From positions 124,001 through 188,000 of the forward strand of contig NZ_JAGGJW010000011.1 of assembly GCF_017873175.1 (NCBI RefSeq): a DNA stretch of 64,000 bases, written 5' to 3'. Shown one piece after another: positions 1 to 64,000 of the stretch; the first letter of the stretch is position 1; each line of letters begins with the position of its first letter. The stretch is from Neorhizobium petrolearium. Lineage in GTDB: Bacteria > Pseudomonadota > Alphaproteobacteria > Rhizobiales > Rhizobiaceae. A program made the translations under genes and the position numbers. The notes under the pieces are model-generated. The model was not told the DNA's origin. It worked only from the letters and a program-made list of their open reading frames with translations, and ran no database searches.

Positions 1-168
1 GATATCGACGTCAAAGCCGGTGAGCTCGCCGTTGGCTTCGAGATTGTTGAAGGGGGGATAGGCGCCTTCCGTGCCGATCACGAGCTTTTCCTGGGCGATC
101 GCCGAGCCGGCGAAGAGCGACAGCGCGGCGATCGAAGCGGCGGCGAAGAAGCGGGTGGAGATATTCAT
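1..168 (-). CDS. Amino-acid ABC transporter substrate-binding protein (5' part only)
   Basis: The window holds only the first 56 codons; the gene continues past the left edge. The start ATG (complement of 166-168) has a GAGAGG ribosome-binding site. A classic signal peptide ends in GSAIA-Q near residue 25. It is followed by KLVIGTEGAYPPFN and then LTGFDVDI. This is the opening of the family 3 periplasmic binding proteins that catch polar amino acids (HisJ, ArtJ, LAO type) and hand them to an ABC importer. The ligand cannot be told from this fragment. The permease and ATPase genes, if linked, lie outside the window. Confidence 0.85.
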   Translation of the reverse strand, partial: MNISTRFFAAASIAALSLFAGSAIAQEKLVIGTEGAYPPFNNLEANGELTGFDVDI

Positions 169-474
169 GATGATCCTCTCTGTTGGCAGCGCCGACGGCA
201 TGGTTCATCTTGTTTTGCCGTCAGGAGCGGGGCGCTTCGCCCCCTCTGGATTTTATAGATACCGGCTCGGACGAAATTGCAACGGCATTTTACGTGCACG
301 TTCACTTGCCGCTGAAACATGAACAACACATTCACGCGAGGTTCAGACCGGCTGGCACAGCCTTAAACGGAACCATCTCCGGCTGGATAGCATTCAGCCG
401 AAGCGTAAGTCCGCCTGAAAAAAGGCAATAAAGGACGCGTGAAAGGGATAGCACCCCGAGAAGAGGAAATGTCC
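169..474. other. Divergent intergenic region
   Basis: About 300 bases between the binding-protein gene (minus) and the OmpA-family gene (plus). It must carry both promoters. The one clear structure is a small hairpin, GGGGCG-CTT-CGCCCC, at 229-243. Short open frames here lack ribosome-binding sites, and no RNA gene was recognised. Confidence 0.5.
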
Positions 475-2697
475 ATGTCGAGGAAATTCAGACTGTTCGC
501 CAGCGTCGCAGCGCCCTTCGTTTCGCTGCCGCTGATGATGCAGCCGGCGGCGGCCATGCCGCCGAAACCCATGATCGAGGCCGGTCAGATGCCGGGCATC
601 ATCAAGATCCAGGAAGAAGATCCGCTGCTGTTGAGGAAGCGGCGGCAGCAGCAGGAAGGCGAAGGCGGCGGAGAGCAGCAGCGGCCGCGGCGCGAGCAGG
701 GCGGTGACCGCGAGCAGGGTGGTGCCGAACGGCGACAGGCGCCGCGCGCCCAGCAGCAGGAAGAGCAACAGCCGCGGCGCCAGCGTCAGGCGGAGCCGGA
801 AGCCCCCCGCGAAGCCGCACCGCGCCGTGAACCTCAGGCGGAACGGCCGGCTGCGGAAGCACCGGCAGAGCGTCCGCAGCGCCGCCAGCAGCAGGCCGAC
901 CAGGACCAGGGTGGCGCAGAACGTCTGCTGCGTCGTCAGCAACAGCAGACCGGACAGGGCGAGGGCGGCGAGCGCCAACAGCGCCGGGACCGCCAGCGCG
1001 GACAGGCGGCTCCGGAGACCGAGCGGTCGACAACGAGAGAAGCCCAGCCGCAGCGCGAGATTGCACCGGAAGGCGGTGACCGCCAGCAGCGCCGCAATGC
1101 CCAGGATCGCAAGGCGACCCCCACGGAAAATCAGGCTGAAACCCCGACACCCCGGCCCCGTGCGCGAGACCGTGCGGCGACGCCTGAAACTGCCCCGGAG
1201 GCGCCGGCCCGCCGCAATGCCCAGGATCAGAGATCCGGCCAGGATTCCGGCAGAGGTACTGCACAGGACACGCGTCCCCGGCCGCCGGCAAGGGAAAGCC
1301 AGACCACCGAGGAGCAACCTGCCCGGGGCGAACAGCCGCGCCGTCAGACAACGGAAGGCCAGCCGCCGCTGCCGCCCCGGGGAGAGACCCCGCGCGACCA
1401 GGCCAGCCCGGTCCGACCGGCTCCCGGCGAGCCGCTGGACGAACAGCAACAGGCCCGGCCCGAACCGCCGCGCACACCCGAGCAGATCGAACGGGCCCGT
1501 CAGATCGCGCGCGACCCGTCTTCGGCGCGTGAGGGCGAGCAGATCGTGCTGCCGGTCGAGAACGGTGCTGCAGTGCTTGACAGCGCCAAGGAACAGCCGC
1601 GACCGCTCCGCGAAGGCGAGCGGCCACGCCGCCGGCCAGCTCCTCAGCAGACCGAGCAGCAACTCGCCCCGCCCAAGTCCGACGCCGAGGCTCAGTCCGG
1701 CACGACGTTCAGCCGTGAGCAGGAAGAGCAGGTTCGCGCCATGATCGAGGAACGCGGCGAACGGCTCGACCGGCGTCCGCGATTCGACCGGCCGCAAGGC
1801 TGGGAGTTCCGTGAGGAGGTCAGCCGCGACAGGGACCGCGATCGGGATCGCGACGGCGCGCGGACGATCATTTCGATCGACAACCAGACCTTCGTCCGCC
1901 ATGACGACAGCCGTCGCTTCTACGTCGACGGCCGGGAGCCGGAATATGAGCGCCTGCGCGACGGCCGGGTACGCGAAGTCTTCATCCGCGATGACGGCAC
2001 CCGTATCGTCACGATCCGCAACCGTTACGGCGAGATCGTCCAGCGGTCGCGCATCGTGCGGGGCGGGAATGAATATGTTCTCTATTATGCGCCGGAACTG
2101 ATGGCCGAGCGTCGCGACCGCGACTATGTCTGGCGCGATCCGGGTTATGACCTGCCACCAATGCGGCTCACGGTGCCGATCGAGAACTATATCATCGACA
2201 CCTCGAGCGAGCCGGACCGGGATTATTACGAGTTTCTCGAACAGCCGCCGGTCGAACGGGTCGAGCGCGTCTATTCACTGGATGAAGTCCGCTATTCGGC
2301 CCGTATCCGTGACAAGGTGCCACGCATCGACCTCGATACGATCACCTTCGCGACCGGAAGTGCCGAGATTCCGATGAACCAGGCGAGTTCGCTGCGCCGG
2401 GTCGCCGAGGCGATGAACCGGGTGCTGGAGGAAGACCCGTCCGAAACCTTCCTGATCGAGGGCCATACGGATGCGGTCGGCTCGGACGAGAGCAATCTCA
2501 TCCTCTCCGATGAGCGCGCGGAATCGGTTGCCCGGGTACTCACCGACGCCTTCGGCATTCCGCCGGAAAACCTGGCGACCCAGGGTTATGGCGAACGTTA
2601 CCTCAAGGTTCGGACAGACGGTCCGAACCAGGAGAACCGCCGCGTCACCATCCGCCGCATCACGCCGCTGGTGAAGCCGGTCGCCTCGAACCAGTAA
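475..2697 (+). CDS. OmpA-family protein with long Q/R-rich disordered segment
   Basis: 740 residues from the ATG at 475, chosen because AGAGG lies eight bases upstream; ATG 469 is the alternative. Residues 1-27 form a signal peptide ending in MQPAAA. Residues about 45-455 are extremely rich in Gln, Arg, Glu, Pro and Ala, with runs such as RRQQQQ and a repeated RRNAQD motif, so they are probably disordered. Residues about 462-535 form an ordered segment (IISIDNQTFVRHDD onward). Residues about 615-728 are an OmpA-like peptidoglycan-binding domain (FATGSAEIP, IEGHTDAVGSD, LATQGYGERYL). The family suggests a periplasmic protein held on the cell wall. The role of the long linker is unknown. It is followed by a terminator shared with mobB. 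Confidence 0.85.
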   Translation: MSRKFRLFASVAAPFVSLPLMMQPAAAMPPKPMIEAGQMPGIIKIQEEDPLLLRKRRQQQEGEGGGEQQRPRREQGGDREQGGAERRQAPRAQQQEEQQPRRQRQAEPEAPREAAPRREPQAERPAAEAPAERPQRRQQQADQDQGGAERLLRRQQQQTGQGEGGERQQRRDRQRGQAAPETERSTTREAQPQREIAPEGGDRQQRRNAQDRKATPTENQAETPTPRPRARDRAATPETAPEAPARRNAQDQRSGQDSGRGTAQDTRPRPPARESQTTEEQPARGEQPRRQTTEGQPPLPPRGETPRDQASPVRPAPGEPLDEQQQARPEPPRTPEQIERARQIARDPSSAREGEQIVLPVENGAAVLDSAKEQPRPLREGERPRRRPAPQQTEQQLAPPKSDAEAQSGTTFSREQEEQVRAMIEERGERLDRRPRFDRPQGWEFREEVSRDRDRDRDRDGARTIISIDNQTFVRHDDSRRFYVDGREPEYERLRDGRVREVFIRDDGTRIVTIRNRYGEIVQRSRIVRGGNEYVLYYAPELMAERRDRDYVWRDPGYDLPPMRLTVPIENYIIDTSSEPDRDYYEFLEQPPVERVERVYSLDEVRYSARIRDKVPRIDLDTITFATGSAEIPMNQASSLRRVAEAMNRVLEEDPSETFLIEGHTDAVGSDESNLILSDERAESVARVLTDAFGIPPENLATQGYGERYLKVRTDGPNQENRRVTIRRITPLVKPVASNQ

Positions 2698-2720
2698 GGG
2701 TTTCTGCTGCCCCGAGACAA

Positions 2721-2744
2721 AGCCGCCGGAGCGATCCGGCGGCT
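2721..2744. terminator. Bidirectional hairpin between ompA-like gene and mobB
   Basis: AGCCGCCGGA-GCGA-TCCGGCGGCT forms a perfect 10-bp stem with a GCGA loop. It lies between two convergent genes and probably ends transcripts from both sides, although no long T run follows. Confidence 0.65.
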
Positions 2745-2757
2745 CAGCTTGTCCTCG

Positions 2758-2778
2758 TCCTCGGGTTGAACCCGAGGA
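2758..2778. repeat. Short palindrome resembling rhizobial dispersed intergenic repeats
   Basis: TCCTCGGGTT-G-AACCCGAGGA is a perfect 10-bp inverted repeat with a one-base centre. It sits just beyond the terminator hairpin, in the gap between convergent genes. Very similar TCCTCGGGnTTGACCCGAGGA palindromes recur between genes in many alphaproteobacterial genomes. I recognise the type from general knowledge; copy number cannot be judged from one window. Confidence 0.5.
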
Positions 2779-2814
2779 TGGGAATGACGAGTGAGCGGTC
2801 GGCACGCAGGTTTT

Positions 2815-3330
2815 TCATTGTCTGGGAAGTTCCATCACCGTCACGATGAAATCGGCGATTGCCGCCGTGTCGTCGAGGTCGAAGACCGGCAGAGCCGTGT
2901 CCGTCACCGGATGGTCGGCTGCGATGGCGACGATATGCGGATCGTTTGGCGAAAGCGGGTCGCGGCTTTTCGATTCGAGGCGCCGGGTCTCGATTTTCGG
3001 AACCAGTTCCCGCTTGTAGCCTTCGATCAGGACCAGATCGCAAGGCTCCAGCCGGGCCAGGATATCGTCCAGGCGCGGCTCCGACTCCTCGCGCAGTTCG
3101 TGCATGATGGCAAAGCGCCTGTCGGAGACGATCGCCACCTCGCACGCACCGGCCTCGCGATGACGGAATGAATCGGCGCCCGGCTTGTCGATGTCGAAAT
3201 CATGGTGGGCATGCTTGATCGTCGAGATCCGGTAGCCACGGCGGGTAAGTTCGGCGACGAGCCGCACCGTCAATCCGGTCTTGCCGGAATTCTTCCAGCC
3301 GGAAATGCCGAAGACACGGGGAGAGCTCAT
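2815..3330 (-). CDS. mobB: Molybdopterin-guanine dinucleotide biosynthesis adaptor MobB
   Basis: 171 residues. The N-terminus carries the MobB P-loop GWKNSGKTG near residues 11-19, then TIKHAHHDFDIDKPGADS, which is diagnostic of the family, and a Walker B-like DLVLIEGYK. MobB is a GTP-binding helper that raises the efficiency of MobA in attaching GMP to molybdopterin, making the cofactor of DMSO-reductase-type enzymes. Its ATG overlaps the mobA stop by four bases, so the two are translationally coupled. Length is normal for a single-domain MobB. Confidence 0.93.
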   Translation of the reverse strand: MSSPRVFGISGWKNSGKTGLTVRLVAELTRRGYRISTIKHAHHDFDIDKPGADSFRHREAGACEVAIVSDRRFAIMHELREESEPRLDDILARLEPCDLVLIEGYKRELVPKIETRRLESKSRDPLSPNDPHIVAIAADHPVTDTALPVFDLDDTAAIADFIVTVMELPRQ

Positions 3331-3953
3331 TGAAGAACCTCCGCGAAACGCCGGGCCTCTTCGAGATCTTCCGGTGTGTTGATGTTGAAGAAAGGATCGA
3401 GCAGGCCGTGAAGTGTCTCGATCCGCGGGAATTCGATGGTCACTACCCGGTGACGCTGCAGGAAAGCCTTGATGCGTCGGTTTTGCGGATCGGCGAGCCA
3501 GGTTTCGAGATCGTCGGCGATCGAGATCGGCCAGAGCCCGAAAACCGGGTGACTGCGTCCGTCCGAAGCGGTGATGACAATCGCATCCGGATCGTCGGTT
3601 CCAGCTTGAAGGCGGCTGACCAGATCAGTCGGCACGAAGGGGCCGTCCGACGGTACGGTCAGGAGATGAGTTGCAGAGATGCCGCGGGTCTCCACGTCGC
3701 GCAGACCGGCAAGAACGCCCGCGAGCGGTCCTGGCTGATCGGCGAGCTTGTCCGGGATGAGGCGTAGCCCGAGCGGGTTGGGGAAATCGTCGTACGCATT
3801 GAGCGTGATCCCCGAAACCTGGGGTGAGAGCCGCCGCACGATATGGCTGAGAATGGTGTCGCCGCCGATCTCCAGAAGCGTCTTGACGGAACCCATGCGG
3901 CTCGATTTGCCGCCGGCGAGGATCAGGCCGGGGGGGAGCGCGGGGCCGGTCAT
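3327..3953 (-). CDS. mobA: Molybdenum cofactor guanylyltransferase MobA
   Basis: 208 residues. The glycosyltransferase-A-like nucleotide-binding motif LAGGKSSRMG lies near residues 12-21, followed by a Lys in GSVKTLLEIGG. DGPFVPTDL matches the metal-binding acidic region. MobA transfers GMP from GTP to Mo-molybdopterin in the cytoplasm. The gene overlaps mobB downstream and the exporter gene upstream, by four bases each. This places cofactor maturation in one transcript with two transporters. Confidence 0.93.
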   Translation of the reverse strand: MTGPALPPGLILAGGKSSRMGSVKTLLEIGGDTILSHIVRRLSPQVSGITLNAYDDFPNPLGLRLIPDKLADQPGPLAGVLAGLRDVETRGISATHLLTVPSDGPFVPTDLVSRLQAGTDDPDAIVITASDGRSHPVFGLWPISIADDLETWLADPQNRRIKAFLQRHRVVTIEFPRIETLHGLLDPFFNINTPEDLEEARRFAEVLQ

Positions 3954-5179
3954 CGATCGGCATCCCGGGTTTCGATCGCACCTTCGCGAAGGTCGATCCG
4001 ACGAACATACGCGGTCGCGGCGAGCGCGAACAATGTCGAGATGCCCATTACCACGAGGAGCGGTATCGCCCCGCCTTCCTCTTTCAGCACCGCCGCTGCA
4101 AGCGTCGAGAGAGCAGCGCCGCCGCCGACCGTGATCGCGCCGCCGAGGCCCGAGGCGGACCCGGCAAGATGCGGTCTCACGCTGACGATGCCGGCATTCG
4201 AGCTCGGAAGCGTCAACCCGTTGCCGACGCCGGTCAGCGCCAGCGGCGCGAAGAAGGCGGTTGCCGACGCGACATCTCCGAGAAGAATGGCGGCGGTAAT
4301 GCAGACGCCGATCAGGCTGACGACGCTGCCGGAGATCATCATGGTCATTGTGCCGAAGCGCCGGGTATAACGTCCAGAGATGAAATTGCCGACCATGTAA
4401 CCGGCGGCGATGAGGAAGAACTGCACGCCGAGCATGGTGGGCGTGAGATGGTAGATCGCCGTGCCGACGAAGGGCGCCCCGCCGAGGAAGGAGAAGAAGA
4501 CGCCGGAGGAGAAGGTCGAGGTGAGCGTATAGCCCCAGAAGCGGCGCGACCGGAAAAGGTCCGGCCAGCTTTTAAACTGCGCCGTGAAGCTCGCCGCCGG
4601 CGCGCGGTTTGTCTCGCCGAGGTCGACGGAGACAAGCACCAGGGTGATGAGCCCGAGTCCCAATATGAGGACGAAATTCGCTTCCCAGCCGAACAGGTCG
4701 CTGAGCGTGCCGCCAATCGTCGGCGCGATCATCGGCACCAGCGACATGCCCATGGTGACATAGGCGATCATCGAGGCGGCGCTCTCCATCGGCACCGTGT
4801 CGCGGATGATGGCGCGCGGCAGCACGAAACCGGCGACGACCGCCGTCTGCAGCATTCTCCCGAACATGAAAACGGTGACATTCGGCGCGGCGAGGCAGAT
4901 CAGCGTGCCGACGAGCAGGATGAGGATGCTGCCGATCATCACGCGGCGGCGGCCGAAAATATCGGAAAGCGGCCCGAGCACGAGCTGGAGCAATGCTGTG
5001 CCGGCGATATAGCCGGAAACGGCGAGCTGCATGACGGCATAGTCTGTGCCGAAATGGATCGCCATGGCCGAAAGAGACGGAAGGAAGACATTGAGCGATA
5101 GCGCTCCAAGACCTGCGCAGACGACCAGCGTCAGGATATGGGGCGGGGTCTGTCTGTCCAGAAATCGGCTTTGCTGCAC
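3950..5179 (-). CDS. MFS multidrug efflux protein, Bcr/CflA type
   Basis: 409 residues with about 12 hydrophobic segments. After the first helix comes NVFLPSLSAMAIHFGTDYAVMQ, and GPLSDIFGRRRVMIGS is the MFS loop 2-3 signature. The pattern matches the Bcr/CflA drug-resistance subfamily (proton-driven export at the inner membrane). The start is GTG at 5179, with AAGGA four bases upstream. It is 38 bases downstream of the EamA gene and overlaps mobA by four bases. Substrate unknown; the link with mobA may be only operon packing. Confidence 0.85.
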   Translation of the reverse strand: MQQSRFLDRQTPPHILTLVVCAGLGALSLNVFLPSLSAMAIHFGTDYAVMQLAVSGYIAGTALLQLVLGPLSDIFGRRRVMIGSILILLVGTLICLAAPNVTVFMFGRMLQTAVVAGFVLPRAIIRDTVPMESAASMIAYVTMGMSLVPMIAPTIGGTLSDLFGWEANFVLILGLGLITLVLVSVDLGETNRAPAASFTAQFKSWPDLFRSRRFWGYTLTSTFSSGVFFSFLGGAPFVGTAIYHLTPTMLGVQFFLIAAGYMVGNFISGRYTRRFGTMTMMISGSVVSLIGVCITAAILLGDVASATAFFAPLALTGVGNGLTLPSSNAGIVSVRPHLAGSASGLGGAITVGGGAALSTLAAAVLKEEGGAIPLLVVMGISTLFALAATAYVRRIDLREGAIETRDADR

Positions 5180-5217
5180 GTCGTCCTTCCTCTCGTCAAA
5201 CTGCTTTCCGGCGTCCG

Positions 5218-6123
5218 TCAGGCCGGCGGTGCCACGCTTGCCTTTTCCGCTACAGGACTCCGCCGCTTGCGTTCACGGTAGAAGGTGTAGAGGCCGGAGC
5301 CGATGACGATGGCAGCACCGGTGAGCATATAGGCATTGGGATGCTCTCCGAACAGGAAGATGCCGATCACCAATGCCCAGAGCAGGCCGGTATAACGGAA
5401 GGGGGCGATGAAGGAGATTTCGCCGACGCGCATGGCCTTGATGACCGCCTGATATCCGGCGAAGACGAGGACGGAGGCAAGCGCCAGATAACCGAGCGTG
5501 GGGGTGCTGATCGGCTGCCAGCCGCCCATCGGCGCGATCAGGATCACGCCGACGACGGTGTTGGCAAACGACGTGAAGAGAGTGACGGTGAGTGTCGGAA
5601 TATCCGCGGTGATCCGCCTTGTCGTGAGATCGCGGCTTGCCGTGAAGAAGCAGGCGGCGACGGCGAGCAGGGCAGCCGGCGTGAAGCCTTCCGGACCGGG
5701 CCGAATGATCAGGAGGACACCGAGGAAACCGACGGAAATCGCCGTCCAGCGCCGCCAGCCGACCGGTTCACCCAGGAAAAGGGCCGCCCCCAAGGTCACG
5801 GCAAGCGGCAGCGACTGCATGATTGAGGATGCGGCAGCGAATTCGATATGGGCCAGCGCCGAGAGGAAGGTGAGGGTGGCACCAATCTCGAAAAAGGTGC
5901 GCAGCAGTACCAGCGGATGCATGACCATCTTGAGAGACAGGGTGACGCCGAGGTAACGCGCGACACAGTAGATGAGCGCGGTCGCCATGACACCGCGTAC
6001 CGCCATGATCTGGGCGACGCCGAGTTCGGACGTGATCGATTTGACTATGGCATCGTTACAGGTGAAAGCCGCCATGGCGAGCGCCATGAAGAGCGCTCCC
6101 CGCGAGTTTTCCGACGATGCCAT
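5218..6123 (-). CDS. DMT-superfamily transporter (two EamA domains)
   Basis: 301 residues, almost wholly hydrophobic, with about 10 predicted helices arranged as two EamA halves. The first half has NDAIVKSITSELGVAQIMAVRG; the second has FIAPFRYTGLLWALVIG. The C-terminus is a short basic tail (YRERKRRS). The start ATG has GGAGGG upstream. Members export amino acids, metabolites or drugs; the substrate cannot be read from sequence. It is the first gene of the minus-strand run that continues into the MFS gene, mobA and mobB. Confidence 0.82.
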   Translation of the reverse strand: MASSENSRGALFMALAMAAFTCNDAIVKSITSELGVAQIMAVRGVMATALIYCVARYLGVTLSLKMVMHPLVLLRTFFEIGATLTFLSALAHIEFAAASSIMQSLPLAVTLGAALFLGEPVGWRRWTAISVGFLGVLLIIRPGPEGFTPAALLAVAACFFTASRDLTTRRITADIPTLTVTLFTSFANTVVGVILIAPMGGWQPISTPTLGYLALASVLVFAGYQAVIKAMRVGEISFIAPFRYTGLLWALVIGIFLFGEHPNAYMLTGAAIVIGSGLYTFYRERKRRSPVAEKASVAPPA

Positions 6124-6403
6124 TCCCGATTCCCTCCGGTATCGAGCGCTTCTCTTAAAGCAACGGCTTACCTGTCGCCAGCCCGATCATGCGCCGGGCG
6201 GTACTCTTTTGAGTAGAGTTAGAGGGAGGCTAATATGCAATGGGATGTGGCAAAGCGATTTGTAAGGGTGCCGAATTAACCCTTGTTCAACTGAATTTGT
6301 CGACTGTAGGCGAAATCATTCCCGCATGAGGCTGGAATCATGCCGTTACCGTTTCGCGAATGCCGCTGGCGCGAAACCGGCGCCAGGTTGCCGTGGGGGA
6401 AAA

Positions 6404-8965
6404 ATGTCTTTCATCGATCGTCTTCTTCAGAGCCGAAGGATTGTCACCAAGGTCCTTCTTTTTGTGGTGCCGCTGGTCCTGCTGATCGCCGGCATCGGCC
6501 TTGCCGGTTATTACACCGCGAGCATGCTGAACGGACACATGACCGTGACGCGCGCGACAATCGACAATATCGGCGATTTCGAAAACCTCCAGGCAGTGCT
6601 TCAGGATTTCACAAGCAAGCCTGACGACGCATCCCTGGCTGCCGTTCAGGCTGGCATCGACAGGCAGGCGAGCGGCGTGGACGTGCTGGAAGGCCTGCTT
6701 GTCACCGATGGCGATCGCGAGCGCGTCGCCGTCGTGTCCGGCCTTGCCCCGAAGCTGCGTGCCGATACGGAGGCTCTCTGGGCCATCAAGCAGAAGCGCG
6801 ATCAGAATGCGGCGGCACTGGATTACAACGTCGAAGATATCCGCACCATCGCGACCGGGGTTGCCGATCAGGTTGCCAACGTCCGCAAGCAGTTCGAGGG
6901 CAAGGAAAAGTTCGCCAAGGGCATGGTGCTCGAAGCCTATGCCTACAAGGCGATCGCCGAACAGATCGGCGAACTTCGCAACAATGTTCGCGGGACTGGC
7001 ACGGATGACGGCACGATCGGTACCGCCGACATGTATCTCGGCATCCTGGCCAAGACCTTCGAGGAGGTGCAGCCCATGCTGACGCCGAACGGGGTCAAGC
7101 AGCTGAAGCCGATCCGTGACGCGATCGATGAGATGACCGCGCTTCTCAAGAGCGACCAGCCGGTGCCGCAGAAGGCGCAGGCGATCAGGCTCGCCGCAAG
7201 CGCATTCATGAAATACCAGTCGGAGATGGAGGCCGAGGTCACGAACAAGGCCGGCAATGCGGCTTCACGCTTCGCCAGCATCGAGGGAGAAGTCGCCAGC
7301 TTGCGCACGCTTCTCGATCGCAGCGCAGAATCGCTGCGCCTCATCGACGCAATGGAGCTCTATGTCGAGCGTCTGCGCGCCACCCAGACCGAAGAGGCAC
7401 GCCAGACCGTCCTCGATGTCATGGAGAAGCTGAGCCAGGCAAGCGCCGAGGTTTCCGAACTCGCCCGCAATCCGGCCATGCGCGAGTTTGCGCCCATGCT
7501 GCAGCCGCGGCTTAAGTCTATGGAGGACGATACGGCCCAGCTTCTGGCGATCGCCGCCGAATGGAGCAAGGCCCGCACCACGGCGACGGAAACCCTGACG
7601 GCCGGCATGGCGGGCCTCAAGAACTTCGTCGCACAGGCTCAGGAAGTCGGCAAGGAGGACAGCGAACGTTCAGCCCAGCTTTCTGTCGTCGCCATGGTGG
7701 TTGGTACGCTGCTTGCGATCGCCGGCGGCCTGATGCTGGTCGAAACGCTGCGTGGTCCGCTGCGCCGCGTCACCGAGGTGATGAAGCGACTTGCCGCCGG
7801 CGATCTCGAAGTGAGGATCGAAGGTCGTGAACGTGGCGACGAAATCGGCGACATGGTCCGGTCGGTCACCGTCTTCCGAGATGCGGCGCTCGAGAATGTC
7901 CGCCTGGAGCAGGAAGCCGCCGCGGCGCGTGACCTCTCCAATGCCGAGGCCGAACGCCGCGCCACCGAACGCGCCCGGATCGCCGCTGAACAGCGTCAGG
8001 CGCTGACGGCACTGTCCGACGTGCTCGGCCAGCTCGCCGAGGGCGACCTGGAGCGCAGCATGGACGAGAACCTGCCGGAAGACTTCATCGAAATGGCACG
8101 CACCTACAATCAGGCCGTCGAGGCGCTCCGTGCGACGCTGGCCGATGTCCGCTCGACCGCCGAAGAGATCGATGGCGGCACGGGCAATCTTGCCTCCTCC
8201 GCCGACGATCTGGCCCGCCGTACCGAACAGCAGGCGGCGGCGCTGGAGGAAAGCTCGCGGGCGCTGAGGCATCTGAGCGACATCGTCCGCTCGACGGCCG
8301 AAAGCGCCAGGCAGACTTCGGTCTCGGTGAACGAGACGGAAGAGTTCGCCGTTCGCTCCGGCGAGGTCGTGGCCCGTGCGGTCGACGCCATGGGCGAGAT
8401 CAGTCGCTCCTCCGACAAAATCGCGACGATCATCGGTGTGATCGACGAGATCGCCTTCCAGACCAACCTGCTTGCATTGAATGCCGGCGTCGAGGCGGCG
8501 CGTGCAGGCGATGCCGGCCGCGGCTTCGCGGTCGTGGCGCAGGAAGTACGCGAACTGGCGCAGCGCTGTGCAGGTGCCGCGCGCGAGATCAAGGGTCTCA
8601 TTTCGGCGAGCTCGGATCAGGTCAGCAACGGCGTGCATCTCGTCGAGGAAACGGGCACGGCGCTGACCGAGATCATCTCGCACATCACCGATGTCCGCAA
8701 ACTGGTCGCCGAGATTTCCGCGGCGGCCGGGGAGCAGTCGACGGGTATCAACGAGGTGACTAAGGCTGTGCAGGAAGTGGAACTCATCACCCAGCGCAAC
8801 GCCGCCATGGTCGAGGAGAACAATGCCGAGATCCACGGCCTGCGCCGCCGCGTGGAAATCCTGTCTGAGAAGATCGAGCGCTTCAAGACGCGCGATCCTA
8901 ACGTCTCGTTCCACGCCGGAGCCTACGAGCGCCGGGCGGACATGCGCCATAGCGACGCCGCCTAG
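6404..8965 (+). CDS. Methyl-accepting chemotaxis protein
   Basis: 853 residues from ATG 6404, which has GGGGGA just upstream. TM1 is at about 12-34 and TM2 at about 427-449, enclosing a long helical periplasmic sensor of about 390 residues. A HAMP domain follows (about 450-502), then a second HAMP-like segment (about 535-590). The MCP signalling domain includes the hairpin tip [23 protein letters not shown] near 680-705. There is no C-terminal NWETF-type tether for CheR/CheB. It should transmit ligand signals to CheA/CheW at the cell pole. The sensor size suits a helical bimodular type, but the ligand is unknown. The gene converges on the LysR gene with shared stop bases. Confidence 0.92.
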
Positions 8966-9852
8966 GCACTCTTTCCGATCAGGGCGGCGACCGTTTCGAG
9001 GAAACGCTCTCCGCTCGCCGAAAGCGCCGGCTTCAACCAGGACGCCGCCATGGGCAACGATGGCGGCGTCGGCGTGACCGGGCGGTAGCTGACGCCCGGA
9101 CGGGGCAGGCGGGAAAGTCCCGCGGTCACGAAACCCGTGCCGACGCCGGCGGCGACCAGCCCGGCGAGCGTCGTCATGGGTGTTACTTCCTGAACAATAT
9201 GCGGGCTGATGCCTTCCACCTGAAAGAGCGCGATGACGCGATCGTAGATGCTGGGGCCGATGCCGCGCGGTGCGATCAGCAGCGGTTCCTCCGCAAGATC
9301 GGCAATCCGGATCTCGGCCCGCGACGCGAGCGGGTGGCCGGAGGGCAGGGCGAGTACGAGGGGTTCATCGGGCAGGCCGCGGATCGCAAGGTCCGGATTG
9401 GCGAGCGGCGGATGCAGGACGGCAAGATCGATCGTTCCGGTCATCAGCGCCGTTTCAAGCGATGGCGAATTCATCTCGAAGAGCTCGACCTCCACCTGCG
9501 GATATTGGTGGCGAAAAGCCCGTACCGCCTCAGGCAGGACACCGTAGAAGGCGATCACGGTGAAGCCCAGCCGCAGCCGGCCAACTTCGCCGCGCATGGC
9601 TCGAAGAGCCTGTTGCTTGGCCACCTTGGCGTTCTCGATCGCCCGACGAGCCGGTTCGAGGAACGCCTGGCCGGCAGGCGTGAGAGTAACGCTGCGGCGA
9701 TCACGGGCAAAAAGATCCGTGCCGACTTCGAATTCCAGCGCGCGGATGCGCTGGCTGAGCGACGGCTGGGTGAGGTGCAGCCGCTCAGCCGCCCGGCGGA
9801 AGTGCAGTTCCTCGGCGACGGCGACGAAGCAGGCCATCGAGCGGATATCCAT
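8962..9852 (-). CDS. LysR-family transcriptional regulator
   Basis: 296 residues from the ATG at 9852, which has AGGAG five bases upstream; a longer frame to 9909 is less likely. The N-terminal winged helix-turn-helix is typical ([35 protein letters not shown]). A periplasmic-binding-protein-like effector domain follows from about residue 90. It is transcribed away from the beta-propeller operon, 125 bases apart, the usual arrangement in which a LysR protein controls the divergent genes. The effector is unknown. Its stop shares the CTAG at 8962-8965 with the chemotaxis gene stop. Confidence 0.92.
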
Positions 9853-9875
9853 CATGACTCCTGATGCGGATTGCC

Positions 9876-9892
9876 TATCACAGATCGTTATA
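9876..9892. promoter_or_regulatory. Possible LysR-binding dyad
   Basis: TATCACAGATCGTTATA lies in the gap between the divergent lysR and propeller genes. It has the form TATnAC-N5-GTnATA and contains a T-N11-A core, the usual LysR box pattern. A wider inverted repeat, GATTGC (9869-9874) and GCAATC (9906-9911), surrounds it. Assignment is by position and symmetry only. Confidence 0.35.
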
Positions 9893-9977
9893 TTCCGATT
9901 GGAAAGCAATCAGAGTGATCCCTATCCTCTTCAAAGACAAGGGCTTTGTCCTTGCAGCGAAGGAAGGAATCTGGATC

Positions 9978-11330
9978 ATGAAGATATCGCATCCTATAGG
10001 CAGCACGGCTGTCGCGCTGGCTCTCGGCATAAGCGGCGCAGGCAAAGTGTCGGCGCAATCCGCCGACATCCTTGGCGCGATTTCAGCCGGTCGGGTTGTC
10101 ACAATATCCGATGGCGACTTTGTTGCCGGGATCTATGGCAGTTCGATCCTGGCCCCGAAGGAGGCCGGGTACAGGGATATGCTGACCGTTCTTTCCATTG
10201 CCGACGGCCGCGTGTCGAAAAGCACGCTGCCGATCTCGAATTCGGTGACCGCAGCGCCGGAGGTCCTTGCACTGGCGCCGGATGGGCACACCGCTTTCGT
10301 GGCGGAACGTCTCGGTGAAAGGTCGGAAGGGGGCACGACGGTCAGGGACCTGCCGCCCGGCAACCGCCTGTTCGCAGTCGATCTTTCCCACATCGCCGAT
10401 CCGAGATCCGCTGACACGGTCGAAGTCGGCACTCATCCCGAAGCGCTGGCGGTAAGCCCGGACGGACAGTACATCGCCGTTGTGTCCAATACCGCCGAGG
10501 CAAGCCTGCTGCAGATCGTCGAGTTCACAGGCGGCAGGTTCGGCAAGGTCAGCCGTACCGATCTCGCCGGCCTGGGGATCATCGGCTCGGCCGAGACACC
10601 ACGCGGAGGGGTAACGGCAACGAATGTGCACTGGCACCCCACGGGACGATTCCTTGCGGTGAACATCAACACGCAGGATCGCGTGGCTTTCTTTGAATTT
10701 TCAGATGGCGAATCAGGGCCGGCGCTGCAGCCCTGGGGCAATGTGGTTGACGTCGGCAAGGATCCCTTTGTCGGGCGCTTCACCCCGGACGGGCGGCACT
10801 ATCTGACCTCGAACTGGGGTCGCGATTTTTCCGCAACGACCCTCGACGGACGCATCCCCACGACGCCCTCGACCATGAGTGTCATACGCCTTGCCGATCC
10901 GGAAGCCGGCGAGGCCCGTCACGAGCATTTGATGGCCGTGGAAACCGGCAATTCAGCGGAGGGCATGGCCGTGAGCCCGGACGGTCGCTTCGTGGCAACC
11001 ATCAACATGCGCGCAACCGCCTTTCCGCCTGGATCGCCACGCCATCTGCGCGAGGCGACAGTCTCGCTGCTGACGTTCGATGCGGATACCGGCAGGCTGG
11101 AAAAGGCCGGTGACTATCCGTTCGAGGGCGTGCTTCCCGAAGGTGGGACTTTCGACCTCACGGGCGACCATCTGCTGGCGATGGTGTTCGAAGGGCATCC
11201 AGGCGCCGGGCCGGATGCCGGGGCAGGGCTGGAGGTTTTCAGGGTATTGAAGGGGGAGGCTCCTTCGCTGGAAAGGATCGGGCGGGTCGCCTTGCCGCAT
11301 GGAGTTCATCATGTCGTTCTTTCGCGATGA
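9978..11330 (+). CDS. Secreted YncE/lactonase-like beta-propeller protein
   Basis: 450 residues from ATG 9978, with AGGAAGGAA eight bases upstream. A signal peptide ends in GKVSA-Q near residue 26. The rest is beta-rich with repeated propeller blades marked by LALAPDGHTAFVAE, LAVSPDGQYIAVVSN, HWHPTGRFLAVNI, FTPDGRHYLTSNW and MAVSPDGRFVATI. This is the YVTN/lactonase-type seven-bladed fold. It ends in GVHHVVLSR. Such proteins are periplasmic; some are lactonases, and many have no known reaction. The downstream CxxCH-protein gene overlaps its 3' end by 20 bases. The LysR gene is divergent. Confidence 0.8.
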   Translation: MKISHPIGSTAVALALGISGAGKVSAQSADILGAISAGRVVTISDGDFVAGIYGSSILAPKEAGYRDMLTVLSIADGRVSKSTLPISNSVTAAPEVLALAPDGHTAFVAERLGERSEGGTTVRDLPPGNRLFAVDLSHIADPRSADTVEVGTHPEALAVSPDGQYIAVVSNTAEASLLQIVEFTGGRFGKVSRTDLAGLGIIGSAETPRGGVTATNVHWHPTGRFLAVNINTQDRVAFFEFSDGESGPALQPWGNVVDVGKDPFVGRFTPDGRHYLTSNWGRDFSATTLDGRIPTTPSTMSVIRLADPEAGEARHEHLMAVETGNSAEGMAVSPDGRFVATINMRATAFPPGSPRHLREATVSLLTFDADTGRLEKAGDYPFEGVLPEGGTFDLTGDHLLAMVFEGHPGAGPDAGAGLEVFRVLKGEAPSLERIGRVALPHGVHHVVLSR

Positions 11331-11865
11331 ACGGCCGGCGCGATCGGCGGTCATGTTGACGGCTGTCACGGGGTTTTTCTCCGCGATGGCCGCGGTCTTC
11401 GCGGTTGCCGCAGACAATCTCGGTGACGGCTTTACCCGCTATGCCCGGGTCGACCGGCCGGATGGGAGCTATCGCAACATGCTGGTCGACAATGCTTCGC
11501 TTGCCGCGCTGCGTGAACGCAAGCCCGCAGAGGAGATGATGATCCTGATGGAGAGCTTTTCAGGCGACGAGCTGACAGCCATCTTCGTCAAGCGTCGCGA
11601 CGCGGACCGCTGGACCTATGGTTCGATCAGGCCGGGCGAAGGTATCGAGGCATTCCGGCCGAGCCCGCCATGTGCGACCTGTCATCGAGCCGCCGGCGCG
11701 GGCGACGGCATGTTCACCTGGACAATGCTGGAGGGTTTCGTAAAGACCGGGGACGTTCAGCGGACCTTCTGCGACCGGTCGGGCCGCTCGCCCTGCAGCC
11801 CGGATGTCTACGCGCAGACATCGCGTTCACGCGAGGCAGGAAACGGGTGGCCGAAGGTGCCCTGA
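11311..11865 (+). CDS. Small exported protein with a CxxCH haem-binding motif
   Basis: 184 residues from ATG 11311, preceded by GGAG at a six-base spacing. The N-terminus has a hydrophobic stretch (MLTAVTGFFSAMAAVFAVAAD) that is a signal peptide or anchor. Near residue 118 is CATCH, a c-type haem attachment motif, in the setting SPPCATCHRAAGAGDGMF. This resembles the C-terminal part of cytochrome P460-like proteins, but I cannot fix the family. Two further Cys occur near the C-terminus. Overlap with the propeller gene suggests co-expression and perhaps a shared periplasmic redox process. Confidence 0.65.
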   Translation: MSFFRDERPARSAVMLTAVTGFFSAMAAVFAVAADNLGDGFTRYARVDRPDGSYRNMLVDNASLAALRERKPAEEMMILMESFSGDELTAIFVKRRDADRWTYGSIRPGEGIEAFRPSPPCATCHRAAGAGDGMFTWTMLEGFVKTGDVQRTFCDRSGRSPCSPDVYAQTSRSREAGNGWPKVP

Positions 11866-11914
11866 TCTGAAATTTGGATGCCGCATTAATGCAAACAGCA
11901 AAGCGGAGATCCCC

Positions 11915-12685
11915 ATGAGAATCCTTGCAGGGAAGATTGCAATCGTCACCGGCGCGAGCGCCGGCATAGGCCGGGCCGCGGCAAGGCTTTTTGCCGATGA
12001 GGGCGCGCGTGTGGTCGTCACGGCTCGGCGGAGCGAACTGCTCGGCATGTTGGTCGAGGAAATCGAGGCAGGAGGCGGCAGCGCCGTGGCCGTCGCAGGT
12101 GACATCCGCGACGAGGATCTGCATCGGCGTTTGGTTGAAACCGCGGTGGAACGCTTCGGCGGGCTCGACATCGCCTTCAACAATGCGGGCGGCACGGTCG
12201 GTTACGGGCCGATGACGGAGACATCGACGGACGACTGGCGCGCCACGCTGGAGCTCAATCTCACAAGCGGCTTTCTCGCCGCGAAATACCAAGCGCCGGC
12301 GATGATGGCACGCGGCAGCGGCTCGATGATCTTCACGTCCACATTCGTCGGTCACAGTGCCGGCATGCCGGGCATGGGCGCCTATGCAGCGGCGAAGGCC
12401 GGGCTTACGGGCCTGGTGCAGGTATTGGCGGCGGAACTCGGACCCCATAACGTTCGGGTCAACGCGCTGCTGCCGGGCGGGGTGGATACGGATGCCAATC
12501 CGATCAATTTTCCCGGAGCGCTTCCGGAGACAGTCCACTTCATCAACGGCCTGCATGCGCTGAAACGCGTTGCCCAGCCGGAGGAGATCGCGAAAGCCGC
12601 CTTGTTTCTGGGGTCCGACATGTCAAGCTTCGTGACGGGGGCCTCGATGCTCGCGGACGGCGGCGTATCGATCAGTCGGACGTGA
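11915..12685 (+). CDS. SDR-family oxidoreductase
   Basis: 256 residues from ATG 11915 (GGAG seven bases upstream). It has the full classical short-chain dehydrogenase set: cofactor motif TGASAGIG near residue 13, NNAG near 86, a serine in FTSTFVG, and the catalytic YAAAK. GASMLADGGVSI closes the fold near the C-terminus. It should be an NAD(P)-dependent cytoplasmic dehydrogenase or reductase with unknown substrate. It follows the CxxCH-protein gene by 49 bases in the same direction and is probably the third gene of the LysR-divergent run. Confidence 0.88.
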   Translation: MRILAGKIAIVTGASAGIGRAAARLFADEGARVVVTARRSELLGMLVEEIEAGGGSAVAVAGDIRDEDLHRRLVETAVERFGGLDIAFNNAGGTVGYGPMTETSTDDWRATLELNLTSGFLAAKYQAPAMMARGSGSMIFTSTFVGHSAGMPGMGAYAAAKAGLTGLVQVLAAELGPHNVRVNALLPGGVDTDANPINFPGALPETVHFINGLHALKRVAQPEEIAKAALFLGSDMSSFVTGASMLADGGVSISRT

Positions 12686-12707
12686 GGAAGAGAAACGCTG
12701 ACCGTTT

Positions 12708-13757
12708 CTAACCGCCCGTGACGCTCATGTGGCGGGCGACGGCGGGCTTTCTGTGCTGGCGGTCGATGATGAAGTCGTGGCCCTTCGGCTTGCGCGAGAT
12801 CGCTTCGTCGATCGCAGCATAGAGATATTCGTCGCTCTCGGAAGCGCGCAGCGCCGTGCGGAGATCGGCAGCATCGTTCTGGCCGAGGCACATGTAGAGC
12901 GTACCCGTGCAGGTCAACCGGACGCGGTTGCAGCTCTCGCAGAAATTATGGGTCATCGGGGTGATGAAGCCAAGCCGCCCGCCGGTTTCCTTCACCTCGA
13001 CATAGCGGGCAGGGCCGCCGGTCTTGTAGGGGATATCGGCAAGAGTGAACTCACCTTCCAGATCGGCCCGCAGCTCTGAAAGCGGCAGATAGTGGTCGGT
13101 GCGGTCTTCCTCGATCTCGCCCATCGGCATGGTTTCGATCACCGTCAGGTCCATGCCGCGGCCGTGCGCGAAGCGGATCATTTCAGGGATTTCGTCCGCA
13201 TTGAGGTCCTTGAGCGCCACGGCATTGAGCTTGATCTTGAGGCCCGCTTTCTGTGCGGCGTCGATGCCTTCCATGACCTTGCTGAAATCGCCCCAGCGGG
13301 TGATCGCCTTGAATTTCGCCGGGTCGAGCGTGTCGAGCGAGACGTTGATGCGGCGTACGCCGCAATCGTAGAGCTCATCGGCATGGCGGGCGAGCTGCGA
13401 CCCGTTCGTGGTGACCGTCAGTTCGTCGAGCGCGCCGGAATGCACGTGGCGGCCAAGCTCACGCACAAGGAACATGATGTTCTTGCGCACCAGCGGTTCG
13501 CCGCCCGTAAGACGAATCTTGCGGACGCCCTTGGAAATGAAGGCGGAACAGAGTCGATTCAGCTCCTCCAGCGTCAGCAGGTCCTTCTTTGGCAGGAAGG
13601 TCATGTTTTCCGCCATGCAATAGGTGCAGCGGAAATCACAGCGGTCGGTCACCGAGACGCGCAGATAGCTGACAGTGCGGCCGAACGGATCGATCATCGG
13701 CGCCTTGCCGGCAACCAATGGCGTTGCACCTTCAACCTGCCCTGCGAAACCGTTCAC
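12708..13757 (-). CDS. moaA: GTP 3',8-cyclase MoaA
   Basis: 349 residues. The radical-SAM cysteines are in CDFRCTYC (CxxxCxxC) near residues 39-46. The C-terminal cluster is formed by [27 protein letters not shown] is the radical-SAM GGE motif. MoaA with MoaC converts GTP to cyclic pyranopterin monophosphate, the first step of molybdenum cofactor synthesis. The C-terminus ends in the Gly-Gly typical of active MoaA. The start is GTG at 13757 with GGGAG upstream. It stands alone, away from mobA-mobB, and its promoter region is shared with the divergent DUF971 gene. Confidence 0.96.
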
Positions 13758-13918
13758 GTGATGATCTCCCTTTCGCCGAACGTGGGGATTTTGAACCTTC
13801 GCGTCAAGTGTATGACAGTCTGCCCGGCAAGAACAGGGGCGAGCAGAAAACAGCTTGCAGCCGGCCGGTGAAGCTCATAATCCATGCGGCGGATGCACGA
13901 CAAGGCGGAGGTTTCACG

Positions 13919-14293
13919 ATGAGCGATATCTGGCCGACGGAACTCAGGGTCTCGAAGGACCGCCGCACGATGAATATCACCTTCAGCGACGGCGCGGCCT
14001 TTCCGCTGCCTGCCGAAACGATGCGGGTCCTGTCGCCTTCCGCCGAGGTCCAGGGCCACGGCCCGGGGCAGAAGGTGACGGTGCCGGGCAAGCGGAATGT
14101 CGAGATCCGGACCATCACGCCGACCGGCAATTACGCAGTGCGCATCGCCTTCGATGACGGGCATGACAGCGGCATCTTCACCTGGTCCTATCTGCGGGAA
14201 CTCGGAGAACGCGGTGCCGAGCTGTTTGCCGGCTACGAGCGCGACCTGGCCGAAAAAGGACTAAGCCGCGATCCGCCGCAACGGTCGCGCTGA
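13919..14293 (+). CDS. DUF971 domain protein
   Basis: 124 residues from ATG 13919 with GCGGAGG seven bases upstream. The fold matches DUF971, the small domain also found at the N-terminus of gamma-butyrobetaine hydroxylases. Visible markers are WPTELRVSKDRRTMNITFSDG, then NYAVRIAFDDGHDSGIFTWSYLREL. In the family the domain is linked to metal or Fe-S protein contexts (Mrp neighbours in some genomes), but its action is not settled. It ends three bases before the convergent marR stop. Confidence 0.85.
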   Translation: MSDIWPTELRVSKDRRTMNITFSDGAAFPLPAETMRVLSPSAEVQGHGPGQKVTVPGKRNVEIRTITPTGNYAVRIAFDDGHDSGIFTWSYLRELGERGAELFAGYERDLAEKGLSRDPPQRSR

Positions 14294-14296
14294 TCG

Positions 14297-14773
14297 TCAG
14301 GCCGACTCGCTTTCCTCGACATTCTCCGCCTGCAGCGCGAGAACGATCTTTTCCATCGACTCCGCCATGGCATGGCATTGCTCGATCGGCGTCGTGGAAA
14401 GGGACCGTTCGATGAGGGCGGTCTGGATCGCCATCGCCTCCTCGGCGACATTGCGGCCCTCCGGCGTAAGGTAGAGGCGCAGCACGCGCTTGTCCTTCGC
14501 GTCGCCGCGCCGCTCGATCAGGCCGCGCTTTTCCATCTGCGGCAGCGTCATGCTCATGTTGGAGCGACCGACGAGCAGTTTGCGCGCCAGTTCCTGCTGC
14601 GAGATCCCCTCGAAACGGTAGAGATTGACGAGGATATCGAGATGCGGCGGCTTGATGTCCAGGCTCGCGAGCTCGCGCGTCAGCACACTCTGCATGAGCT
14701 GGCAGGCGCGCGCCACGGCCACCCAGCTTCGAAAACGAGGATGGTCCCAGGGGAGGGGTTGATTTTTGTTCAT
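14297..14773 (-). CDS. MarR-family transcriptional regulator
   Basis: 158 residues. The winged helix-turn-helix covers about residues 45-110: LDILVNLYRFEGISQQELARKLLVGRSNMSMTLPQMEKRGLIERRGDAKDKRV. The DxRxxxxxLT wing pattern appears as DKRVLRLYLT. MarR dimers usually repress a neighbouring gene and let go on binding a small phenolic or oxidative signal. The gene is divergent from the alpha/beta hydrolase gene, with a palindrome in the 47-base gap, so the hydrolase and marR itself are likely targets. Confidence 0.92.
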   Translation of the reverse strand: MNKNQPLPWDHPRFRSWVAVARACQLMQSVLTRELASLDIKPPHLDILVNLYRFEGISQQELARKLLVGRSNMSMTLPQMEKRGLIERRGDAKDKRVLRLYLTPEGRNVAEEAMAIQTALIERSLSTTPIEQCHAMAESMEKIVLALQAENVEESESA

Positions 14774-14786
14774 TCTTGTACTTTAT

Positions 14787-14802
14787 TGTTCAACATTGAA
14801 CA
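14787..14802. promoter_or_regulatory. Perfect dyad, probable MarR operator
   Basis: TGTTCAA-CA-TTGAACA has 7-bp arms around two bases. It lies 13 bases before the marR start and 18 before the hydrolase start. Size, symmetry and place fit the operator of the divergent MarR protein. No binding data can be inferred beyond that. Confidence 0.6.
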
Positions 14803-14820
14803 TTATGGGATTTCCTCACT

Positions 14821-15747
14821 ATGCCAAATTTTGCACTGAAGGTCATCCGTTTCACGCTTTCCTCCCTAGGAAGGCCCTTTCCAGAGACTTCGGCAAAGCT
14901 CGCCTTCGCGCTTTTTTGCCGTACGCCATCGCGCCGCCCCAGGGGAGAGAAGGCGAAGGCTGCGGAGGCGGAGGGGCGAAGGAGGCTTGCAACAGCAAAG
15001 AAGATGTCGTTCGCGCTCGGGAAATCGACCGTCATGGCCTATCGTTTCCGTGGCGATGACAGGCCGGAAAGGCCGCGTTACCTGGTGGTGCATGGCTGGG
15101 GTTCCAGCGCCGCCTATATTTCCGCTCTGCCATCGGGGCTCGCCGAAACCGGCGCCGAAATCATCGTGCTCGACTTGCCCGGGCATGGGCTGTCGAGCGG
15201 CCGCAGTCTCAACATGCGCCAGGCGGTCGATGCGGTCGTGGAGGCGGAGCGGCGTTTCGGCCGTTTCGATGCGGCGATCGGCCATTCTTTCGGCGGTGCT
15301 GCCCTGATGCTGGCGGCCGGTGGGGTGATGAAGGGCGCGGGTGCGATCCATCCTTCCAAACTGGTGGTCATCGGCGCTCCGAGCCATATCCATTGGCTGT
15401 TCGACGAATTTTCACGAATGATCGGGCTCACGCCGCGCGTCAAGGGACAGTTGATCAGGCGGGCGGAGCAGGTGGCCGGTGCCTCGCTCGACGATTTTGA
15501 TACGGTCGCAGCAGCAGCACGGCGCAGCACGCCTCTGCTGGTTGTGCATGCGGAGGAAGACAAGGAGGTCGCAGCCGACCACGCCCGCCGTTTTGACGGC
15601 CTTGCGACGGCGCGGCTTCATTGGGCAAATGGGCTAGGCCATCGCCGTATCGTCAGCGATCGTGGCGTCATCGAAACGATAGCCTCGTTCCTTTCGGAAA
15701 ATGGCAGGTCCGTGCATGAAGCCTCGGGTGGCGACGCGGCCGCTTGA
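14821..15747 (+). CDS. Alpha/beta hydrolase
   Basis: 308 residues. The hydrolase core begins near residue 85 with YLVVHGWGSSAAY (oxyanion region HGWG). The nucleophile is Ser in GHSFGG near residue 156. The probable acid is in VVHAEEDKEV and the His in GLGHRRI near residue 275. The N-terminal 75 residues are basic (RTPSRRPRGEKAKAAEAEGRRR). The fold suits a cytoplasmic esterase or lipase; substrate unknown. The 5' region carries the MarR-type palindrome, so expression is likely controlled by the divergent regulator. Confidence 0.85.
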   Translation: MPNFALKVIRFTLSSLGRPFPETSAKLAFALFCRTPSRRPRGEKAKAAEAEGRRRLATAKKMSFALGKSTVMAYRFRGDDRPERPRYLVVHGWGSSAAYISALPSGLAETGAEIIVLDLPGHGLSSGRSLNMRQAVDAVVEAERRFGRFDAAIGHSFGGAALMLAAGGVMKGAGAIHPSKLVVIGAPSHIHWLFDEFSRMIGLTPRVKGQLIRRAEQVAGASLDDFDTVAAAARRSTPLLVVHAEEDKEVAADHARRFDGLATARLHWANGLGHRRIVSDRGVIETIASFLSENGRSVHEASGGDAAA

Positions 15748-15813
15748 TCGGCAGAATCTGTCATCTTACTGTCGCCTGCGCCGGTTAGGGCCGACGATGC
15801 AAAGGGGCGAAGC

Positions 15814-16422
15814 ATGACCATCATCACATCCGTCGAGGAATTGAAGGCAATCTACGACGGCGTGTCGGAGGCTTCGCTCGTCAAGGTGACCAAGGTCCTG
15901 ACGCCGGAATACCGCCGGATGATCGAGGCCTCGCCTTTCCTGGCGCTCGCGACCGTCGGGCCGGAGGGGCTCGATTGTTCACCGCGCGGTGACCTGGGTG
16001 GCGCGGTGCGTGTTCAGGACGAGGCGACGCTGCTTCTGCCCGACTGGCGCGGCAATAACCGCATCGATTCGCTTATCAACATCGTCCGCGATCCGCGTGT
16101 GGCATTGATGTTCCTGGTCCCCGGCTCGAACACGGCGATGCGCATCAACGGCCATGCCGTGGTGTCGGTGGAGCCGGCACTGCTCAACAGCTTCGAGATG
16201 GACGGCAGACATCCGCGCAGCGTCACGGTCATCACCGTCAACGAGGTCTATTTCCAGTGCGCCCGGGCGCTGATACGCGCCGAACTCTGGAATCCCGAAC
16301 GTTTCGTCGATCCGAAGAGCCTGCCGACGCCCGGCACGCTTCTGCAAGCCGCCAAGGCCGATTTCGACAAGGAAGCCTACGACCGTGAATGGCCGGCTCG
16401 CGCTGCCAAGACCATGTGGTGA
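15814..16422 (+). CDS. Pyridoxamine 5'-phosphate oxidase-fold flavoprotein
   Basis: 202 residues from ATG 15814 with a GGGGCGA ribosome-binding site. The split-barrel flavin-binding domain is visible as MIEASPFLALATVGPEGLDCSPRGD, LLLPDWRGNNRIDSLINI and the strand FLVPGSNTAMRINGHAVV. The shape matches the PPOX-class group of about 200 residues (MSMEG_1061-like) rather than PdxH. Such proteins bind FMN or a related cofactor and reduce or guard small molecules. The reaction is unknown. It ends 34 bases from the convergent cyclase gene. Confidence 0.82.
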   Translation: MTIITSVEELKAIYDGVSEASLVKVTKVLTPEYRRMIEASPFLALATVGPEGLDCSPRGDLGGAVRVQDEATLLLPDWRGNNRIDSLINIVRDPRVALMFLVPGSNTAMRINGHAVVSVEPALLNSFEMDGRHPRSVTVITVNEVYFQCARALIRAELWNPERFVDPKSLPTPGTLLQAAKADFDKEAYDREWPARAAKTMW

Positions 16423-16456
16423 GTTGGTTCGGATCGAGCCGGCGTTCCTGAAGATT

Positions 16457-17527
16457 TCAATTCTTGTAGATCAGCCAGCCCTTGCCGACATAATCCTTCT
16501 TCATGCCCTCCTCGAAGAAGATCGCGCGGTTACGGCCGGTATTCTTGGCATGATAGAGGGCGGTATCGGCATTGGCATAGAGCACGCCCGGGTCATCGGC
16601 CTGCGAGCCCATTGCAAAACCGAGCGAAATGGTGATCGGGCCGTAATCGACGCCGGAACGCGAATTGCGGAAGGTGCGGGTTTCAAGCGCCCGCCGGATC
16701 CGCTCGCAGATGATCATGACCTCATCCGGTGTGTTGCCCTCGACGATCATGGCGAATTCCTCGCCGCCGGAGCGGGCGACGAAGACATCCTTGCGGACGT
16801 TCGAGCGGATCACCGAGGCGACGGTGGCGAGAATCTTGTCGCCGACCGGATGGCCGAAGCTGTCGTTGATCTTCTTGAAATTGTCGATATCGGCGAGCAC
16901 CAGCGCGGTGAGCGGCAGCACAACAGGATGATTGTAGACCCCGGCAAGCCGTTCGTCGAAGGCCCGGCGATTGGCAATGCGCGTCAGCGAATCGGTGTTG
17001 GCGATACGCTTGTACTCATCAAGCTCACGGCGGACCTGATCCATCTCCTGCGAACGCTGCACGACGCCCCCGGCGGTCATTTCACCATGGGCAATCGTCG
17101 TGCCCGTCGCTTCGCTGAGAAGTGAGATGGCGCTGCTCAGGAGATCGACCGAGAAATTGCTTTTGGAACTGATCCGCTGGGCGGTTTCGCCCAGCAGCTT
17201 GCTGTAGCTCTCCAGCGAACTTTGCTCCTGGCGCAGAAGCTTCAGAAGCGAGTCGAGCTCACCCACGAGCTTGGCATGTGCATTCTCGATGACGACAGCC
17301 TGACCTGTTCCGAGATGGCGATGGGATAGCTCGTCCAGCTCCTCCTGGGTTGCCCGGTTTCCGAGCGCGGCAAGTTCCCGGGTCAAGTCAGGATTGGAGC
17401 CGATATAGGCTTCGTAGAAGAGTTGGTAGTTGCGTGGGATCGGCGCGACGCCCATCGACCGCACAGCATAGATGATCTGACCGATCAGATCGCTAGATTG
17501 CGCCTTCGGCGCCATTGCCGTCGTCAT
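16457..17527 (-). CDS. Diguanylate cyclase (GGDEF domain), soluble
   Basis: 356 residues without membrane segments. Residues about 1-180 are a helical N-terminal region of unrecognised family. The GGDEF domain spans about 185-350, with DSLTRIANRRAFDERL, the metal-binding DIDNFKKIND, and the active-site SGGEEF, so synthesis of cyclic di-GMP from GTP is expected. The product-inhibition RxxD motif is not present: the aligned residues read RKDV. The helical N-terminus probably takes the input signal. It is monocistronic, with a long AT-rich leader upstream. Confidence 0.88.
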   Translation of the reverse strand: MTTAMAPKAQSSDLIGQIIYAVRSMGVAPIPRNYQLFYEAYIGSNPDLTRELAALGNRATQEELDELSHRHLGTGQAVVIENAHAKLVGELDSLLKLLRQEQSSLESYSKLLGETAQRISSKSNFSVDLLSSAISLLSEATGTTIAHGEMTAGGVVQRSQEMDQVRRELDEYKRIANTDSLTRIANRRAFDERLAGVYNHPVVLPLTALVLADIDNFKKINDSFGHPVGDKILATVASVIRSNVRKDVFVARSGGEEFAMIVEGNTPDEVMIICERIRRALETRTFRNSRSGVDYGPITISLGFAMGSQADDPGVLYANADTALYHAKNTGRNRAIFFEEGMKKDYVGKGWLIYKN

Positions 17528-17764
17528 CGACGATCCCCACTCAATCCCGTCCGTATATATACTTAGCGGAATTAGTATGTGAAAGATATTGGAAAAGAAT
17601 TAAGGGTAAACACCGAAGAGCTTGTTCTTAAAATCATTTTGCATTTCAGGAATACCTTATTTCCCCTAGAAACAAAGGGTTTTTACAGTACCAATTCGGG
17701 ACAGTGGTTCGCGTCATTAAATGCGATACATTGTCATAAATTATCGCTCTTGATCTATATTTGT
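17528..17764. other. AT-rich leader of the diguanylate cyclase gene
   Basis: Unlike its surroundings, this stretch is rich in A and T (for example GTATATATACTTAG near 17550). It lies upstream of the minus-strand cyclase gene and probably holds its promoter. An 80-codon open frame on the plus strand at 17579-17821 runs through the fumC terminator, has no ribosome-binding site, and is not called. Confidence 0.45.
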
Positions 17765-17806
17765 AACAACAAGGCCCTGCCGTTTGAAGGGCAGGGCCTT
17801 GTTGTT
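17765..17806 (-). terminator. Terminator of fumC
   Basis: A 17-bp perfect inverted repeat, AACAACAAGGCCCTGCC (17765-17781) and its complement (17790-17806), with an 8-base loop. It starts 20 bases after the fumC stop on the minus strand. Confidence 0.85.
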
Positions 17807-17826
17807 CTTCTGCTGGCCTAAGCTGT

Positions 17827-19218
17827 CTATTTCGGGCCGATCATGTTCTCCGGACGGACATACTGGTCGAATTCCTCGTTCGTCAGATATCCGCCGCCGA
17901 CCGCTTCCTCGCGCAGCGTCGTGCCGTTCTTGTGGGCGGTCTTGGCGATCTTGGCGCAGATGTCGTAGCCGAGCCTGGTGTTGAGCGCGGTAACCAGCAT
18001 CAGCGAGTTCTCGACGCCGCGCTTTATATTGTCTTCGCGGGCCTCGATGCCGACCACGCAATTGTCGGTGAAGGAGACCGCGGCATCGCCGAGGAGCTGA
18101 ACCGACTGCAGGAAGTTGTAGGCCATCATTGGATTGTAGACGTTGAGCTCGAAATGGCCCTGGCTGCCGGCGAAGGTGATCGCGGCCTGGTTGCCGAAGA
18201 TATGGGCGCAGACCTGCGTCATGGCTTCCGACTGCGTCGGATTGACCTTGCCCGGCATGATCGACGAGCCTGGTTCGTTCTCCGGCAGAGCGAGTTCACC
18301 CAGGCCTGCACGCGGACCGGAGCCGAGGAAGCGGATGTCGTTGGCGATCTTGAAGAGGGCGGCGGCAGCCGCATTGATCGCGCCATGGGCGAAAACCATC
18401 GCATCGTGGGCGGCCAGCGCCTCGAACTTGTTCGGCGCCGTCACGAAGGGCAGGCCGGTGATCTTGGCGATCTCCTCCGCGACCTTCTCGGCAAAGCCGA
18501 CCGGGGCATTGAGGCCCGTGCCGACCGCCGTGCCGCCCTGGGCAAGTTCATAGAGGCCGGGAAGCGTGAGTTCGATGCGCTTGATCGCCGAGGCAACCTG
18601 CGCTGCGTAGCCGGAGAATTCCTGGCCGAGGGTAAGCGGCGTGGCGTCCTGCGTGTGGGTGCGGCCGATCTTGATGATATGAGCGAAGGCCTTGACCTTC
18701 ACGTCGAGGGCTGCGTGGAGGTGCTTGAGCGACGGAACGAGATGGCGGACGATCTGTTCGGCACAGGCGATGTGCATGGCCGTCGGATAGGTATCGTTCG
18801 ACGACTGGCTCATGTTGACATGATCATTCGGATGCACCGGCTTCTTGGAGCCCATGACGCCGCCGAGCATTTCGATCGCGCGGTTGGAGATCACTTCGTT
18901 GGCGTTCATGTTCGACTGCGTGCCGGAACCGGTCTGCCAGACGACGAGCGGGAAATGGTCGTTGAGCTTGCCGTCGATGACCTCCTGCGCCGCCTCGACG
19001 ATCACTTTGCCGAGAGCTGGGTCGAGGCCGCCGAGTGCCATATTGGCACGGGCCGCGGCCTGCTTGACGATGCCGAGAGCACGGACGACCGCAAGCGGCT
19101 GCTTTTCCCAGCCGATTTTGAAATTGCCGAGCGAGCGTTGCGCCTGAGCGCCCCAATAACGGTCGCTTGCCACTTCGATCGGGCCAAACGTATCGGTTTC
19201 GGTGCGGGTCGATGCCAT
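17827..19218 (-). CDS. fumC: Class II fumarate hydratase
   Basis: 463 residues from the ATG at 19218 ([14 protein letters not shown]), the standard FumC start and length. The superfamily signature [13 protein letters not shown] is near residue 317; [15 protein letters not shown] and [14 protein letters not shown] line the active site. The enzyme interconverts fumarate and L-malate in the citric acid cycle, without an iron-sulfur cluster. It is monocistronic with its own strong terminator. Confidence 0.97.
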
Positions 19219-19601
19219 CTTCGCTGCCTCTGTCTGTTCTTGCTCGCTGCCGGTCGGGATGATCAACAACGCGTTACCGCGTGAACGCCGGCCGGCGGCA
19301 TTACTATACGATTGTTATGCGTCCGCAAGACGGCATGCCCCGCTTTCGGTGCGACTTTTGGCGTGCCTTTTATGACACGGGCCGGAGAATTGTTTCACCG
19401 GTTCTGCGTCCTTCTTCTCCAACACCCGCCTGGCGTCAGTAAAAATTTAACGAATATTTTCTTAACCTTCTGCCCGCGCTTTGACGCTTTTCTCCGGCGG
19501 GTGCGAACCTGTCGGGACAGTTGGGCGTTTCTTTCCATCCCTTACGCGATCGGTTAGATGGCGTGATATATTTCGAGCCCGCGGATCATACGCGGAAGCA
19601 G
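19219..19601. other. Divergent promoter region, fumC and L,D-transpeptidase
   Basis: About 380 bases between two genes read outwards. It contains an AT-rich block (AAAATTTAACGAATATTTTC, about 19442-19461) likely to be part of the transpeptidase promoter. I see no further gene, RNA or strong hairpin. Confidence 0.5.
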
Positions 19602-21533
19602 GTGACGGGGACGACTTTGCAGCACAAACACAAGAAAACTTCGATCGCGCTGGCGCTCGTGTCGGGCATTTCGGTTTTTGCGGGAGCTGCAGCTCCTGCC
19701 CATGCCATAACGCTGCTCGATATCCTCCGTGGTGGCCCCGGCGCCAACAGGAACAGGCAGGCCGACAACGGGCTTCCGGGCGTTGCGACCGGGCGTTCCG
19801 GCATGCCGAGCGAACGGGCGCTCGCCGACCCCGAGCCGCTGCCAAAGGTCTCCGGCCCGCGTTACTACACCTATAAGTCTGATGCCGAGCGTGCGGTAAA
19901 GACCGCCGGTTTTGCCGCGGCTTCAGCAACCGACGGCACGCGGTTCCTGGCCGAGGCGAAGGTATCGGCGCCGGCCGAAATCGCCGCCGCTCTCGAAGCC
20001 TTCTACGGTAAGGATGCGAAGCCGATCTGGGTTTCCGACAGCGATGCCAATGAAAAGGCGAAGGGCGTGCTGGCGCTTTTCGAGCGGGCCGGGGAATATG
20101 GTCTTGAGCCTGCCGACTATCTGCTGCCGGTTCCGGCTCTGACGACCGCCAGCGTTGAGGCGCCCGCAGATCCGGCTGTCGCAACGGATGCTTCTGTGAC
20201 GGCTGTGTCAGCTTCCCCCTCGGATACGCATGACCGGGCTCTGATGCAGTTCGAGCTCGCATTGTCCGAAAAGGTGCTGATATTCGCTCAGGACATGATC
20301 CGCGGCCGCATCGATCCGAACAGGGTGTCGGGCTATCACGATTTCAAGCGCAAGGACGTCAAGCTTTCGCTGGTTCTGCCTTTTGCCAAGAGCGGGCCGG
20401 ATGCCGCTGCCTATCTTGAGGGACTGACGCCGCAAAGTGCGCATTTCCAGACGTTGAAGGCAGAACTCGCGAAGCTGCGCGCCGAGGCCGCCAGTGACGG
20501 CATGCAGGTGTCGTTACCGGACAATCTTCTGCTGAAGCCGGGCAGCAGCAACCCCGATATGGCCAATGTCGTCGCAGCGATCGAGCACTTCGGTTCGGAA
20601 GAGCTGAGGACCACGCATGCGGCCACGTTCGCCGCATATCAGCAGACACCGGACTATACGCCGGACCTCGTCGAGCTCGTGAAATCCTTCCAGTCAGAGG
20701 CTGGGCTTAAGCCGGACGGCGTGATCGGCGCTGCCACGGTTCGCAAACTGGTCGGCCACACATCCGAGGACAAGATCGAGAAGGTCGTCGTCGCCATGGA
20801 GCAGGCCCGCTGGCTGCCCGACGATCTCGGCCAGCGTTACGTCTTCATCAACCAGCCGGCCTTCAGGGTCTACTATCATGACCATGGTGTCGAGCAGTTT
20901 TCCATGCGGGTGGTCGTCGGCTCCAAGTCGAACCAGACCTATTTCTTCCAGGATCAGATCGAGACGGTGGAATTCAATCCCTACTGGGGCGTGCCGCAGT
21001 CGATCATCATCAACGAGATGCTGCCGCACCTGCGCCAGGACCCGAGCTATCTCGACCGGTTGGGTTACGAGGTATCGGTCAATGGTCGGGCCGTTTCGTC
21101 GAGCAGCGTCAATTGGTACGGCTCGACGCAGAACATCTCCGTCCGCCAGCCGCCATCGAGCGACAATGCGCTTGGCGACCTGAAGATCCTTTTCCCGAAC
21201 TCCCATGCGATCTACATGCATGACACGCCGTCGAAAAGCTTCTTCCAGCGCGACATGCGTGCGCTGAGCCACGGTTGCGTGCGTCTTGCCGAGCCGCGCA
21301 AGATGGCGGCCGCCGTAATGGGCACGACGGTCGAGGACATCAACGCGCGTATCGCCGCCGGCCAGAACGTGGCCGCCAAGGTGCCGGTGAGGATTCCCGT
21401 CTACGTCTCCTATTTCACGGCCTGGCCGAACAAGGACGGCAAGGTGGAATATTTTGACGACGTCTACGGCCGCGATGCTGCGGTGATGAAGGCGTTCGAG
21501 GCAACGACCAAGGCTCGCGCGGCCCATAGCTGA
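19602..21533 (+). CDS. Murein L,D-transpeptidase, YcbB/LdtD type
   Basis: About 643 residues from GTG 19602. TTG 19617 has better ribosome-binding-site spacing, so the exact start is open. A signal peptide ends in AAPAHA. An N-terminal scaffold is followed by a peptidoglycan-binding domain (VKSFQSEAGLKPDGVIGAATVRKLVG) near residues 360-390. The YkuD catalytic domain then ends in MRALSHGCVRLAEP, with the catalytic Cys in SHGCVR. It should make 3-3 cross-links in murein. Polar-growing Rhizobiales are rich in such cross-links, so the enzyme fits the lifestyle. A bidirectional terminator separates it from gph. Confidence 0.92.
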   Translation: MTGTTLQHKHKKTSIALALVSGISVFAGAAAPAHAITLLDILRGGPGANRNRQADNGLPGVATGRSGMPSERALADPEPLPKVSGPRYYTYKSDAERAVKTAGFAAASATDGTRFLAEAKVSAPAEIAAALEAFYGKDAKPIWVSDSDANEKAKGVLALFERAGEYGLEPADYLLPVPALTTASVEAPADPAVATDASVTAVSASPSDTHDRALMQFELALSEKVLIFAQDMIRGRIDPNRVSGYHDFKRKDVKLSLVLPFAKSGPDAAAYLEGLTPQSAHFQTLKAELAKLRAEAASDGMQVSLPDNLLLKPGSSNPDMANVVAAIEHFGSEELRTTHAATFAAYQQTPDYTPDLVELVKSFQSEAGLKPDGVIGAATVRKLVGHTSEDKIEKVVVAMEQARWLPDDLGQRYVFINQPAFRVYYHDHGVEQFSMRVVVGSKSNQTYFFQDQIETVEFNPYWGVPQSIIINEMLPHLRQDPSYLDRLGYEVSVNGRAVSSSSVNWYGSTQNISVRQPPSSDNALGDLKILFPNSHAIYMHDTPSKSFFQRDMRALSHGCVRLAEPRKMAAAVMGTTVEDINARIAAGQNVAAKVPVRIPVYVSYFTAWPNKDGKVEYFDDVYGRDAAVMKAFEATTKARAAHS

Positions 21534-21563
21534 GACGGGCTTGGGGATAGAAGGAAATCGAAG

Positions 21564-21590
21564 AAAAGGGTGGCCCGGCGCCGCCCTTTT
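21564..21590. terminator. Bidirectional terminator, L,D-transpeptidase and gph
   Basis: AAAAGGGTGGC-CCGGC-GCCGCCCTTTT forms an 11-bp stem with one G-T pair and a T run on each strand. It serves two convergent genes; its right arm reaches the gph stop codon. Confidence 0.8.
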
Positions 21591-22290
21591 ATTTGGCGGC
21601 CATAACCTGCCGCGCATCGAGACCGATCAGCGCCAGCACCAGTTCCTCGGTCAACTGGCTATAATTGCTGATCACACGGTCCGGATCGAGCGTCGAGACT
21701 TCGACATCCGAATAACCGAAGCTGACCGCGACTGACGGGATGCCGGCGTTCCGGGCGGCGAGAATGTCGTTGACGCTGTCGCCGATCATCACGCTCCGCG
21801 AGGCGTCGCCGCCGGCCTGTTCGATCGTGCCCAGGATGTGGCGGGCGTCTGGCTTGCGGACGGAGAAGGTATCCCCGCATGTCATGGTCACAAACCGATC
21901 GGCAAGGCCGAGTTTCTCAATGAGCGGAAAGGCGAGTTGGCCGGCCTTGTTCGTACAGACCGCAAGCCGCATGCCGGCTGACGACAGCCGGTCGAGGCAT
22001 TCGACGACACCGGTGTATGGGCGGCTCTTGCCCGGCATATGCTCCTCGTAATGCTCGATGAACCGGTCGAACAACCGGTCGGCTGTCCGCTCATCCAGCG
22101 GCGTTTTCTTCAGTTCGAAAGCGCGGCGGATCATCACACGCACACCTTGGCCCACGAGATGGGTCAGATCATCGAATGTGACGGGAGCAAGATCGGCTGC
22201 CGCGATCGTATGGTTGAGGCTGTCGATGAGGTCCGGTGCGGTATCGATCAACGTACCATCGAGATCGAAAATGACGAGGGGAGCGGTCAA
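21589..22290 (-). CDS. gph: Phosphoglycolate phosphatase
   Basis: 233 residues of the HAD superfamily. Motif I is FDLDGTLIDTAPDL at the N-terminus (nucleophile Asp near residue 9). A helical cap follows, then motif II in AVCTNK, and motifs III and IV in KPDARHILGTIEQ and MIGDSVNDILAARNAG. The length and SLNHTIAAADL match Gph, which clears 2-phosphoglycolate formed during repair of damaged DNA ends. It is divergent from rpiA with a 179-base gap. Confidence 0.9.
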   Translation of the reverse strand: MTAPLVIFDLDGTLIDTAPDLIDSLNHTIAAADLAPVTFDDLTHLVGQGVRVMIRRAFELKKTPLDERTADRLFDRFIEHYEEHMPGKSRPYTGVVECLDRLSSAGMRLAVCTNKAGQLAFPLIEKLGLADRFVTMTCGDTFSVRKPDARHILGTIEQAGGDASRSVMIGDSVNDILAARNAGIPSVAVSFGYSDVEVSTLDPDRVISNYSQLTEELVLALIGLDARQVMAAK

Positions 22291-22469
22291 TGAAACCTCG
22301 CTGGGCTCTTCGGGATATCTTCCGGCTTAAGGAATGTAGCCGCGAAATGCAAATATGCGAGATTCGCGCCCTTGGCAAAACCCGGCTTAAAACACAGGCT
22401 GGGGGACTTTCGTTTGCGGGAGGAGGCGTGTAAACAGCGGTTCGGCGAAACAGCGGGAGCTTTTGGCGG

Positions 22470-23168
22470 ATGGACGCCCGGGAAATGAAAGTCGAGGCGG
22501 CTAAGGCTGCATTGGCATATGTCGAGGACGGCATGCGGCTCGGCATTGGCACCGGTTCGACGGCTGAGGAATTCGTCAGGCTCCTGGCTGAAAAGGTTCA
22601 TGGGGGCCTAAAGGTCGAGGGGGTCCCGACATCCGAGCGGACGGCCAGACTTTGCGTCGAACTCGGCGTTCCGCTGAAATCGCTCGATGAACTTCCCGAA
22701 CTCGACCTGACGGTCGATGGCGCCGACGAAGTCGATGCCGATCTGACCCTGATCAAGGGCGGTGGTGGCGCGCTTTTGCGCGAGAAGATCGTCGCGGCCG
22801 CTTCGAGCCGCATGATCGTGATTGCCGACGAAAGCAAGCTTGTTGGCGTACTGGGTGCCTTCCCATTGCCGATCGAGGTCAATCCTTTCGGCGAGGCGGC
22901 GACCCGCATCGCGATCGAGAGGGCTGCGGCAAAGCTGGGCTTGAGCGGTGAATTGAAGCTGCGCAAATCCGGCAGCGATATCTTCATGACGGACGGCGGC
23001 CACCATATTTTCGACGCATCTTTTGGCCGCATTCCTGATGCAGAGGCTCTCTCTGCGGAACTCAATTCCATTCCCGGTGTCGTGGAACACGGGCTGTTCA
23101 TCCATATGGCGTCCCTTGCGATCATCGCCGGCAAGGCGGGAGCGCGGACGCTTCAGGCGAAGACGTAA
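22470..23168 (+). CDS. rpiA: Ribose-5-phosphate isomerase A
   Basis: 232 residues. Family motifs are [12 protein letters not shown] (phosphate loop), DGADEVD (catalytic Asp region) and [14 protein letters not shown] (catalytic Lys and Glu). It interconverts ribose 5-phosphate and ribulose 5-phosphate in the pentose phosphate pathway. ATG 22485 is an alternative start, but 22470 has the better spacing to GGGAG. The DUF2059 gene begins 18 bases downstream and is probably co-transcribed. Confidence 0.96.
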
Positions 23169-23186
23169 CTTAGGAGCAATCTACTC

Positions 23187-23816
23187 ATGATCAGATTCGC
23201 GGTTCTCGGCCGTGCCGCCGCCCTGGCGATTCTCGTCTCCGGCGCCCTCACTGTATCGGCTCGCGCGCAGGAGGTGTCGGAAGCCCAGCTTGCTGCCGCA
23301 CGGGAAGCGATTGCTTCGCTGAACGTCACGGACCGTTACGATAATATTCTGCCCAATCTGGCGGAACGCCTGAAGGCACAGTTCATCCAGGCCTCTCCGA
23401 ATTTCCAGGAGCAGATCTCGAATGTGGTCGACGAGCAGGCCCTCGCGCTTGCGCCGCGCCGCGCCGATCTCGAGAAGGAGGCTGCGACCATCTATGCCAA
23501 GAGTTTTTCGACCGACGAACTGAAGGCAATCTCGACCTTCTTCAACACCGACACGGGCAAGAAGCTGCTCAATACCCAGCCGCTCGTGACGCGCGAACTG
23601 GTCAAGGCCGCCGAAATCTGGGCGAACGGCATTTCCCGCGACCTCACCAACCAGAGTACCACAAAACTGCGCGGCATCATTGATGCGGCTCAGATTCCGG
23701 CGCCCGTCGTCGATCCCGCGCCGGCGGACGTCCAGGCTGCGACGCCGATACCCGCGCCGGCCAAGCCTGCTGCTCCTGCAGCCAAGCCGGCGCCGACCCC
23801 CGCGCCGAAACCCTGA
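23187..23816 (+). CDS. Exported DUF2059 protein
   Basis: 209 residues from ATG 23187 with AGGAG upstream. A signal peptide ends in TVSARA-Q near residue 28. The helical DUF2059 domain covers about 75-145, with YAKSFSTDELKAISTFFNTDTGKKLL as its core. The last 40 residues are a Pro/Ala/Lys tail (PAPAKPAAPAAKP), perhaps a wall-spanning linker. Function is unknown in this family. It follows rpiA closely and ends at a strong terminator. Confidence 0.88.
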   Translation: MIRFAVLGRAAALAILVSGALTVSARAQEVSEAQLAAAREAIASLNVTDRYDNILPNLAERLKAQFIQASPNFQEQISNVVDEQALALAPRRADLEKEAATIYAKSFSTDELKAISTFFNTDTGKKLLNTQPLVTRELVKAAEIWANGISRDLTNQSTTKLRGIIDAAQIPAPVVDPAPADVQAATPIPAPAKPAAPAAKPAPTPAPKP

Positions 23817-23842
23817 TCGCGATACAGACCAATAATTTTGTG

Positions 23843-23870
23843 AAAGCCCGGAGCGATCCGGGCTTTTCCT
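23843..23870 (+). terminator. Terminator after the DUF2059 gene
   Basis: AAAGCCCGGA-GCGA-TCCGGGCTTT is a perfect 10-bp stem followed by TCCTTT. It closes the rpiA-DUF2059 transcript. Confidence 0.85.
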
Positions 23871-23931
23871 TTGCCGGCTCGAAACACTATATGAGGGCCA
23901 CATCCCGCCGCCTGCCTGAAGGAGAATTTTG

Positions 23932-25320
23932 ATGGCCGCCTATGACTATGATCTCTTCGTGATTGGTGGCGGATCCGGTGGGGTGAGGGCGGGCCGTGTC
24001 GCCGCCTCTCTCGGCAAACGGGTGGCGATCGCCGAGGAATACCGTTTCGGCGGAACTTGCGTGATCCGCGGCTGTGTGCCGAAGAAACTGTTCGTCTATG
24101 CCTCCCAATACGCCGAGCATTTCGACGATGCCGCAGGTTATGGCTGGCAGGTCGGTGAAAGTACGTTCGACTGGAAGAAGCTGATCGCAGCCAAGGACAA
24201 GGAGATCGCCCGTCTCGAAGGTCTCTACCGGAAGGGTCTGGAGAACAACGGCGCCGAAATCCTCGAAACCCGCGCCGAACTGGTCGACGCCCATACGATC
24301 CGGCTCACGAAAACCGGCAAGACCGTGACGGCGGAGAAGATCGTCATCGCGACCGGCGGCGCTCCTAACCCTCATGTGGCACTGCCGGGTCACGAACTCT
24401 GCATTTCCTCCAACGAAGCTTTCCACTTGCCGGAATTGCCGCGTTCGATCCTGATCGCAGGCGGCGGCTATATCGCGGTCGAATTCGCCAACATCTTCCA
24501 CGGCCTTGGCGTCGATACGACGCTGATCTACCGCGGCAAGGAAATTCTCTCGCGCTTTGACCACGACATGCGCCAGGGCCTGCACAAGGCGATGGTGGAG
24601 AAGGGCATCCGCATCATCTTGACCGACGTGATCGAGGAAGTGACCAGGGCGCCGGCCGGCGGACTGGTCGCCAAGACGATGTGCGGCGAGACGATCGCCG
24701 TCGATACGATCATGCTGGCGCTTGGCCGTGACCCGAACACAGAGGGCTTGGGTCTTGAAGCGGCAGGCGTCGAGGTGAACGAACGCGGCGCGATCGTCGT
24801 CGACAAATATTCTCGCACCAGCGTGCCGCATATCTATGCGCTCGGCGATGTTACCGATCGGGTACAACTGACGCCGGTGGCGATCCATGAGGCGATGTGC
24901 TTCATCGAAACCGTCTACAAGGACAATCCGACGGCCCCGGATCATGAACTGATCCCGACCGCGGTCTTCTCGCAGCCGGAGATCGGCACGGTCGGCCTCT
25001 CGGAAGAAGAGGCGGCCAAACGCTATCCGGAGCTCGAAATCTACCGCGCCGAATTCCGGCCGATGAAGGCGACGCTGTCGGGCCGCGCGGAAAAGATGAT
25101 CATGAAGCTGGTCGTTGATGCGGCAAGCCGCAAGGTGGTGGGAGCCCACGTGCTCGGCCACGATGCGGGCGAGATGGCGCAGCTTCTCGGCATCTCGCTG
25201 AAGGCGGGCGTCACCAAGGACGATTTCGACCGCACCATGGCTGTCCATCCGACGGCGGCGGAGGAATTCGTCACCATGTACAACCCGAGCTATCGCGTCC
25301 GGAACGGCGAGCGCATCTGA
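23932..25320 (+). CDS. gor: Glutathione-disulfide reductase
   Basis: 462 residues from ATG 23932, with GAAGGAGA upstream. FAD-binding GGGSGGVRAGR is near residue 11. The redox disulfide is in GGTCVIRGCVPKK. GGGYIAVEFANIF is the NADPH-binding Rossmann motif, and HPTAAEEFVTM holds the catalytic His of the partner subunit. The enzyme reduces glutathione disulfide with NADPH and keeps the cytoplasm reduced. It has its own promoter beyond the upstream terminator. Confidence 0.95.
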   Translation: MAAYDYDLFVIGGGSGGVRAGRVAASLGKRVAIAEEYRFGGTCVIRGCVPKKLFVYASQYAEHFDDAAGYGWQVGESTFDWKKLIAAKDKEIARLEGLYRKGLENNGAEILETRAELVDAHTIRLTKTGKTVTAEKIVIATGGAPNPHVALPGHELCISSNEAFHLPELPRSILIAGGGYIAVEFANIFHGLGVDTTLIYRGKEILSRFDHDMRQGLHKAMVEKGIRIILTDVIEEVTRAPAGGLVAKTMCGETIAVDTIMLALGRDPNTEGLGLEAAGVEVNERGAIVVDKYSRTSVPHIYALGDVTDRVQLTPVAIHEAMCFIETVYKDNPTAPDHELIPTAVFSQPEIGTVGLSEEEAAKRYPELEIYRAEFRPMKATLSGRAEKMIMKLVVDAASRKVVGAHVLGHDAGEMAQLLGISLKAGVTKDDFDRTMAVHPTAAEEFVTMYNPSYRVRNGERI

Positions 25321-25491
25321 CGCGCTCGCGATGAACAGCCATACTGACGGCGACGCCGGAAACGGTGAAACATGGCTGCATCAATGCGGGAAAGGCGGCT
25401 ATGCAAGGGCTCCGTTAAGGTTTATAAGCCGCGTCTATTTCGAGAAAGGCTGCCCGACAGGCGATCGCCGTGGTGAAAACAGGTGAGTGAG

Positions 25492-26865
25492 ATGGCACAG
25501 AATTGGACCCCGAGCAGTTGGCGGCAAAAACCGATCCAGCAGGTGCCGGACTATCCGGACCAGGCCGCGCTGGCGGCAACGGAAGCTCAGCTCGCGACCT
25601 TTCCGCCGCTCGTTTTTGCTGGCGAGGCCCGTCGCCTGAAGAGCCAGCTCGCCAAGGTGGCGGAAGGCGATGCCTTCCTGCTGCAGGGTGGCGACTGTGC
25701 CGAAAGCTTCGTGGAGCACGGCGCGGACAATATCCGCGACTTCTTCCGTTCGTTCCTGCAGATGGCCGTCGTGCTGACCTATGGTGCCCAGCTTCCGGTG
25801 GTCAAGGTCGGCCGTATCGCCGGCCAGTTTGCAAAGCCGCGCAGCAATTCCCATGAGACGCAGGATGGCAAGACGCTGCTTACCTATCGCGGCGACATCG
25901 TCAACGGCACGGAATTCACCGATACGGCCCGCACGCCGGATCCGGAGCGCCAGATGATGGCCTACCGTCAATCGGCGGCGACCCTCAATCTGCTGCGCGC
26001 CTTCGCAATGGGCGGCTATGCCAACCTGGAAAACGTGCACAAGTGGATGCTGGGCTTCGTGAAGGATAGCCCGCAGGGCGAGCGCTATCGCAAGCTTGCC
26101 GACCGCATCAGCGAGACCATGGATTTCATGAAGGCGATCGGTATCACCGCCGAAAACCAACCCAGCCTGCGCGAGACCGACTTCTTCACCAGCCATGAAG
26201 CGCTGCTGCTCGGTTACGAAGAGGCCTTCACCCGCGTCGACTCCACCTCGGGCGACTGGTACGCGACCTCCGGCCACATGCTGTGGATCGGCGACCGGAC
26301 CCGCCAGCTCGACCACGCGCATGTGGAATATTTCCGCGGGATCAAGAATCCGATCGGTTTGAAATGCGGCCCGTCGCTGCAGGCCGACAATCTGATCGAG
26401 CTGATCGATGCCTTGAACCCGGCCAATGAGCCTGGCCGTCTGACGCTGATCTGCCGCTTCGGCCACGACAAGGTCGCCGATTCCCTGCCGAAGCTGATCC
26501 GCGCCGTCGAGCGCGAAGGCAAGAAGGTTGTCTGGTCCTGCGACCCGATGCACGGCAATACGATTACGCTCAATAGCTACAAGACGCGGCCCTTCGACCG
26601 CATCCTGTCGGAAGTGGAAAGCTTCTTCCAGATTCACCGCGCCGAAGGTACGCATCCCGGCGGCATCCATGTCGAAATGACCGGCAAGGACGTGACGGAG
26701 TGCACCGGCGGTGCCCGCGCGGTGACGGCCGGCGACCTGCAGGATCGCTACCACACCCATTGCGATCCGCGCCTCAACGCCGATCAAGCACTGGAACTGG
26801 CCTTCCTGCTCGCCGAGCGCATGAAGAGCGGCCGCGACGAAAAGCGCATGGCCGTCAACGGCTGA
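25492..26865 (+). CDS. Class II 3-deoxy-7-phosphoheptulonate synthase
   Basis: 457 residues from ATG 25492, with AGGTGAG at four-base spacing; an in-frame GTG at 25483 is less likely. Class II (plant and Mycobacterium-like) markers are [19 protein letters not shown] at the N-terminus, [33 protein letters not shown] and [15 protein letters not shown]. The enzyme joins phosphoenolpyruvate and erythrose 4-phosphate, the first step of aromatic amino acid synthesis. It ends at a strong terminator and appears monocistronic. Confidence 0.95.
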
Positions 26866-26890
26866 CATTTTTCATGTCGAGACAACAATG

Positions 26891-26915
26891 GGCCGGCAGC
26901 GATGCCGGCCTTTTT
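26891..26915 (+). terminator. Terminator of the DAHP synthase gene
   Basis: GGCCGGC-AGCGAT-GCCGGCC followed by five T residues, 26 bases after the stop codon. Confidence 0.88.
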
Positions 26916-27020
26916 CGTTATCTCATGGCTGCAGCTCACAATAAGGATAAGCGAAATCGATTTGACCTGCGCTGTCATGCCCGCGACATTGCATTCGGGC
27001 ATATTCGAATGGAGGCTGCC

Positions 27021-27431
27021 ATGGAGCAGACGAACGGTGGCAGGTGTCTATGCGGTTCCATCCGGTTTGAGACGACGGGGCCTTTGCGGACGGTGACGGC
27101 CTGCCATTGCTCGCAATGCCGCAGGCAGACCGGGCTCTTCTATGTCGCAACCGCCGTGCGGCTTCAGAACCTTCGCATTCAGGGGGAAGAGAAGCTCTCC
27201 TGGTACCGCGCGAGCGACATGGCCCGGCGCGGCTTCTGCTCCGCATGCGGATCCGCGCTTTTCTGGCAGGCCGACGGGGTGGATCAGATTTCGATCATGG
27301 CCGGTGCATTCGATCAGCCGAGCGGGCTTGTCATGGGTGAACACATCTATTGCGCCGATAAGGGGGATTTTTACGACATTCCCGAGGATGGCGTACCCCA
27401 TCATCCGGGCGGCAGACCCACATCTGCTTGA
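27021..27431 (+). CDS. GFA/CENP-V family zinc-binding protein
   Basis: 136 residues from ATG 27021, with GGAGG five bases upstream. The zinc ligands of the Mss4-like fold are plain: CLCGS near residue 9, CHCSQC near 31 and CSACGS near 76. The family includes the glutathione-dependent formaldehyde-activating protein, but most members are uncharacterised. Nothing nearby points to formaldehyde metabolism. It ends 63 bases before nadE in the same direction. Confidence 0.88.
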   Translation: MEQTNGGRCLCGSIRFETTGPLRTVTACHCSQCRRQTGLFYVATAVRLQNLRIQGEEKLSWYRASDMARRGFCSACGSALFWQADGVDQISIMAGAFDQPSGLVMGEHIYCADKGDFYDIPEDGVPHHPGGRPTSA

Positions 27432-27494
27432 AACGTCATAAAAATTTCCCTGGAGCACGTTGCCGCCATCTTCGGCCGGCGCTAAATCCTGACC

Positions 27495-29168
27495 ATGACC
27501 CAGGACATCAGCCAGACCCTCCGCATCGCCATAGCCCAGCTCAATCCGACCGTCGGCGATGTCGTCGGCAATCTGGCGCTCGCCCGTGAAGCACGTCGGG
27601 ACGCCGCCCGCGACGGGGCCGACCTTGTTCTCTTCACCGAACTCTTTATTGCCGGTTATCCTCCGGAGGACCTCGTGGTGAAGCCGGCCTTTTTGAAAGC
27701 CTGCCTGGATGCCGTCGAGCAGCTTGCGGCCGATACGGCCGACGGAGGGCCGGGCGTTGTCATCGGCTTTCCACGCCAGGGCAGGGAGGGCCGGCACAAT
27801 TCGATCGCCGTGCTCGATGGCGGCAGGGTGATAGCGATCCGCGACAAGGTAGATTTGCCGAACTACGGCGAGTTCGATGAAAAGCGTGTCTTCATTGCCG
27901 GCGAAATGCCGGGGCCGGTGAATTTCCGCGGCGTCAGGCTCGGCGTTCCGATTTGCGAGGATATCTGGGGTGAGCTCGGCGTCTGCGAGACTTTGTCGGA
28001 AAGCGGCGCGGAGATCCTGCTCGTGCCGAACGGCTCGCCCTATTATCGCGGCAAGGTGGATATCCGCCATCAGGTGGTGCTGAAACAGGTCATCGAGACC
28101 GGCCTGCCGATGATCTATGCGGCGCAAGTCGGCGGCCAGGACGAACTGGTTTTCGACGGTGCGAGTTTTGCCTTCAATGCGGACAAGACACTTGCCTTCC
28201 AGATGAACCAATTCGAACCGGCGGTGACGGTGACGGAATGGAAGAGGGTCCACGATACCTGGCGCTGCACAGATGGGCCAATGGCGCGCATCCCGGAAAA
28301 GGAGGAAGCGGATTACCGCGCCTGCCTGCTCGGCTTCCGCGATTATGTCAACAAGAACGGCTTCAAATCCGTGATCCTCGGCCTGTCCGGCGGCATCGAC
28401 TCGGCATTGTGCGCGGCCATCGCCGTCGATGCACTGGGTGCGGAGCGGGTGCGCAGCGTGATGCTGCCTTACCGTTACACGTCCGAGGAGTCGCTGAAGG
28501 ATGCCGCCGATTGCGCGCGTGCGCTCGGCTGCCGATACGATATTGTGCCGATCGCCGAGCCCGTCGAGGGGTTTTCGTCGGCGCTCTCAGAGCTTTTCGA
28601 TGGCACGGACGAAGGCGTTACCGAAGAAAACCTGCAGAGCCGGGCGCGTGGCACCATTCTCATGGCGATCTCCAACAAGTTCGGCTCGATGGTGGTGACG
28701 ACCGGCAACAAGTCGGAAATGTCCGTAGGTTACGCGACGCTCTACGGCGACATGAACGGCGGCTTCAATCCGATCAAGGATCTTTACAAGATGCAGGTTT
28801 ATGCACTTGCCGCCTGGCGCAACCAGCATCTGCCGCCGGATGCGCTTGGACCGTCGGGCGCAGTGATCCCGAAGAATATCCTCTCCAAGGCGCCATCGGC
28901 GGAACTCAGGCCTGATCAGACGGATCAGGATTCGCTGCCGCCTTATCCCGTCCTCGACGACATTCTGGAATCCCTGGTGGAGATGGAAATGGGCACGGAG
29001 GAGATCGTCTCGCGCGGCCACGACATCACGACCGTCCACCGCATCGAGCATCTGCTTTATCTGGCCGAATACAAGCGGCGGCAATCGGCGCCGGGCGTCA
29101 AGATCACCAGGAAGAATTTCGGCCGCGATCGGCGTTATCCGATCACCAACCGGTTCCGGGACCGCTAG
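27495..29168 (+). CDS. nadE: Glutamine-dependent NAD+ synthetase
   Basis: 557 residues, two domains. The N-terminal nitrilase-type amidase carries the triad Glu in FTELFIAGYPPEDL, Lys in RDKVDLPNYGEF and Cys in GVPICEDIWGE. The C-terminal synthetase domain has the PP-loop LGLSGGIDSALCAAIA near residue 300 and TTGNKSEMSVGYATLYGD. It converts deamido-NAD+ to NAD+ with ATP and ammonia drawn from glutamine. Both catalytic sites look intact. Confidence 0.96.
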   Translation: MTQDISQTLRIAIAQLNPTVGDVVGNLALAREARRDAARDGADLVLFTELFIAGYPPEDLVVKPAFLKACLDAVEQLAADTADGGPGVVIGFPRQGREGRHNSIAVLDGGRVIAIRDKVDLPNYGEFDEKRVFIAGEMPGPVNFRGVRLGVPICEDIWGELGVCETLSESGAEILLVPNGSPYYRGKVDIRHQVVLKQVIETGLPMIYAAQVGGQDELVFDGASFAFNADKTLAFQMNQFEPAVTVTEWKRVHDTWRCTDGPMARIPEKEEADYRACLLGFRDYVNKNGFKSVILGLSGGIDSALCAAIAVDALGAERVRSVMLPYRYTSEESLKDAADCARALGCRYDIVPIAEPVEGFSSALSELFDGTDEGVTEENLQSRARGTILMAISNKFGSMVVTTGNKSEMSVGYATLYGDMNGGFNPIKDLYKMQVYALAAWRNQHLPPDALGPSGAVIPKNILSKAPSAELRPDQTDQDSLPPYPVLDDILESLVEMEMGTEEIVSRGHDITTVHRIEHLLYLAEYKRRQSAPGVKITRKNFGRDRRYPITNRFRDR

Positions 29169-29251
29169 GTGACCGATCATTTGACCGGGTGAGACGGGAA
29201 GATCGGGCGGCTCCACTTGAAACGCTGATCATGGCTTGGCATAACGCCTCC

Positions 29252-29412
29252 GTCAGGTGCCTGCCTTGCGCAGGAGAATCGGGAATCCGGTGGGAAACCG
29301 GAACGTGCCCAACGCTGTGAGGCGGATGCTTGGCCGCAATTCGAAAGCCACTGGAATTTCCGGGAAGGCGGCGGCAGAAGCGGATGAAGCCAAGTCAGAA
29401 GACCGGCCTGGC
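29252..29412 (+). promoter_or_regulatory. Cobalamin riboswitch upstream of bluB
   Basis: The 334-base gap before bluB contains the ordered AdoCbl aptamer landmarks. These are GGGAATCCGGTGGGAAACCGG near 29280-29300, GCCACTGG near 29347, a purine-rich GGGAAGGCGGC, and the B12 box AGTCAGAAGACCGGCC at 29393-29408. CAGG at 29254 can pair with CCTG at 29407 to close the outer stem. Cobalamin riboswitches before bluB are known in alphaproteobacteria. Adenosylcobalamin should turn expression down. Confidence 0.9.
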
Positions 29413-29457
29413 AAGATAGATCGAGCCGCGCGGACGGCGGCGAGGTTTCTTGATGCT

Positions 29458-29475
29458 CCTGCGCCTTCGCGCAGG
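29458..29475 (+). promoter_or_regulatory. Hairpin between riboswitch and bluB start
   Basis: CCTGCGC-CTTC-GCGCAGG, a 7-bp stem, lies between the aptamer and the GGGGA ribosome-binding site (29492-29496). It lacks a T run, so it may form part of a translation-control platform rather than a terminator. Confidence 0.45.
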
Positions 29476-29499
29476 CGGCGTCAGCATTGTTGGGGATAG

Positions 29500-30189
<690 letters not shown>

Positions 30190-30192
30190 CGA

Positions 30193-30855
30193 CTACTGCT
30201 GCGGCTGCGGCCCGCTGGATTTCGGATGGGCGAGGTCTATACTTTCCTCGGGCAGGAATGTCGGGCCGACCATACGTACCTTCTTGTTCGGATCGTAGGG
30301 GCGTTCCGGCCCCGGCAGGTTCGGCTGGGCGGCAGCCGCCTGCGGCTGTCTGACACGCAGATTGATGATGCCGGAGTAGGGCTCCTCCTTCGGCAACTCG
30401 ATGCCCTGCAGCTTCATTTTCTCCTTGCGGTCCTCTTCCAAATCGGAAGGAATGCAGTTGTTGGAGCGGATTGCAGCCAGGATCGCGCCGCGCTCGCCGG
30501 AGGAGCGAACCAATTGCCGGGCATTGTCTCTTTCCGCAACAAGCGCGTCGCGGCTTTGCTCCATGGCATCGAGCGTCTGCCGCATCTGATCGCAGATTTC
30601 GCCGTTCGGGCCGCCCACGACGACGACACTGCCCGTGCCGCAGCCCGCCCGACGCATCTCGATCCTGAGCCCGCGGATTTCGCTGTTCTGGTCGCTGAGT
30701 TCCCGCGCATAGCGCCGTATCTCGGCCGTGTTGCCGATGATCTGCGGTGCGTTGTTGAGCTGCCGGTAAAGGGCTGCGCAGGTCGCGGTGTCCCGCGCGG
30801 AGGCCGTTACGGGAACAAGCAGCAGCGGGGCGATCATCAGGCCGCAAAGGCGCAT
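30193..30855 (-). CDS. Exported DUF2865 protein
   Basis: 220 residues from the ATG at 30855; an upstream GTG at 30882 would add nine. A signal peptide ends in PVTASA near residue 20. The body is helical with paired Cys (TCAALYRQLNN and RRAGCGTG) and matches DUF2865, a family seen mainly in Rhizobiales. NNCIPSDLEEDRKEKMKLQG is followed by a Gln/Pro-rich tail. It is probably periplasmic; function unknown. Confidence 0.78.
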   Translation of the reverse strand: MRLCGLMIAPLLLVPVTASARDTATCAALYRQLNNAPQIIGNTAEIRRYARELSDQNSEIRGLRIEMRRAGCGTGSVVVVGGPNGEICDQMRQTLDAMEQSRDALVAERDNARQLVRSSGERGAILAAIRSNNCIPSDLEEDRKEKMKLQGIELPKEEPYSGIINLRVRQPQAAAAQPNLPGPERPYDPNKKVRMVGPTFLPEESIDLAHPKSSGPQPQQ

Positions 30856-30974
30856 CGGTGTTGTCCGGCTCTCTCCAATCACATGATCGCATCATGGAGC
30901 AGGCCGGTTGACAATATCATAAAATCGGCCGCCTCCTGATTATTATTTAATTATCATGTGGTTATATATAAAAT

Positions 30975-33302
30975 TTAAAGTTGAATATCCAGATTGGGTT
31001 GCGATGCTTCCACCACCGCGAGCGCAGCCATGTTCACAACGCCGCGCGAGGTGACCGAGGGCGACAGGATATGCACCGGCATGGCGGCGCCGAGCAGGAC
31101 CGGGCCGACATGCAGTGCGTCGGTCATGTTCCGCACAACGCCGAGCGAGATGTTCGCCGCGTCGAGGTTCGGGAAGATCAGCAGGTTGGCGTCGCCAGTC
31201 AGTGAACTGTTCGGCATAGCGCGCTTGCGCACCGCTTCGGAAAGCGCCGAACCGGCCTGCATTTCGCCGTCCACTTCCAGGCCAGGGGCCTGTTCGCGCA
31301 CCAGCTTCAGGGCACTGCGCATCTTCTGGGCGCTTTCGGAATCCCGTGAGCCGAAGTTCGAATGGCAGATCAGCGCTGCCTTCGGGACGATGCCGAAGCG
31401 GCGGACTTCCTCGGCCGCCAGGATGGTGATCTCGGCGATCTCCTGCGCCGACGGGTTGTAGTTGACGAACGTGTCGGCGAGGAAGAGCGCGCCGCGCTGC
31501 GAGATCACGAGGCTGAGCCCCGAGAAGGCGCAGACGCCCGGGCGCCGGCCGATGATCTGCTCGACGTCCTTCAGGTGCCGGTCATAACCGCCCTCGACGC
31601 CGCAGATCAGCGCATCGGCTTCGCCGCGTTTCACCGACAATAAACCGATCACCGTATTGTTGGTGCGCACGATGGTGCGGGCGCTTTCCGGGTTGATGCC
31701 CTTGCGGCCGACCAGGGCGAAATAATCGTCAACATAATCGCGGTAGCGCGGATCGTCTTCCGGATTGACCACGGCGAAATCGACGTTCGGGCGGATCCGG
31801 ATGCCGAAACGCTTGAGCCGGGCTTCGATCACCGACGGGCGGCCGATCAGGATCGGTGTCGCCGTCTTTTCCTCCAAGAGCACCTGGGCTGCCCGCAGCA
31901 CGCGCTCGTCCTCGCCTTCGGCAAAGATGACCCGCTTCCTTTCGGCCGTCTTGGCGGCGTTGAAGATCGGCTTCATCACGAAGCCGGAGCGCCAGACGAA
32001 ACGGTTGAGCTGGTCGAGATAGGCATCGAAATCATGGATCGGCCTCGACGCGACGCCTGTTTCCGCGGCAGCCTTGGCAACGGCCGGCGCGATGCGCAGG
32101 ATGAGCCGCGGATCGAAGGGCGAGGGTATCAGGTAATCCGGACCGAAGACCGGCGTATCGCCGGAATAGGCGCGTGCGGCAACGTCGGAGACTTCTTCGC
32201 GCGCGAGGGCTGCGATCGCCTTGACCGCCGCCATCTTCATATCCTCGTTGATCGTCCGGGCGCCGCAATCGAGCGCCCCGCGGAAGATATAGGGGAAGCA
32301 CAGCACGTTGTTGACCTGGTTCGGGAAATCCGAGCGGCCGGTACAGATCATCGCGTCCGGGCGGGCTGCGCGCGCAAGCTGAGGCATGATTTCCGGAGTC
32401 GGATTGGCAAGCGCCATGATCAGCGGCTTCGGTGCCATGCGGGCGAGCAGTTCCGGTTTGAGCACGCCCGCGGCGGAAAGCCCGAGAAAGACATCGGCAT
32501 CGTCGATGCTGTCGGCAAGCAAGCGCTTGTCGCTCTTCTGCGCATAGATCGCCTTCCATTCGTCCATCAGCTCGGTGCGGCCTTCATAGACGAGGCCCTC
32601 GATATCGTGGACCCAGATATTCTCCTTCCTTGCACCGAGCGAGACGAGGAGATGCAGACAGGCGAGAGCCGCGGCACCGGCGCCCGACGTGACGATTTTC
32701 ACGTCGGCGATATTCTTGCCGGCAAGCTCCAGTCCGTTGAGGATCGCGGCGGCGACGATGATCGCTGTGCCGTGCTGGTCGTCATGGAAGACCGGAATGT
32801 TCATTTTTTCGCGAAGCCGACGCTCCACCTCGAAACATTCCGGCGCCTTGATGTCTTCGAGGTTGATACCGCCGAAGGTCGGCTCCAGCGCCGAGACGGT
32901 CGAGACCATGGCATCGATGCTCGCCGCGTCGATTTCGATGTCGAAGACGTCGATGCCCGCGAATTTCTTGAAGAGAACGGCTTTTCCTTCCATCACCGGC
33001 TTCGAGGCGAGCGGTCCGATATTGCCGAGACCGAGTACGGCAGTACCATTGGAGATGACGGCGACAAGATTGGCGCGGGCGGTGTAATCCGCCGCCATAT
33101 CGGGATTGTCGCGGATCGCAAGGCAGGGTGCCGCCACCCCGGGCGAATAGGCGAGCGCCAGGTCGCGCTGGTTGCCGAGCGGCTTGGTCGCCTGGATTTC
33201 CAGTTTGCCGGGGCGGGGATAGCGGTGGAAGAACAGCGCCTGTTCATCGAGATCGCCGCTGGCTGGCATGGCGGACGATTTCGGTTTTTCTTGCGCGTTC
33301 AT
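30975..33302 (-). CDS. maeB: Malic enzyme with phosphotransacetylase-like C-terminal domain
   Basis: 775 residues. The N-terminal malic domain shows [26 protein letters not shown] and [23 protein letters not shown]. The NAD(P) Rossmann domain shows [13 protein letters not shown]. The last 330 residues form a PTA-type domain ([20 protein letters not shown] onward) that has no transacetylase activity in rhizobial homologues. The enzyme decarboxylates malate to pyruvate. Rhizobia carry two such fusions, Dme (NAD) and Tme (NADP). I lean to the Dme type from the N-terminus but cannot settle cofactor use. It appears monocistronic. Confidence 0.93.
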
Positions 33303-33535
33303 GGTTCCTCCTGGCTTGTCTTGTTCTGTCTTGGCTGGATCGAAAGGAGAGAGTCCTCCTTACATCAATCGACCCGACGGAACAGCAGCTAATTTGCCGT
33401 CGTGGCGGAAATCGGAAGGAGAGTTGGAATGACGCTCGGTTACCCGCAGGAGCGGCTTTTCCGTGTTTTGTCATCATCCTGAAACACGAGTCTGGTTTTG
33501 GAAATCGCGAGAGGCGGCAGCGAAAGGACGACTTC

Positions 33536-34351
33536 GTGACCGGTCAAGTGGATACAAGGCATTTCAGAACGCTTTTCATTTCGGACGTGCATCTGGGTTC
33601 CAAGGCCGCCCGAACCGATTTTCTCCTCGATTTCCTGCGCTATCATGAAGCTGATACGCTTTTTCTGGTCGGCGATATCGTCGACGGCTGGCGCCTGAAG
33701 CGCAACTGGTACTGGCCGCAAGGCTGCAATGACGTCGTGCAGAAGCTCCTGCGCAAGGCGCGAAAGGGCGCCCGTATCGTCTATATTCCCGGCAACCACG
33801 ATGAGTTCCTGCGTTCGTTTCCGGGAATGCATTTCGGCGGCATCGAAGTGGCCGAACGCGCGATCTACGAAATGGCGGACGGCAAGAAATACCTGATCCT
33901 GCACGGCGACGAATTCGACGTGGTCGTGCGCAATGCCCGTCTGCTCGCCTATCTCGGCGATTGGGCCTATGACGCGGCGATCGCCATCAACGTCGTGCTT
34001 GCCGCCGTCCGCCGCCGCCTCGGCATGCCTTACTGGTCCTTCTCCGCCTGGGCGAAGCTGCAAGTCAAGCATGCGGTCAACTTCATCGGCGAGTTCCAGC
34101 GTGTTGTGGCCGAGGAAGCCCGCCGCAACAATGTCGATGGCGTCATCTGCGGCCATATCCATCACGCGGTGATGGAGGATATCGAGGGCATCCATTACGT
34201 CAACACCGGCGACTGGGTGGAAAGCTGCACGGCGATTGCCGAGAACCACGACGGCACGCTCGAAATGATCTCGTGGCAGAGGATCGGCAACACGGCCGAG
34301 GTCAAGGCTCTGCCGAAGCCGCAGTCGGTCGAGGATATGCAGGCCGCTTGA
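33536..34351 (+). CDS. UDP-2,3-diacylglucosamine diphosphatase-like phosphoesterase
   Basis: 271 residues from GTG 33536, with AAGGA seven bases upstream. All calcineurin-type metal motifs are present: SDVHLGS, GDIVDGWR, PGNHDE, HGDEFD and CGHIHH. The middle (LLAYLGDWAYDAAIAINVV) is hydrophobic. This is the LpxH-like family that hydrolyses UDP-diacylglucosamine in lipid A synthesis at the inner membrane face. Many Rhizobiales use LpxI for that step, so the substrate here is not certain. It is divergent from the malic enzyme gene. Confidence 0.8.
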   Translation: MTGQVDTRHFRTLFISDVHLGSKAARTDFLLDFLRYHEADTLFLVGDIVDGWRLKRNWYWPQGCNDVVQKLLRKARKGARIVYIPGNHDEFLRSFPGMHFGGIEVAERAIYEMADGKKYLILHGDEFDVVVRNARLLAYLGDWAYDAAIAINVVLAAVRRRLGMPYWSFSAWAKLQVKHAVNFIGEFQRVVAEEARRNNVDGVICGHIHHAVMEDIEGIHYVNTGDWVESCTAIAENHDGTLEMISWQRIGNTAEVKALPKPQSVEDMQAA

Positions 34352-34461
34352 GAAGCGGCCGTAGATGGCGGATCGTATCAGACCGCTATTTCTGGCCATA
34401 GGCAAGGTCAGGGCGCCTGTGTTAGGTAAGCTGGAAGTTTCAGCAACCTGCCCGTGAAGTC

Positions 34462-35667
34462 GTGATTCCTCCCCATGCGGCGCCTCCAGCGCCCCGGTTA
34501 TTCCAACTGCGCTGTGCCCTTGCCTACGGAGCGCCGCTCGGGGTCAATGGCATTATCTTGCCCTATCTGCCCGTCTGGCTCGACGCACTGGCTTTCACTG
34601 AGTTCGAAATCGGCATCATATTGGCGATGCAGCTTCTCCTGCGCGTGCTTGCAGCGCCGGTATCGGGGGTTTTCGCAGATCGCCTGAGCGAGCGGACTTT
34701 GATTCTTGCCTGGTCCGGCGCGTTGTCGCTGTTGACGGCCCTGGCCATGTTCTTCGTTCGCGACTTCTGGTCGGTCCTTCTGGTCATCGGGATTCAGGCG
34801 GCTGTGTTTGCCCCTTATCCGCCGATCGTCGAATCGATCGCAGTGACCGGAGTGCGCCGCTGGGGTTTCCAATACGGATCGATGCGCGTCTGGGGTTCCA
34901 TCGGTTTCGTGGCCGCGACCCTTCTGGTCGGCGAGTTGCGCGGCTTCTGGGGCGTTCAGGCCATCCCTTCGGCCATGGTGATCGGTTTCCTGCTGACGGT
35001 CGCCGTCGCCTTCGCAGCACCCAGGCTCGGGCAGGCGGCAATCCGACCCGGAACAGACAAGGCTCTGCAGCCGAGTTCACTCGGACGATTCGATCTGCAT
35101 GTATTGATGATCGGCGCGTCGGTGGCTCAGGCCAGCCATGGGATGTTCTATACGTTCGGTACCATCCATTGGCAGCAGATCGGGCTCTCGAGCGGTTCGA
35201 TCGGCGTGCTGTGGAGCGCGGCGGTTCTTTCCGAGATATTGGTCTTGTTTGCGGCCGGCCGGATTGCGAGACGCCTTTCACCCTGGTCGCTGATGCGAAT
35301 CGGCTGCGCGGTTGCCGTTGTCCGCTGGACGCTCTTCCCGTTGCCGCTGGGCTTTTGGGGTTATATGGCGCTGCAGGTCGCGCACGCCTTCACCTTCGCT
35401 TTCGTGCATATCGGTCTGCAGCACAGGCTGGTGGAAACTGTGCGCGAAGACCAGGAGACTTCGATGCAGGGCGCCTATGTCTTCTATAACGGCGTGTTTC
35501 TGGCACTTTCGACGTTACTCTCCGGTATGCTCTACCGGCAGTTCGGATTGACGAGCTACGTTGCAATGTCGGTCCTGGCGCTTGTCGGCCTTGCGATCAT
35601 CGCGCTCGCGGCGAAGCTTCAGCCCCAGAGACTGGCTTCCGGCGGATACACGAGCGAGCCCTCGTAG
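34462..35667 (+). CDS. MFS permease, phenylpropionate-permease (PPP/HcaT-like) type
   Basis: 401 residues with about 12 hydrophobic segments. It has PYLPVWLDALAFTEFEIGIIL near the N-terminus, VSGVFADRLSERT in loop 2-3, and RWGFQYGSMRVWGSIGFV, all typical of the MFS_1-like 3-phenylpropionate group. The substrate is unknown. The start is GTG 34462 with a weak ribosome-binding site. The 3' end overlaps the convergent dgcA gene by 49 bases, an unusually long tail-to-tail overlap. Confidence 0.8.
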   Translation: MIPPHAAPPAPRLFQLRCALAYGAPLGVNGIILPYLPVWLDALAFTEFEIGIILAMQLLLRVLAAPVSGVFADRLSERTLILAWSGALSLLTALAMFFVRDFWSVLLVIGIQAAVFAPYPPIVESIAVTGVRRWGFQYGSMRVWGSIGFVAATLLVGELRGFWGVQAIPSAMVIGFLLTVAVAFAAPRLGQAAIRPGTDKALQPSSLGRFDLHVLMIGASVAQASHGMFYTFGTIHWQQIGLSSGSIGVLWSAAVLSEILVLFAAGRIARRLSPWSLMRIGCAVAVVRWTLFPLPLGFWGYMALQVAHAFTFAFVHIGLQHRLVETVREDQETSMQGAYVFYNGVFLALSTLLSGMLYRQFGLTSYVAMSVLALVGLAIIALAAKLQPQRLASGGYTSEPS

Positions 35668-36602
35668 CGCAATCCGCCCGGCCGGTCGCGGGCCAAGAGC
35701 AGCGGACCGTCGAGATCGGCATAATCGGCATCCTGGGCGAGCAGGACGGCCGGTGCCATGGCAAGCGAGGATCCGACCATGCAGCCGATCATCACCGCAA
35801 ATCCGAGACGCTGCGCTTCCTCCTTCATGGCAAGGGCTTCCGTCAGACCACCGGTCTTGTCGAGCTTGATGTTGACCGCGTCATAACGGTCGCGAAGGCT
35901 TGCCAAATCCTTGGTTGCATGTACGCTTTCGTCGGCGCAGACCGAGACCAGATGACGGATGCCGGTGAGTGCGGCGTCCCTGCCGGCCGGCAGCGGCTGC
36001 TCGATCAGCGACACATTGGTTTCGGAGGCGATCGCCATGTGATGGGCGAGGTTGTCTTCCGTCCATCCTTCGTTGGCGTCGACGATGAGACGCGAATCGG
36101 GTGCCGCCTCGCGGACGGCGCGCAGGCGGGCTTCGTCATTGTCGGTTCCAAGCTTGATCTTGAGGAGCGGGCGATGGGCATTTTGCCGCGCTTCGGCCGC
36201 CATGGCCTCCGGTTCGCCGAGCGAAAGCGTGAAGGCCGTGACGAAGGGCTTGGAATTCGAAGCGCCGATCATATCGGCGACACGCCGGCCGGTCCGCTTG
36301 GCTTCGAGGTCCCAGAGGGCGCAATCCACCGCATTGCGGGCAGCCCCCGGCTTCATCCGCGCTTGCAACTCTTCACGCGTCAAACCATCGCGAATCGCCT
36401 CCGCGATGGACCGGATGTCGGCAATCACCCCTTCCACGGTTTCGCCATAGCGCTTGTAGGGCACGCATTCTCCACGGCCGGAACGGCCATTTTCATGAAT
36501 CATGCAGGTGATGACGTCCGCTTCCGTCTTGGAACCGCGCGAGATTGTGAACTTGCCGGCGATCGGGAAGGATTCAGTTGTGGCTTCGAGGTGACGGCTC
36601 AT
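35619..36602 (-). CDS. dgcA: Enolase-superfamily racemase/epimerase, DgcA type
   Basis: 327 residues. The muconate-lactonizing subgroup residues are clear: Lys pair in LKIKLG, metal ligands in VDANEGW, EQPL and CADES, and the second-strand Lys in NIKLDKTGG. The sequence is close to L-Ala-D/L-Glu epimerases. In this clade N-acetyl-D-glutamate racemase (DgcA) is the usual name. It would recycle murein peptide or D-glutamate derivatives. No dgcN partner is next to it. The 3' end overlaps the MFS gene. Confidence 0.82.
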   Translation of the reverse strand: MSRHLEATTESFPIAGKFTISRGSKTEADVITCMIHENGRSGRGECVPYKRYGETVEGVIADIRSIAEAIRDGLTREELQARMKPGAARNAVDCALWDLEAKRTGRRVADMIGASNSKPFVTAFTLSLGEPEAMAAEARQNAHRPLLKIKLGTDNDEARLRAVREAAPDSRLIVDANEGWTEDNLAHHMAIASETNVSLIEQPLPAGRDAALTGIRHLVSVCADESVHATKDLASLRDRYDAVNIKLDKTGGLTEALAMKEEAQRLGFAVMIGCMVGSSLAMAPAVLLAQDADYADLDGPLLLARDRPGGLRYEGSLVYPPEASLWG

Positions 36603-36719
36603 GGTTTTACGCTTCCCGTTGTGGCAAATACTTATGAGGTGGCTATATTGCCCGTCGCAAAAAATGCGATCAACTGTATCGTATGAAACCTTTTTTAGCC
36701 GCTGTTACGAAAGAAGCCT

Positions 36720-37865
36720 GTGACGTTTAGGTCTGCCGAAATCAAGGCCGAAGATCTGCCCGGCGGCGACGGTGAACGCTACCTGCTGTCCGGTGACTGG
36801 CGCGGCCAGACGATCCTGTCGATGCTGAAGGAGTTCCAGCATCTGGAGCAGGTCCGGAGCCGGGGCAGGGTGGAAATCGACCTTTCCGGTATTGCCGGCA
36901 TCGACACGGCCGGTGCCTGGCTGATCCGCCGGCTGATGACGGCGAAGGGTGAGCAGGGCAGCGAAGCCGTATTGATCGGCGGTGAAGGGCCAATTCGCGA
37001 GCTGATCGGGGTATTGCCGGAAAAGGCGCCGGCACCGCCGTCGGACCAGGGCGACAAGGGCACGCTCTTCGAGCGCCTTTTTGCGCCGACCGGCAAGGCC
37101 ATGGCGGAACTCGGCAGCGATTTCTACGCGGCGATGCATATTCTCGGCTCCGCGGTCCGCGGCGCGCAGATGAAGCTCGGCCGCGGCGCCGGCGTCTCGC
37201 CCGCTTCCGTAGTCACCCATATCGACCGCATGGGCGTGCGCGCCGTGCCGATCATCGTGCTGATGTCGTTTTTGATCGGTGCCATCATCGCGCAGCAGGG
37301 CGCTTTCCAGCTCCGCTATTTCGGCGCCGAAATCTTCGTCGTAGACCTCGTCGGCATCCTGCAGCTGCGCGAGATCGGTGTGCTCCTGACAGCAATCATG
37401 ATCGCCGGCCGCTCCGGAAGCGCGATCACCGCCGAGATCGGCTCGATGAAGATGCGCGAGGAGATCGACGCGCTGACGGTGATCGGCCTCAACCCCGTGG
37501 GCGTCTTGATCTTCCCGCGCCTCGTGGCGCTGACGGTCGCGCTGCCGCTCCTGACGATTGTTGCCAACTTCGCCGCGCTTACGGGAGCGGCGGTCGTTGC
37601 CTGGGCCTATTCCGGCATCACCTTCGATACCTATCTGTCCCGCCTGCACGAGGCGATCGACCACACGTCCGTCGCATCCGGCATGATCAAGGCCCCTTTC
37701 ATGGCGCTGTCGATCGGCATCGTTGCGGCCGTCGAGGGCATGAAGGTCGGCGGCAGCGCCGAATCCCTCGGCCAGCACGTCACGACATCCGTCGTAAAGG
37801 CAATCTTCGTCGTCATCCTTATGGATGCAGTTTTCGCCATCTTCTATTCCGCGATCGATTTCTGA
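36720..37865 (+). CDS. mlaE: Lipid ABC transporter permease with STAS domain (MlaE family)
   Basis: 381 residues from GTG 36720. The first 110 residues are a STAS-like domain (GRVEIDLSGIAGIDTAGAWLIRRL). The MlaE permease follows, with five to six helices including PIIVLMSFLIGAIIAQQGAFQL and the EIGVLLTAIMIAGRSGSAITAEIGSMK core. In Mla systems the STAS protein (MlaB) is usually separate; here the two are fused, as in many alphaproteobacteria. It moves phospholipid between inner membrane and MCE protein. The stop overlaps the mlaF ATG by one base. Confidence 0.92.
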   Translation: MTFRSAEIKAEDLPGGDGERYLLSGDWRGQTILSMLKEFQHLEQVRSRGRVEIDLSGIAGIDTAGAWLIRRLMTAKGEQGSEAVLIGGEGPIRELIGVLPEKAPAPPSDQGDKGTLFERLFAPTGKAMAELGSDFYAAMHILGSAVRGAQMKLGRGAGVSPASVVTHIDRMGVRAVPIIVLMSFLIGAIIAQQGAFQLRYFGAEIFVVDLVGILQLREIGVLLTAIMIAGRSGSAITAEIGSMKMREEIDALTVIGLNPVGVLIFPRLVALTVALPLLTIVANFAALTGAAVVAWAYSGITFDTYLSRLHEAIDHTSVASGMIKAPFMALSIGIVAAVEGMKVGGSAESLGQHVTTSVVKAIFVVILMDAVFAIFYSAIDF

Positions 37866-38710
37866 TGGAGAAGGGTTTGGAAGCGGTGAAGCAAGAGGGA
37901 GAGGTCAATGCGGATGGCCGGCAGGTCGTGCTTTCGGTGCGAGACGTGACGGTCGGCTTCGGCAGCCAGCTTGTGCTCGATCACCTGAACCTCGACGTTT
38001 ATCGCGGTGAGATCTTAGGCTTTGTCGGCGCTTCCGGGACGGGAAAGTCGGTGCTGATGCGCACGGTGCTCGGCCTTTTACCGCACCGGTCCGGCACGAT
38101 CGAAATCCTCGGTGTCGATTACGACAATGCTTCGGAGGAGGAGCGCATGCTGGTCGACATGCGGCTCGGCGTGCTTTTCCAGCACGGTGCTCTGTTCTCG
38201 GCACTGACGGTCAAGGAAAACATCCAGCTTCCGATGCGCGAATATCTCGACCTGCCGCAGTCGCTGATGGACGAGCTTGCCTATCTGAAGGTCGAGATGG
38301 TCGGCCTGTCGCCGGATGCGGCGGACAAATATCCCTCCGAACTGTCAGGCGGCATGATCAAGCGTGCAGCACTTGCGAGGGCGCTCGCGCTCGATCCGGA
38401 CCTCGTCTTCCTCGATGAGCCGACATCCGGCCTTGATCCGATCGGTGCGGCCGATTTCGATGCGCTCATCGCCAAGCTGCGCGATACGCTGGGCTTGACC
38501 GTCTATATGGTAACACATGACCTGGATAGCCTTTTTTCGGTTTGCGACCGTATTGCCGTGCTTGGCCAGAAACGGGTATTGGTGGAAGGAACACTTGAGG
38601 ATATGTTTGCCTGTGACGATCCATGGGTTCAGTCCTATTTCCGTGGCAAACGGGCGCGGTCGGTCGTGGCTCACGAAAAGCAGCCGACAGCAGAAGTAGA
38701 GAAGACGTAA
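37865..38710 (+). CDS. mlaF: Lipid ABC transporter ATP-binding protein (MlaF)
   Basis: 281 residues. Walker A is GASGTGKS near residue 56, the signature is SGGMIKRAALARALA near 161, Walker B is DLVFLDEPTSG, and the switch His is in MVTHD. It energises the MlaE permease from the cytoplasm. It starts on the stop of the permease gene and is three bases from mlaD, so the run is one operon. Confidence 0.95.
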   Translation: MEKGLEAVKQEGEVNADGRQVVLSVRDVTVGFGSQLVLDHLNLDVYRGEILGFVGASGTGKSVLMRTVLGLLPHRSGTIEILGVDYDNASEEERMLVDMRLGVLFQHGALFSALTVKENIQLPMREYLDLPQSLMDELAYLKVEMVGLSPDAADKYPSELSGGMIKRAALARALALDPDLVFLDEPTSGLDPIGAADFDALIAKLRDTLGLTVYMVTHDLDSLFSVCDRIAVLGQKRVLVEGTLEDMFACDDPWVQSYFRGKRARSVVAHEKQPTAEVEKT

Positions 38711-38713
38711 TCC

Positions 38714-40084
38714 ATGGAAACCAGAGCCAATTACGCCCTTGTCGGTTTCTTTACACTTCTGGTGATCGCAGCCGCTTTCGGGTTTGTCTACTGGATGGCC
38801 CAATCCGGCCGCGGCGGGCCTACGGCCGAGCTGGCGATTCGCATCCCGGGTTCGGCCAACGGCCTTTCCGTCGGCTCGCCGGTCCGTTTCAACGGCATTC
38901 CCGTCGGTTCCGTGCGAGGCCTCACGATAGATCCGGACGATCCGCGCTATTCGATCGCGTTCACGGAAGTCAGGGCCGACGCGCCGGTCTACCAGTCCAC
39001 CCAGGCGAGGTTGGAAGTGCAGGGCCTGACGGGGGCCGCCTATATCGAGCTGTCCGGCGGTGCAAAGGGCGAGGAGAACATCCTCCAGAAATCGCTGGAG
39101 ACCGGACGGCCGGCGGTGCTGATTGCCGAACAATCGAGCGTGACGAACCTGCTTGCGACCGCCGACAAGATCCTCCAGCGCGCCGATGAAGCGATCGGCG
39201 ATATTCAGGGGTTTGCCGCGGATGCACGCGGGCCGCTGACCCAGACCATCCGCAACGTCGAGACCTTCACGTCGTCGCTCGCCCAGAACTCCGACAGCAT
39301 CGACAAGTTCCTCAACAGCCTTTCGACGCTCTCGGTGACGATCGATAGCGTCTCCGGAACGCTGAATTCGACGCTCGAAGCCGCCGAGAAACTGGTCAGC
39401 GCGATCGATGCGGAAAAGATCAACGCCGTCGTTTCCAACACCGAACGCGCCACCCGCAACATCGCCAATGCTTCCGACAATTTCGGAGACCTCGTGACGA
39501 ATGTGAAGAATGCCGCCGCGAGCTTCGAACAGGCTGGAGTGCAGGCCCAGAACGTCCTCAAGCGGGTCGATACGGTGATGAACTCCGTCGATCCCGATCA
39601 GGTCAAGAGGACCATTGCCAACATCACCGCTGCCTCCGAAGATGCCCGGCAGACCGTCAGCTCGGCGCGCAACGTGGTGGACGGCTTCACCGAGCGCCGC
39701 GAGGATATCAACCGCGCCATCGGCGACTTCACGGAACTGGCGAGAAAGCTGAACGAGGCCTCCAGCCGCGTAGACGGCATCCTGGCCAAGGTCGATGGCC
39801 TCGTTTCCAGCGACGATTCGCAAGGCCTTTTCGTAGAGGCCCGCAGAACGCTCGAGTCCTTCCGCACCGTCGCCGACAACATCAATGCGCGCGTTGGCCC
39901 GATAGCAGACAATCTGTCACGTTTCTCGTCGAGCGGTCTGAGGGATATCCAGACGCTCGTGAACGACGCCCGACGCACCGTGCAGTCACTCGACCAGACG
40001 ATCAGCAATTTCGACCAGAATCCGCAGCGGCTGATCTTCGGCGGCGAGACAGTAAAGCAATATGACGGCAGGACACGGCGGTAA
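38714..40084 (+). CDS. mlaD: MCE/MlaD-family lipid-binding protein
   Basis: 456 residues. One N-terminal transmembrane helix (about 7-30) is followed by a single MCE domain (about 38-115: IRIPGSANGLSVGSPVRFNGIPVGSVRGL). A long helical region then runs to the C-terminus, rich in Ala, Ser, Asn and Asp heptads. The long tail is much larger than in E. coli MlaD (183 residues) and could form a tunnel or needle across the periplasm, like Pqi or Mce proteins. Operon partner of mlaE and mlaF. Confidence 0.93.
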   Translation: METRANYALVGFFTLLVIAAAFGFVYWMAQSGRGGPTAELAIRIPGSANGLSVGSPVRFNGIPVGSVRGLTIDPDDPRYSIAFTEVRADAPVYQSTQARLEVQGLTGAAYIELSGGAKGEENILQKSLETGRPAVLIAEQSSVTNLLATADKILQRADEAIGDIQGFAADARGPLTQTIRNVETFTSSLAQNSDSIDKFLNSLSTLSVTIDSVSGTLNSTLEAAEKLVSAIDAEKINAVVSNTERATRNIANASDNFGDLVTNVKNAAASFEQAGVQAQNVLKRVDTVMNSVDPDQVKRTIANITAASEDARQTVSSARNVVDGFTERREDINRAIGDFTELARKLNEASSRVDGILAKVDGLVSSDDSQGLFVEARRTLESFRTVADNINARVGPIADNLSRFSSSGLRDIQTLVNDARRTVQSLDQTISNFDQNPQRLIFGGETVKQYDGRTRR

Positions 40085-40095
40085 GCGGGACGTTC

Positions 40096-40734
40096 ATGTC
40101 GGAGAATGGGGGTTTGATGACCGGTTCGGAGTTCCTGGGACAACGTGCGGACCGCCGTCCGTTTCTGCTCGCGGCGCTGCCGCTCGTGGCCATGCTGGTA
40201 ACCGGCTGCGGCAGCAAGGCGAACAACGATACGTTCGACCTGTCGATCACGCCTTCCGGGCAGGGTCCGGCCGCCCGCAACCGCCAGATCCTGGTGCCCG
40301 AGCCGACGGCGCTGAAATTGCTGAACAGCGAGCAGGTCGTCGTGCGCGTTTCGCCGTCGGAAATCCAGTATCTCGCCGATTCCCGCTGGGGCGACCGCCT
40401 GCCGGCTCTCGTTCAATCGAAGCTCGTCGAGGCCTTCGAGAATTCCGGCCGCCTCGGCGGCGTCGGCAAGCCGGGGCAGGGGCTCGCGATCGACTATCAG
40501 GTCGTCACCGATATTCGCGCCTTTGAAGTGACAGCGACCAGCCCGCGCGTAGCGAATGTGGAAATCTCGGCAAAGCTTCTCAACGACCGCAACGGTACGG
40601 TACGCGCCCAGAGCGTGTTCACGGCAACTGCGCCCGTTTCCGGCCAGGAGAACCGCGATTTCATCGAGGCGCTCGACAGAGCGTTTGCCAAGGTCGGCGC
40701 CGAAATCGTCGACTGGTCGCTGAAGTCGATGTGA
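40096..40734 (+). CDS. ABC-type transport auxiliary lipoprotein
   Basis: 212 residues from ATG 40096; ATG 40117 with GGGGG upstream is an alternative. The signal sequence ends in the lipobox VTGC near residue 38. The domain VRVSPSEIQYLADSRWGDRLPALVQSKLVEAFENSG is the auxiliary-lipoprotein (PqiC/YmbA-like) core. It should be an outer-membrane-linked partner of the MlaE-MlaF-MlaD exporter or importer. It is 11 bases after mlaD and closes the operon before a strong terminator. Confidence 0.88.
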   Translation: MSENGGLMTGSEFLGQRADRRPFLLAALPLVAMLVTGCGSKANNDTFDLSITPSGQGPAARNRQILVPEPTALKLLNSEQVVVRVSPSEIQYLADSRWGDRLPALVQSKLVEAFENSGRLGGVGKPGQGLAIDYQVVTDIRAFEVTATSPRVANVEISAKLLNDRNGTVRAQSVFTATAPVSGQENRDFIEALDRAFAKVGAEIVDWSLKSM

Positions 40735-40763
40735 TAGACCGGCGCTTCTGAAATCATCGCGAA

Positions 40764-40800
40764 AACAGAGAAGGCCGCCTTCAAGGCGGCCTTCTCTGTT
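40764..40800. terminator. Bidirectional terminator, mla operon and giant coiled-coil gene
   Basis: A perfect 16-bp inverted repeat, AACAGAGAAGGCCGCC (40764-40779) and its complement (40785-40800), around TTCAA. It lies between two convergent genes and can act on both strands. Confidence 0.92.
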
Positions 40801-40822
40801 TGGCAGGCGATTGACCCTACTC

Positions 40823-43800
40823 TTAGCTGAAGCGGCCGGCGGCGTGGGCGAGCATCGTGTAGACCTTGCCCGTATCCGAGGTCAGGTAGCTCTGCGTCAC
40901 CGTCTTGTCGCGGTCGGTGCGGGCGACGTCAGCAAGCAGCTTTTCGAAATCGGCGATGTAGCGATCGACAGCCTTGCGGAATTCCGGCTCGCGCTCGTAC
41001 TTGTGCTTGATCTCGTCGAAGGTCTGCTGGCCTTTCAGCGTATAGAGGCGACGGGTGAAGACGTCGCGTTCGCCGCGCTGGTAGCGCCGCCACAGATCGA
41101 CCGATGCGTCATGGTCGATCGCGCGGGCGATATCGACCGAGAGCGAATTCAGCGACTCGACCATATGGCGCGGATTGCGATTGTCGCCGTTGCTGCGTGG
41201 CGCGGGAGCCGGATCGGCCGGGCGGGCCGGTTGTGGTTGGCGTGCCGCAGGCGCTTCCTCGAGCTCGTCGCGCGAGGCGCCGCGCAGGAGGTTGCTGATC
41301 CAGCCTTCATCACCACGCGATCCCTGCTGTTCAGGCGCACGCGGAGCCGGCGCCGATGCCGGTCGGTCGAGCGGAAGCGTACCGCGCAGCGAGCCGGAGG
41401 AATAGGGATCGTTACGGGGTGCGGCGGGAGCCGGCTGCGGACGAGCCGGCGCTGGCTGAGGCTGAGGCGCCGGGGCGGGGCGGGGCGTCGAAGCTTCGGA
41501 GACTTCGAAGTTCTGCGTGGAGCGACCAACCAGCGCGGAAATATCCTGAAGAGCCTTGATCTGCTCGGCGACCGCGCGGCGCATGGCCGCGGCACTTTCC
41601 TTGGCTTCTTCCGGAAGGTCGAAGGCACCGCGCTTCAGTTCCGAGCGGGTGACGTCGAGTTCGCGGCGGATATCCTGCGCCGAACGCCGGATCTCGTCGG
41701 TCGCGCCGGAGAACCGGTTGATCGCTTCCTCGACCGACTCGCGCAGTGTTTCGCGAAGCTGCTCGGCCGCGCTGCCGGACCGGTTCGTGGCATCCGACAA
41801 CAGCCGTTCGATATCGCCGAGCGACTGCGAGATGCTGCCACGCATCCGCTCCGAAAGATCGCGGGTGCGCTTTTCGGCTTCCGACAGCGTCGCCTCGATG
41901 GCACGATTGGCGTCACCGCCGGCATTGGTCAGCGCTTCGCGCATCGCATCCGCAGTGACTTCGGCACGGTGCTGGGTTTCCCCGAGCGTGCGGCCGATAT
42001 CGGCAAACGAGGTGTGCAGGCTTTCGCGCAGCCGTGAACCTACCTGCAGTGAACGTTCTTCCGCACGTTCAAAAGCGCCGTCGACGAGGCTTGTCAGGCT
42101 GCGCATCGTTGCTTCGATTTCCTCGGAGCGCTTGACGAGACCGCCCGCAAGGCTGTTGAGGGCGCTCTGGCGTTCGTCCAGCGTGCTGGTGAGGTTGGAC
42201 TGGGCGGCGTCCAGGAGATCGGAGGCCTGCGCGAGCACTCTGGAATGCTCGTCGAAGCGGCTGACGATGCCACCCACCTGGTCGAACGTCTGGCTGAAGA
42301 CCTCCGTCATCCGTTCGATATTGGTCTCCAGCATGCGGGTCGAACCGGAAACGATATCGGCGGCCTGCGTCGCCGATTGCGTGAAACGATTGGCCGTCAC
42401 GCCAAATTTACGGTCGGCCTCTGCCAGATGCTCCACAACCAGTTCCGTGGTGCTGCCGAGTTCCTGCGTCGCCTGTTGAACCAGTGCGCTGATGCTGGAA
42501 TTGCTTTCTGCAAGCTTGTCGATGAGGCCGTTTACCGCGACCGACAGGCCCTGTTCGACACGGCGCATGGTGCCGGCGGCATCCTCGGTCCGCTGGCTGA
42601 TTGCCGCAAGCGTCTCGTTCGTCCGGGCGGCGATGGCATCGATGAGCGCCGAATTTTCGTTGCGGATGCGCGCACTCGTCTCCTCGGCCGTGGACGAGAG
42701 ACGTTCTGCACCCTGCTGCGCCGCTGCGGTAATCTGCGTGACGGCGGCTCGGCCGGTCTCGGCATATTCCTCGACCATCGGCTTTGCCTTCTCGTCGAGA
42801 ATGCGAGACAGTTCGGCCGAACGGCTTGCGAGCATGGAATTGAGGTCGCGGGCGCGGGTATCGAGGGCCGAACGGATCGCTTCGCCGCGCGCGGCAAGGG
42901 CGCGGTCGACGGCGTCCATGGCAGTATCGAGCTGGCTCGCGGTTTCGGCGAGCGCGCCGCGGATATCGTCGCCCCGGGTGCCGAGCACCTTCTGTGCATC
43001 GTCGAGCGCTTCCGAAATCGCTGCCACCTGGCGTTTCACAAGATTGTCGGCCTCCGCCACCTTGCTGACGATCACGCTGCCAGCCTCGGAGAAGGCATGC
43101 GCTACGGTCGCCGCCTGGCCGGCAAGCCGGTTCTGCGTTTCCGAAATCCGACCGACGATCTCTGTGGAACGCTCTTCGATCGCCTTGGTGAATTCGTCAT
43201 TTCGGTTGGCAAGTTCTTGCGTGAATTCGGAGCCGGCGCGGGCGAGCGCTTCCGCCGAGCGGGTGGCCTCGCCGTCCATGCTCTGGGCCGCTGCGCTGAC
43301 TGCTTCGCGCAGGGTCGAGGCGAGGCCGACGGCCTTGCTTTCGATGGTTTTCGTGACGTTGTCGAGTCCGATCGTCAGCGCCCGGTCGACCGTTCCAAGC
43401 CGTTCCTCGATACGGGCCGTACGGTTGTCCATGGTCTCGGTGATCCGGTCCGTTGCTTCGCCCGCTGCACGCTCCAGCTCGGCTGTGCGGCTGCCAAGCG
43501 TGGTGGAAAGCTTGGTGCCCGCGTCTTCGACGAGCTGGGTCGCGTTGAGGATCTCACCGCGGATACGGCCTTCGAGACCACCGAACGTGGACTCGATCCG
43601 GCTTCCGGTTTCCTCGAGCGCCTGCTGAACATCGCCGACGGTCTCGCGGACACGGTTGGAAAAGGCATCCGCCGACTGTCCGATGCCGCTGGCCGCGTCG
43701 GAGAGCTGGGTGGTGAGCGCGCCGACATTGTTGCGCAGCCGTTCTTCGAGCGACTGGCCAGCCGCATCGATGGCGTCCTTGAGCGTGCTCTGCTGGTTCT

Positions 43801-46800
43801 CGAGCGACATTTCCAGCATGCCGGCACTTGCCGCAATGGATGTGCTGATGGACGTCGCCTGATCGTTCATCAGGCTGCCGATCTGCTCATGTGCCTCGCC
43901 GAGCGCGCCGGCGATCATGGCGGTGCGCTCTTCGAGCGTTTCACGCAACTGCTCGTAGCCGGAGCCGAGGGTCGCCTCCATCTGCTGGTGGCCGAGACCG
44001 ATCGTCGCTGCAATGCGGTCCTGTGTCGAGCCGAGGGCCGTCTCCATGCGTTCCAGGCCGTCGGCCATGCCCGCCTCGAACCGCTGCGTGCCGTCTGCGA
44101 GCGTGCTCTCGATGCGGCCGGCGGCCCCGCCGACGGTCTGTTCCAGGCGAGCCCCGCCGCTTTCGAGAATACGCGAGAGCTCGGCAGTCCGGTTCTCCAG
44201 AGAAAGGTCGAGATTGAGCTGGTTATCGGCATAGGCGTTGCGAATGGCATCCACCCGGGCAGCGAAGGACTGCTCGATGCGGCTGTCCGCATCGGTGAGC
44301 GTGCTCGCAAGCGCGGTGGCCTTTTCGTCCAGCATGCCCGAGAGACGATCTTCGCTGAGTGCAAAGGAAGTGGCGATTTCCATCGACTTGTCGTCGAGAA
44401 TCTCGGCGAGCTTTTCGCGGTTTGTGTTCAGCGTTTCGTGGATTTCGGACGTACGTCGGCTGAGATTGTCGCCGATCTGCTGTTCGGTCTCGGAAAGCGC
44501 GCGGAGGATGGATTCCGATTTTTCATTCAACGCGCCGGTGAGGCGATCCTCGCCGAGCGCGAAGGACGTTGCGATTTCCATCGACTTGTCATCAAGGATT
44601 TCCGCGAGCTTTTCGCGGTTTGTATTCAGCGTTTCGTGGATTTCCGACGTCCGCCGGCCGAGATTGTCGCCGATCCGCTGCTCGGTTTCGGAAAGCGCGC
44701 GGGCAATGGATTCCGACTTTTCATTCAACATGCCGGTGAGGCGATCCTCGCCGAGCGCGAAGGACGTTGCGATTTCCATCGACTTGTCTTCGAGGATCTC
44801 CGCGAGCTTTTCGCGGTTGCTATTCAAGGTCTCATGGATTTCCGACGTACGACGGCCGAGATTGTCGCCGATCCTCTGTTCGGTCTCGGAAAGCGCGTGG
44901 ACAATGGATTCCGATTTTTCATCCAGCATGCCGGTGAGGCGATCCTCGCCGAGCGCGAAGGACGTTGCGATTTCCATCGATTTGTCTTCGAGGATCTCGG
45001 AAATGCGTTCCCGATTGGTATCAAGCGATGCCTGCATGGCAGCGGCATGGCGGCCGAGATCGCCGCTGATGCGCTCTTCGCTTTCCGAGAGTGTCCGGGC
45101 GATATGTGCCGACTTCTCGTCGAACATGCCTGCCAGACGCTCCGGCGCATTGGAGATCAGCGTGTCGAGCGCGGTGGTCTTCTGGCTGAGAACCTCGGTC
45201 AGATGATCGTGGCTGCTGGAAAGGGCGGTGATGATCGCGCCGGAGCGGACTGCCAGCCCCTGCTCGAACCTCGCCTGGTTTTCCGAGAGCGCATCGAGAA
45301 GGTAGTTGCTGCGCTCGGCAAACGTACCGTCGATCGTCTGCTGAACACTCGCAAGCCCTTGCTGAAGCTCGCCGATACGTAATCCAAGCGCATCCTGGAT
45401 GCCGGCGACGTGGGAGGTCAGTGTGCCGTCGATCGTCTCGTGGACATTCGAAAACGCGTCCTGGATCTCGCCCGTCCGCGACGCAAGCACCGTGTGGATT
45501 TCGGCCGTGCGGGAGGCGAGCGTATCCTGGATTTCGCTGCTGCGGGCCGTCAGTGCACCGGAGAGCTCGCGCGCGCGGCTTTCAAGCACGGAATCGAGCA
45601 CTTCCTGGCCGGTGTCGAGTGTGGTCGCAAGCGCGAGCGACTGGTCGGTCAGCGAGGAGCTGATGCGCTCGATGCTGGAGCTTAAGATGTTCTCGATCGA
45701 CTCCGAGCCGCTTGCAACGGTCTCGTTTATGCGGGCAAGGCTGTCCATCAGCTTGCTGTCGAGCGTGCCGGCACGCTGATCGAATGCCGACGTGAACTGC
45801 GAGATGCTCTCGTCGAACGTCGTGCTGAGCTGGCCGACGGTTGCCTGCAGGCGTTCCTCGAAGAAGCCGGAACGCATGTCGAGGTCCATGACGACGTCGT
45901 CAACCGTGCTCTGCAAGCTCTGGCGGAAGAAGGAGCCTCTTTCATCGAGCGAGCTGTTGAGGGTGGCGAGGATGCCGTCGAGGGAGCCGGTGAGCGTCCT
46001 TTCGCTGTCTGTGAGGCCTTCCGTGATTTCGCGTGTGCGGGCGAGCAGGGTTTCGTTGAGCTGTCGGGTGCGGTCGGCAAGCGCCGCGTTCAGCTTTTCA
46101 GTATTGGCGTCGAGCGTCGAGGCGCGGGTTTCGAATTCGTTCAGCAGCGCCTGGCCGCGTTGCGAAAGCACCGAGGTGATCTCTTCCATCCGCTCGTCGA
46201 ATTCGTGGGCGAGCGCGAAGCCGGAGGAGTTCAGGGTCTGAAGCAGGCTTTCCGCCTTGTTGGTGAGCAACGTGCCCAGCGCCTCGCCGGCTGCGTCGGA
46301 TTTCTCCATCAGTGCGGCGGCACGGGTATCGATCATCGAAGCGAATGCTTCGCCGGATGTTGCCAGGCGGACCGAAATCTCTTCGGTCGCCAGCGACAGC
46401 TCTTCCTTGAGCTGGTCATGGGCGCCGACGATCGAGGAGCGGATGCGTTCCGCGTGATTGACGATTGCGTCGCGCTCGGCGCCGAGTTCGTGCACGAGCC
46501 CTCTGACGCGCAACTCATTGTCGGTGAAGCTGCGCTCCAGCGCATTGACTTCCGAATGCACGAGGGTTTCGAGCTCGGTGGCGCGTGCGATGGTGCGCTC
46601 GATGCCTTCATTCATCGCCGAGACTTCGCGGCGCACGGCCTGTCCGACGCTCATGATCCGCTCGGAGGCGATCGTCTCCGGCTCCGACAAGCGAAGCGCC
46701 ACTTCGGCCATGGAGCGGGCAGCGTTCCTGAGGTCTTGCGCGCGCGCCATCATGATGGCGAAGGCGAAGAACAGCATGATCGGCACAAGGATGCCGACCA

Positions 46801-47251
46801 CGAGCGCGACGAGGCCCGGCGCAGCAAGCACGCCGGCGACGGAAGTGATTTCCCACAGTTGGCTGCCATAAATGAGCTGGCCAAGCCCGATTCCGGCGAT
46901 CGCCCAGAGAATCGAGATGATCACTGCATTGCGGATGGCCGAACGCATGGCGCCGCCTTCCAGGGTCCTGAGAAGGGCCGTCGTGCTGCGCCTGCCGGCG
47001 TCATTGGCAGGCTGGAGGGCCGGAGACTTGGCAACAGTCTCGGAAGCCGGCGATCTGTAGGATTCGGCGGCGTCCTCCTGGTTTTGCGAGGGAGCCGGAC
47101 GCTGCTTGGATGTATCTGACACGCGGGCCTCCGAGGCATGGAGCGCTGGTTTGGGGCGCGGCGGCTCATCGTCGAAATTGATCTTCAGAGCATCTTCCAA
47201 CGCCTGGAACGCCGTCTCGTCGATCGATTCGCTGCTGGTTTTCTTCGCCAT
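40823..47251 (-). CDS. rgsE: Giant membrane-anchored coiled-coil protein, GPR/RgsE-like polar growth factor
   Basis: 2142 residues from the ATG at 47251 (MAKKTSSESIDE). An acidic, Pro-rich N-terminus precedes two membrane helices at about 108-128 and 138-168. Then about 1,700 residues of apolipoprotein-like amphipathic helix follow, with many TSEIHETL, DRLTGMLDEKS and SRIESTF units. A Pro/Ala/Gln linker leads to a conserved C-terminal domain of about 115 residues (SVDLWRRYQRGERDVFTRRLYTLKGQ). Size, layout and taxon match the Growth Pole Ring protein of Agrobacterium and RgsE of Sinorhizobium, which organise unipolar cell growth. Recognition is from memory of the family. Exact 198-bp repeats lie inside. 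Confidence 0.85.
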   Translation of the reverse strand: MAKKTSSESIDETAFQALEDALKINFDDEPPRPKPALHASEARVSDTSKQRPAPSQNQEDAAESYRSPASETVAKSPALQPANDAGRRSTTALLRTLEGGAMRSAIRNAVIISILWAIAGIGLGQLIYGSQLWEITSVAGVLAAPGLVALVVGILVPIMLFFAFAIMMARAQDLRNAARSMAEVALRLSEPETIASERIMSVGQAVRREVSAMNEGIERTIARATELETLVHSEVNALERSFTDNELRVRGLVHELGAERDAIVNHAERIRSSIVGAHDQLKEELSLATEEISVRLATSGEAFASMIDTRAAALMEKSDAAGEALGTLLTNKAESLLQTLNSSGFALAHEFDERMEEITSVLSQRGQALLNEFETRASTLDANTEKLNAALADRTRQLNETLLARTREITEGLTDSERTLTGSLDGILATLNSSLDERGSFFRQSLQSTVDDVVMDLDMRSGFFEERLQATVGQLSTTFDESISQFTSAFDQRAGTLDSKLMDSLARINETVASGSESIENILSSSIERISSSLTDQSLALATTLDTGQEVLDSVLESRARELSGALTARSSEIQDTLASRTAEIHTVLASRTGEIQDAFSNVHETIDGTLTSHVAGIQDALGLRIGELQQGLASVQQTIDGTFAERSNYLLDALSENQARFEQGLAVRSGAIITALSSSHDHLTEVLSQKTTALDTLISNAPERLAGMFDEKSAHIARTLSESEERISGDLGRHAAAMQASLDTNRERISEILEDKSMEIATSFALGEDRLTGMLDEKSESIVHALSETEQRIGDNLGRRTSEIHETLNSNREKLAEILEDKSMEIATSFALGEDRLTGMLNEKSESIARALSETEQRIGDNLGRRTSEIHETLNTNREKLAEILDDKSMEIATSFALGEDRLTGALNEKSESILRALSETEQQIGDNLSRRTSEIHETLNTNREKLAEILDDKSMEIATSFALSEDRLSGMLDEKATALASTLTDADSRIEQSFAARVDAIRNAYADNQLNLDLSLENRTAELSRILESGGARLEQTVGGAAGRIESTLADGTQRFEAGMADGLERMETALGSTQDRIAATIGLGHQQMEATLGSGYEQLRETLEERTAMIAGALGEAHEQIGSLMNDQATSISTSIAASAGMLEMSLENQQSTLKDAIDAAGQSLEERLRNNVGALTTQLSDAASGIGQSADAFSNRVRETVGDVQQALEETGSRIESTFGGLEGRIRGEILNATQLVEDAGTKLSTTLGSRTAELERAAGEATDRITETMDNRTARIEERLGTVDRALTIGLDNVTKTIESKAVGLASTLREAVSAAAQSMDGEATRSAEALARAGSEFTQELANRNDEFTKAIEERSTEIVGRISETQNRLAGQAATVAHAFSEAGSVIVSKVAEADNLVKRQVAAISEALDDAQKVLGTRGDDIRGALAETASQLDTAMDAVDRALAARGEAIRSALDTRARDLNSMLASRSAELSRILDEKAKPMVEEYAETGRAAVTQITAAAQQGAERLSSTAEETSARIRNENSALIDAIAARTNETLAAISQRTEDAAGTMRRVEQGLSVAVNGLIDKLAESNSSISALVQQATQELGSTTELVVEHLAEADRKFGVTANRFTQSATQAADIVSGSTRMLETNIERMTEVFSQTFDQVGGIVSRFDEHSRVLAQASDLLDAAQSNLTSTLDERQSALNSLAGGLVKRSEEIEATMRSLTSLVDGAFERAEERSLQVGSRLRESLHTSFADIGRTLGETQHRAEVTADAMREALTNAGGDANRAIEATLSEAEKRTRDLSERMRGSISQSLGDIERLLSDATNRSGSAAEQLRETLRESVEEAINRFSGATDEIRRSAQDIRRELDVTRSELKRGAFDLPEEAKESAAAMRRAVAEQIKALQDISALVGRSTQNFEVSEASTPRPAPAPQPQPAPARPQPAPAAPRNDPYSSGSLRGTLPLDRPASAPAPRAPEQQGSRGDEGWISNLLRGASRDELEEAPAARQPQPARPADPAPAPRSNGDNRNPRHMVESLNSLSVDIARAIDHDASVDLWRRYQRGERDVFTRRLYTLKGQQTFDEIKHKYEREPEFRKAVDRYIADFEKLLADVARTDRDKTVTQSYLTSDTGKVYTMLAHAAGRFS
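44340..45140 (-). repeat. 198-bp tandem repeat array inside the coiled-coil gene
   Basis: A 66-residue unit (beginning SMEIATSFALGEDRLTGML, ending REKLAEILEDK) occurs three times almost unchanged. Diverged copies lie on both sides. On DNA, CGAAGGACGTTGCGATTTCC recurs every 198 bases, near 44561, 44759 and 44957. Codons are nearly identical, so the copies arose or were homogenised recently. The unit is a whole number of heptad-like turns and keeps frame. Confidence 0.9.
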
Positions 47252-47718
47252 GCGGTTACGCCTCGTTACATACTCGCCCGGCCATCCCATCCGACGCTCT
47301 GCCGCCCGCAGACCGAAAGACGGAACACTGCCTGCCGGAAACCCAACTCCTTCATGGAGCCTGCTTCCTATTCACTTTCAGGTCGGACGGCCGTTCTTTC
47401 AAACGGATGATAACGAAAGCTTACCAACCTGACATCTGCGGCAAAAGGAGAATATTCCTCGCCACCTTAGTCGTACTGTAGTGGCACATCCGGCCATCTG
47501 GCACAATTAAAACGCCTGCCTGAGGCCGGTGGCTCGAATTGTTGTTAACAGAATTTAAACCATGGAAAGATGCAAAAGTCCTAAAATCCCGGGAGCTTAG
47601 CAGAAATTAACCATATGGGAAGATTTCAGCCCCGATTGTGCCGGAATTTAACGGGATAGCGGCATGTGACCCGCACAATTCGGGACACTTTTAGAATAAC
47701 AATAGGGAAAACAGGTCC
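47252..47718. other. Divergent regulatory region, rgsE-like gene and hpt
   Basis: 467 bases with no credible gene, AT-richer than the coding sequence. It holds several TTAAC half-sites (near 47546, 47607 and 47652) and one TTAACCAT octamer. Both promoters should be here. Confidence 0.5.
47607..47614 (+). promoter_or_regulatory. TTAACCAT octamer, candidate CtrA site
   Basis: TTAACCAT, one of the CtrA-associated motifs of rhizobia, lies 105 bases before the hpt start and 355 before the rgsE-like start. An eight-base match is weak on its own; the nearby TTAA-N6-TTAA (47546-47559) is one base short of the full spacing. Confidence 0.35.
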
Positions 47719-48093
47719 ATGGCAATGGCAGCCGTCAGTATCGCGTTCGAAGCGCCGGAAAATCATAGGGGCGCGTGCCCCTCGCACTCCCGTCCGATTG
47801 ATCTCGTTCATCTCGCGCACCAGACCATGGGCGACAAGGCGCTCGAAATCGAAGTGCTGCAGATGTTCGCGCGTCAGGCGCGGCGTGCGCTGCAGGATAT
47901 GACTGGCGCCGATGCTGCGACGACCGCGGCTGTCGCCCATCGCCTGAAGGGGGCCGCCAGCGCGGTCGGTGCTTTCCAGGTTTCAGCAGCAGCCGAGAAA
48001 CTCGAAAACAAGAGCGCGGACGCCGCTTTGAAGGCTGCTGTCGACGCAGCCGTCATTGAAGTGGAAAACTTCATCAATAAGCTCTGCCGCTAG
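47719..48093 (+). CDS. Single-domain histidine phosphotransfer (Hpt) protein
   Basis: 124 residues. The Hpt helix pair is seen as VHLAHQTMGDKALEIEVLQMFARQARRALQDM and VAHRLKGAASAVGAFQVSAAAEKLE. The phospho-accepting His is in AHRLKGAA near residue 74. Such proteins pass phosphate between receiver domains. It is much shorter than ChpT, the CckA partner, and lacks the ATPase-like domain of ChpT, so it probably serves another relay. ATG 47725 is a possible alternative start. Confidence 0.85.
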   Translation: MAMAAVSIAFEAPENHRGACPSHSRPIDLVHLAHQTMGDKALEIEVLQMFARQARRALQDMTGADAATTAAVAHRLKGAASAVGAFQVSAAAEKLENKSADAALKAAVDAAVIEVENFINKLCR

Positions 48094-48228
48094 AGGCATT
48101 AATTTTTGGCTCAGGGCGCCCATGGGACAGCCTGCGGCGCCCGAAAATGTTGACTGAGCCGGGGTTTTATTGGAAGACAGCGCGCTTAAATAAGCCGTAA
48201 CCCTTCAACATCCCGGATTTCCAACATC

Positions 48229-48549
48229 ATGACGAAACTGACCATCGTTGCCTTCGACGGAACGCGCTTCGATATCGACGCCGAACCCGGCTCCACAGTC
48301 ATGGAGAATGCGGTTCGCAATTCCGTTCCCGGCATCGAGGCGGAATGCGGCGGCGCCTGCGCCTGTGCTACCTGTCATGTCTATGTGGACGAGGCCTGGA
48401 CCGAAAAGGTGGGACCGCCTGCACCGATGGAGGAAGACATGCTCGACTTTGCCTTCGAGGTGAGGCCGAATTCCCGGCTTTCCTGTCAGATCAAGGTGAA
48501 GCCCGAGCTCGACGGGCTGGTCGTCAACGTGCCTGAGCGGCAGGCCTGA
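48229..48549 (+). CDS. Adrenodoxin-type [2Fe-2S] ferredoxin
   Basis: 106 residues. The cluster ligands are [11 protein letters not shown] (C-x5-C-x2-C near residues 40-49) and LSCQIKV near residue 86. [19 protein letters not shown] is the typical N-terminal half. It would carry electrons in the cytoplasm, for P450s, Fe-S assembly or haem oxygenation; the partner is not visible here. No isc or suf gene is adjacent. Confidence 0.93.
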
Positions 48550-48583
48550 CTTTCTCGTTTTCACGAAAGAAGCGCAAAAAGAA

Positions 48584-48612
48584 GCCTCGCTGCGCAAAAC
48601 TGCAAGCGAGGC
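48584..48612 (+). terminator. Hairpin after the ferredoxin gene
   Basis: GCCTCGCT (48584-48591) pairs with AGCGAGGC (48605-48612) around 13 bases that can themselves form GCA/TGC. It starts 35 bases after the stop. There is no T run. Confidence 0.6.
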
Positions 48613-48652
48613 GAGGCGGGCGCATCACCAACAGGCGAGGGAGGAGACACCT

Positions 48653-48757
48653 GTGGCTGAAGACGCGCCAGGAGAACCTAAAAAGCGCGGAAAACGATAC
48701 TCACGGATGCCGAGGGGGCTGTGCAACGTATCGCCGCCCGATCGGAACGCACACTGA
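48653..48757 (+). CDS. Candidate small basic protein, 34 residues
   Basis: A GTG start is preceded by GGAGGAG at six-base spacing, among the best ribosome-binding sites in the window. The product would begin MAEDAPGEPKKRGKRYS and end DRNAH; it is basic and Pro-rich, with no membrane segment and no recognised family. It sits after the ferredoxin terminator. The codon content does not prove coding, and the leader of a small RNA is an alternative. Confidence 0.3.
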   Translation: MAEDAPGEPKKRGKRYSRMPRGLCNVSPPDRNAH

Positions 48758-48943
48758 TCTCGTTGCTATCTACCTCGTTTGCTTCGCCTTTTGACGAATC
48801 GCCGGCAGATCAGCTCATGTCTTGTCTATATATGAGATTCGTATTTTAGGCTATCGCGATAAATCATCCGTCATTGGCCGGATGAGGCGCAAGCTTCACG
48901 AAAGCTTCGCAGCGCTTGAGTTGGCGATTTCAAGGAACACGGC

Positions 48944-49555
48944 TTACTTGCCTCTGCGTTTCAGGTTGTACTGCAGAAGCCGCATCAGGCGCGCATCGAA
49001 ATTCGCCGCCTCGACCCGATCGAAGCGCAACTGTTCCCGGTCATGGGATTCGAGAAGCCGGCTCGTGATCTCCGCCACCTGTTTCTCCAGCACGTCACAA
49101 CTCCGATTCGGACGAAGGGCGAGCAGCTCCCGTTCCAACTGGTAGGCATGGTTGCGGGCGATCTCCGCATGGCGCTCCTCGTGCCGCTTGATATCCGTCG
49201 AGAGCGTGTCCCAGATGAAACCAAGGTCCGCTGTGGCGTGTCTGCGATTGCTCCAGCGTGGCAGGACGATGCGGGTGCGCAACGTCACTCGCGCGCCGCT
49301 GATCTCGCAGCGGCCGCCCTTTTCCATATAGGTGACGTCGCCGCCGAATTTGATCTCCGTCGCCCCCGGGTGGCGGTGTCCGGTCGTGCGCGTGACGGGG
49401 CCTCGCTTCTCGAGTTCCTTGTCGAGATCTTCCGCCGTGCGTCCGCCGATCCGGAAATAGGAATAGGTCTTGGTGATGGCTGGCTGGGCCGAAGCCACCG
49501 CCGGGATCACGCAGAGGAAAAGAATTGCACCGGAAAGCCGGCGGACCCTGCGCAT
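48944..49555 (-). CDS. Exported DUF922 protein (putative zinc protease)
   Basis: 203 residues from the ATG at 49555, with AGAGA nine bases upstream; longer frames to 49612 are possible. A signal peptide ends in AVASA-Q near residue 24. The DUF922 core contains TYSYFRIGGRTAEDLDKELEKRGP and the metal-motif-like DIKRHEERHAEIARNHA. The HEERH pentad resembles an HExxH zinc site. Annotations call the family a secreted Zn-dependent protease, without direct proof I know of. It is divergent from folP by 115 bases. Confidence 0.82.
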   Translation of the reverse strand: MRRVRRLSGAILFLCVIPAVASAQPAITKTYSYFRIGGRTAEDLDKELEKRGPVTRTTGHRHPGATEIKFGGDVTYMEKGGRCEISGARVTLRTRIVLPRWSNRRHATADLGFIWDTLSTDIKRHEERHAEIARNHAYQLERELLALRPNRSCDVLEKQVAEITSRLLESHDREQLRFDRVEAANFDARLMRLLQYNLKRRGK

Positions 49556-49670
49556 TAAAAACATTCTCTGGCCTGCGAAGTTGAACTTCAACCAAGCTTG
49601 GGGCATAGCCAATGGGAGCGCAACACAAAGGCATGAAATTTTGCGTTACCTCTCGACAGATGGACAGCCG

Positions 49671-50546
49671 GTGACATCGCGGCGCAACAGGTCATGGCAC
49701 GTTGGGCGGGGCCGGACCCTCGAGCTTGGCCCGACGGGCCATATCATGGCGATCATCAACGTCACGCCGGATTCCTTTTCCGATGGCGGACGCTACGGAA
49801 CCGTCGATGCTGCGGTGGCTCACGCACTCGCCTGTGTCCGCGACGGCGCCGCAATTCTCGACATCGGCGGCGAATCGACGCGGCCCGGCGCGGCGGAAGT
49901 AATGGCCGCAGAAGAGCAGGGCCGTATCCTGCCGGTCATCGAGAGGCTTGCGGCAGAGACCGACGCGCTGATCTCGATTGACACCTATCGTACCGAGACG
50001 GCGAGGCTCGCCATGGCGGCAGGCGCCCACATCATCAACGACGTGCACGGCCTGCAGCGCGAGCCGGAGATCGCAACGGTCGCCGCGGCGACGGGAGCCG
50101 GCATCTGCATCATGCATACCGGCCGGGGCCGCGAACAGGAAAAGCGGGCAGACCGCATCGCGGACCAGGAATTCTTTCTCACAAAATCGCTTGAGATCGC
50201 CCGTGCCGCCGGCATTCCCGAAGAGGCGATCGTACTCGATCCGGGCTTCGGTTTCGCCAAGAACCGCGACGACGACATGGAGCTGATGGCGCGCTTCGCC
50301 GAGCTGCACCGGCTTGGCTTTCCACTGCTTGTCGGTACATCGCGAAAGCGTTTCATCGGTGCGGGGACAGGCCGCGACAAGCCGGAGGAACGCGATGTCG
50401 CGACCGCAGCGACCACTGCCATCCTGCGGCTTGCGGGAGCGGCGATCTTCCGCGTCCACAATGTCGCCGCCAACCGCGATGCGCTGGCGATGGCCGACGC
50501 CGTGCTGGCTGCCGCCTGGGCCCATGAGGAAAAAGGAAATACCTGA
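49671..50546 (+). CDS. folP: Dihydropteroate synthase
   Basis: 291 residues from GTG 49671 (MTSRRNRSWHVGRGR). Signatures are IMAIINVTPDSFSDGG and DIGGESTRPGA. The C-terminal half holds VLDPGFGFAKN, LVGTSRKRFIG and FRVHNVAANRDAL. It joins 7,8-dihydropterin pyrophosphate with p-aminobenzoate and is the target of sulfonamides. First gene of folP-folB-folK; the stop overlaps the folB ATG by one base. Confidence 0.95.
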   Translation: MTSRRNRSWHVGRGRTLELGPTGHIMAIINVTPDSFSDGGRYGTVDAAVAHALACVRDGAAILDIGGESTRPGAAEVMAAEEQGRILPVIERLAAETDALISIDTYRTETARLAMAAGAHIINDVHGLQREPEIATVAAATGAGICIMHTGRGREQEKRADRIADQEFFLTKSLEIARAAGIPEEAIVLDPGFGFAKNRDDDMELMARFAELHRLGFPLLVGTSRKRFIGAGTGRDKPEERDVATAATTAILRLAGAAIFRVHNVAANRDALAMADAVLAAAWAHEEKGNT

Positions 50547-50911
50547 TGGGCACCTATACGATCACGCTGAAAAACTGCGGCTTTTATGCCCGGCATGGCG
50601 CATTTGAGCAGGAAGCCACGCTCGGCCAGCGCTTCTTCGTCGACGTCGTCATGCATGTGGCAGCGGACGAGGCGCTCGAAAACGATGATGTCGAGAGTAC
50701 GGTCCACTACGGCATCGCCTATGAGATTGTCGAAAAAGTCGTAACGCAGAACCGCCGCAACCTGATCGAGGCGCTCGCCAGAGATATCGCCGTGGCGCTC
50801 TGCGCCTGGTCTCCGCAGATCAAGCGTGCCGATATCACCGTTCGCAAGCCGAGCGTGCCGATCCCGGGTATCCTGGATTATGCGGAGGTGCGAGTTGAGC
50901 ACGTCGCCTGA
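50546..50911 (+). CDS. folB: Dihydroneopterin aldolase
   Basis: 121 residues. The conserved start ITLKNCGFYARHGAFEQEATLGQRFFVDV holds the active-site Glu, and the Lys is in ADITVRKPSVPIPG. It cleaves dihydroneopterin to 6-hydroxymethyl-dihydropterin. It is translationally coupled to folP, and its end overlaps folK by 17 bases. Confidence 0.95.
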   Translation: MGTYTITLKNCGFYARHGAFEQEATLGQRFFVDVVMHVAADEALENDDVESTVHYGIAYEIVEKVVTQNRRNLIEALARDIAVALCAWSPQIKRADITVRKPSVPIPGILDYAEVRVEHVA

Positions 50912-51422
50912 AAAGTCCTTCGAGATCGCCGCATTGGGTATCGGCGGCAATATCGGCGATCCCCCGGCCGCCATGGCCGAAGCCCTGCGGCAACTCGATC
51001 GGCGCGACGATTGCCGCGTCCTCGCCGTTTCGAAACTTTATTCGACTCCGCCCTGGGGAAAGACGGATCAGGCGGATTTCTTCAACTGCTGTGCGCTGGT
51101 GGAAACGTCGCTGGATCCCGAGGAGCTTCTCGATGTCTGCCTGTCGATCGAACGGGGCATGAAGAGAGTGCGACTGGAGCGCTGGGGGCCGCGTACCATC
51201 GACATGGACATCCTCACCTACGGGACGCGTAAGCAGAAGACCGAGAAACTGGAATTGCCGCACCCACGCATGACCGAGCGGGGCTTTGTGATGATGCCGC
51301 TTGCAGATATCGCACCGGACCTTCTGGTGAAGGGACGGAAAGTGGGCGAGTGGCTCCGGGAAACGGATACCGCCGGCATCAAGATCGTTGATGCCGGCCA
51401 GGATTGGTGGCTGGGCGCGTAA
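50895..51422 (+). CDS. folK: 6-Hydroxymethyl-dihydropterin pyrophosphokinase
   Basis: 175 residues from TTG 50895, chosen for GGAGG six bases upstream and for the start of homology (IAALGIGGNIGDPPAAM). The HPPK signature is RWGPRTIDMDILTYG, with metal-binding Asp residues. ELPHPRMTERGFVMMPLADIAPDL follows. It transfers pyrophosphate from ATP to the pterin, feeding FolP. The rare TTG start inside the folB 3' end suggests coupling and low yield. Confidence 0.93.
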   Translation: MSTSPEKSFEIAALGIGGNIGDPPAAMAEALRQLDRRDDCRVLAVSKLYSTPPWGKTDQADFFNCCALVETSLDPEELLDVCLSIERGMKRVRLERWGPRTIDMDILTYGTRKQKTEKLELPHPRMTERGFVMMPLADIAPDLLVKGRKVGEWLRETDTAGIKIVDAGQDWWLGA

Positions 51423-51440
51423 TCGCCGCGGACCCGGTCT

Positions 51441-51995
51441 TTACTGGTTGATCGAACCGACGGCGATCGAATCGAGGTCTCGGTCGAGGCTGAGCCCGAT
51501 GACCGGGATCATCTGGTCTTCGACCTTGACCGAAATCGTGATGTTCATCTTGTTCTCGCCACGCAGACTGGCCACCATGGCGCCGTTGAGCTTGGCGCGG
51601 TTGATGCCCATCACGACCTTGTCGCCATTGACCGACCCGGAGATGATGTCGAGACCCTTGCCTTCCGCACCGTCCAGGAACTTGCCGGTATAACCGCGAC
51701 CGCTCTGGGTGATAACCGCCGACATAGGTTGCTGGAAGACGCCGACCCGGCAGGTGCCATCGAGTTTGATGCCGACATCGCCGTCCGGAGTCGGCGCACC
51801 GGTCAGGCTGCAACTGAATTTGGTGCCCTTGTATTTGCCGGCAACGATTTCGCCCGGGCCTTTCCAGGCACCGGCGACCGACTGGAAGAAAACCTTGTCG
51901 CGAGGAGCGGCTTCCGCTTGCGGAGCCATGGCCGACGTGGCCGCAACAGTCAGAACGGCAAGCCCGCCGATAAGCGAAAGGAGGCGCGGATACAT
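51441..51995 (-). CDS. Conserved secreted protein of unknown function
   Basis: 184 residues from the ATG at 51995. A signal peptide ends in APQAEA near residue 29. The mature part begins PRDKVFFQSVAGAWKGPGEIVAGKYKGTKFSCSLTG and is beta-rich, with one Cys pair (CSLTG and GTCRVG). The pattern suggests a small barrel or lipocalin-like fold, but I do not recognise a family. It lies beyond the folK stop on the other strand and is preceded by a TTAACCAT-type octamer. Confidence 0.72.
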   Translation of the reverse strand: MYPRLLSLIGGLAVLTVAATSAMAPQAEAAPRDKVFFQSVAGAWKGPGEIVAGKYKGTKFSCSLTGAPTPDGDVGIKLDGTCRVGVFQQPMSAVITQSGRGYTGKFLDGAEGKGLDIISGSVNGDKVVMGINRAKLNGAMVASLRGENKMNITISVKVEDQMIPVIGLSLDRDLDSIAVGSINQ

Positions 51996-52047
51996 GATAC
52001 TTTCCCCGACAAGCAGCGACGTTAAGTGCTTCGTAATTTAGGCGGGA

Positions 52048-52055
52048 ATGGTTAA
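52048..52055 (-). promoter_or_regulatory. TTAACCAT octamer, second candidate CtrA site
   Basis: ATGGTTAA on the plus strand reads TTAACCAT towards the secreted-protein gene, whose start is 53 bases away. The gap between the two minus-strand genes is only 108 bases, so this octamer is in its promoter region. Confidence 0.3.
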
Positions 52056-52103
52056 TGAGTGGTATCCGTAGCCGGATTGCAGCGACCCTCGATCGGCCTA
52101 TTC

Positions 52104-53177
52104 TCAGTCTTTCCGGCTGCCGACCGCTGCAATATCCGAGATGAAATCGCCGATCCCCGGGCGCTTTACTGCCTTGAAAGGAAGTGGCCGGCAGAGGTCC
52201 ATGGCGGCGATACCGATTCGAGCGGTGAGCAGCCCGTTGATGACCCCTTCACCGAGCCTCTTCGACAGTTTCGAAGCAAGCCCATGGCCGAGCACCTGCT
52301 GGGCGAGGCCGTCGCCGACGGCGATGGAGCCCGTGACGGCGAGATGCGCGATCACGTCCCGCATCAGCCTCATGAGGCCGAGAGTACCCGGCCGGCCGCC
52401 ATAAAGTTCCGCCATGGCGCGGATAAGCCTTGTGACTTCGAATAGCACATAGGCAAGGTCGACGATCGCGCGGGGGCTGACGGCGGTGACGATCGAAACG
52501 CGTTTGGATGAGCCGAGGATCAATGCGCGGGCCTTGCGGTCGAGAGGAGCCAGGAGTTCCCGTTCGGCCAGTTCCAGAAGCTGCGGGCCGTCAATAATAT
52601 CGTCTTTCGTGGCATCGAGCGTGGCCCGGCCCCTGGCGGTCTCGGCGCGATGGCTGAGGATTTTCGCAAGCCTCGAGACAACGGAGCGTGCCGCTGCCGG
52701 ACGAGGGGAAAGGATCGCTTCCTCGGCTTCCGTCTTCAACGTCTGGACGGCGGAAAGCCGCATCATGCCGAAGATTTCACGACCGATGATCACCGCCACG
52801 GCGAGAAGCCCGACCCCGAGCGCGATCAGTGCCGCATAGCCGAGCCAGTCGGCGCGCGAGAAGAGGTCGCGGATCACCCGGTCGGCCCACAGTCCGAAGG
52901 CAAGCGACAGGAAGGTGCCGAAGGCGGCGAGCGCCAGATTGACGAAGGAGAATTTCTTGCGCGCCCGCGGCTCGGCAACAGGGATCGCTTCCGGGGCGAG
53001 CTCGGCCGGTGTCACGAAAGGGTCCTGCTCATCAGGGGTGACGACGACCTCGCCCTCAAAACTGCGCGGGCTGCGACGGACCGGGGGGGCTGCCTCGCCG
53101 CGAGACATCGCTTCTTCTTCCACCGCGAAGGAGGCGGGTCGGCGCTTGCCGTTCTGAGGTGTCTCGGGCGGTTTCAT
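52104..53177 (-). CDS. ycjF: YcjF-family membrane protein (TIGR01620/DUF697)
   Basis: 357 residues. An acidic and basic N-terminal 90 residues precede two membrane helices (LALAAFGTFLSLAFGLWADRVI and LGYAALIALGVGLLAVAVII). The DUF697 part follows, including SPRAIVDLAYVLFEVTRLIRAMAELYGG. In many proteobacteria it is paired with YcjX. Its ATG overlaps the ycjX stop by four bases, so both are made together. Function is unknown; stress links are reported for E. coli homologues. Confidence 0.88.
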   Translation of the reverse strand: MKPPETPQNGKRRPASFAVEEEAMSRGEAAPPVRRSPRSFEGEVVVTPDEQDPFVTPAELAPEAIPVAEPRARKKFSFVNLALAAFGTFLSLAFGLWADRVIRDLFSRADWLGYAALIALGVGLLAVAVIIGREIFGMMRLSAVQTLKTEAEEAILSPRPAAARSVVSRLAKILSHRAETARGRATLDATKDDIIDGPQLLELAERELLAPLDRKARALILGSSKRVSIVTAVSPRAIVDLAYVLFEVTRLIRAMAELYGGRPGTLGLMRLMRDVIAHLAVTGSIAVGDGLAQQVLGHGLASKLSKRLGEGVINGLLTARIGIAAMDLCRPLPFKAVKRPGIGDFISDIAAVGSRKD

Positions 53178-54643
53178 GCGAGGCGGTCTCCGAACAGGAA
53201 CTGCATGGCGCGGTCGAGCCGGATATGCGGCACCGAAAGTTTCAGGCCGCCGTTCGACTCTTCCAGCGCCGGCGGGCGGAAGCGAACGACGTTGATTTCC
53301 GGAAGTTCCGCGGTCGGTGTATCGAGATTTTGAAATAATGCTTCAGGATTATCAGGTAAGTCACCGGGAAATATCGCAGTTTTCTTATTTCCGTCGAAAC
53401 GTTCACCATTGATTGTCTCACCCGCCATCGGCGTACCGACGATGACTGGCAGGATGTGATTGTCCTCCTTGACAGTCGCCTCGCGGGTAGCGCGGACGGA
53501 AGCGATCGCCATCACCTCGATGCCCGCGCCTGCCATGCCGATTCGCTGGATCGCGCGATCGACCAGACGGCCGGTGAGCCTTTCCAGCCGGTCATGGCTT
53601 TCGTGATGCAGGTGGTCCGCCTTGGTGGCGGCGACCAGAACCTTGTCGATCCTCCGGCCGATGAGCGACGAGAAGAAGCTGTTGCTGCCGGGGCGGAAAC
53701 AGGCGAGCACGTCGGTCAGCGCGCGCTCCAGATCCTGCACGGCTTCCGGGCCGCGGTTGATCGCCTGAAGAGCGTCGATCAGCACGATCTGCCGGTCGAG
53801 CCGAGCGAAATGCTCGCGGAAAAAGGGTTTGACGACCACGTTTTTATATGCGTCGTAGCGGCGCTCCATCATGGCCCGCAGCGAACCCTTGGAGGCTTTT
53901 GTCTCCGAAACGTTCGGCAGCGGCGCGAAGGTGAGCGCGGGCGAACCTTCCAGATCGCCGGGCATCAGAAAGCGTCCGGGCGGCAAGGTCGACAGCGAGC
54001 GCTCATCCGCCTTGCATGCTCTCAGATAAGCTGCAAAAGCCTCCGAAAGGCGCCGCGCCGTCATCTCGTCCGCCGGCGCATCCATGTCGATGCTCGACGC
54101 CAGCGCCAGCCACTCGCGCGACAATTCCTTGCGGATTCCGGTTTCGGCGAGCGTTACGGTGTTCTCGCTGAACGCACGAAAATCCTGGGTGAGAAGCGGA
54201 AGGTCGAGCAGCCATTCTCCGGGATAATCGACGATGTCGATCGAAAGCCGGCCGCGCGAGAACATCCGGCTCCAGCTGCTGGCGCTCTGATAGTCGAGCG
54301 TGATGCGCAGTTCTGAAATGGCGCGGGTCGAATCCGGCCAGATGCGGTCGCGCACCAGCGCCTGGATATGGTCCTCATACTGAAAGCGCGGGATGGCGTC
54401 GTCGGGTTGCGGTTCTAGCCGCACGTCAGACACGCGCCCGGAGCGCACGGCTTCGAAAAGCGGCAGACGGCCGCCGTTCAGAAGATTGTGGACGAGCGAT
54501 GAGATGAACACCGTTTTGCCGGCTCGCGACAGGCCGGTGACGCCAAGCCGGATGGCGGGATGCATGAGGCCAGAGGCCCGATCGGTGATATTGTCGAGCG
54601 CGATGCGCGCATCGTCGGTGAAGCTGGTAAGCGAAGGCGGCAA
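53174..54643 (-). CDS. ycjX: YcjX-family P-loop GTPase-like protein (DUF463)
   Basis: 489 residues. The P-loop is GLSRAGKTVFISSLVHNLL near residue 37. DIVDYPGEWLLDLPLL is the switch-like motif, and VAATKADHLH is the NKxD equivalent. The start appears to be TTG at 54643 with GGAA upstream. The family binds GTP and is thought to act with YcjF at the membrane. It overlaps ycjF by four bases and is 71 bases from the SixA-type gene. Confidence 0.9.
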   Translation of the reverse strand: MPPSLTSFTDDARIALDNITDRASGLMHPAIRLGVTGLSRAGKTVFISSLVHNLLNGGRLPLFEAVRSGRVSDVRLEPQPDDAIPRFQYEDHIQALVRDRIWPDSTRAISELRITLDYQSASSWSRMFSRGRLSIDIVDYPGEWLLDLPLLTQDFRAFSENTVTLAETGIRKELSREWLALASSIDMDAPADEMTARRLSEAFAAYLRACKADERSLSTLPPGRFLMPGDLEGSPALTFAPLPNVSETKASKGSLRAMMERRYDAYKNVVVKPFFREHFARLDRQIVLIDALQAINRGPEAVQDLERALTDVLACFRPGSNSFFSSLIGRRIDKVLVAATKADHLHHESHDRLERLTGRLVDRAIQRIGMAGAGIEVMAIASVRATREATVKEDNHILPVIVGTPMAGETINGERFDGNKKTAIFPGDLPDNPEALFQNLDTPTAELPEINVVRFRPPALEESNGGLKLSVPHIRLDRAMQFLFGDRLA

Positions 54644-54714
54644 GGCGTCGTTCCGGGTTCAAGGTTCCAGCTATATAGGAAGCGGAGACGATGCCGCAAA
54701 GGCGGCAGCACGTC

Positions 54715-55224
54715 TCAGGCCGTCAGGAAGTCGATCAGCACCCAGGCCGCGCCGGAACCCGCAACAATCCCTCGATAATCGAGCACGGCCAGACCGGCAG
54801 GCGGATAGCCGCCCGGAATGGCGGCGACCATCTGGTCGGCACCAATCAACGCTTCCAGCACCTCTTCCATGGTCGGGTTATGGCCGATCAGCATCACCGA
54901 GGCGCTTTCCTTCTGGCCCTCGATAACGGCCATATAGGTGCCGAGCGAGCCGTTGTAGAGCTCGTCGATATAGATCGGTTCGATCTCCTCGTCGGTCGCG
55001 CGTCGCACGGCTTCCGCCGTTTGACGGCAGCGGACGGCGGTCGAGCTGATCACGATATCGGGCCTGTAGTTCCTGTCGGCCGCTTTGTCGGCGACGACCT
55101 CGGCCTCGGCAAAGCCCTGATTGTCGAGCGCCCGGTCGAAATCATGCTGTCCCGGCTCCGCCCAGCCGGACTTGGCGTGGCGCAGGAGATAGATGCGGGA
55201 AGGAGGAGGAGTGATCGTCGTCAT
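54715..55224 (-). CDS. SixA-type histidine phosphatase
   Basis: 169 residues from the ATG at 55224; a longer frame to 55242 is less likely. The RHG phosphatase motif is LLRHAKSGW near residue 12, and the second His is in MLIGHNPTMEEV near 107. E. coli SixA removes phosphate from Hpt domains or the nitrogen phosphotransferase system, but many relatives act elsewhere. It lies just upstream of ycjX in the same direction. Confidence 0.88.
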   Translation of the reverse strand: MTTITPPPSRIYLLRHAKSGWAEPGQHDFDRALDNQGFAEAEVVADKAADRNYRPDIVISSTAVRCRQTAEAVRRATDEEIEPIYIDELYNGSLGTYMAVIEGQKESASVMLIGHNPTMEEVLEALIGADQMVAAIPGGYPPAGLAVLDYRGIVAGSGAAWVLIDFLTA

Positions 55225-55494
55225 GCCCGGCGCCGAAACCAAAGAAATTCACTGGATGGGTAGCCTTTCGACGGGATACTCGTCAACTGCCCGAAATGTT
55301 TCGCTGGAACCGACACGAGCCGGCAAGGTCAAGCATAAGAATACTGGCTGCAGTCAATAAAGCTTAAAAAATAGCCATTTAGCTGAATTTTATGACGGTT
55401 TTAAAAATATCTTAATGCTTGGCGGAAGGCTTGAACCGGCATAGGCGAATAGGATATAGAGGCGCCGCATGAGATGTTCTTCAGGAGAATCGCG

Positions 55495-55914
55495 TTGAGT
55501 GAGAAGATCGATCTTAGCAATTATGTGCTCTCGGAAGACGACGAGTTCATGAATGCAAATCAAAAAGCGTATTTCCGGGCAAAGTTGATTGCTTGGAAAA
55601 ATGACATCCTGAGAGAAGCGCGCGAAACGCTGGATCATCTGGCAGAAGAAAGCGCAAATCATCCCGATCTCGCCGATCGGGCCTCCTCCGAAACCGACAG
55701 AGCCATCGAACTCCGCGCCCGCGACCGCCAGCGCAAGCTGATTGCCAAGATTGACGCCGCCCTCCAGCGTATCGAAGACGGCACCTACGGCTATTGCGAA
55801 GAGACCGGTGAGCCGATCGGGCTCAAGCGTCTTGACGCCCGACCGATTGCGACGCTGTCGATTGAAGCGCAGGAACGGCACGAACGCCGCGAGAAGGTCT
55901 ACCGGGACGAATAG
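55495..55914 (+). CDS. dksA: DksA-family RNA polymerase-binding regulator
   Basis: 139 residues from TTG 55495 with AGGAGAA six bases upstream; an ATG at 55474 would add seven. Helical coiled-coil residues about 30-95 lead to IEDGTYGYCEETGEPIGLKRLDARPIATLSIEAQ. Only the first of the four zinc-finger cysteines of E. coli DksA is kept; the others are T, S and A. The acidic tip residues (ADRASSETDRAIELRARD) are present, so it should still enter the polymerase channel and work with ppGpp. Confidence 0.93.
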   Translation: MSEKIDLSNYVLSEDDEFMNANQKAYFRAKLIAWKNDILREARETLDHLAEESANHPDLADRASSETDRAIELRARDRQRKLIAKIDAALQRIEDGTYGYCEETGEPIGLKRLDARPIATLSIEAQERHERREKVYRDE

Positions 55915-55944
55915 TTTCACGATTTCGCCGAAACGCAATTTGAG

Positions 55945-55968
55945 GGCACGGTTCTCCGTGCCTTTTTT
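55945..55968 (+). terminator. Terminator of dksA
   Basis: GGCACGG-TTCT-CCGTGCC followed by six T residues, 30 bases after the dksA stop. The next gene is convergent. Confidence 0.9.
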
Positions 55969-55997
55969 ATTGGCGAGAAATCATAGGAGACCGTCGC

Positions 55998-57029
55998 TCA
56001 TTTGTCGCGGTTGACGGACATCTCGCCGAAGATGCGGGCGACCTCCGTCTGCAGGGACGGCTCGGGCGTGGCGCCGGTGACCCGTGGTGCTGATGGATTG
56101 CGCGGCAGCGCCGGAACGGGTGGCTGCCCCAGCGCCGCAGCCTCGCGGGCGGCCAGATTGTTGGCCATCTCCTGTTCGAGGATGCGTTCGAAATCGCTGC
56201 CGAGCTGTTTCGGTTTCTCGGCTGCTGGCTGGAGCACGGAGGGAACCGCCGCAGGATTGGCGGGCACGACGCGCGGCTCGGGGACGTCCTGCAGGACCCG
56301 TTCTCTGGCGGCATCAAGCACATTGGCGGCAATGTCGAGCGAATGAGCGGACGTGGTGGCGGTCGCCACTGCTCCGATCGGCCGCAAGGGCTCGGGTTTC
56401 ACGTCAACTGCCTGCCGGACAGGCAGTTCGACCTTCGGTGCGACCCCATGTTCGGGAGGCGTGGCAGGGAGGGGCGGTGCGGGCCGCTGGGGCGTTGTAT
56501 TCATCTGCCCCGATCCGGTGGCGAGCGGCATGACGGCTGGTGCCGGACGCGTCGTGTCGCGGGAAACGGAGCGTTCCCTTGCCGGCTCCGCGCGAGATTC
56601 CGGAGGCACCGGACGCTGGGCGGGAGCAGTTCGCGGCTCGGCAGCCGGCAAAGCGGAGAAGGGAACTGTCATATCCGAAGGATCTAAAGGCGTGGGACGG
56701 CTTGCTGCGGACGCCGATGCCGCATTCATGCCGGCGGCCCCTGTCGAAATCCCGCTCTCGATGACAATATCCGTCGGCCCACCGATCATCACCAGGTGTT
56801 CGACATTGTCTCGGCGGACGAGGACGAGGCGCCTGCGTGCGTCAACGGCGGCGGCATCCAGTACCTGCAGCCGCGGCTGGCGGTTCTTCCCGCCGCGCAC
56901 GAAGGGCGAGGGGCCATTGCGGCCGCGGATCATCCACAGTGCGACAACGAGCAGAAGAAGCGCAATGCCCACACCGAGGACTGCGATCACGAGGCGGCTA
57001 CCGTAGGCGCTCAACAGATCTTCCAACAT
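55998..57029 (-). CDS. fliO: FliO-like flagellar biosynthesis protein with long Pro-rich tail
   Basis: 343 residues from the ATG at 57029, with GAGGAG ten bases upstream. One membrane helix (SRLVIAVLGVGIALLLLVVALWMI) is followed by a FliO-type domain at about 45-95 (RLQVLDAAAVDARRRLVLVRRDNVEHLVMIGG). The rest is a long Pro/Ala/Arg-rich, probably disordered tail. E. coli FliO is about 120 residues and helps build the FliPQR export gate. No other flagellar gene is near, so the name is provisional; it is divergent from cckA. Confidence 0.75.
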   Translation of the reverse strand: MLEDLLSAYGSRLVIAVLGVGIALLLLVVALWMIRGRNGPSPFVRGGKNRQPRLQVLDAAAVDARRRLVLVRRDNVEHLVMIGGPTDIVIESGISTGAAGMNAASASAASRPTPLDPSDMTVPFSALPAAEPRTAPAQRPVPPESRAEPARERSVSRDTTRPAPAVMPLATGSGQMNTTPQRPAPPLPATPPEHGVAPKVELPVRQAVDVKPEPLRPIGAVATATTSAHSLDIAANVLDAARERVLQDVPEPRVVPANPAAVPSVLQPAAEKPKQLGSDFERILEQEMANNLAAREAAALGQPPVPALPRNPSAPRVTGATPEPSLQTEVARIFGEMSVNRDK

Positions 57030-57282
57030 TTTTTGCCACTCCTCATATGAACGCTGCCGTAAAAGACGACTTTTTTTATGCCGAGGCAAGCCGTCCGCTG
57101 TCATTGTCCCATCCCGGAAAAGCGGGATGAAATGGTAAAGATAGGTCGCACCTGCGAACTGTCCCGGGTTTTGTGGCCTTGCGGAGCTTTTTGCTTCACC
57201 TGCAACTTGCTAAGAAGGAATCGCGGGGATTTCTTCCCGCGGATGTCCATGGCCGCGGCGCCGGCCGAAATGCGAGGAATTG

Positions 57283-59892
57283 ATGACGAAGTTGCAGCAA
57301 GGCGGCAACTACGAGGCGCCTCTGGTGGAGCGCGGGGCACGCGGCGGCACCATCATCCGGATCGTTCTTCTGGCTCTCGTGCTTTGCGGGGTGGCCGCCG
57401 GCTTCGTGCTGTTCCAGCATGCGCTCGCCAACGAGGTGGTGCTCGGGCTGCTCGGCATCCTCGCCATGGTCGGCATTTTTTTCCTGGTTTCCTCGCTTAT
57501 CGGCCTTGTCGAAGTCATGCCGCAATCGCGATCCGACGAACTGGCGCGCGGGTTCCTCGCCAGCCATCCCGACGGAATTCTGATCACCGATCCGAAGGGT
57601 CGCATTCTTTATGCCAACGCCGCCTATGGCCGGATGACCGGCGCGACCAAGGCAAGCAATGTGCAATCCCTGGAAGCACTGCTTTCCAAGACCCGTGAAT
57701 CGACCGAGGCGCTCTATCGGCTGACCACGGCGCTCCGTGAGGGCCGTGAGGGTCACGAGGAGTTCCGGCTTCTGCAGCCTCTTGGCCGCGTCACCGGCAA
57801 CGGCTCGGGTGCCCATTGGTATCGTCTGAAGGCGCGGCTGCTCGGACCGGCCGGCAAGGGCCAGCTCGATATCTGGCAGATTACCGACATCACCTCCGAA
57901 CGCGAGGACCAGGAGCGCTTCTTCCGGGAACTGCAGAATGCGATCGATTATCTCGACCATGCTCCGGCGGGCTTCTTTTCCGCCGGAAAGAAGGGCGAGA
58001 TCTTTTATCTCAATGCCACGCTCGCCGAATGGCTCGGCATTGATCTGACTAAATTCATGCCGCGTTCGATGACGATTTCGGACCTCGTGGCGGGCGAGGG
58101 CATGGCGCTCATTCAGTCGGTGCAGGCGGCCCCTGGGCTGCAGCGGACCGAAACGCTCGATCTCGACCTGCGCCGTACCAACGGCCAAAGCCTGCCCGTG
58201 CGCCTGGTGCACAGCGTCAGCGCCACCCGCGACGGTGCGCCGGGTGAAAGCCGCACGATCGTATTGACGCGGCCGAAGGGCGGCGAGGGAGATCAGTCGG
58301 CCTCGGCGATGCGCTTCACGCGCTTCTTCAACAACACGCCGATGGCGATCGCTTCCGTCGACGGCGAAGGCAGGATCCTGCGCATCAACGCACCGTTCCT
58401 GAAACTGTTTGCCGGCGTGGTATCGCGCGACGACGTCGAGGCCGGCGCGGATCTCGACCGCATCGTGCATGAAAATTCCCGCCAGCAGCTCATGCAGGCG
58501 CTTGCCGCCGCCAAGGACCGGCAGGGTGACATTGCACCCATTGATTCGCGCCATCCTGCCGACGAAAACCGTTATATGCGTTTCTACGTGAATGCCGTGA
58601 TCGACGAGAGCGACGAGGCGCCTGAAGAGGCGGCGATAGTCTATGCGGTCGAAACGACCGAGCAGAAGGCGCTCGAGACCCAGATGGCGCAGACACAGAA
58701 GCTCAATGCGGTCGGTACGCTTGCGGGCGGCATCGCGCACGACTTCAACAATGTGCTTACCGCAATCCTGCTTTCATCCGATCACCTGCTTTTGCAGGCG
58801 CGTCCTTCCGACGCGAGTTTCGCGGACCTCATGGAGATCAAGAGGAACGCCAACCGCGCGGCTGTGCTGGTGCGCCAATTGCTTGCCTTCTCGCGCAAGC
58901 AGACCATGCGGCCTGTCGTGCTGAACCTCACCGATGTCGTCGGCGATCTGCGCATGCTGGTGGATCGATTGATCTCCGGGACGAATGTGAAGCTCGAAGT
59001 GGATTACGGCCGCGATCTCTGGCCGGTACGCACCGATCTCTCGCAGTTCGAACAGGTGTTGATCAATCTCTGCGTCAATGCCCGCGATGCCATGCCTCAG
59101 GGCGGCACGATCCTGATCAAGACCCGCAACGTCCCCGCGGAGGAGGCGGCGGGTTTTCATCAGGCGGATCTGCCTTCGGAAGATTTCGTGATGGTGGAAG
59201 TCTCCGATACTGGCACGGGTATTCCTTCCGAAATCATAGACAAGATTTTCGAACCTTTCTTCACCACCAAGGAAGTGGGCAAGGGAACCGGCCTTGGTCT
59301 CTCCATGGTTTATGGGATCGTCAAGCAATCCGGCGGCTATATCTATCCGGAGTCGGAAGTCGGCCGCGGCACGAGTTTCCGCATCTTCCTGCCCCGCCAC
59401 GTGCCCGAAGCGACGGCCCAGGAGGCCGCTCCGGCGGCTGCCACCAATGCTCCGGCCGATCAGTCCGCCCCGCCACCGGTCGTTTCGGTGACGCCCTCGG
59501 AAGACCTCGATCTGACAGGCAAGTCCGCAGTCGTGCTGCTGGTCGAGGACGAGGAAGCCGTCCGTCGCGGCGGCAAGCGCATGCTGGAGACGCGCGGTTA
59601 TACCGTGCACGAGGCGGGTTCCGGCACCGAGGCGCTGGAGATCATGGAGGAGCTTCAGGGCAAGGTCGATATCGTCGTTTCCGATGTCGTCATGCCGGAA
59701 ATGGACGGGCCGACGCTGCTTACCGAGCTGCGCAAATCCTATCCGGACCTGAAGTTCATCTTCGTTTCCGGCTATGCGGAAGATGCCTTTGCCCGTAACC
59801 TGCCGGCTGACGCCAAGTTCGGTTTCCTGCCAAAGCCGTTCTCGCTGAAGCAGCTCGCTGTCGCGGTCCGGGAGATGCTTGATTCTAATTGA
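57283..59892 (+). CDS. cckA: Cell-cycle hybrid histidine kinase CckA
   Basis: 869 residues from ATG 57283 with GAGGAA upstream. Two membrane helices lie at about 24-47 and 52-78, then PAS domains (about 95-440). The HisKA domain has [15 protein letters not shown] (His near 486), the HATPase is at about 600-705, and a receiver domain at about 750-865 has Asp near 801 in [11 protein letters not shown]. CckA phosphorylates ChpT and through it CtrA and CpdR, setting the cell cycle. The context next to recA-alaS is the usual rhizobial one. Confidence 0.96.
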
Positions 59893-59994
59893 GACGCGGG
59901 CCGTTTTCTAAAAATTTCGAAACGCTGCGATTCGTCCGCTGGATGTGGCGATGTCTTGTTTTCCTTGATGAATTTTCCACATGTCAGAATGCAT

Positions 59995-60009
59995 GAACAT
60001 ATTGAGAAC
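59995..60009 (+). promoter_or_regulatory. SOS (LexA) box of recA
   Basis: GAAC-ATATTGA-GAAC is an exact GAAC-N7-GAAC, the LexA box of alphaproteobacteria. It lies 129 bases before the recA ATG. LexA should repress recA from here until DNA damage. Confidence 0.75.
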
Positions 60010-60062
60010 GGAATGGAAATAACGATTTGCAGTCAAGCGGTTGATTGGCGCTTGTCAAATTA

Positions 60063-60077
60063 GAACAAAACATGTAC
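60063..60077 (+). promoter_or_regulatory. Second, imperfect SOS-like box
   Basis: GAAC-AAAACAT-GTAC differs by one base from GAAC-N7-GAAC and lies 61 bases before recA. It could be a secondary LexA site or chance. Confidence 0.4.
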
Positions 60078-60137
60078 ATCATCTTTATCGGCTGCTTCAT
60101 TGCTTGCGCGGTGGCAATAACCTAAAGGTGGGATCAT

Positions 60138-61226
60138 ATGGCACAGAATAGTTTGCGGCTCGTAGAGGATAAAGGCGTGGACAAGAGCAAGGCGCTGGAA
60201 GCGGCACTGTCGCAGATCGAACGATCCTTCGGTAAGGGATCGATCATGAAGCTCGGCTCGAACGAGAACATCGTCGAGATCGAGACGGTTTCGACCGGCT
60301 CTCTGAGCCTCGACATCGCGCTCGGTATCGGCGGCCTGCCGAAGGGCCGTATCATTGAAATCTACGGTCCGGAAAGCTCGGGCAAGACGACGCTTGCGCT
60401 GCAGACGATCGCCGAATCCCAGAAGAAGGGCGGCATCTGCGCCTTCGTCGACGCCGAACATGCACTCGATCCGGTCTATGCCCGCAAGCTCGGAGTCGAT
60501 CTCCAGAATCTCCTGATCTCCCAGCCCGATACCGGCGAGCAGGCGCTCGAGATCACCGATACGCTGGTGCGCTCCGGTGCCGTCGATGTTCTCGTCGTCG
60601 ATTCGGTTGCGGCACTGACGCCGCGTGCCGAAATCGAGGGCGAGATGGGCGACAGCCTTCCGGGCCTGCAGGCGCGACTGATGAGTCAGGCGCTGCGCAA
60701 GCTGACGGCCTCGATCTCGCGCTCCAACTGCATGGTCATCTTCATCAACCAGATCCGCATGAAGATCGGTGTCATGTTCGGTTCGCCGGAAACCACGACC
60801 GGCGGCAATGCACTGAAATTCTATGCCTCGGTTCGCCTCGACATCCGCCGCATCGGACAGGTCAAGGAGCGCGAGGAAGTGGTCGGCAACCAGACCCGCG
60901 TCAAGGTCGTAAAGAACAAGATGGCGCCTCCCTTCAAGCAGGTGGAATTCGACATCATGTATGGTGAGGGCGTTTCCAAGACCGGCGAACTCGTCGATCT
61001 CGGTGTGAAGGCCGGCATCGTCGAAAAATCGGGTGCGTGGTTTTCCTATAACAGCCAGCGTCTCGGCCAGGGCCGTGAGAACGCCAAGACGTTTCTGCGC
61101 GACAATCCCGAACTTGCCCGCGAGATCGAAATGTCGCTTCGCCAGAATGCCGGCCTCATCGCCGACCGTTTCCTGCAGAATGGTGGTCCCGACGCGGACG
61201 ACGGCGGCGAAGCCGCCGAAATGTAG
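60138..61226 (+). CDS. recA: Recombinase RecA
   Basis: 362 residues. Walker A is GPESSGKTT near residue 75; the ATP-site Glu is in AEHALDP, and [10 protein letters not shown] is Walker B. The C-terminus is acidic ([11 protein letters not shown]). It forms filaments on single-stranded DNA, exchanges strands, and triggers LexA self-cleavage. The upstream region carries an exact LexA box. A terminator follows before alaS. Confidence 0.99.
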
Positions 61227-61269
61227 GCGGTTCCGTCGCGTTTGAAGCTTCTCTTCGGTTACTTTGTAG

Positions 61270-61305
61270 CCGGCCGCGATCGAAAGATGCGCGGCCGGTT
61301 TCTCG
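61270..61305 (+). terminator. Terminator of recA
   Basis: CCGGCCGCG (61270-61278) pairs with CGCGGCCGG (61290-61298) around an 11-base loop and is followed by TTTCTCGTTT. It starts 43 bases after the recA stop. Confidence 0.88.
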
Positions 61306-61407
61306 TTTGGTTGAGCGGTGTGCGGCTGGACAGTTTGGGGTGCGGACGATACAAGCCTCTGGTTTTCAAATAACGGACCGCATCCCGGCGGTGAAGAAGG
61401 GCGTAGC

Positions 61408-64000
61408 ATGAGCGGCGTGAATGAAATTCGGTCGACCTTTCTCGACTATTTCCGAAAGAACGGACACGAAGTCGTGGCTTCCAGTCCGCTGGTGCCGCGC
61501 AACGATCCGACGCTGATGTTCACCAATGCCGGAATGGTGCAGTTCAAGAACGTCTTCACCGGTCTGGAGACCCGTCCTTATTCGACGGCCGCGACCGCAC
61601 AGAAATGCGTGCGCGCCGGCGGCAAGCATAACGACCTCGACAATGTCGGCTATACCGCACGCCACCATACCTTCTTCGAAATGCTCGGCAATTTCTCCTT
61701 CGGCGACTATTTCAAGGAGCGCGCGATCGAGCTTGCCTGGAACCTGATCACCAAGGAATTTGGCCTTAACCGCAACCGCCTTCTGGTGACCGTCTACCAC
61801 ACGGACGACGATGCTTTCAGCCTGTGGAAGAAGATCGCCGGCTTGGCCGACGAGAAGATCATCCGCATCCCGACCAGCGACAATTTCTGGGCGATGGGCG
61901 ATACCGGCCCCTGCGGCCCCTGCTCGGAAATCTTCTACGACCACGGCGAGCATATCTGGGGCGGCCCTCCCGGTTCGCCGGAGGAGGATGGCGACCGTTT
62001 CATCGAGATCTGGAACCTCGTCTTCATGCAGTATGAGCAGGTTACGAAGGAGGAGCGCATCGACCTGCCGCGTCCTTCGATCGACACCGGCATGGGTCTG
62101 GAGCGCGTTGCGGCCGTTTTGCAGGGGCAGCATGACAACTATGATATCGACCTGTTCCGCGCACTGATTTCGGCCTCCGAGGAGGCAACCGGCGTCAAGG
62201 CGGAAGGCGAGCGTCGCGCGAGCCATCGCGTGATTGCCGACCACTTGCGGGCCACCGCTTTCCTGATCGCCGATGGCGTGCTTCCGTCCAACGAAGGACG
62301 CGGCTATGTGCTTCGCCGCATCATGCGCCGCGCCATGCGTCACGCCGAGCTGCTTGGCGCCAAGGAGCCGCTGCTCTGGAAGCTGTTGCCGGCGCTCGTC
62401 CAGCAGATGGGCCGTGCCTATCCGGAGCTGGTGCGCGCCGAGGGCCTGATTTCCGAAACGCTGAAACTCGAGGAGACCCGCTTCCGCAAGACGCTGGAAC
62501 GCGGCCTCTCGCTGCTGTCCGACGCAACAAGCACGCTTCACAAGGGTGATATGCTCGACGGCGAGACAGCCTTTAAGCTCTATGACACCTATGGCTTTCC
62601 GCTCGACTTGACCCAGGATGCGCTGCGCGCCCGTGAAATCGGTGTCGACATTTCAGGATTTACCGACGCAATGGAGCGCCAGAAGGCCGAAGCCCGCTCG
62701 CATTGGGCAGGCTCCGGCGACAAGGCAACCGAGACGATCTGGTTCGAGCTCAAGGAAAAGTTCGGTGCGACCGAATTCCTGGGTTACGACACGGAGACGG
62801 CGGAGGGCGTCGTCCAGGCGATCGTCCGCGACGGCAAGGCGGTCGATAGCGCATCGGCTGGTGACCAGGTGCAGGTGATCGTCAATCAGACACCGTTCTA
62901 TGGGGAATCCGGTGGCCAGATGGGCGATACCGGTGTGATCTCTACGGACAGTGCCCGGCTGGAAGTCTCTGACACGCAGAAGAAGGGCGAGGGCCTTTTT
63001 GTTCATAGTGCAATCGTCGCGGATGGCACCTTGAAGGTCGGAGATGCCGTGGCGCTGGCGGTCGATCACGGTCGCCGCTCACGCCTACGGTCCAACCATT
63101 CGGCGACCCATCTGTTGCATGAGGCGCTGCGCGAAGTTCTCGGCACGCACGTGGCGCAGAAGGGCTCTCTGGTCGCGCCGGAACGCCTGCGTTTCGACGT
63201 TTCGCATCCGAAGCCGATGACCAGCGAGGAACTGCAGAAGGTCGAAGAAATGGCAAATGCCATCGTCCTTCAGAATGCGCCGGTCACCACGCGCCTGATG
63301 AGTGTCGACGATGCAATCGCGGAAGGCGCGATGGCATTGTTCGGAGAGAAATACGGCGACGAAGTGCGCGTCGTTTCCATGGGCAGGGCCATTGAGGGAC
63401 CGAAGTCCGGCAAGCCCTATTCGGTCGAGCTTTGTGGCGGCACGCATGTGAATGCGACCGGCGATATCGGCTTGGTCCGCATCCTTTCCGAAAGCGCGGT
63501 CGGCGCCGGTGTCCGCCGTGTCGAGGCGGTGACGGGCGAGGCGGCACGCGCCTATCTCGCCGAGCAGGACGAGCGGGTGAAGACACTGGCTGGCGCGCTG
63601 AAGGTACAGCCGACGGAGGTGGTTTCGCGCGTCGAGGCGCTGATCGACGAACGGCGTAAGCTTGAGAGAGAGCTGGCGGATGCCAAGCGCCGGCTTGCCA
63701 TGGGCGGCGGGCAGGGCGGCCCGGCCGGCGATGTCCGAGAAATCGGTGGCGTCAAATTCATGGGCAAGGCGCTCACCGGCATCGATGCCAAGGATCTGAA
63801 GGGTTTGGCCGATGAAGGCAAGGTGAGCCTCGGCTCCGGCGTCGTAACGCTGATCGGTGTGTCGGAAGATGGCAAGGCAAGTGCTGTCGTTGCGGTGACG
63901 CCGGACCTGACCGGCCGGTTCAGCGCAGTGGACCTGGTGCGGCTCGCCTCCGCGGCCCTCGGCGGCAAAGGCGGTGGCGGACGGCCGGACATGGCCCAGG
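61408..64000 (+). CDS. alaS: Alanyl-tRNA synthetase (3' end outside window)
   Basis: About 864 codons are present from ATG 61408; the gene runs past the right edge. The class II core begins [20 protein letters not shown] and keeps [13 protein letters not shown] (motif 1 region), [17 protein letters not shown] and [15 protein letters not shown]. The editing domain has [14 protein letters not shown] (HxxxH) and the zinc-type [15 protein letters not shown]. The C-terminal DHHA1 region is partly included. It charges tRNA-Ala and clears mischarged Ser and Gly. Confidence 0.98.

Follow-up and report, generated by a model that had tools for sequence, protein, structure and literature searches.

The locus and its growth pole ring gene

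The stretch analyzed here (64,000 nucleotides of Neorhizobium petrolearium, referred to hereafter as the window) carries on its reverse strand a long gene, gpr, at 40823–47290 (−). Its first ATG gives a protein of 2155 residues; the true start may be the second methionine, residue 14. The open reading frame and its translation, a match to the Pfam profile PF01442 (Apolipoprotein; E 7.3e-63, nine stretches over much of the protein) and orthologues across the order support, by sequence comparison, the assignment of this gene to the GPR/RgsE-type growth pole ring proteins, which an earlier sequence-only reading of this DNA had also proposed. The family by sequence is that of A. tumefaciens GPR (Atu1348) and S. 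meliloti RgsE (SMc00190), which, so far as the published passages on them go, measure 2115 and 2089 residues and have in common with the window protein N-terminal membrane segments, PF01442 matches and a long helical middle, which in this family comprises about 1700 residues. Profile matches to ZorA and SpiroCoCo fell under those profiles' own cut-offs and were taken as coiled-coil resemblance, and a PDB sequence search with the window protein returned nothing at E 0.001.

Anchor distances, sister pairs, a tree and orthologue searches (all described below) divide the protein into five parts. Hydrophobic segments lie near residues 116–182, and a length-invariant N-terminal block (residues 141–560; 45611–46870, −) comprises the end of this membrane region and the first part of the rod. 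There follow a length-variable mid-rod (about residues 561–1294; 43409–45610, −) that changes mostly in 11-residue steps, a C-terminal rod (about residues 1295–1900; 41591–43408, −) whose changes are mostly multiples of 11 or 29 residues, a proline-rich linker of unquantized length that serves as an internal control (about residues 1901–2060; 41111–41590, −) and a conserved C-terminal domain (residues 2061–2155; 40826–41110, −). The rod as a whole is estimated to span residues 185–1924, with four prolines in ~1740 residues.

The C-terminal part of GPR was matched in 39 of 40 genomes of a first survey and, within the genus, in 56 of 57 (all but G012). For the C-terminal domain, a sample of 199 genomes of the order Rhizobiales gave matches in 195 (none in G090, G118, G173 and G233, three of which belong to one genus); the genomes without a match may reflect loss, divergence or an assembly gap. 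Neorhizobium huautlense, N. alkalisoli and Xaviernesmea oryzae are among the nearest named relatives, and Agrobacterium-named records show 64–66% identity to the window protein over the best segment.

Adjacent to gpr, and convergent with it, lies a Mla-type lipid-transport cassette at 36720–40734 (+) (MlaE permease, ABC ATPase, MlaD and an auxiliary lipoprotein). Of 79 named loci, 56 contain MlaE, MlaD and gpr together; the 12 listed in detail are all convergent. An antisense reading frame through the repeat region (42245–45382, +; 1045 residues) was considered as a meaningful gene and rejected, since a frame of such length arose in 35 of 200 shuffles of synonymous codons. Elsewhere in the window, Tandem Repeats Finder reports a short imperfect tandem repeat at 865–959 (about 51 bp, 1.9 copies).

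A 66-residue unit amplified from one copy to three

Within the mid-rod, Tandem Repeats Finder identifies a 198-bp period at 44322–44998 (88% matches) which, being sustained across 3.4 copies, is not a chance match. Comparison of the units resolves three full 66-residue (198-bp) repeats at 44405–44998 (−), namely U1 (44801–44998, −; residues 765–830), U2 (44603–44800, −; residues 831–896) and U3 (44405–44602, −; residues 897–962), which pairwise are identical at 174–181 of 198 nucleotides, 58–62 of 66 residues and 53–56 of 66 third codon positions (Nei–Gojobori dS 0.28–0.40, dN 0.03–0.07). On one side is U0 (44999–45196, −), a diverged, older unit that is also present beside the single unit of 14 relatives, and on the other U4 (44207–44404, −), the start of which resembles U1–U3 before diverging; U0 and U4 have just 92–120 of 198 nucleotides in common with each other and with U1–U3. 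The sequence-only reading had placed the array at 44340–45140 and described its three units as almost identical, third codon positions included, among much more diverged repeats. The three units are real and the divergence of the others is borne out, but the range takes in parts of U0 and U4, and the claim of near identity was overstated, as 10–13 of 66 third positions differ. At 11/3 residues per turn, 66 residues make six hendecads, or 18 turns.

Each of the 14 nearest relatives (those of highest C-terminal GPR identity) has exactly one unit-like stretch (at least 40 of 66 residues), against three in the window, so a repeat number fixed in all relatives, which would speak against recent expansion, is not what is found. 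Pairwise alignment makes the window 132 residues longer at the array in all 14 cases (in two of them as 66 + 66); a displayed alignment covers five of the 14 and one more distant gene, L035. In a tree of units, U1–U3 group as one clade with 100/99 support, placed among the single units of the relatives, and U0 stands separately, older and common to the relatives; dS between units is lower than that between the window and the 14 relatives over the C-terminal rod (0.63–1.13). The single unit in every relative, the single U1–U3 clade and the lower unit dS together indicate a one-to-three amplification on the window's own lineage. These comparisons, in which one genome represents the window species, thus show a lineage-specific tandem amplification that postdates the split from every sampled relative. 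The event is not very recent, the unit dS being about half that to the lowest-dS relative (L033). The earlier proposal of recent duplication is therefore upheld as lineage-specific expansion and corrected as to age, and gene conversion, which had been offered beside it, is not needed as the source of the similarity.

We also considered, and set aside as very improbable, that the copy number is an artefact of assembly. The genome is a draft in 64 contigs, and one of the compared loci (L166) has an N run inside gpr; however, identical stretches between the window units reach 51–57 bp at most, the array is interior to a contig of 289,555 bp, and 35 of 112 genes, taken from separate assemblies, carry such arrays.

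Tandem duplications of unrelated sequence fall into few lengths

A set of 130 loci, after leaving out two cut by an edge (L052, L186), two in which no gene was found (L066, L189), one that is the window itself (L188) and 14 duplicates, yielded 111 genes, and with the window 112 distinct GPR genes. Tandem duplications (at least 85% nucleotide identity across at least 80% of the unit) are present in the 35 genes mentioned above and amount to 41 events, some of them common to sister species. Their units measure only 11, 22, 29, 33, 44, 55, 66, 69, 73, 80 or 88 residues, and 35 of the 41 are multiples of 11. Arrays of 66-residue units in six other species agree with the window unit at 17–24 of 66 residues (one unit alone being taken from L182), such that these arrays have their length in common with the window, but not their sequence. 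The C-terminal rod of many relatives shows a further recurrent quantum, 29 residues or about 8 turns long, as in L057 (residues 1590–1652) and L067 (residues 1549–1617).

Mid-rod length is mostly quantized in steps of 11 residues

We compared lengths by an alignment-free approach, locating conserved anchors in 111 genes and measuring the distances between them. This set includes the window and excludes L166, a draft genome in which gpr is split at a short N run that looks like an assembly gap rather than a true truncation. In the more diverged rod the acceptance threshold for anchors was 45% identity, at which a few distances may be misplaced; such errors should blur a length rule more than create it. 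The distances 141–221, 221–381 and 381–501 are identical in every gene with both anchors (109/109, 110/110 and 110/110, respectively). The mid-rod (anchors 501 to 1295), which is far less conserved than its flanking blocks, runs from 253 residues shorter to 363 residues longer than that of the window, a range of up to 616 residues with 58 distinct lengths in the 111 genes. Its length nevertheless equals the window's modulo 11 in 76 of the 111. The other 35 are offset by +7 (14 genes), −1 (12), +4 (4), +1 (2), +6 (2) and +3 (1); the +7 class fits changes of 18 or 29 residues, and the twelve genes at −1 are L050, L055, L058, L062, L070, L072, L073, L077, L087, L091, L105 and L176. The linker (1861–2061) takes 49 distinct lengths that are evenly spread modulo 11, and the phase concentration at 11/3 (resultant) is 0.81 for the mid-rod versus 0.07 for the linker.

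The same tendency is seen between close relatives. Among 55 disjoint sister pairs (52 at 70% identity or above), the mid-rod differs in 32, by a multiple of 11 in 23 (binomial versus 1/11, p 1.4e-17), and the linker differs in 44, by a multiple of 11 in three, a comparison that is not size-matched because linker differences are small. On a tree built from the conserved parts (in which L049 and L143, with short N-termini, cover under half of the columns), at least 75 changes of mid-rod length entail only 17 changes of modulo-11 class, as against 77 class changes in 89 length changes for the linker.

Between anchors 221 and 1861 the 111 genes measure 1354–2038 residues, about 203–306 nm if drawn as one extended helix, and GPR of A. 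tumefaciens is described as six foci that form a 200-nm ring (PMC8262873). Such dimensions favor the idea, raised in the sequence-only reading, that strains of a species differ in repeat number and that this number sets the size of the ring or pole. Of six disjoint sister pairs with 98% identity or more over the C-terminal 520 residues, however, only two differ in mid-rod length; gpr thus gives little sign of fast switching, and we regard length tuning of this kind as quite unlikely. That rod length sets ring size is a conjecture.

Rod indels in alignments, within the family and beyond

In global alignments of 71 overlapping nearest-neighbor pairs, 96 of 132 rod gaps are multiples of 11, as compared with 4 of 269 gaps in the N- and C-terminal parts of the same proteins; 15 rod gaps measure 1–10 residues, including six of a single residue in Shinella pairs, where the rod boundary is probably misplaced. 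We set such counts aside as evidence on their own, in favor of the anchor distances and the tree, because an aligner may favor multiples of 11 in periodic sequence, because the pairs overlap and because short linker gaps are never multiples of 11. With rod limits tightened and gaps left unmerged, multiples of 11 make up 96 of 121 rod gaps over all 71 pairs (four of the 121 being short) and 39 of 50 over 41 disjoint Rhizobiaceae pairs. In the disjoint pairs only two of the 50 are short (3 and 4 residues), versus 140 gaps of 1–10 residues outside the strict rod limits, with the caveat that disordered linkers may gain small indels faster. A recount of the Rhizobiaceae pairs with tightened limits and with gaps up to 60 residues apart merged, a procedure that hides small gaps, gives 34 multiples of 11 among 43 rod indels, and none of 1–10 residues.

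Quantization recurs in other families. From 80 genes outside the genus we drew 32 disjoint pairs. Thirty of them represent 14 other families and two a different genus of the window's own family; in one further family, f42, no pair was usable. In these 32 pairs 55 of 74 merged rod indels are multiples of 11, versus 6 of 128 for gaps beyond the rod, and seven of the 74 measure 1–10 residues. At least one multiple-of-11 rod indel is found in 10 of the 14 families; the remaining four comprise two with no rod indel, one with only a change of −40 residues and one with only a small one.

Helical phase and DNA repeats

Pooling the other-family pairs with the merged Rhizobiaceae set gives 117 rod indels, 89 of which are multiples of 11. 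The 28 exceptions divide into fifteen of 11–120 residues, seven of 1–10 and six of more than 120; helical phase was assessed on the first fifteen, with the other 13 outside the test. Measured against the hydrophobic period over rods (3.654 residues), the fifteen have a mean cosine of 0.79, a value reached in none of 5000 nulls, and the nine that are left once the 29s and a 58 are removed still give p 5e-5. Mid-sized exceptions to the 11-residue rule thus tend to keep the phase of the helix.

A rod built of 11-mers could also change in 11-residue steps through mutation only, its 33-bp direct repeats seeding slippage or recombination with no selection on phase. Exact in-frame repeats of at least 12 nucleotides were counted in the mid-rods of 76 genes that lack recent duplications, and 556 of the 707 are spaced at multiples of 33 bp. 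Much of the quantization could therefore come from biased mutation alone; mutation bias probably contributes to the 11-residue steps, and its share may be larger than we estimate. Nevertheless, third-position identity at lag 11, taken over differing residues, is not raised (0.344 versus a mean of 0.341, sd 0.0065), and earlier, selected duplications may have left the long repeats behind. The phase kept by non-11 indels of 11–120 residues is a further point against a purely mutational origin, as is the scarcity of short rod gaps described above, since small indels would not be removed by a bias in mutation. We therefore consider mutation by itself an unlikely explanation. The phase tendency of the mid-sized exceptions, together with the rarity of small gaps in a mid-rod that is otherwise poorly conserved, points to selection on helical register.

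The hydrophobic stripe of the rod

Residue lag peaks in the window protein include 11, 22, 33 and 66, and its hydrophobic residues recur every 11 residues, as expected of hendecads (3.67 residues per turn). The 20 11-mers of the array have two strictly hydrophobic positions (20 of 20 each), position 3 being Leu in 16 and Phe in 4, and position 10 Ile in 13 and Leu in 7. A single-chain AlphaFold2 model of residues 641–1059, built from seven aligned sequences (mean pLDDT 76, pTM 0.22), places residues 2–258 and 278–418 of its 419 in helix; the low-confidence break at window residues 899–917 and the pTM value speak against an unbroken helix, though we distrust the break, since at that point the window sequence stands alone in the alignment. 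The rod, with its few prolines, is read here as a long hendecad helix that probably forms a coiled coil.

Genes of eukaryotic apolipoproteins contain 11- and 22-codon repeats, encode an 11-residue periodicity and have grown by internal duplication. This periodicity, together with the PF01442 match and the Mla-type cassette adjoining gpr in 56 of 79 loci, could suggest that the rod forms amphipathic lipid-binding helices like those of apolipoproteins, with unit number setting the lipid-binding surface. Apolipoproteins are small lipid carriers, however, and lipid binding by the GPR array would be conjectural. Residues 699–1028 of the window protein have low mean hydrophobicity (0.17) and a net charge of −1.9 per 22 residues, which, together with the narrow two-position stripe, would in our judgement suit a coiled coil better than a lipid-binding face; we hold the lipid-binding alternative to be improbable.

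Discussion

Our preferred reading, to which we assign a probability of roughly 0.7, is that GPR contains a hendecad coiled-coil rod that tolerates changes of length but rarely loss of register, and that has grown by in-frame duplications. Segments of the mid-rod would be duplicated or deleted as short in-frame DNA repeats recombine or slip; products whose hydrophobic stripe stays in helical register would survive, and most of those in which it shifts would be lost, selection being the main filter. Survival of the in-register products would make the middle a length-tolerant, phase-sensitive spacer between the fixed-length, membrane-proximal block and the conserved C-terminal domain. The sequence-only reading missed the main point, which is that length changes come in helix-phase quanta, in many families and from units unrelated between lineages. 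A stronger version, in which a phase-locked rod keeps the angle between the membrane block and the C-terminal domain and grows in three-turn steps of 1.65 nm, the number of steps setting ring or pole dimensions, is speculative and on balance rather unlikely.

Published deletions in A. tumefaciens GPR bear on this reading. In the passages that report them (PMC8262873), removal of ~20 residues (20 or 21) within domain A-IV-4 (residues 232–494) interferes most strongly, whereas a deletion of similar size at 1100–1120 largely complements, a difference that the authors explain by local structure. Taken by residue number, A-IV-4 lies within the length-invariant block. Twenty residues correspond to 5.45 turns, so both deletions should shift phase; on these passages the variable middle seems to bear a phase shift better than the invariant block does, and that the 1100–1120 deletion largely complements argues mildly against the strictest register model.

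A periodic constraint on length has its nearest precedent in the SMC arm, also a long bacterial coiled coil with periodic allowed lengths, as the relevant passages of PMC5344682 describe from natural sequences and engineering. SMC arms differ from GPR in that their steps are of ~100 residues on a heptad basis, as opposed to 11-residue steps on a hendecad basis, highly variable length and visible tandem duplications. Coiled coils on average vary less in length than other regions (as stated in part of PMC5082667), whereas GPR largely keeps phase and not length. The main text of PMC8262873 describes the domain layout and contains no word beginning "repeat" or "duplicat"; RgsE is called "large and repeat-containing" in a passing remark of PMC7327166, where a wider length threshold (±50%) was used and an S. 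meliloti strain lacking rgsE is described as viable. The sections and passages of these two papers considered here do not mention an 11-residue length rule. Among the matches listed in the open literature for hendecads, coiled-coil length, 11-residue or apolipoprotein repeats and GPR/RgsE, none was a paper on a GPR length rule by its title or the start of its abstract.

For the biology of these bacteria, our findings mean that the rods of an important shape protein stand tens to hundreds of residues apart in related species, with helical phase largely kept. This amounts to a candidate design rule in which 11-residue steps are allowed and others only rarely. The published ~20-residue deletions may accordingly be read as phase shifts, beyond the removal of sequence. 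The natural length variants offer a ready panel for asking whether rod length sets ring size, and GPR provides a clean case for separating selection on register from repeat-driven mutation.
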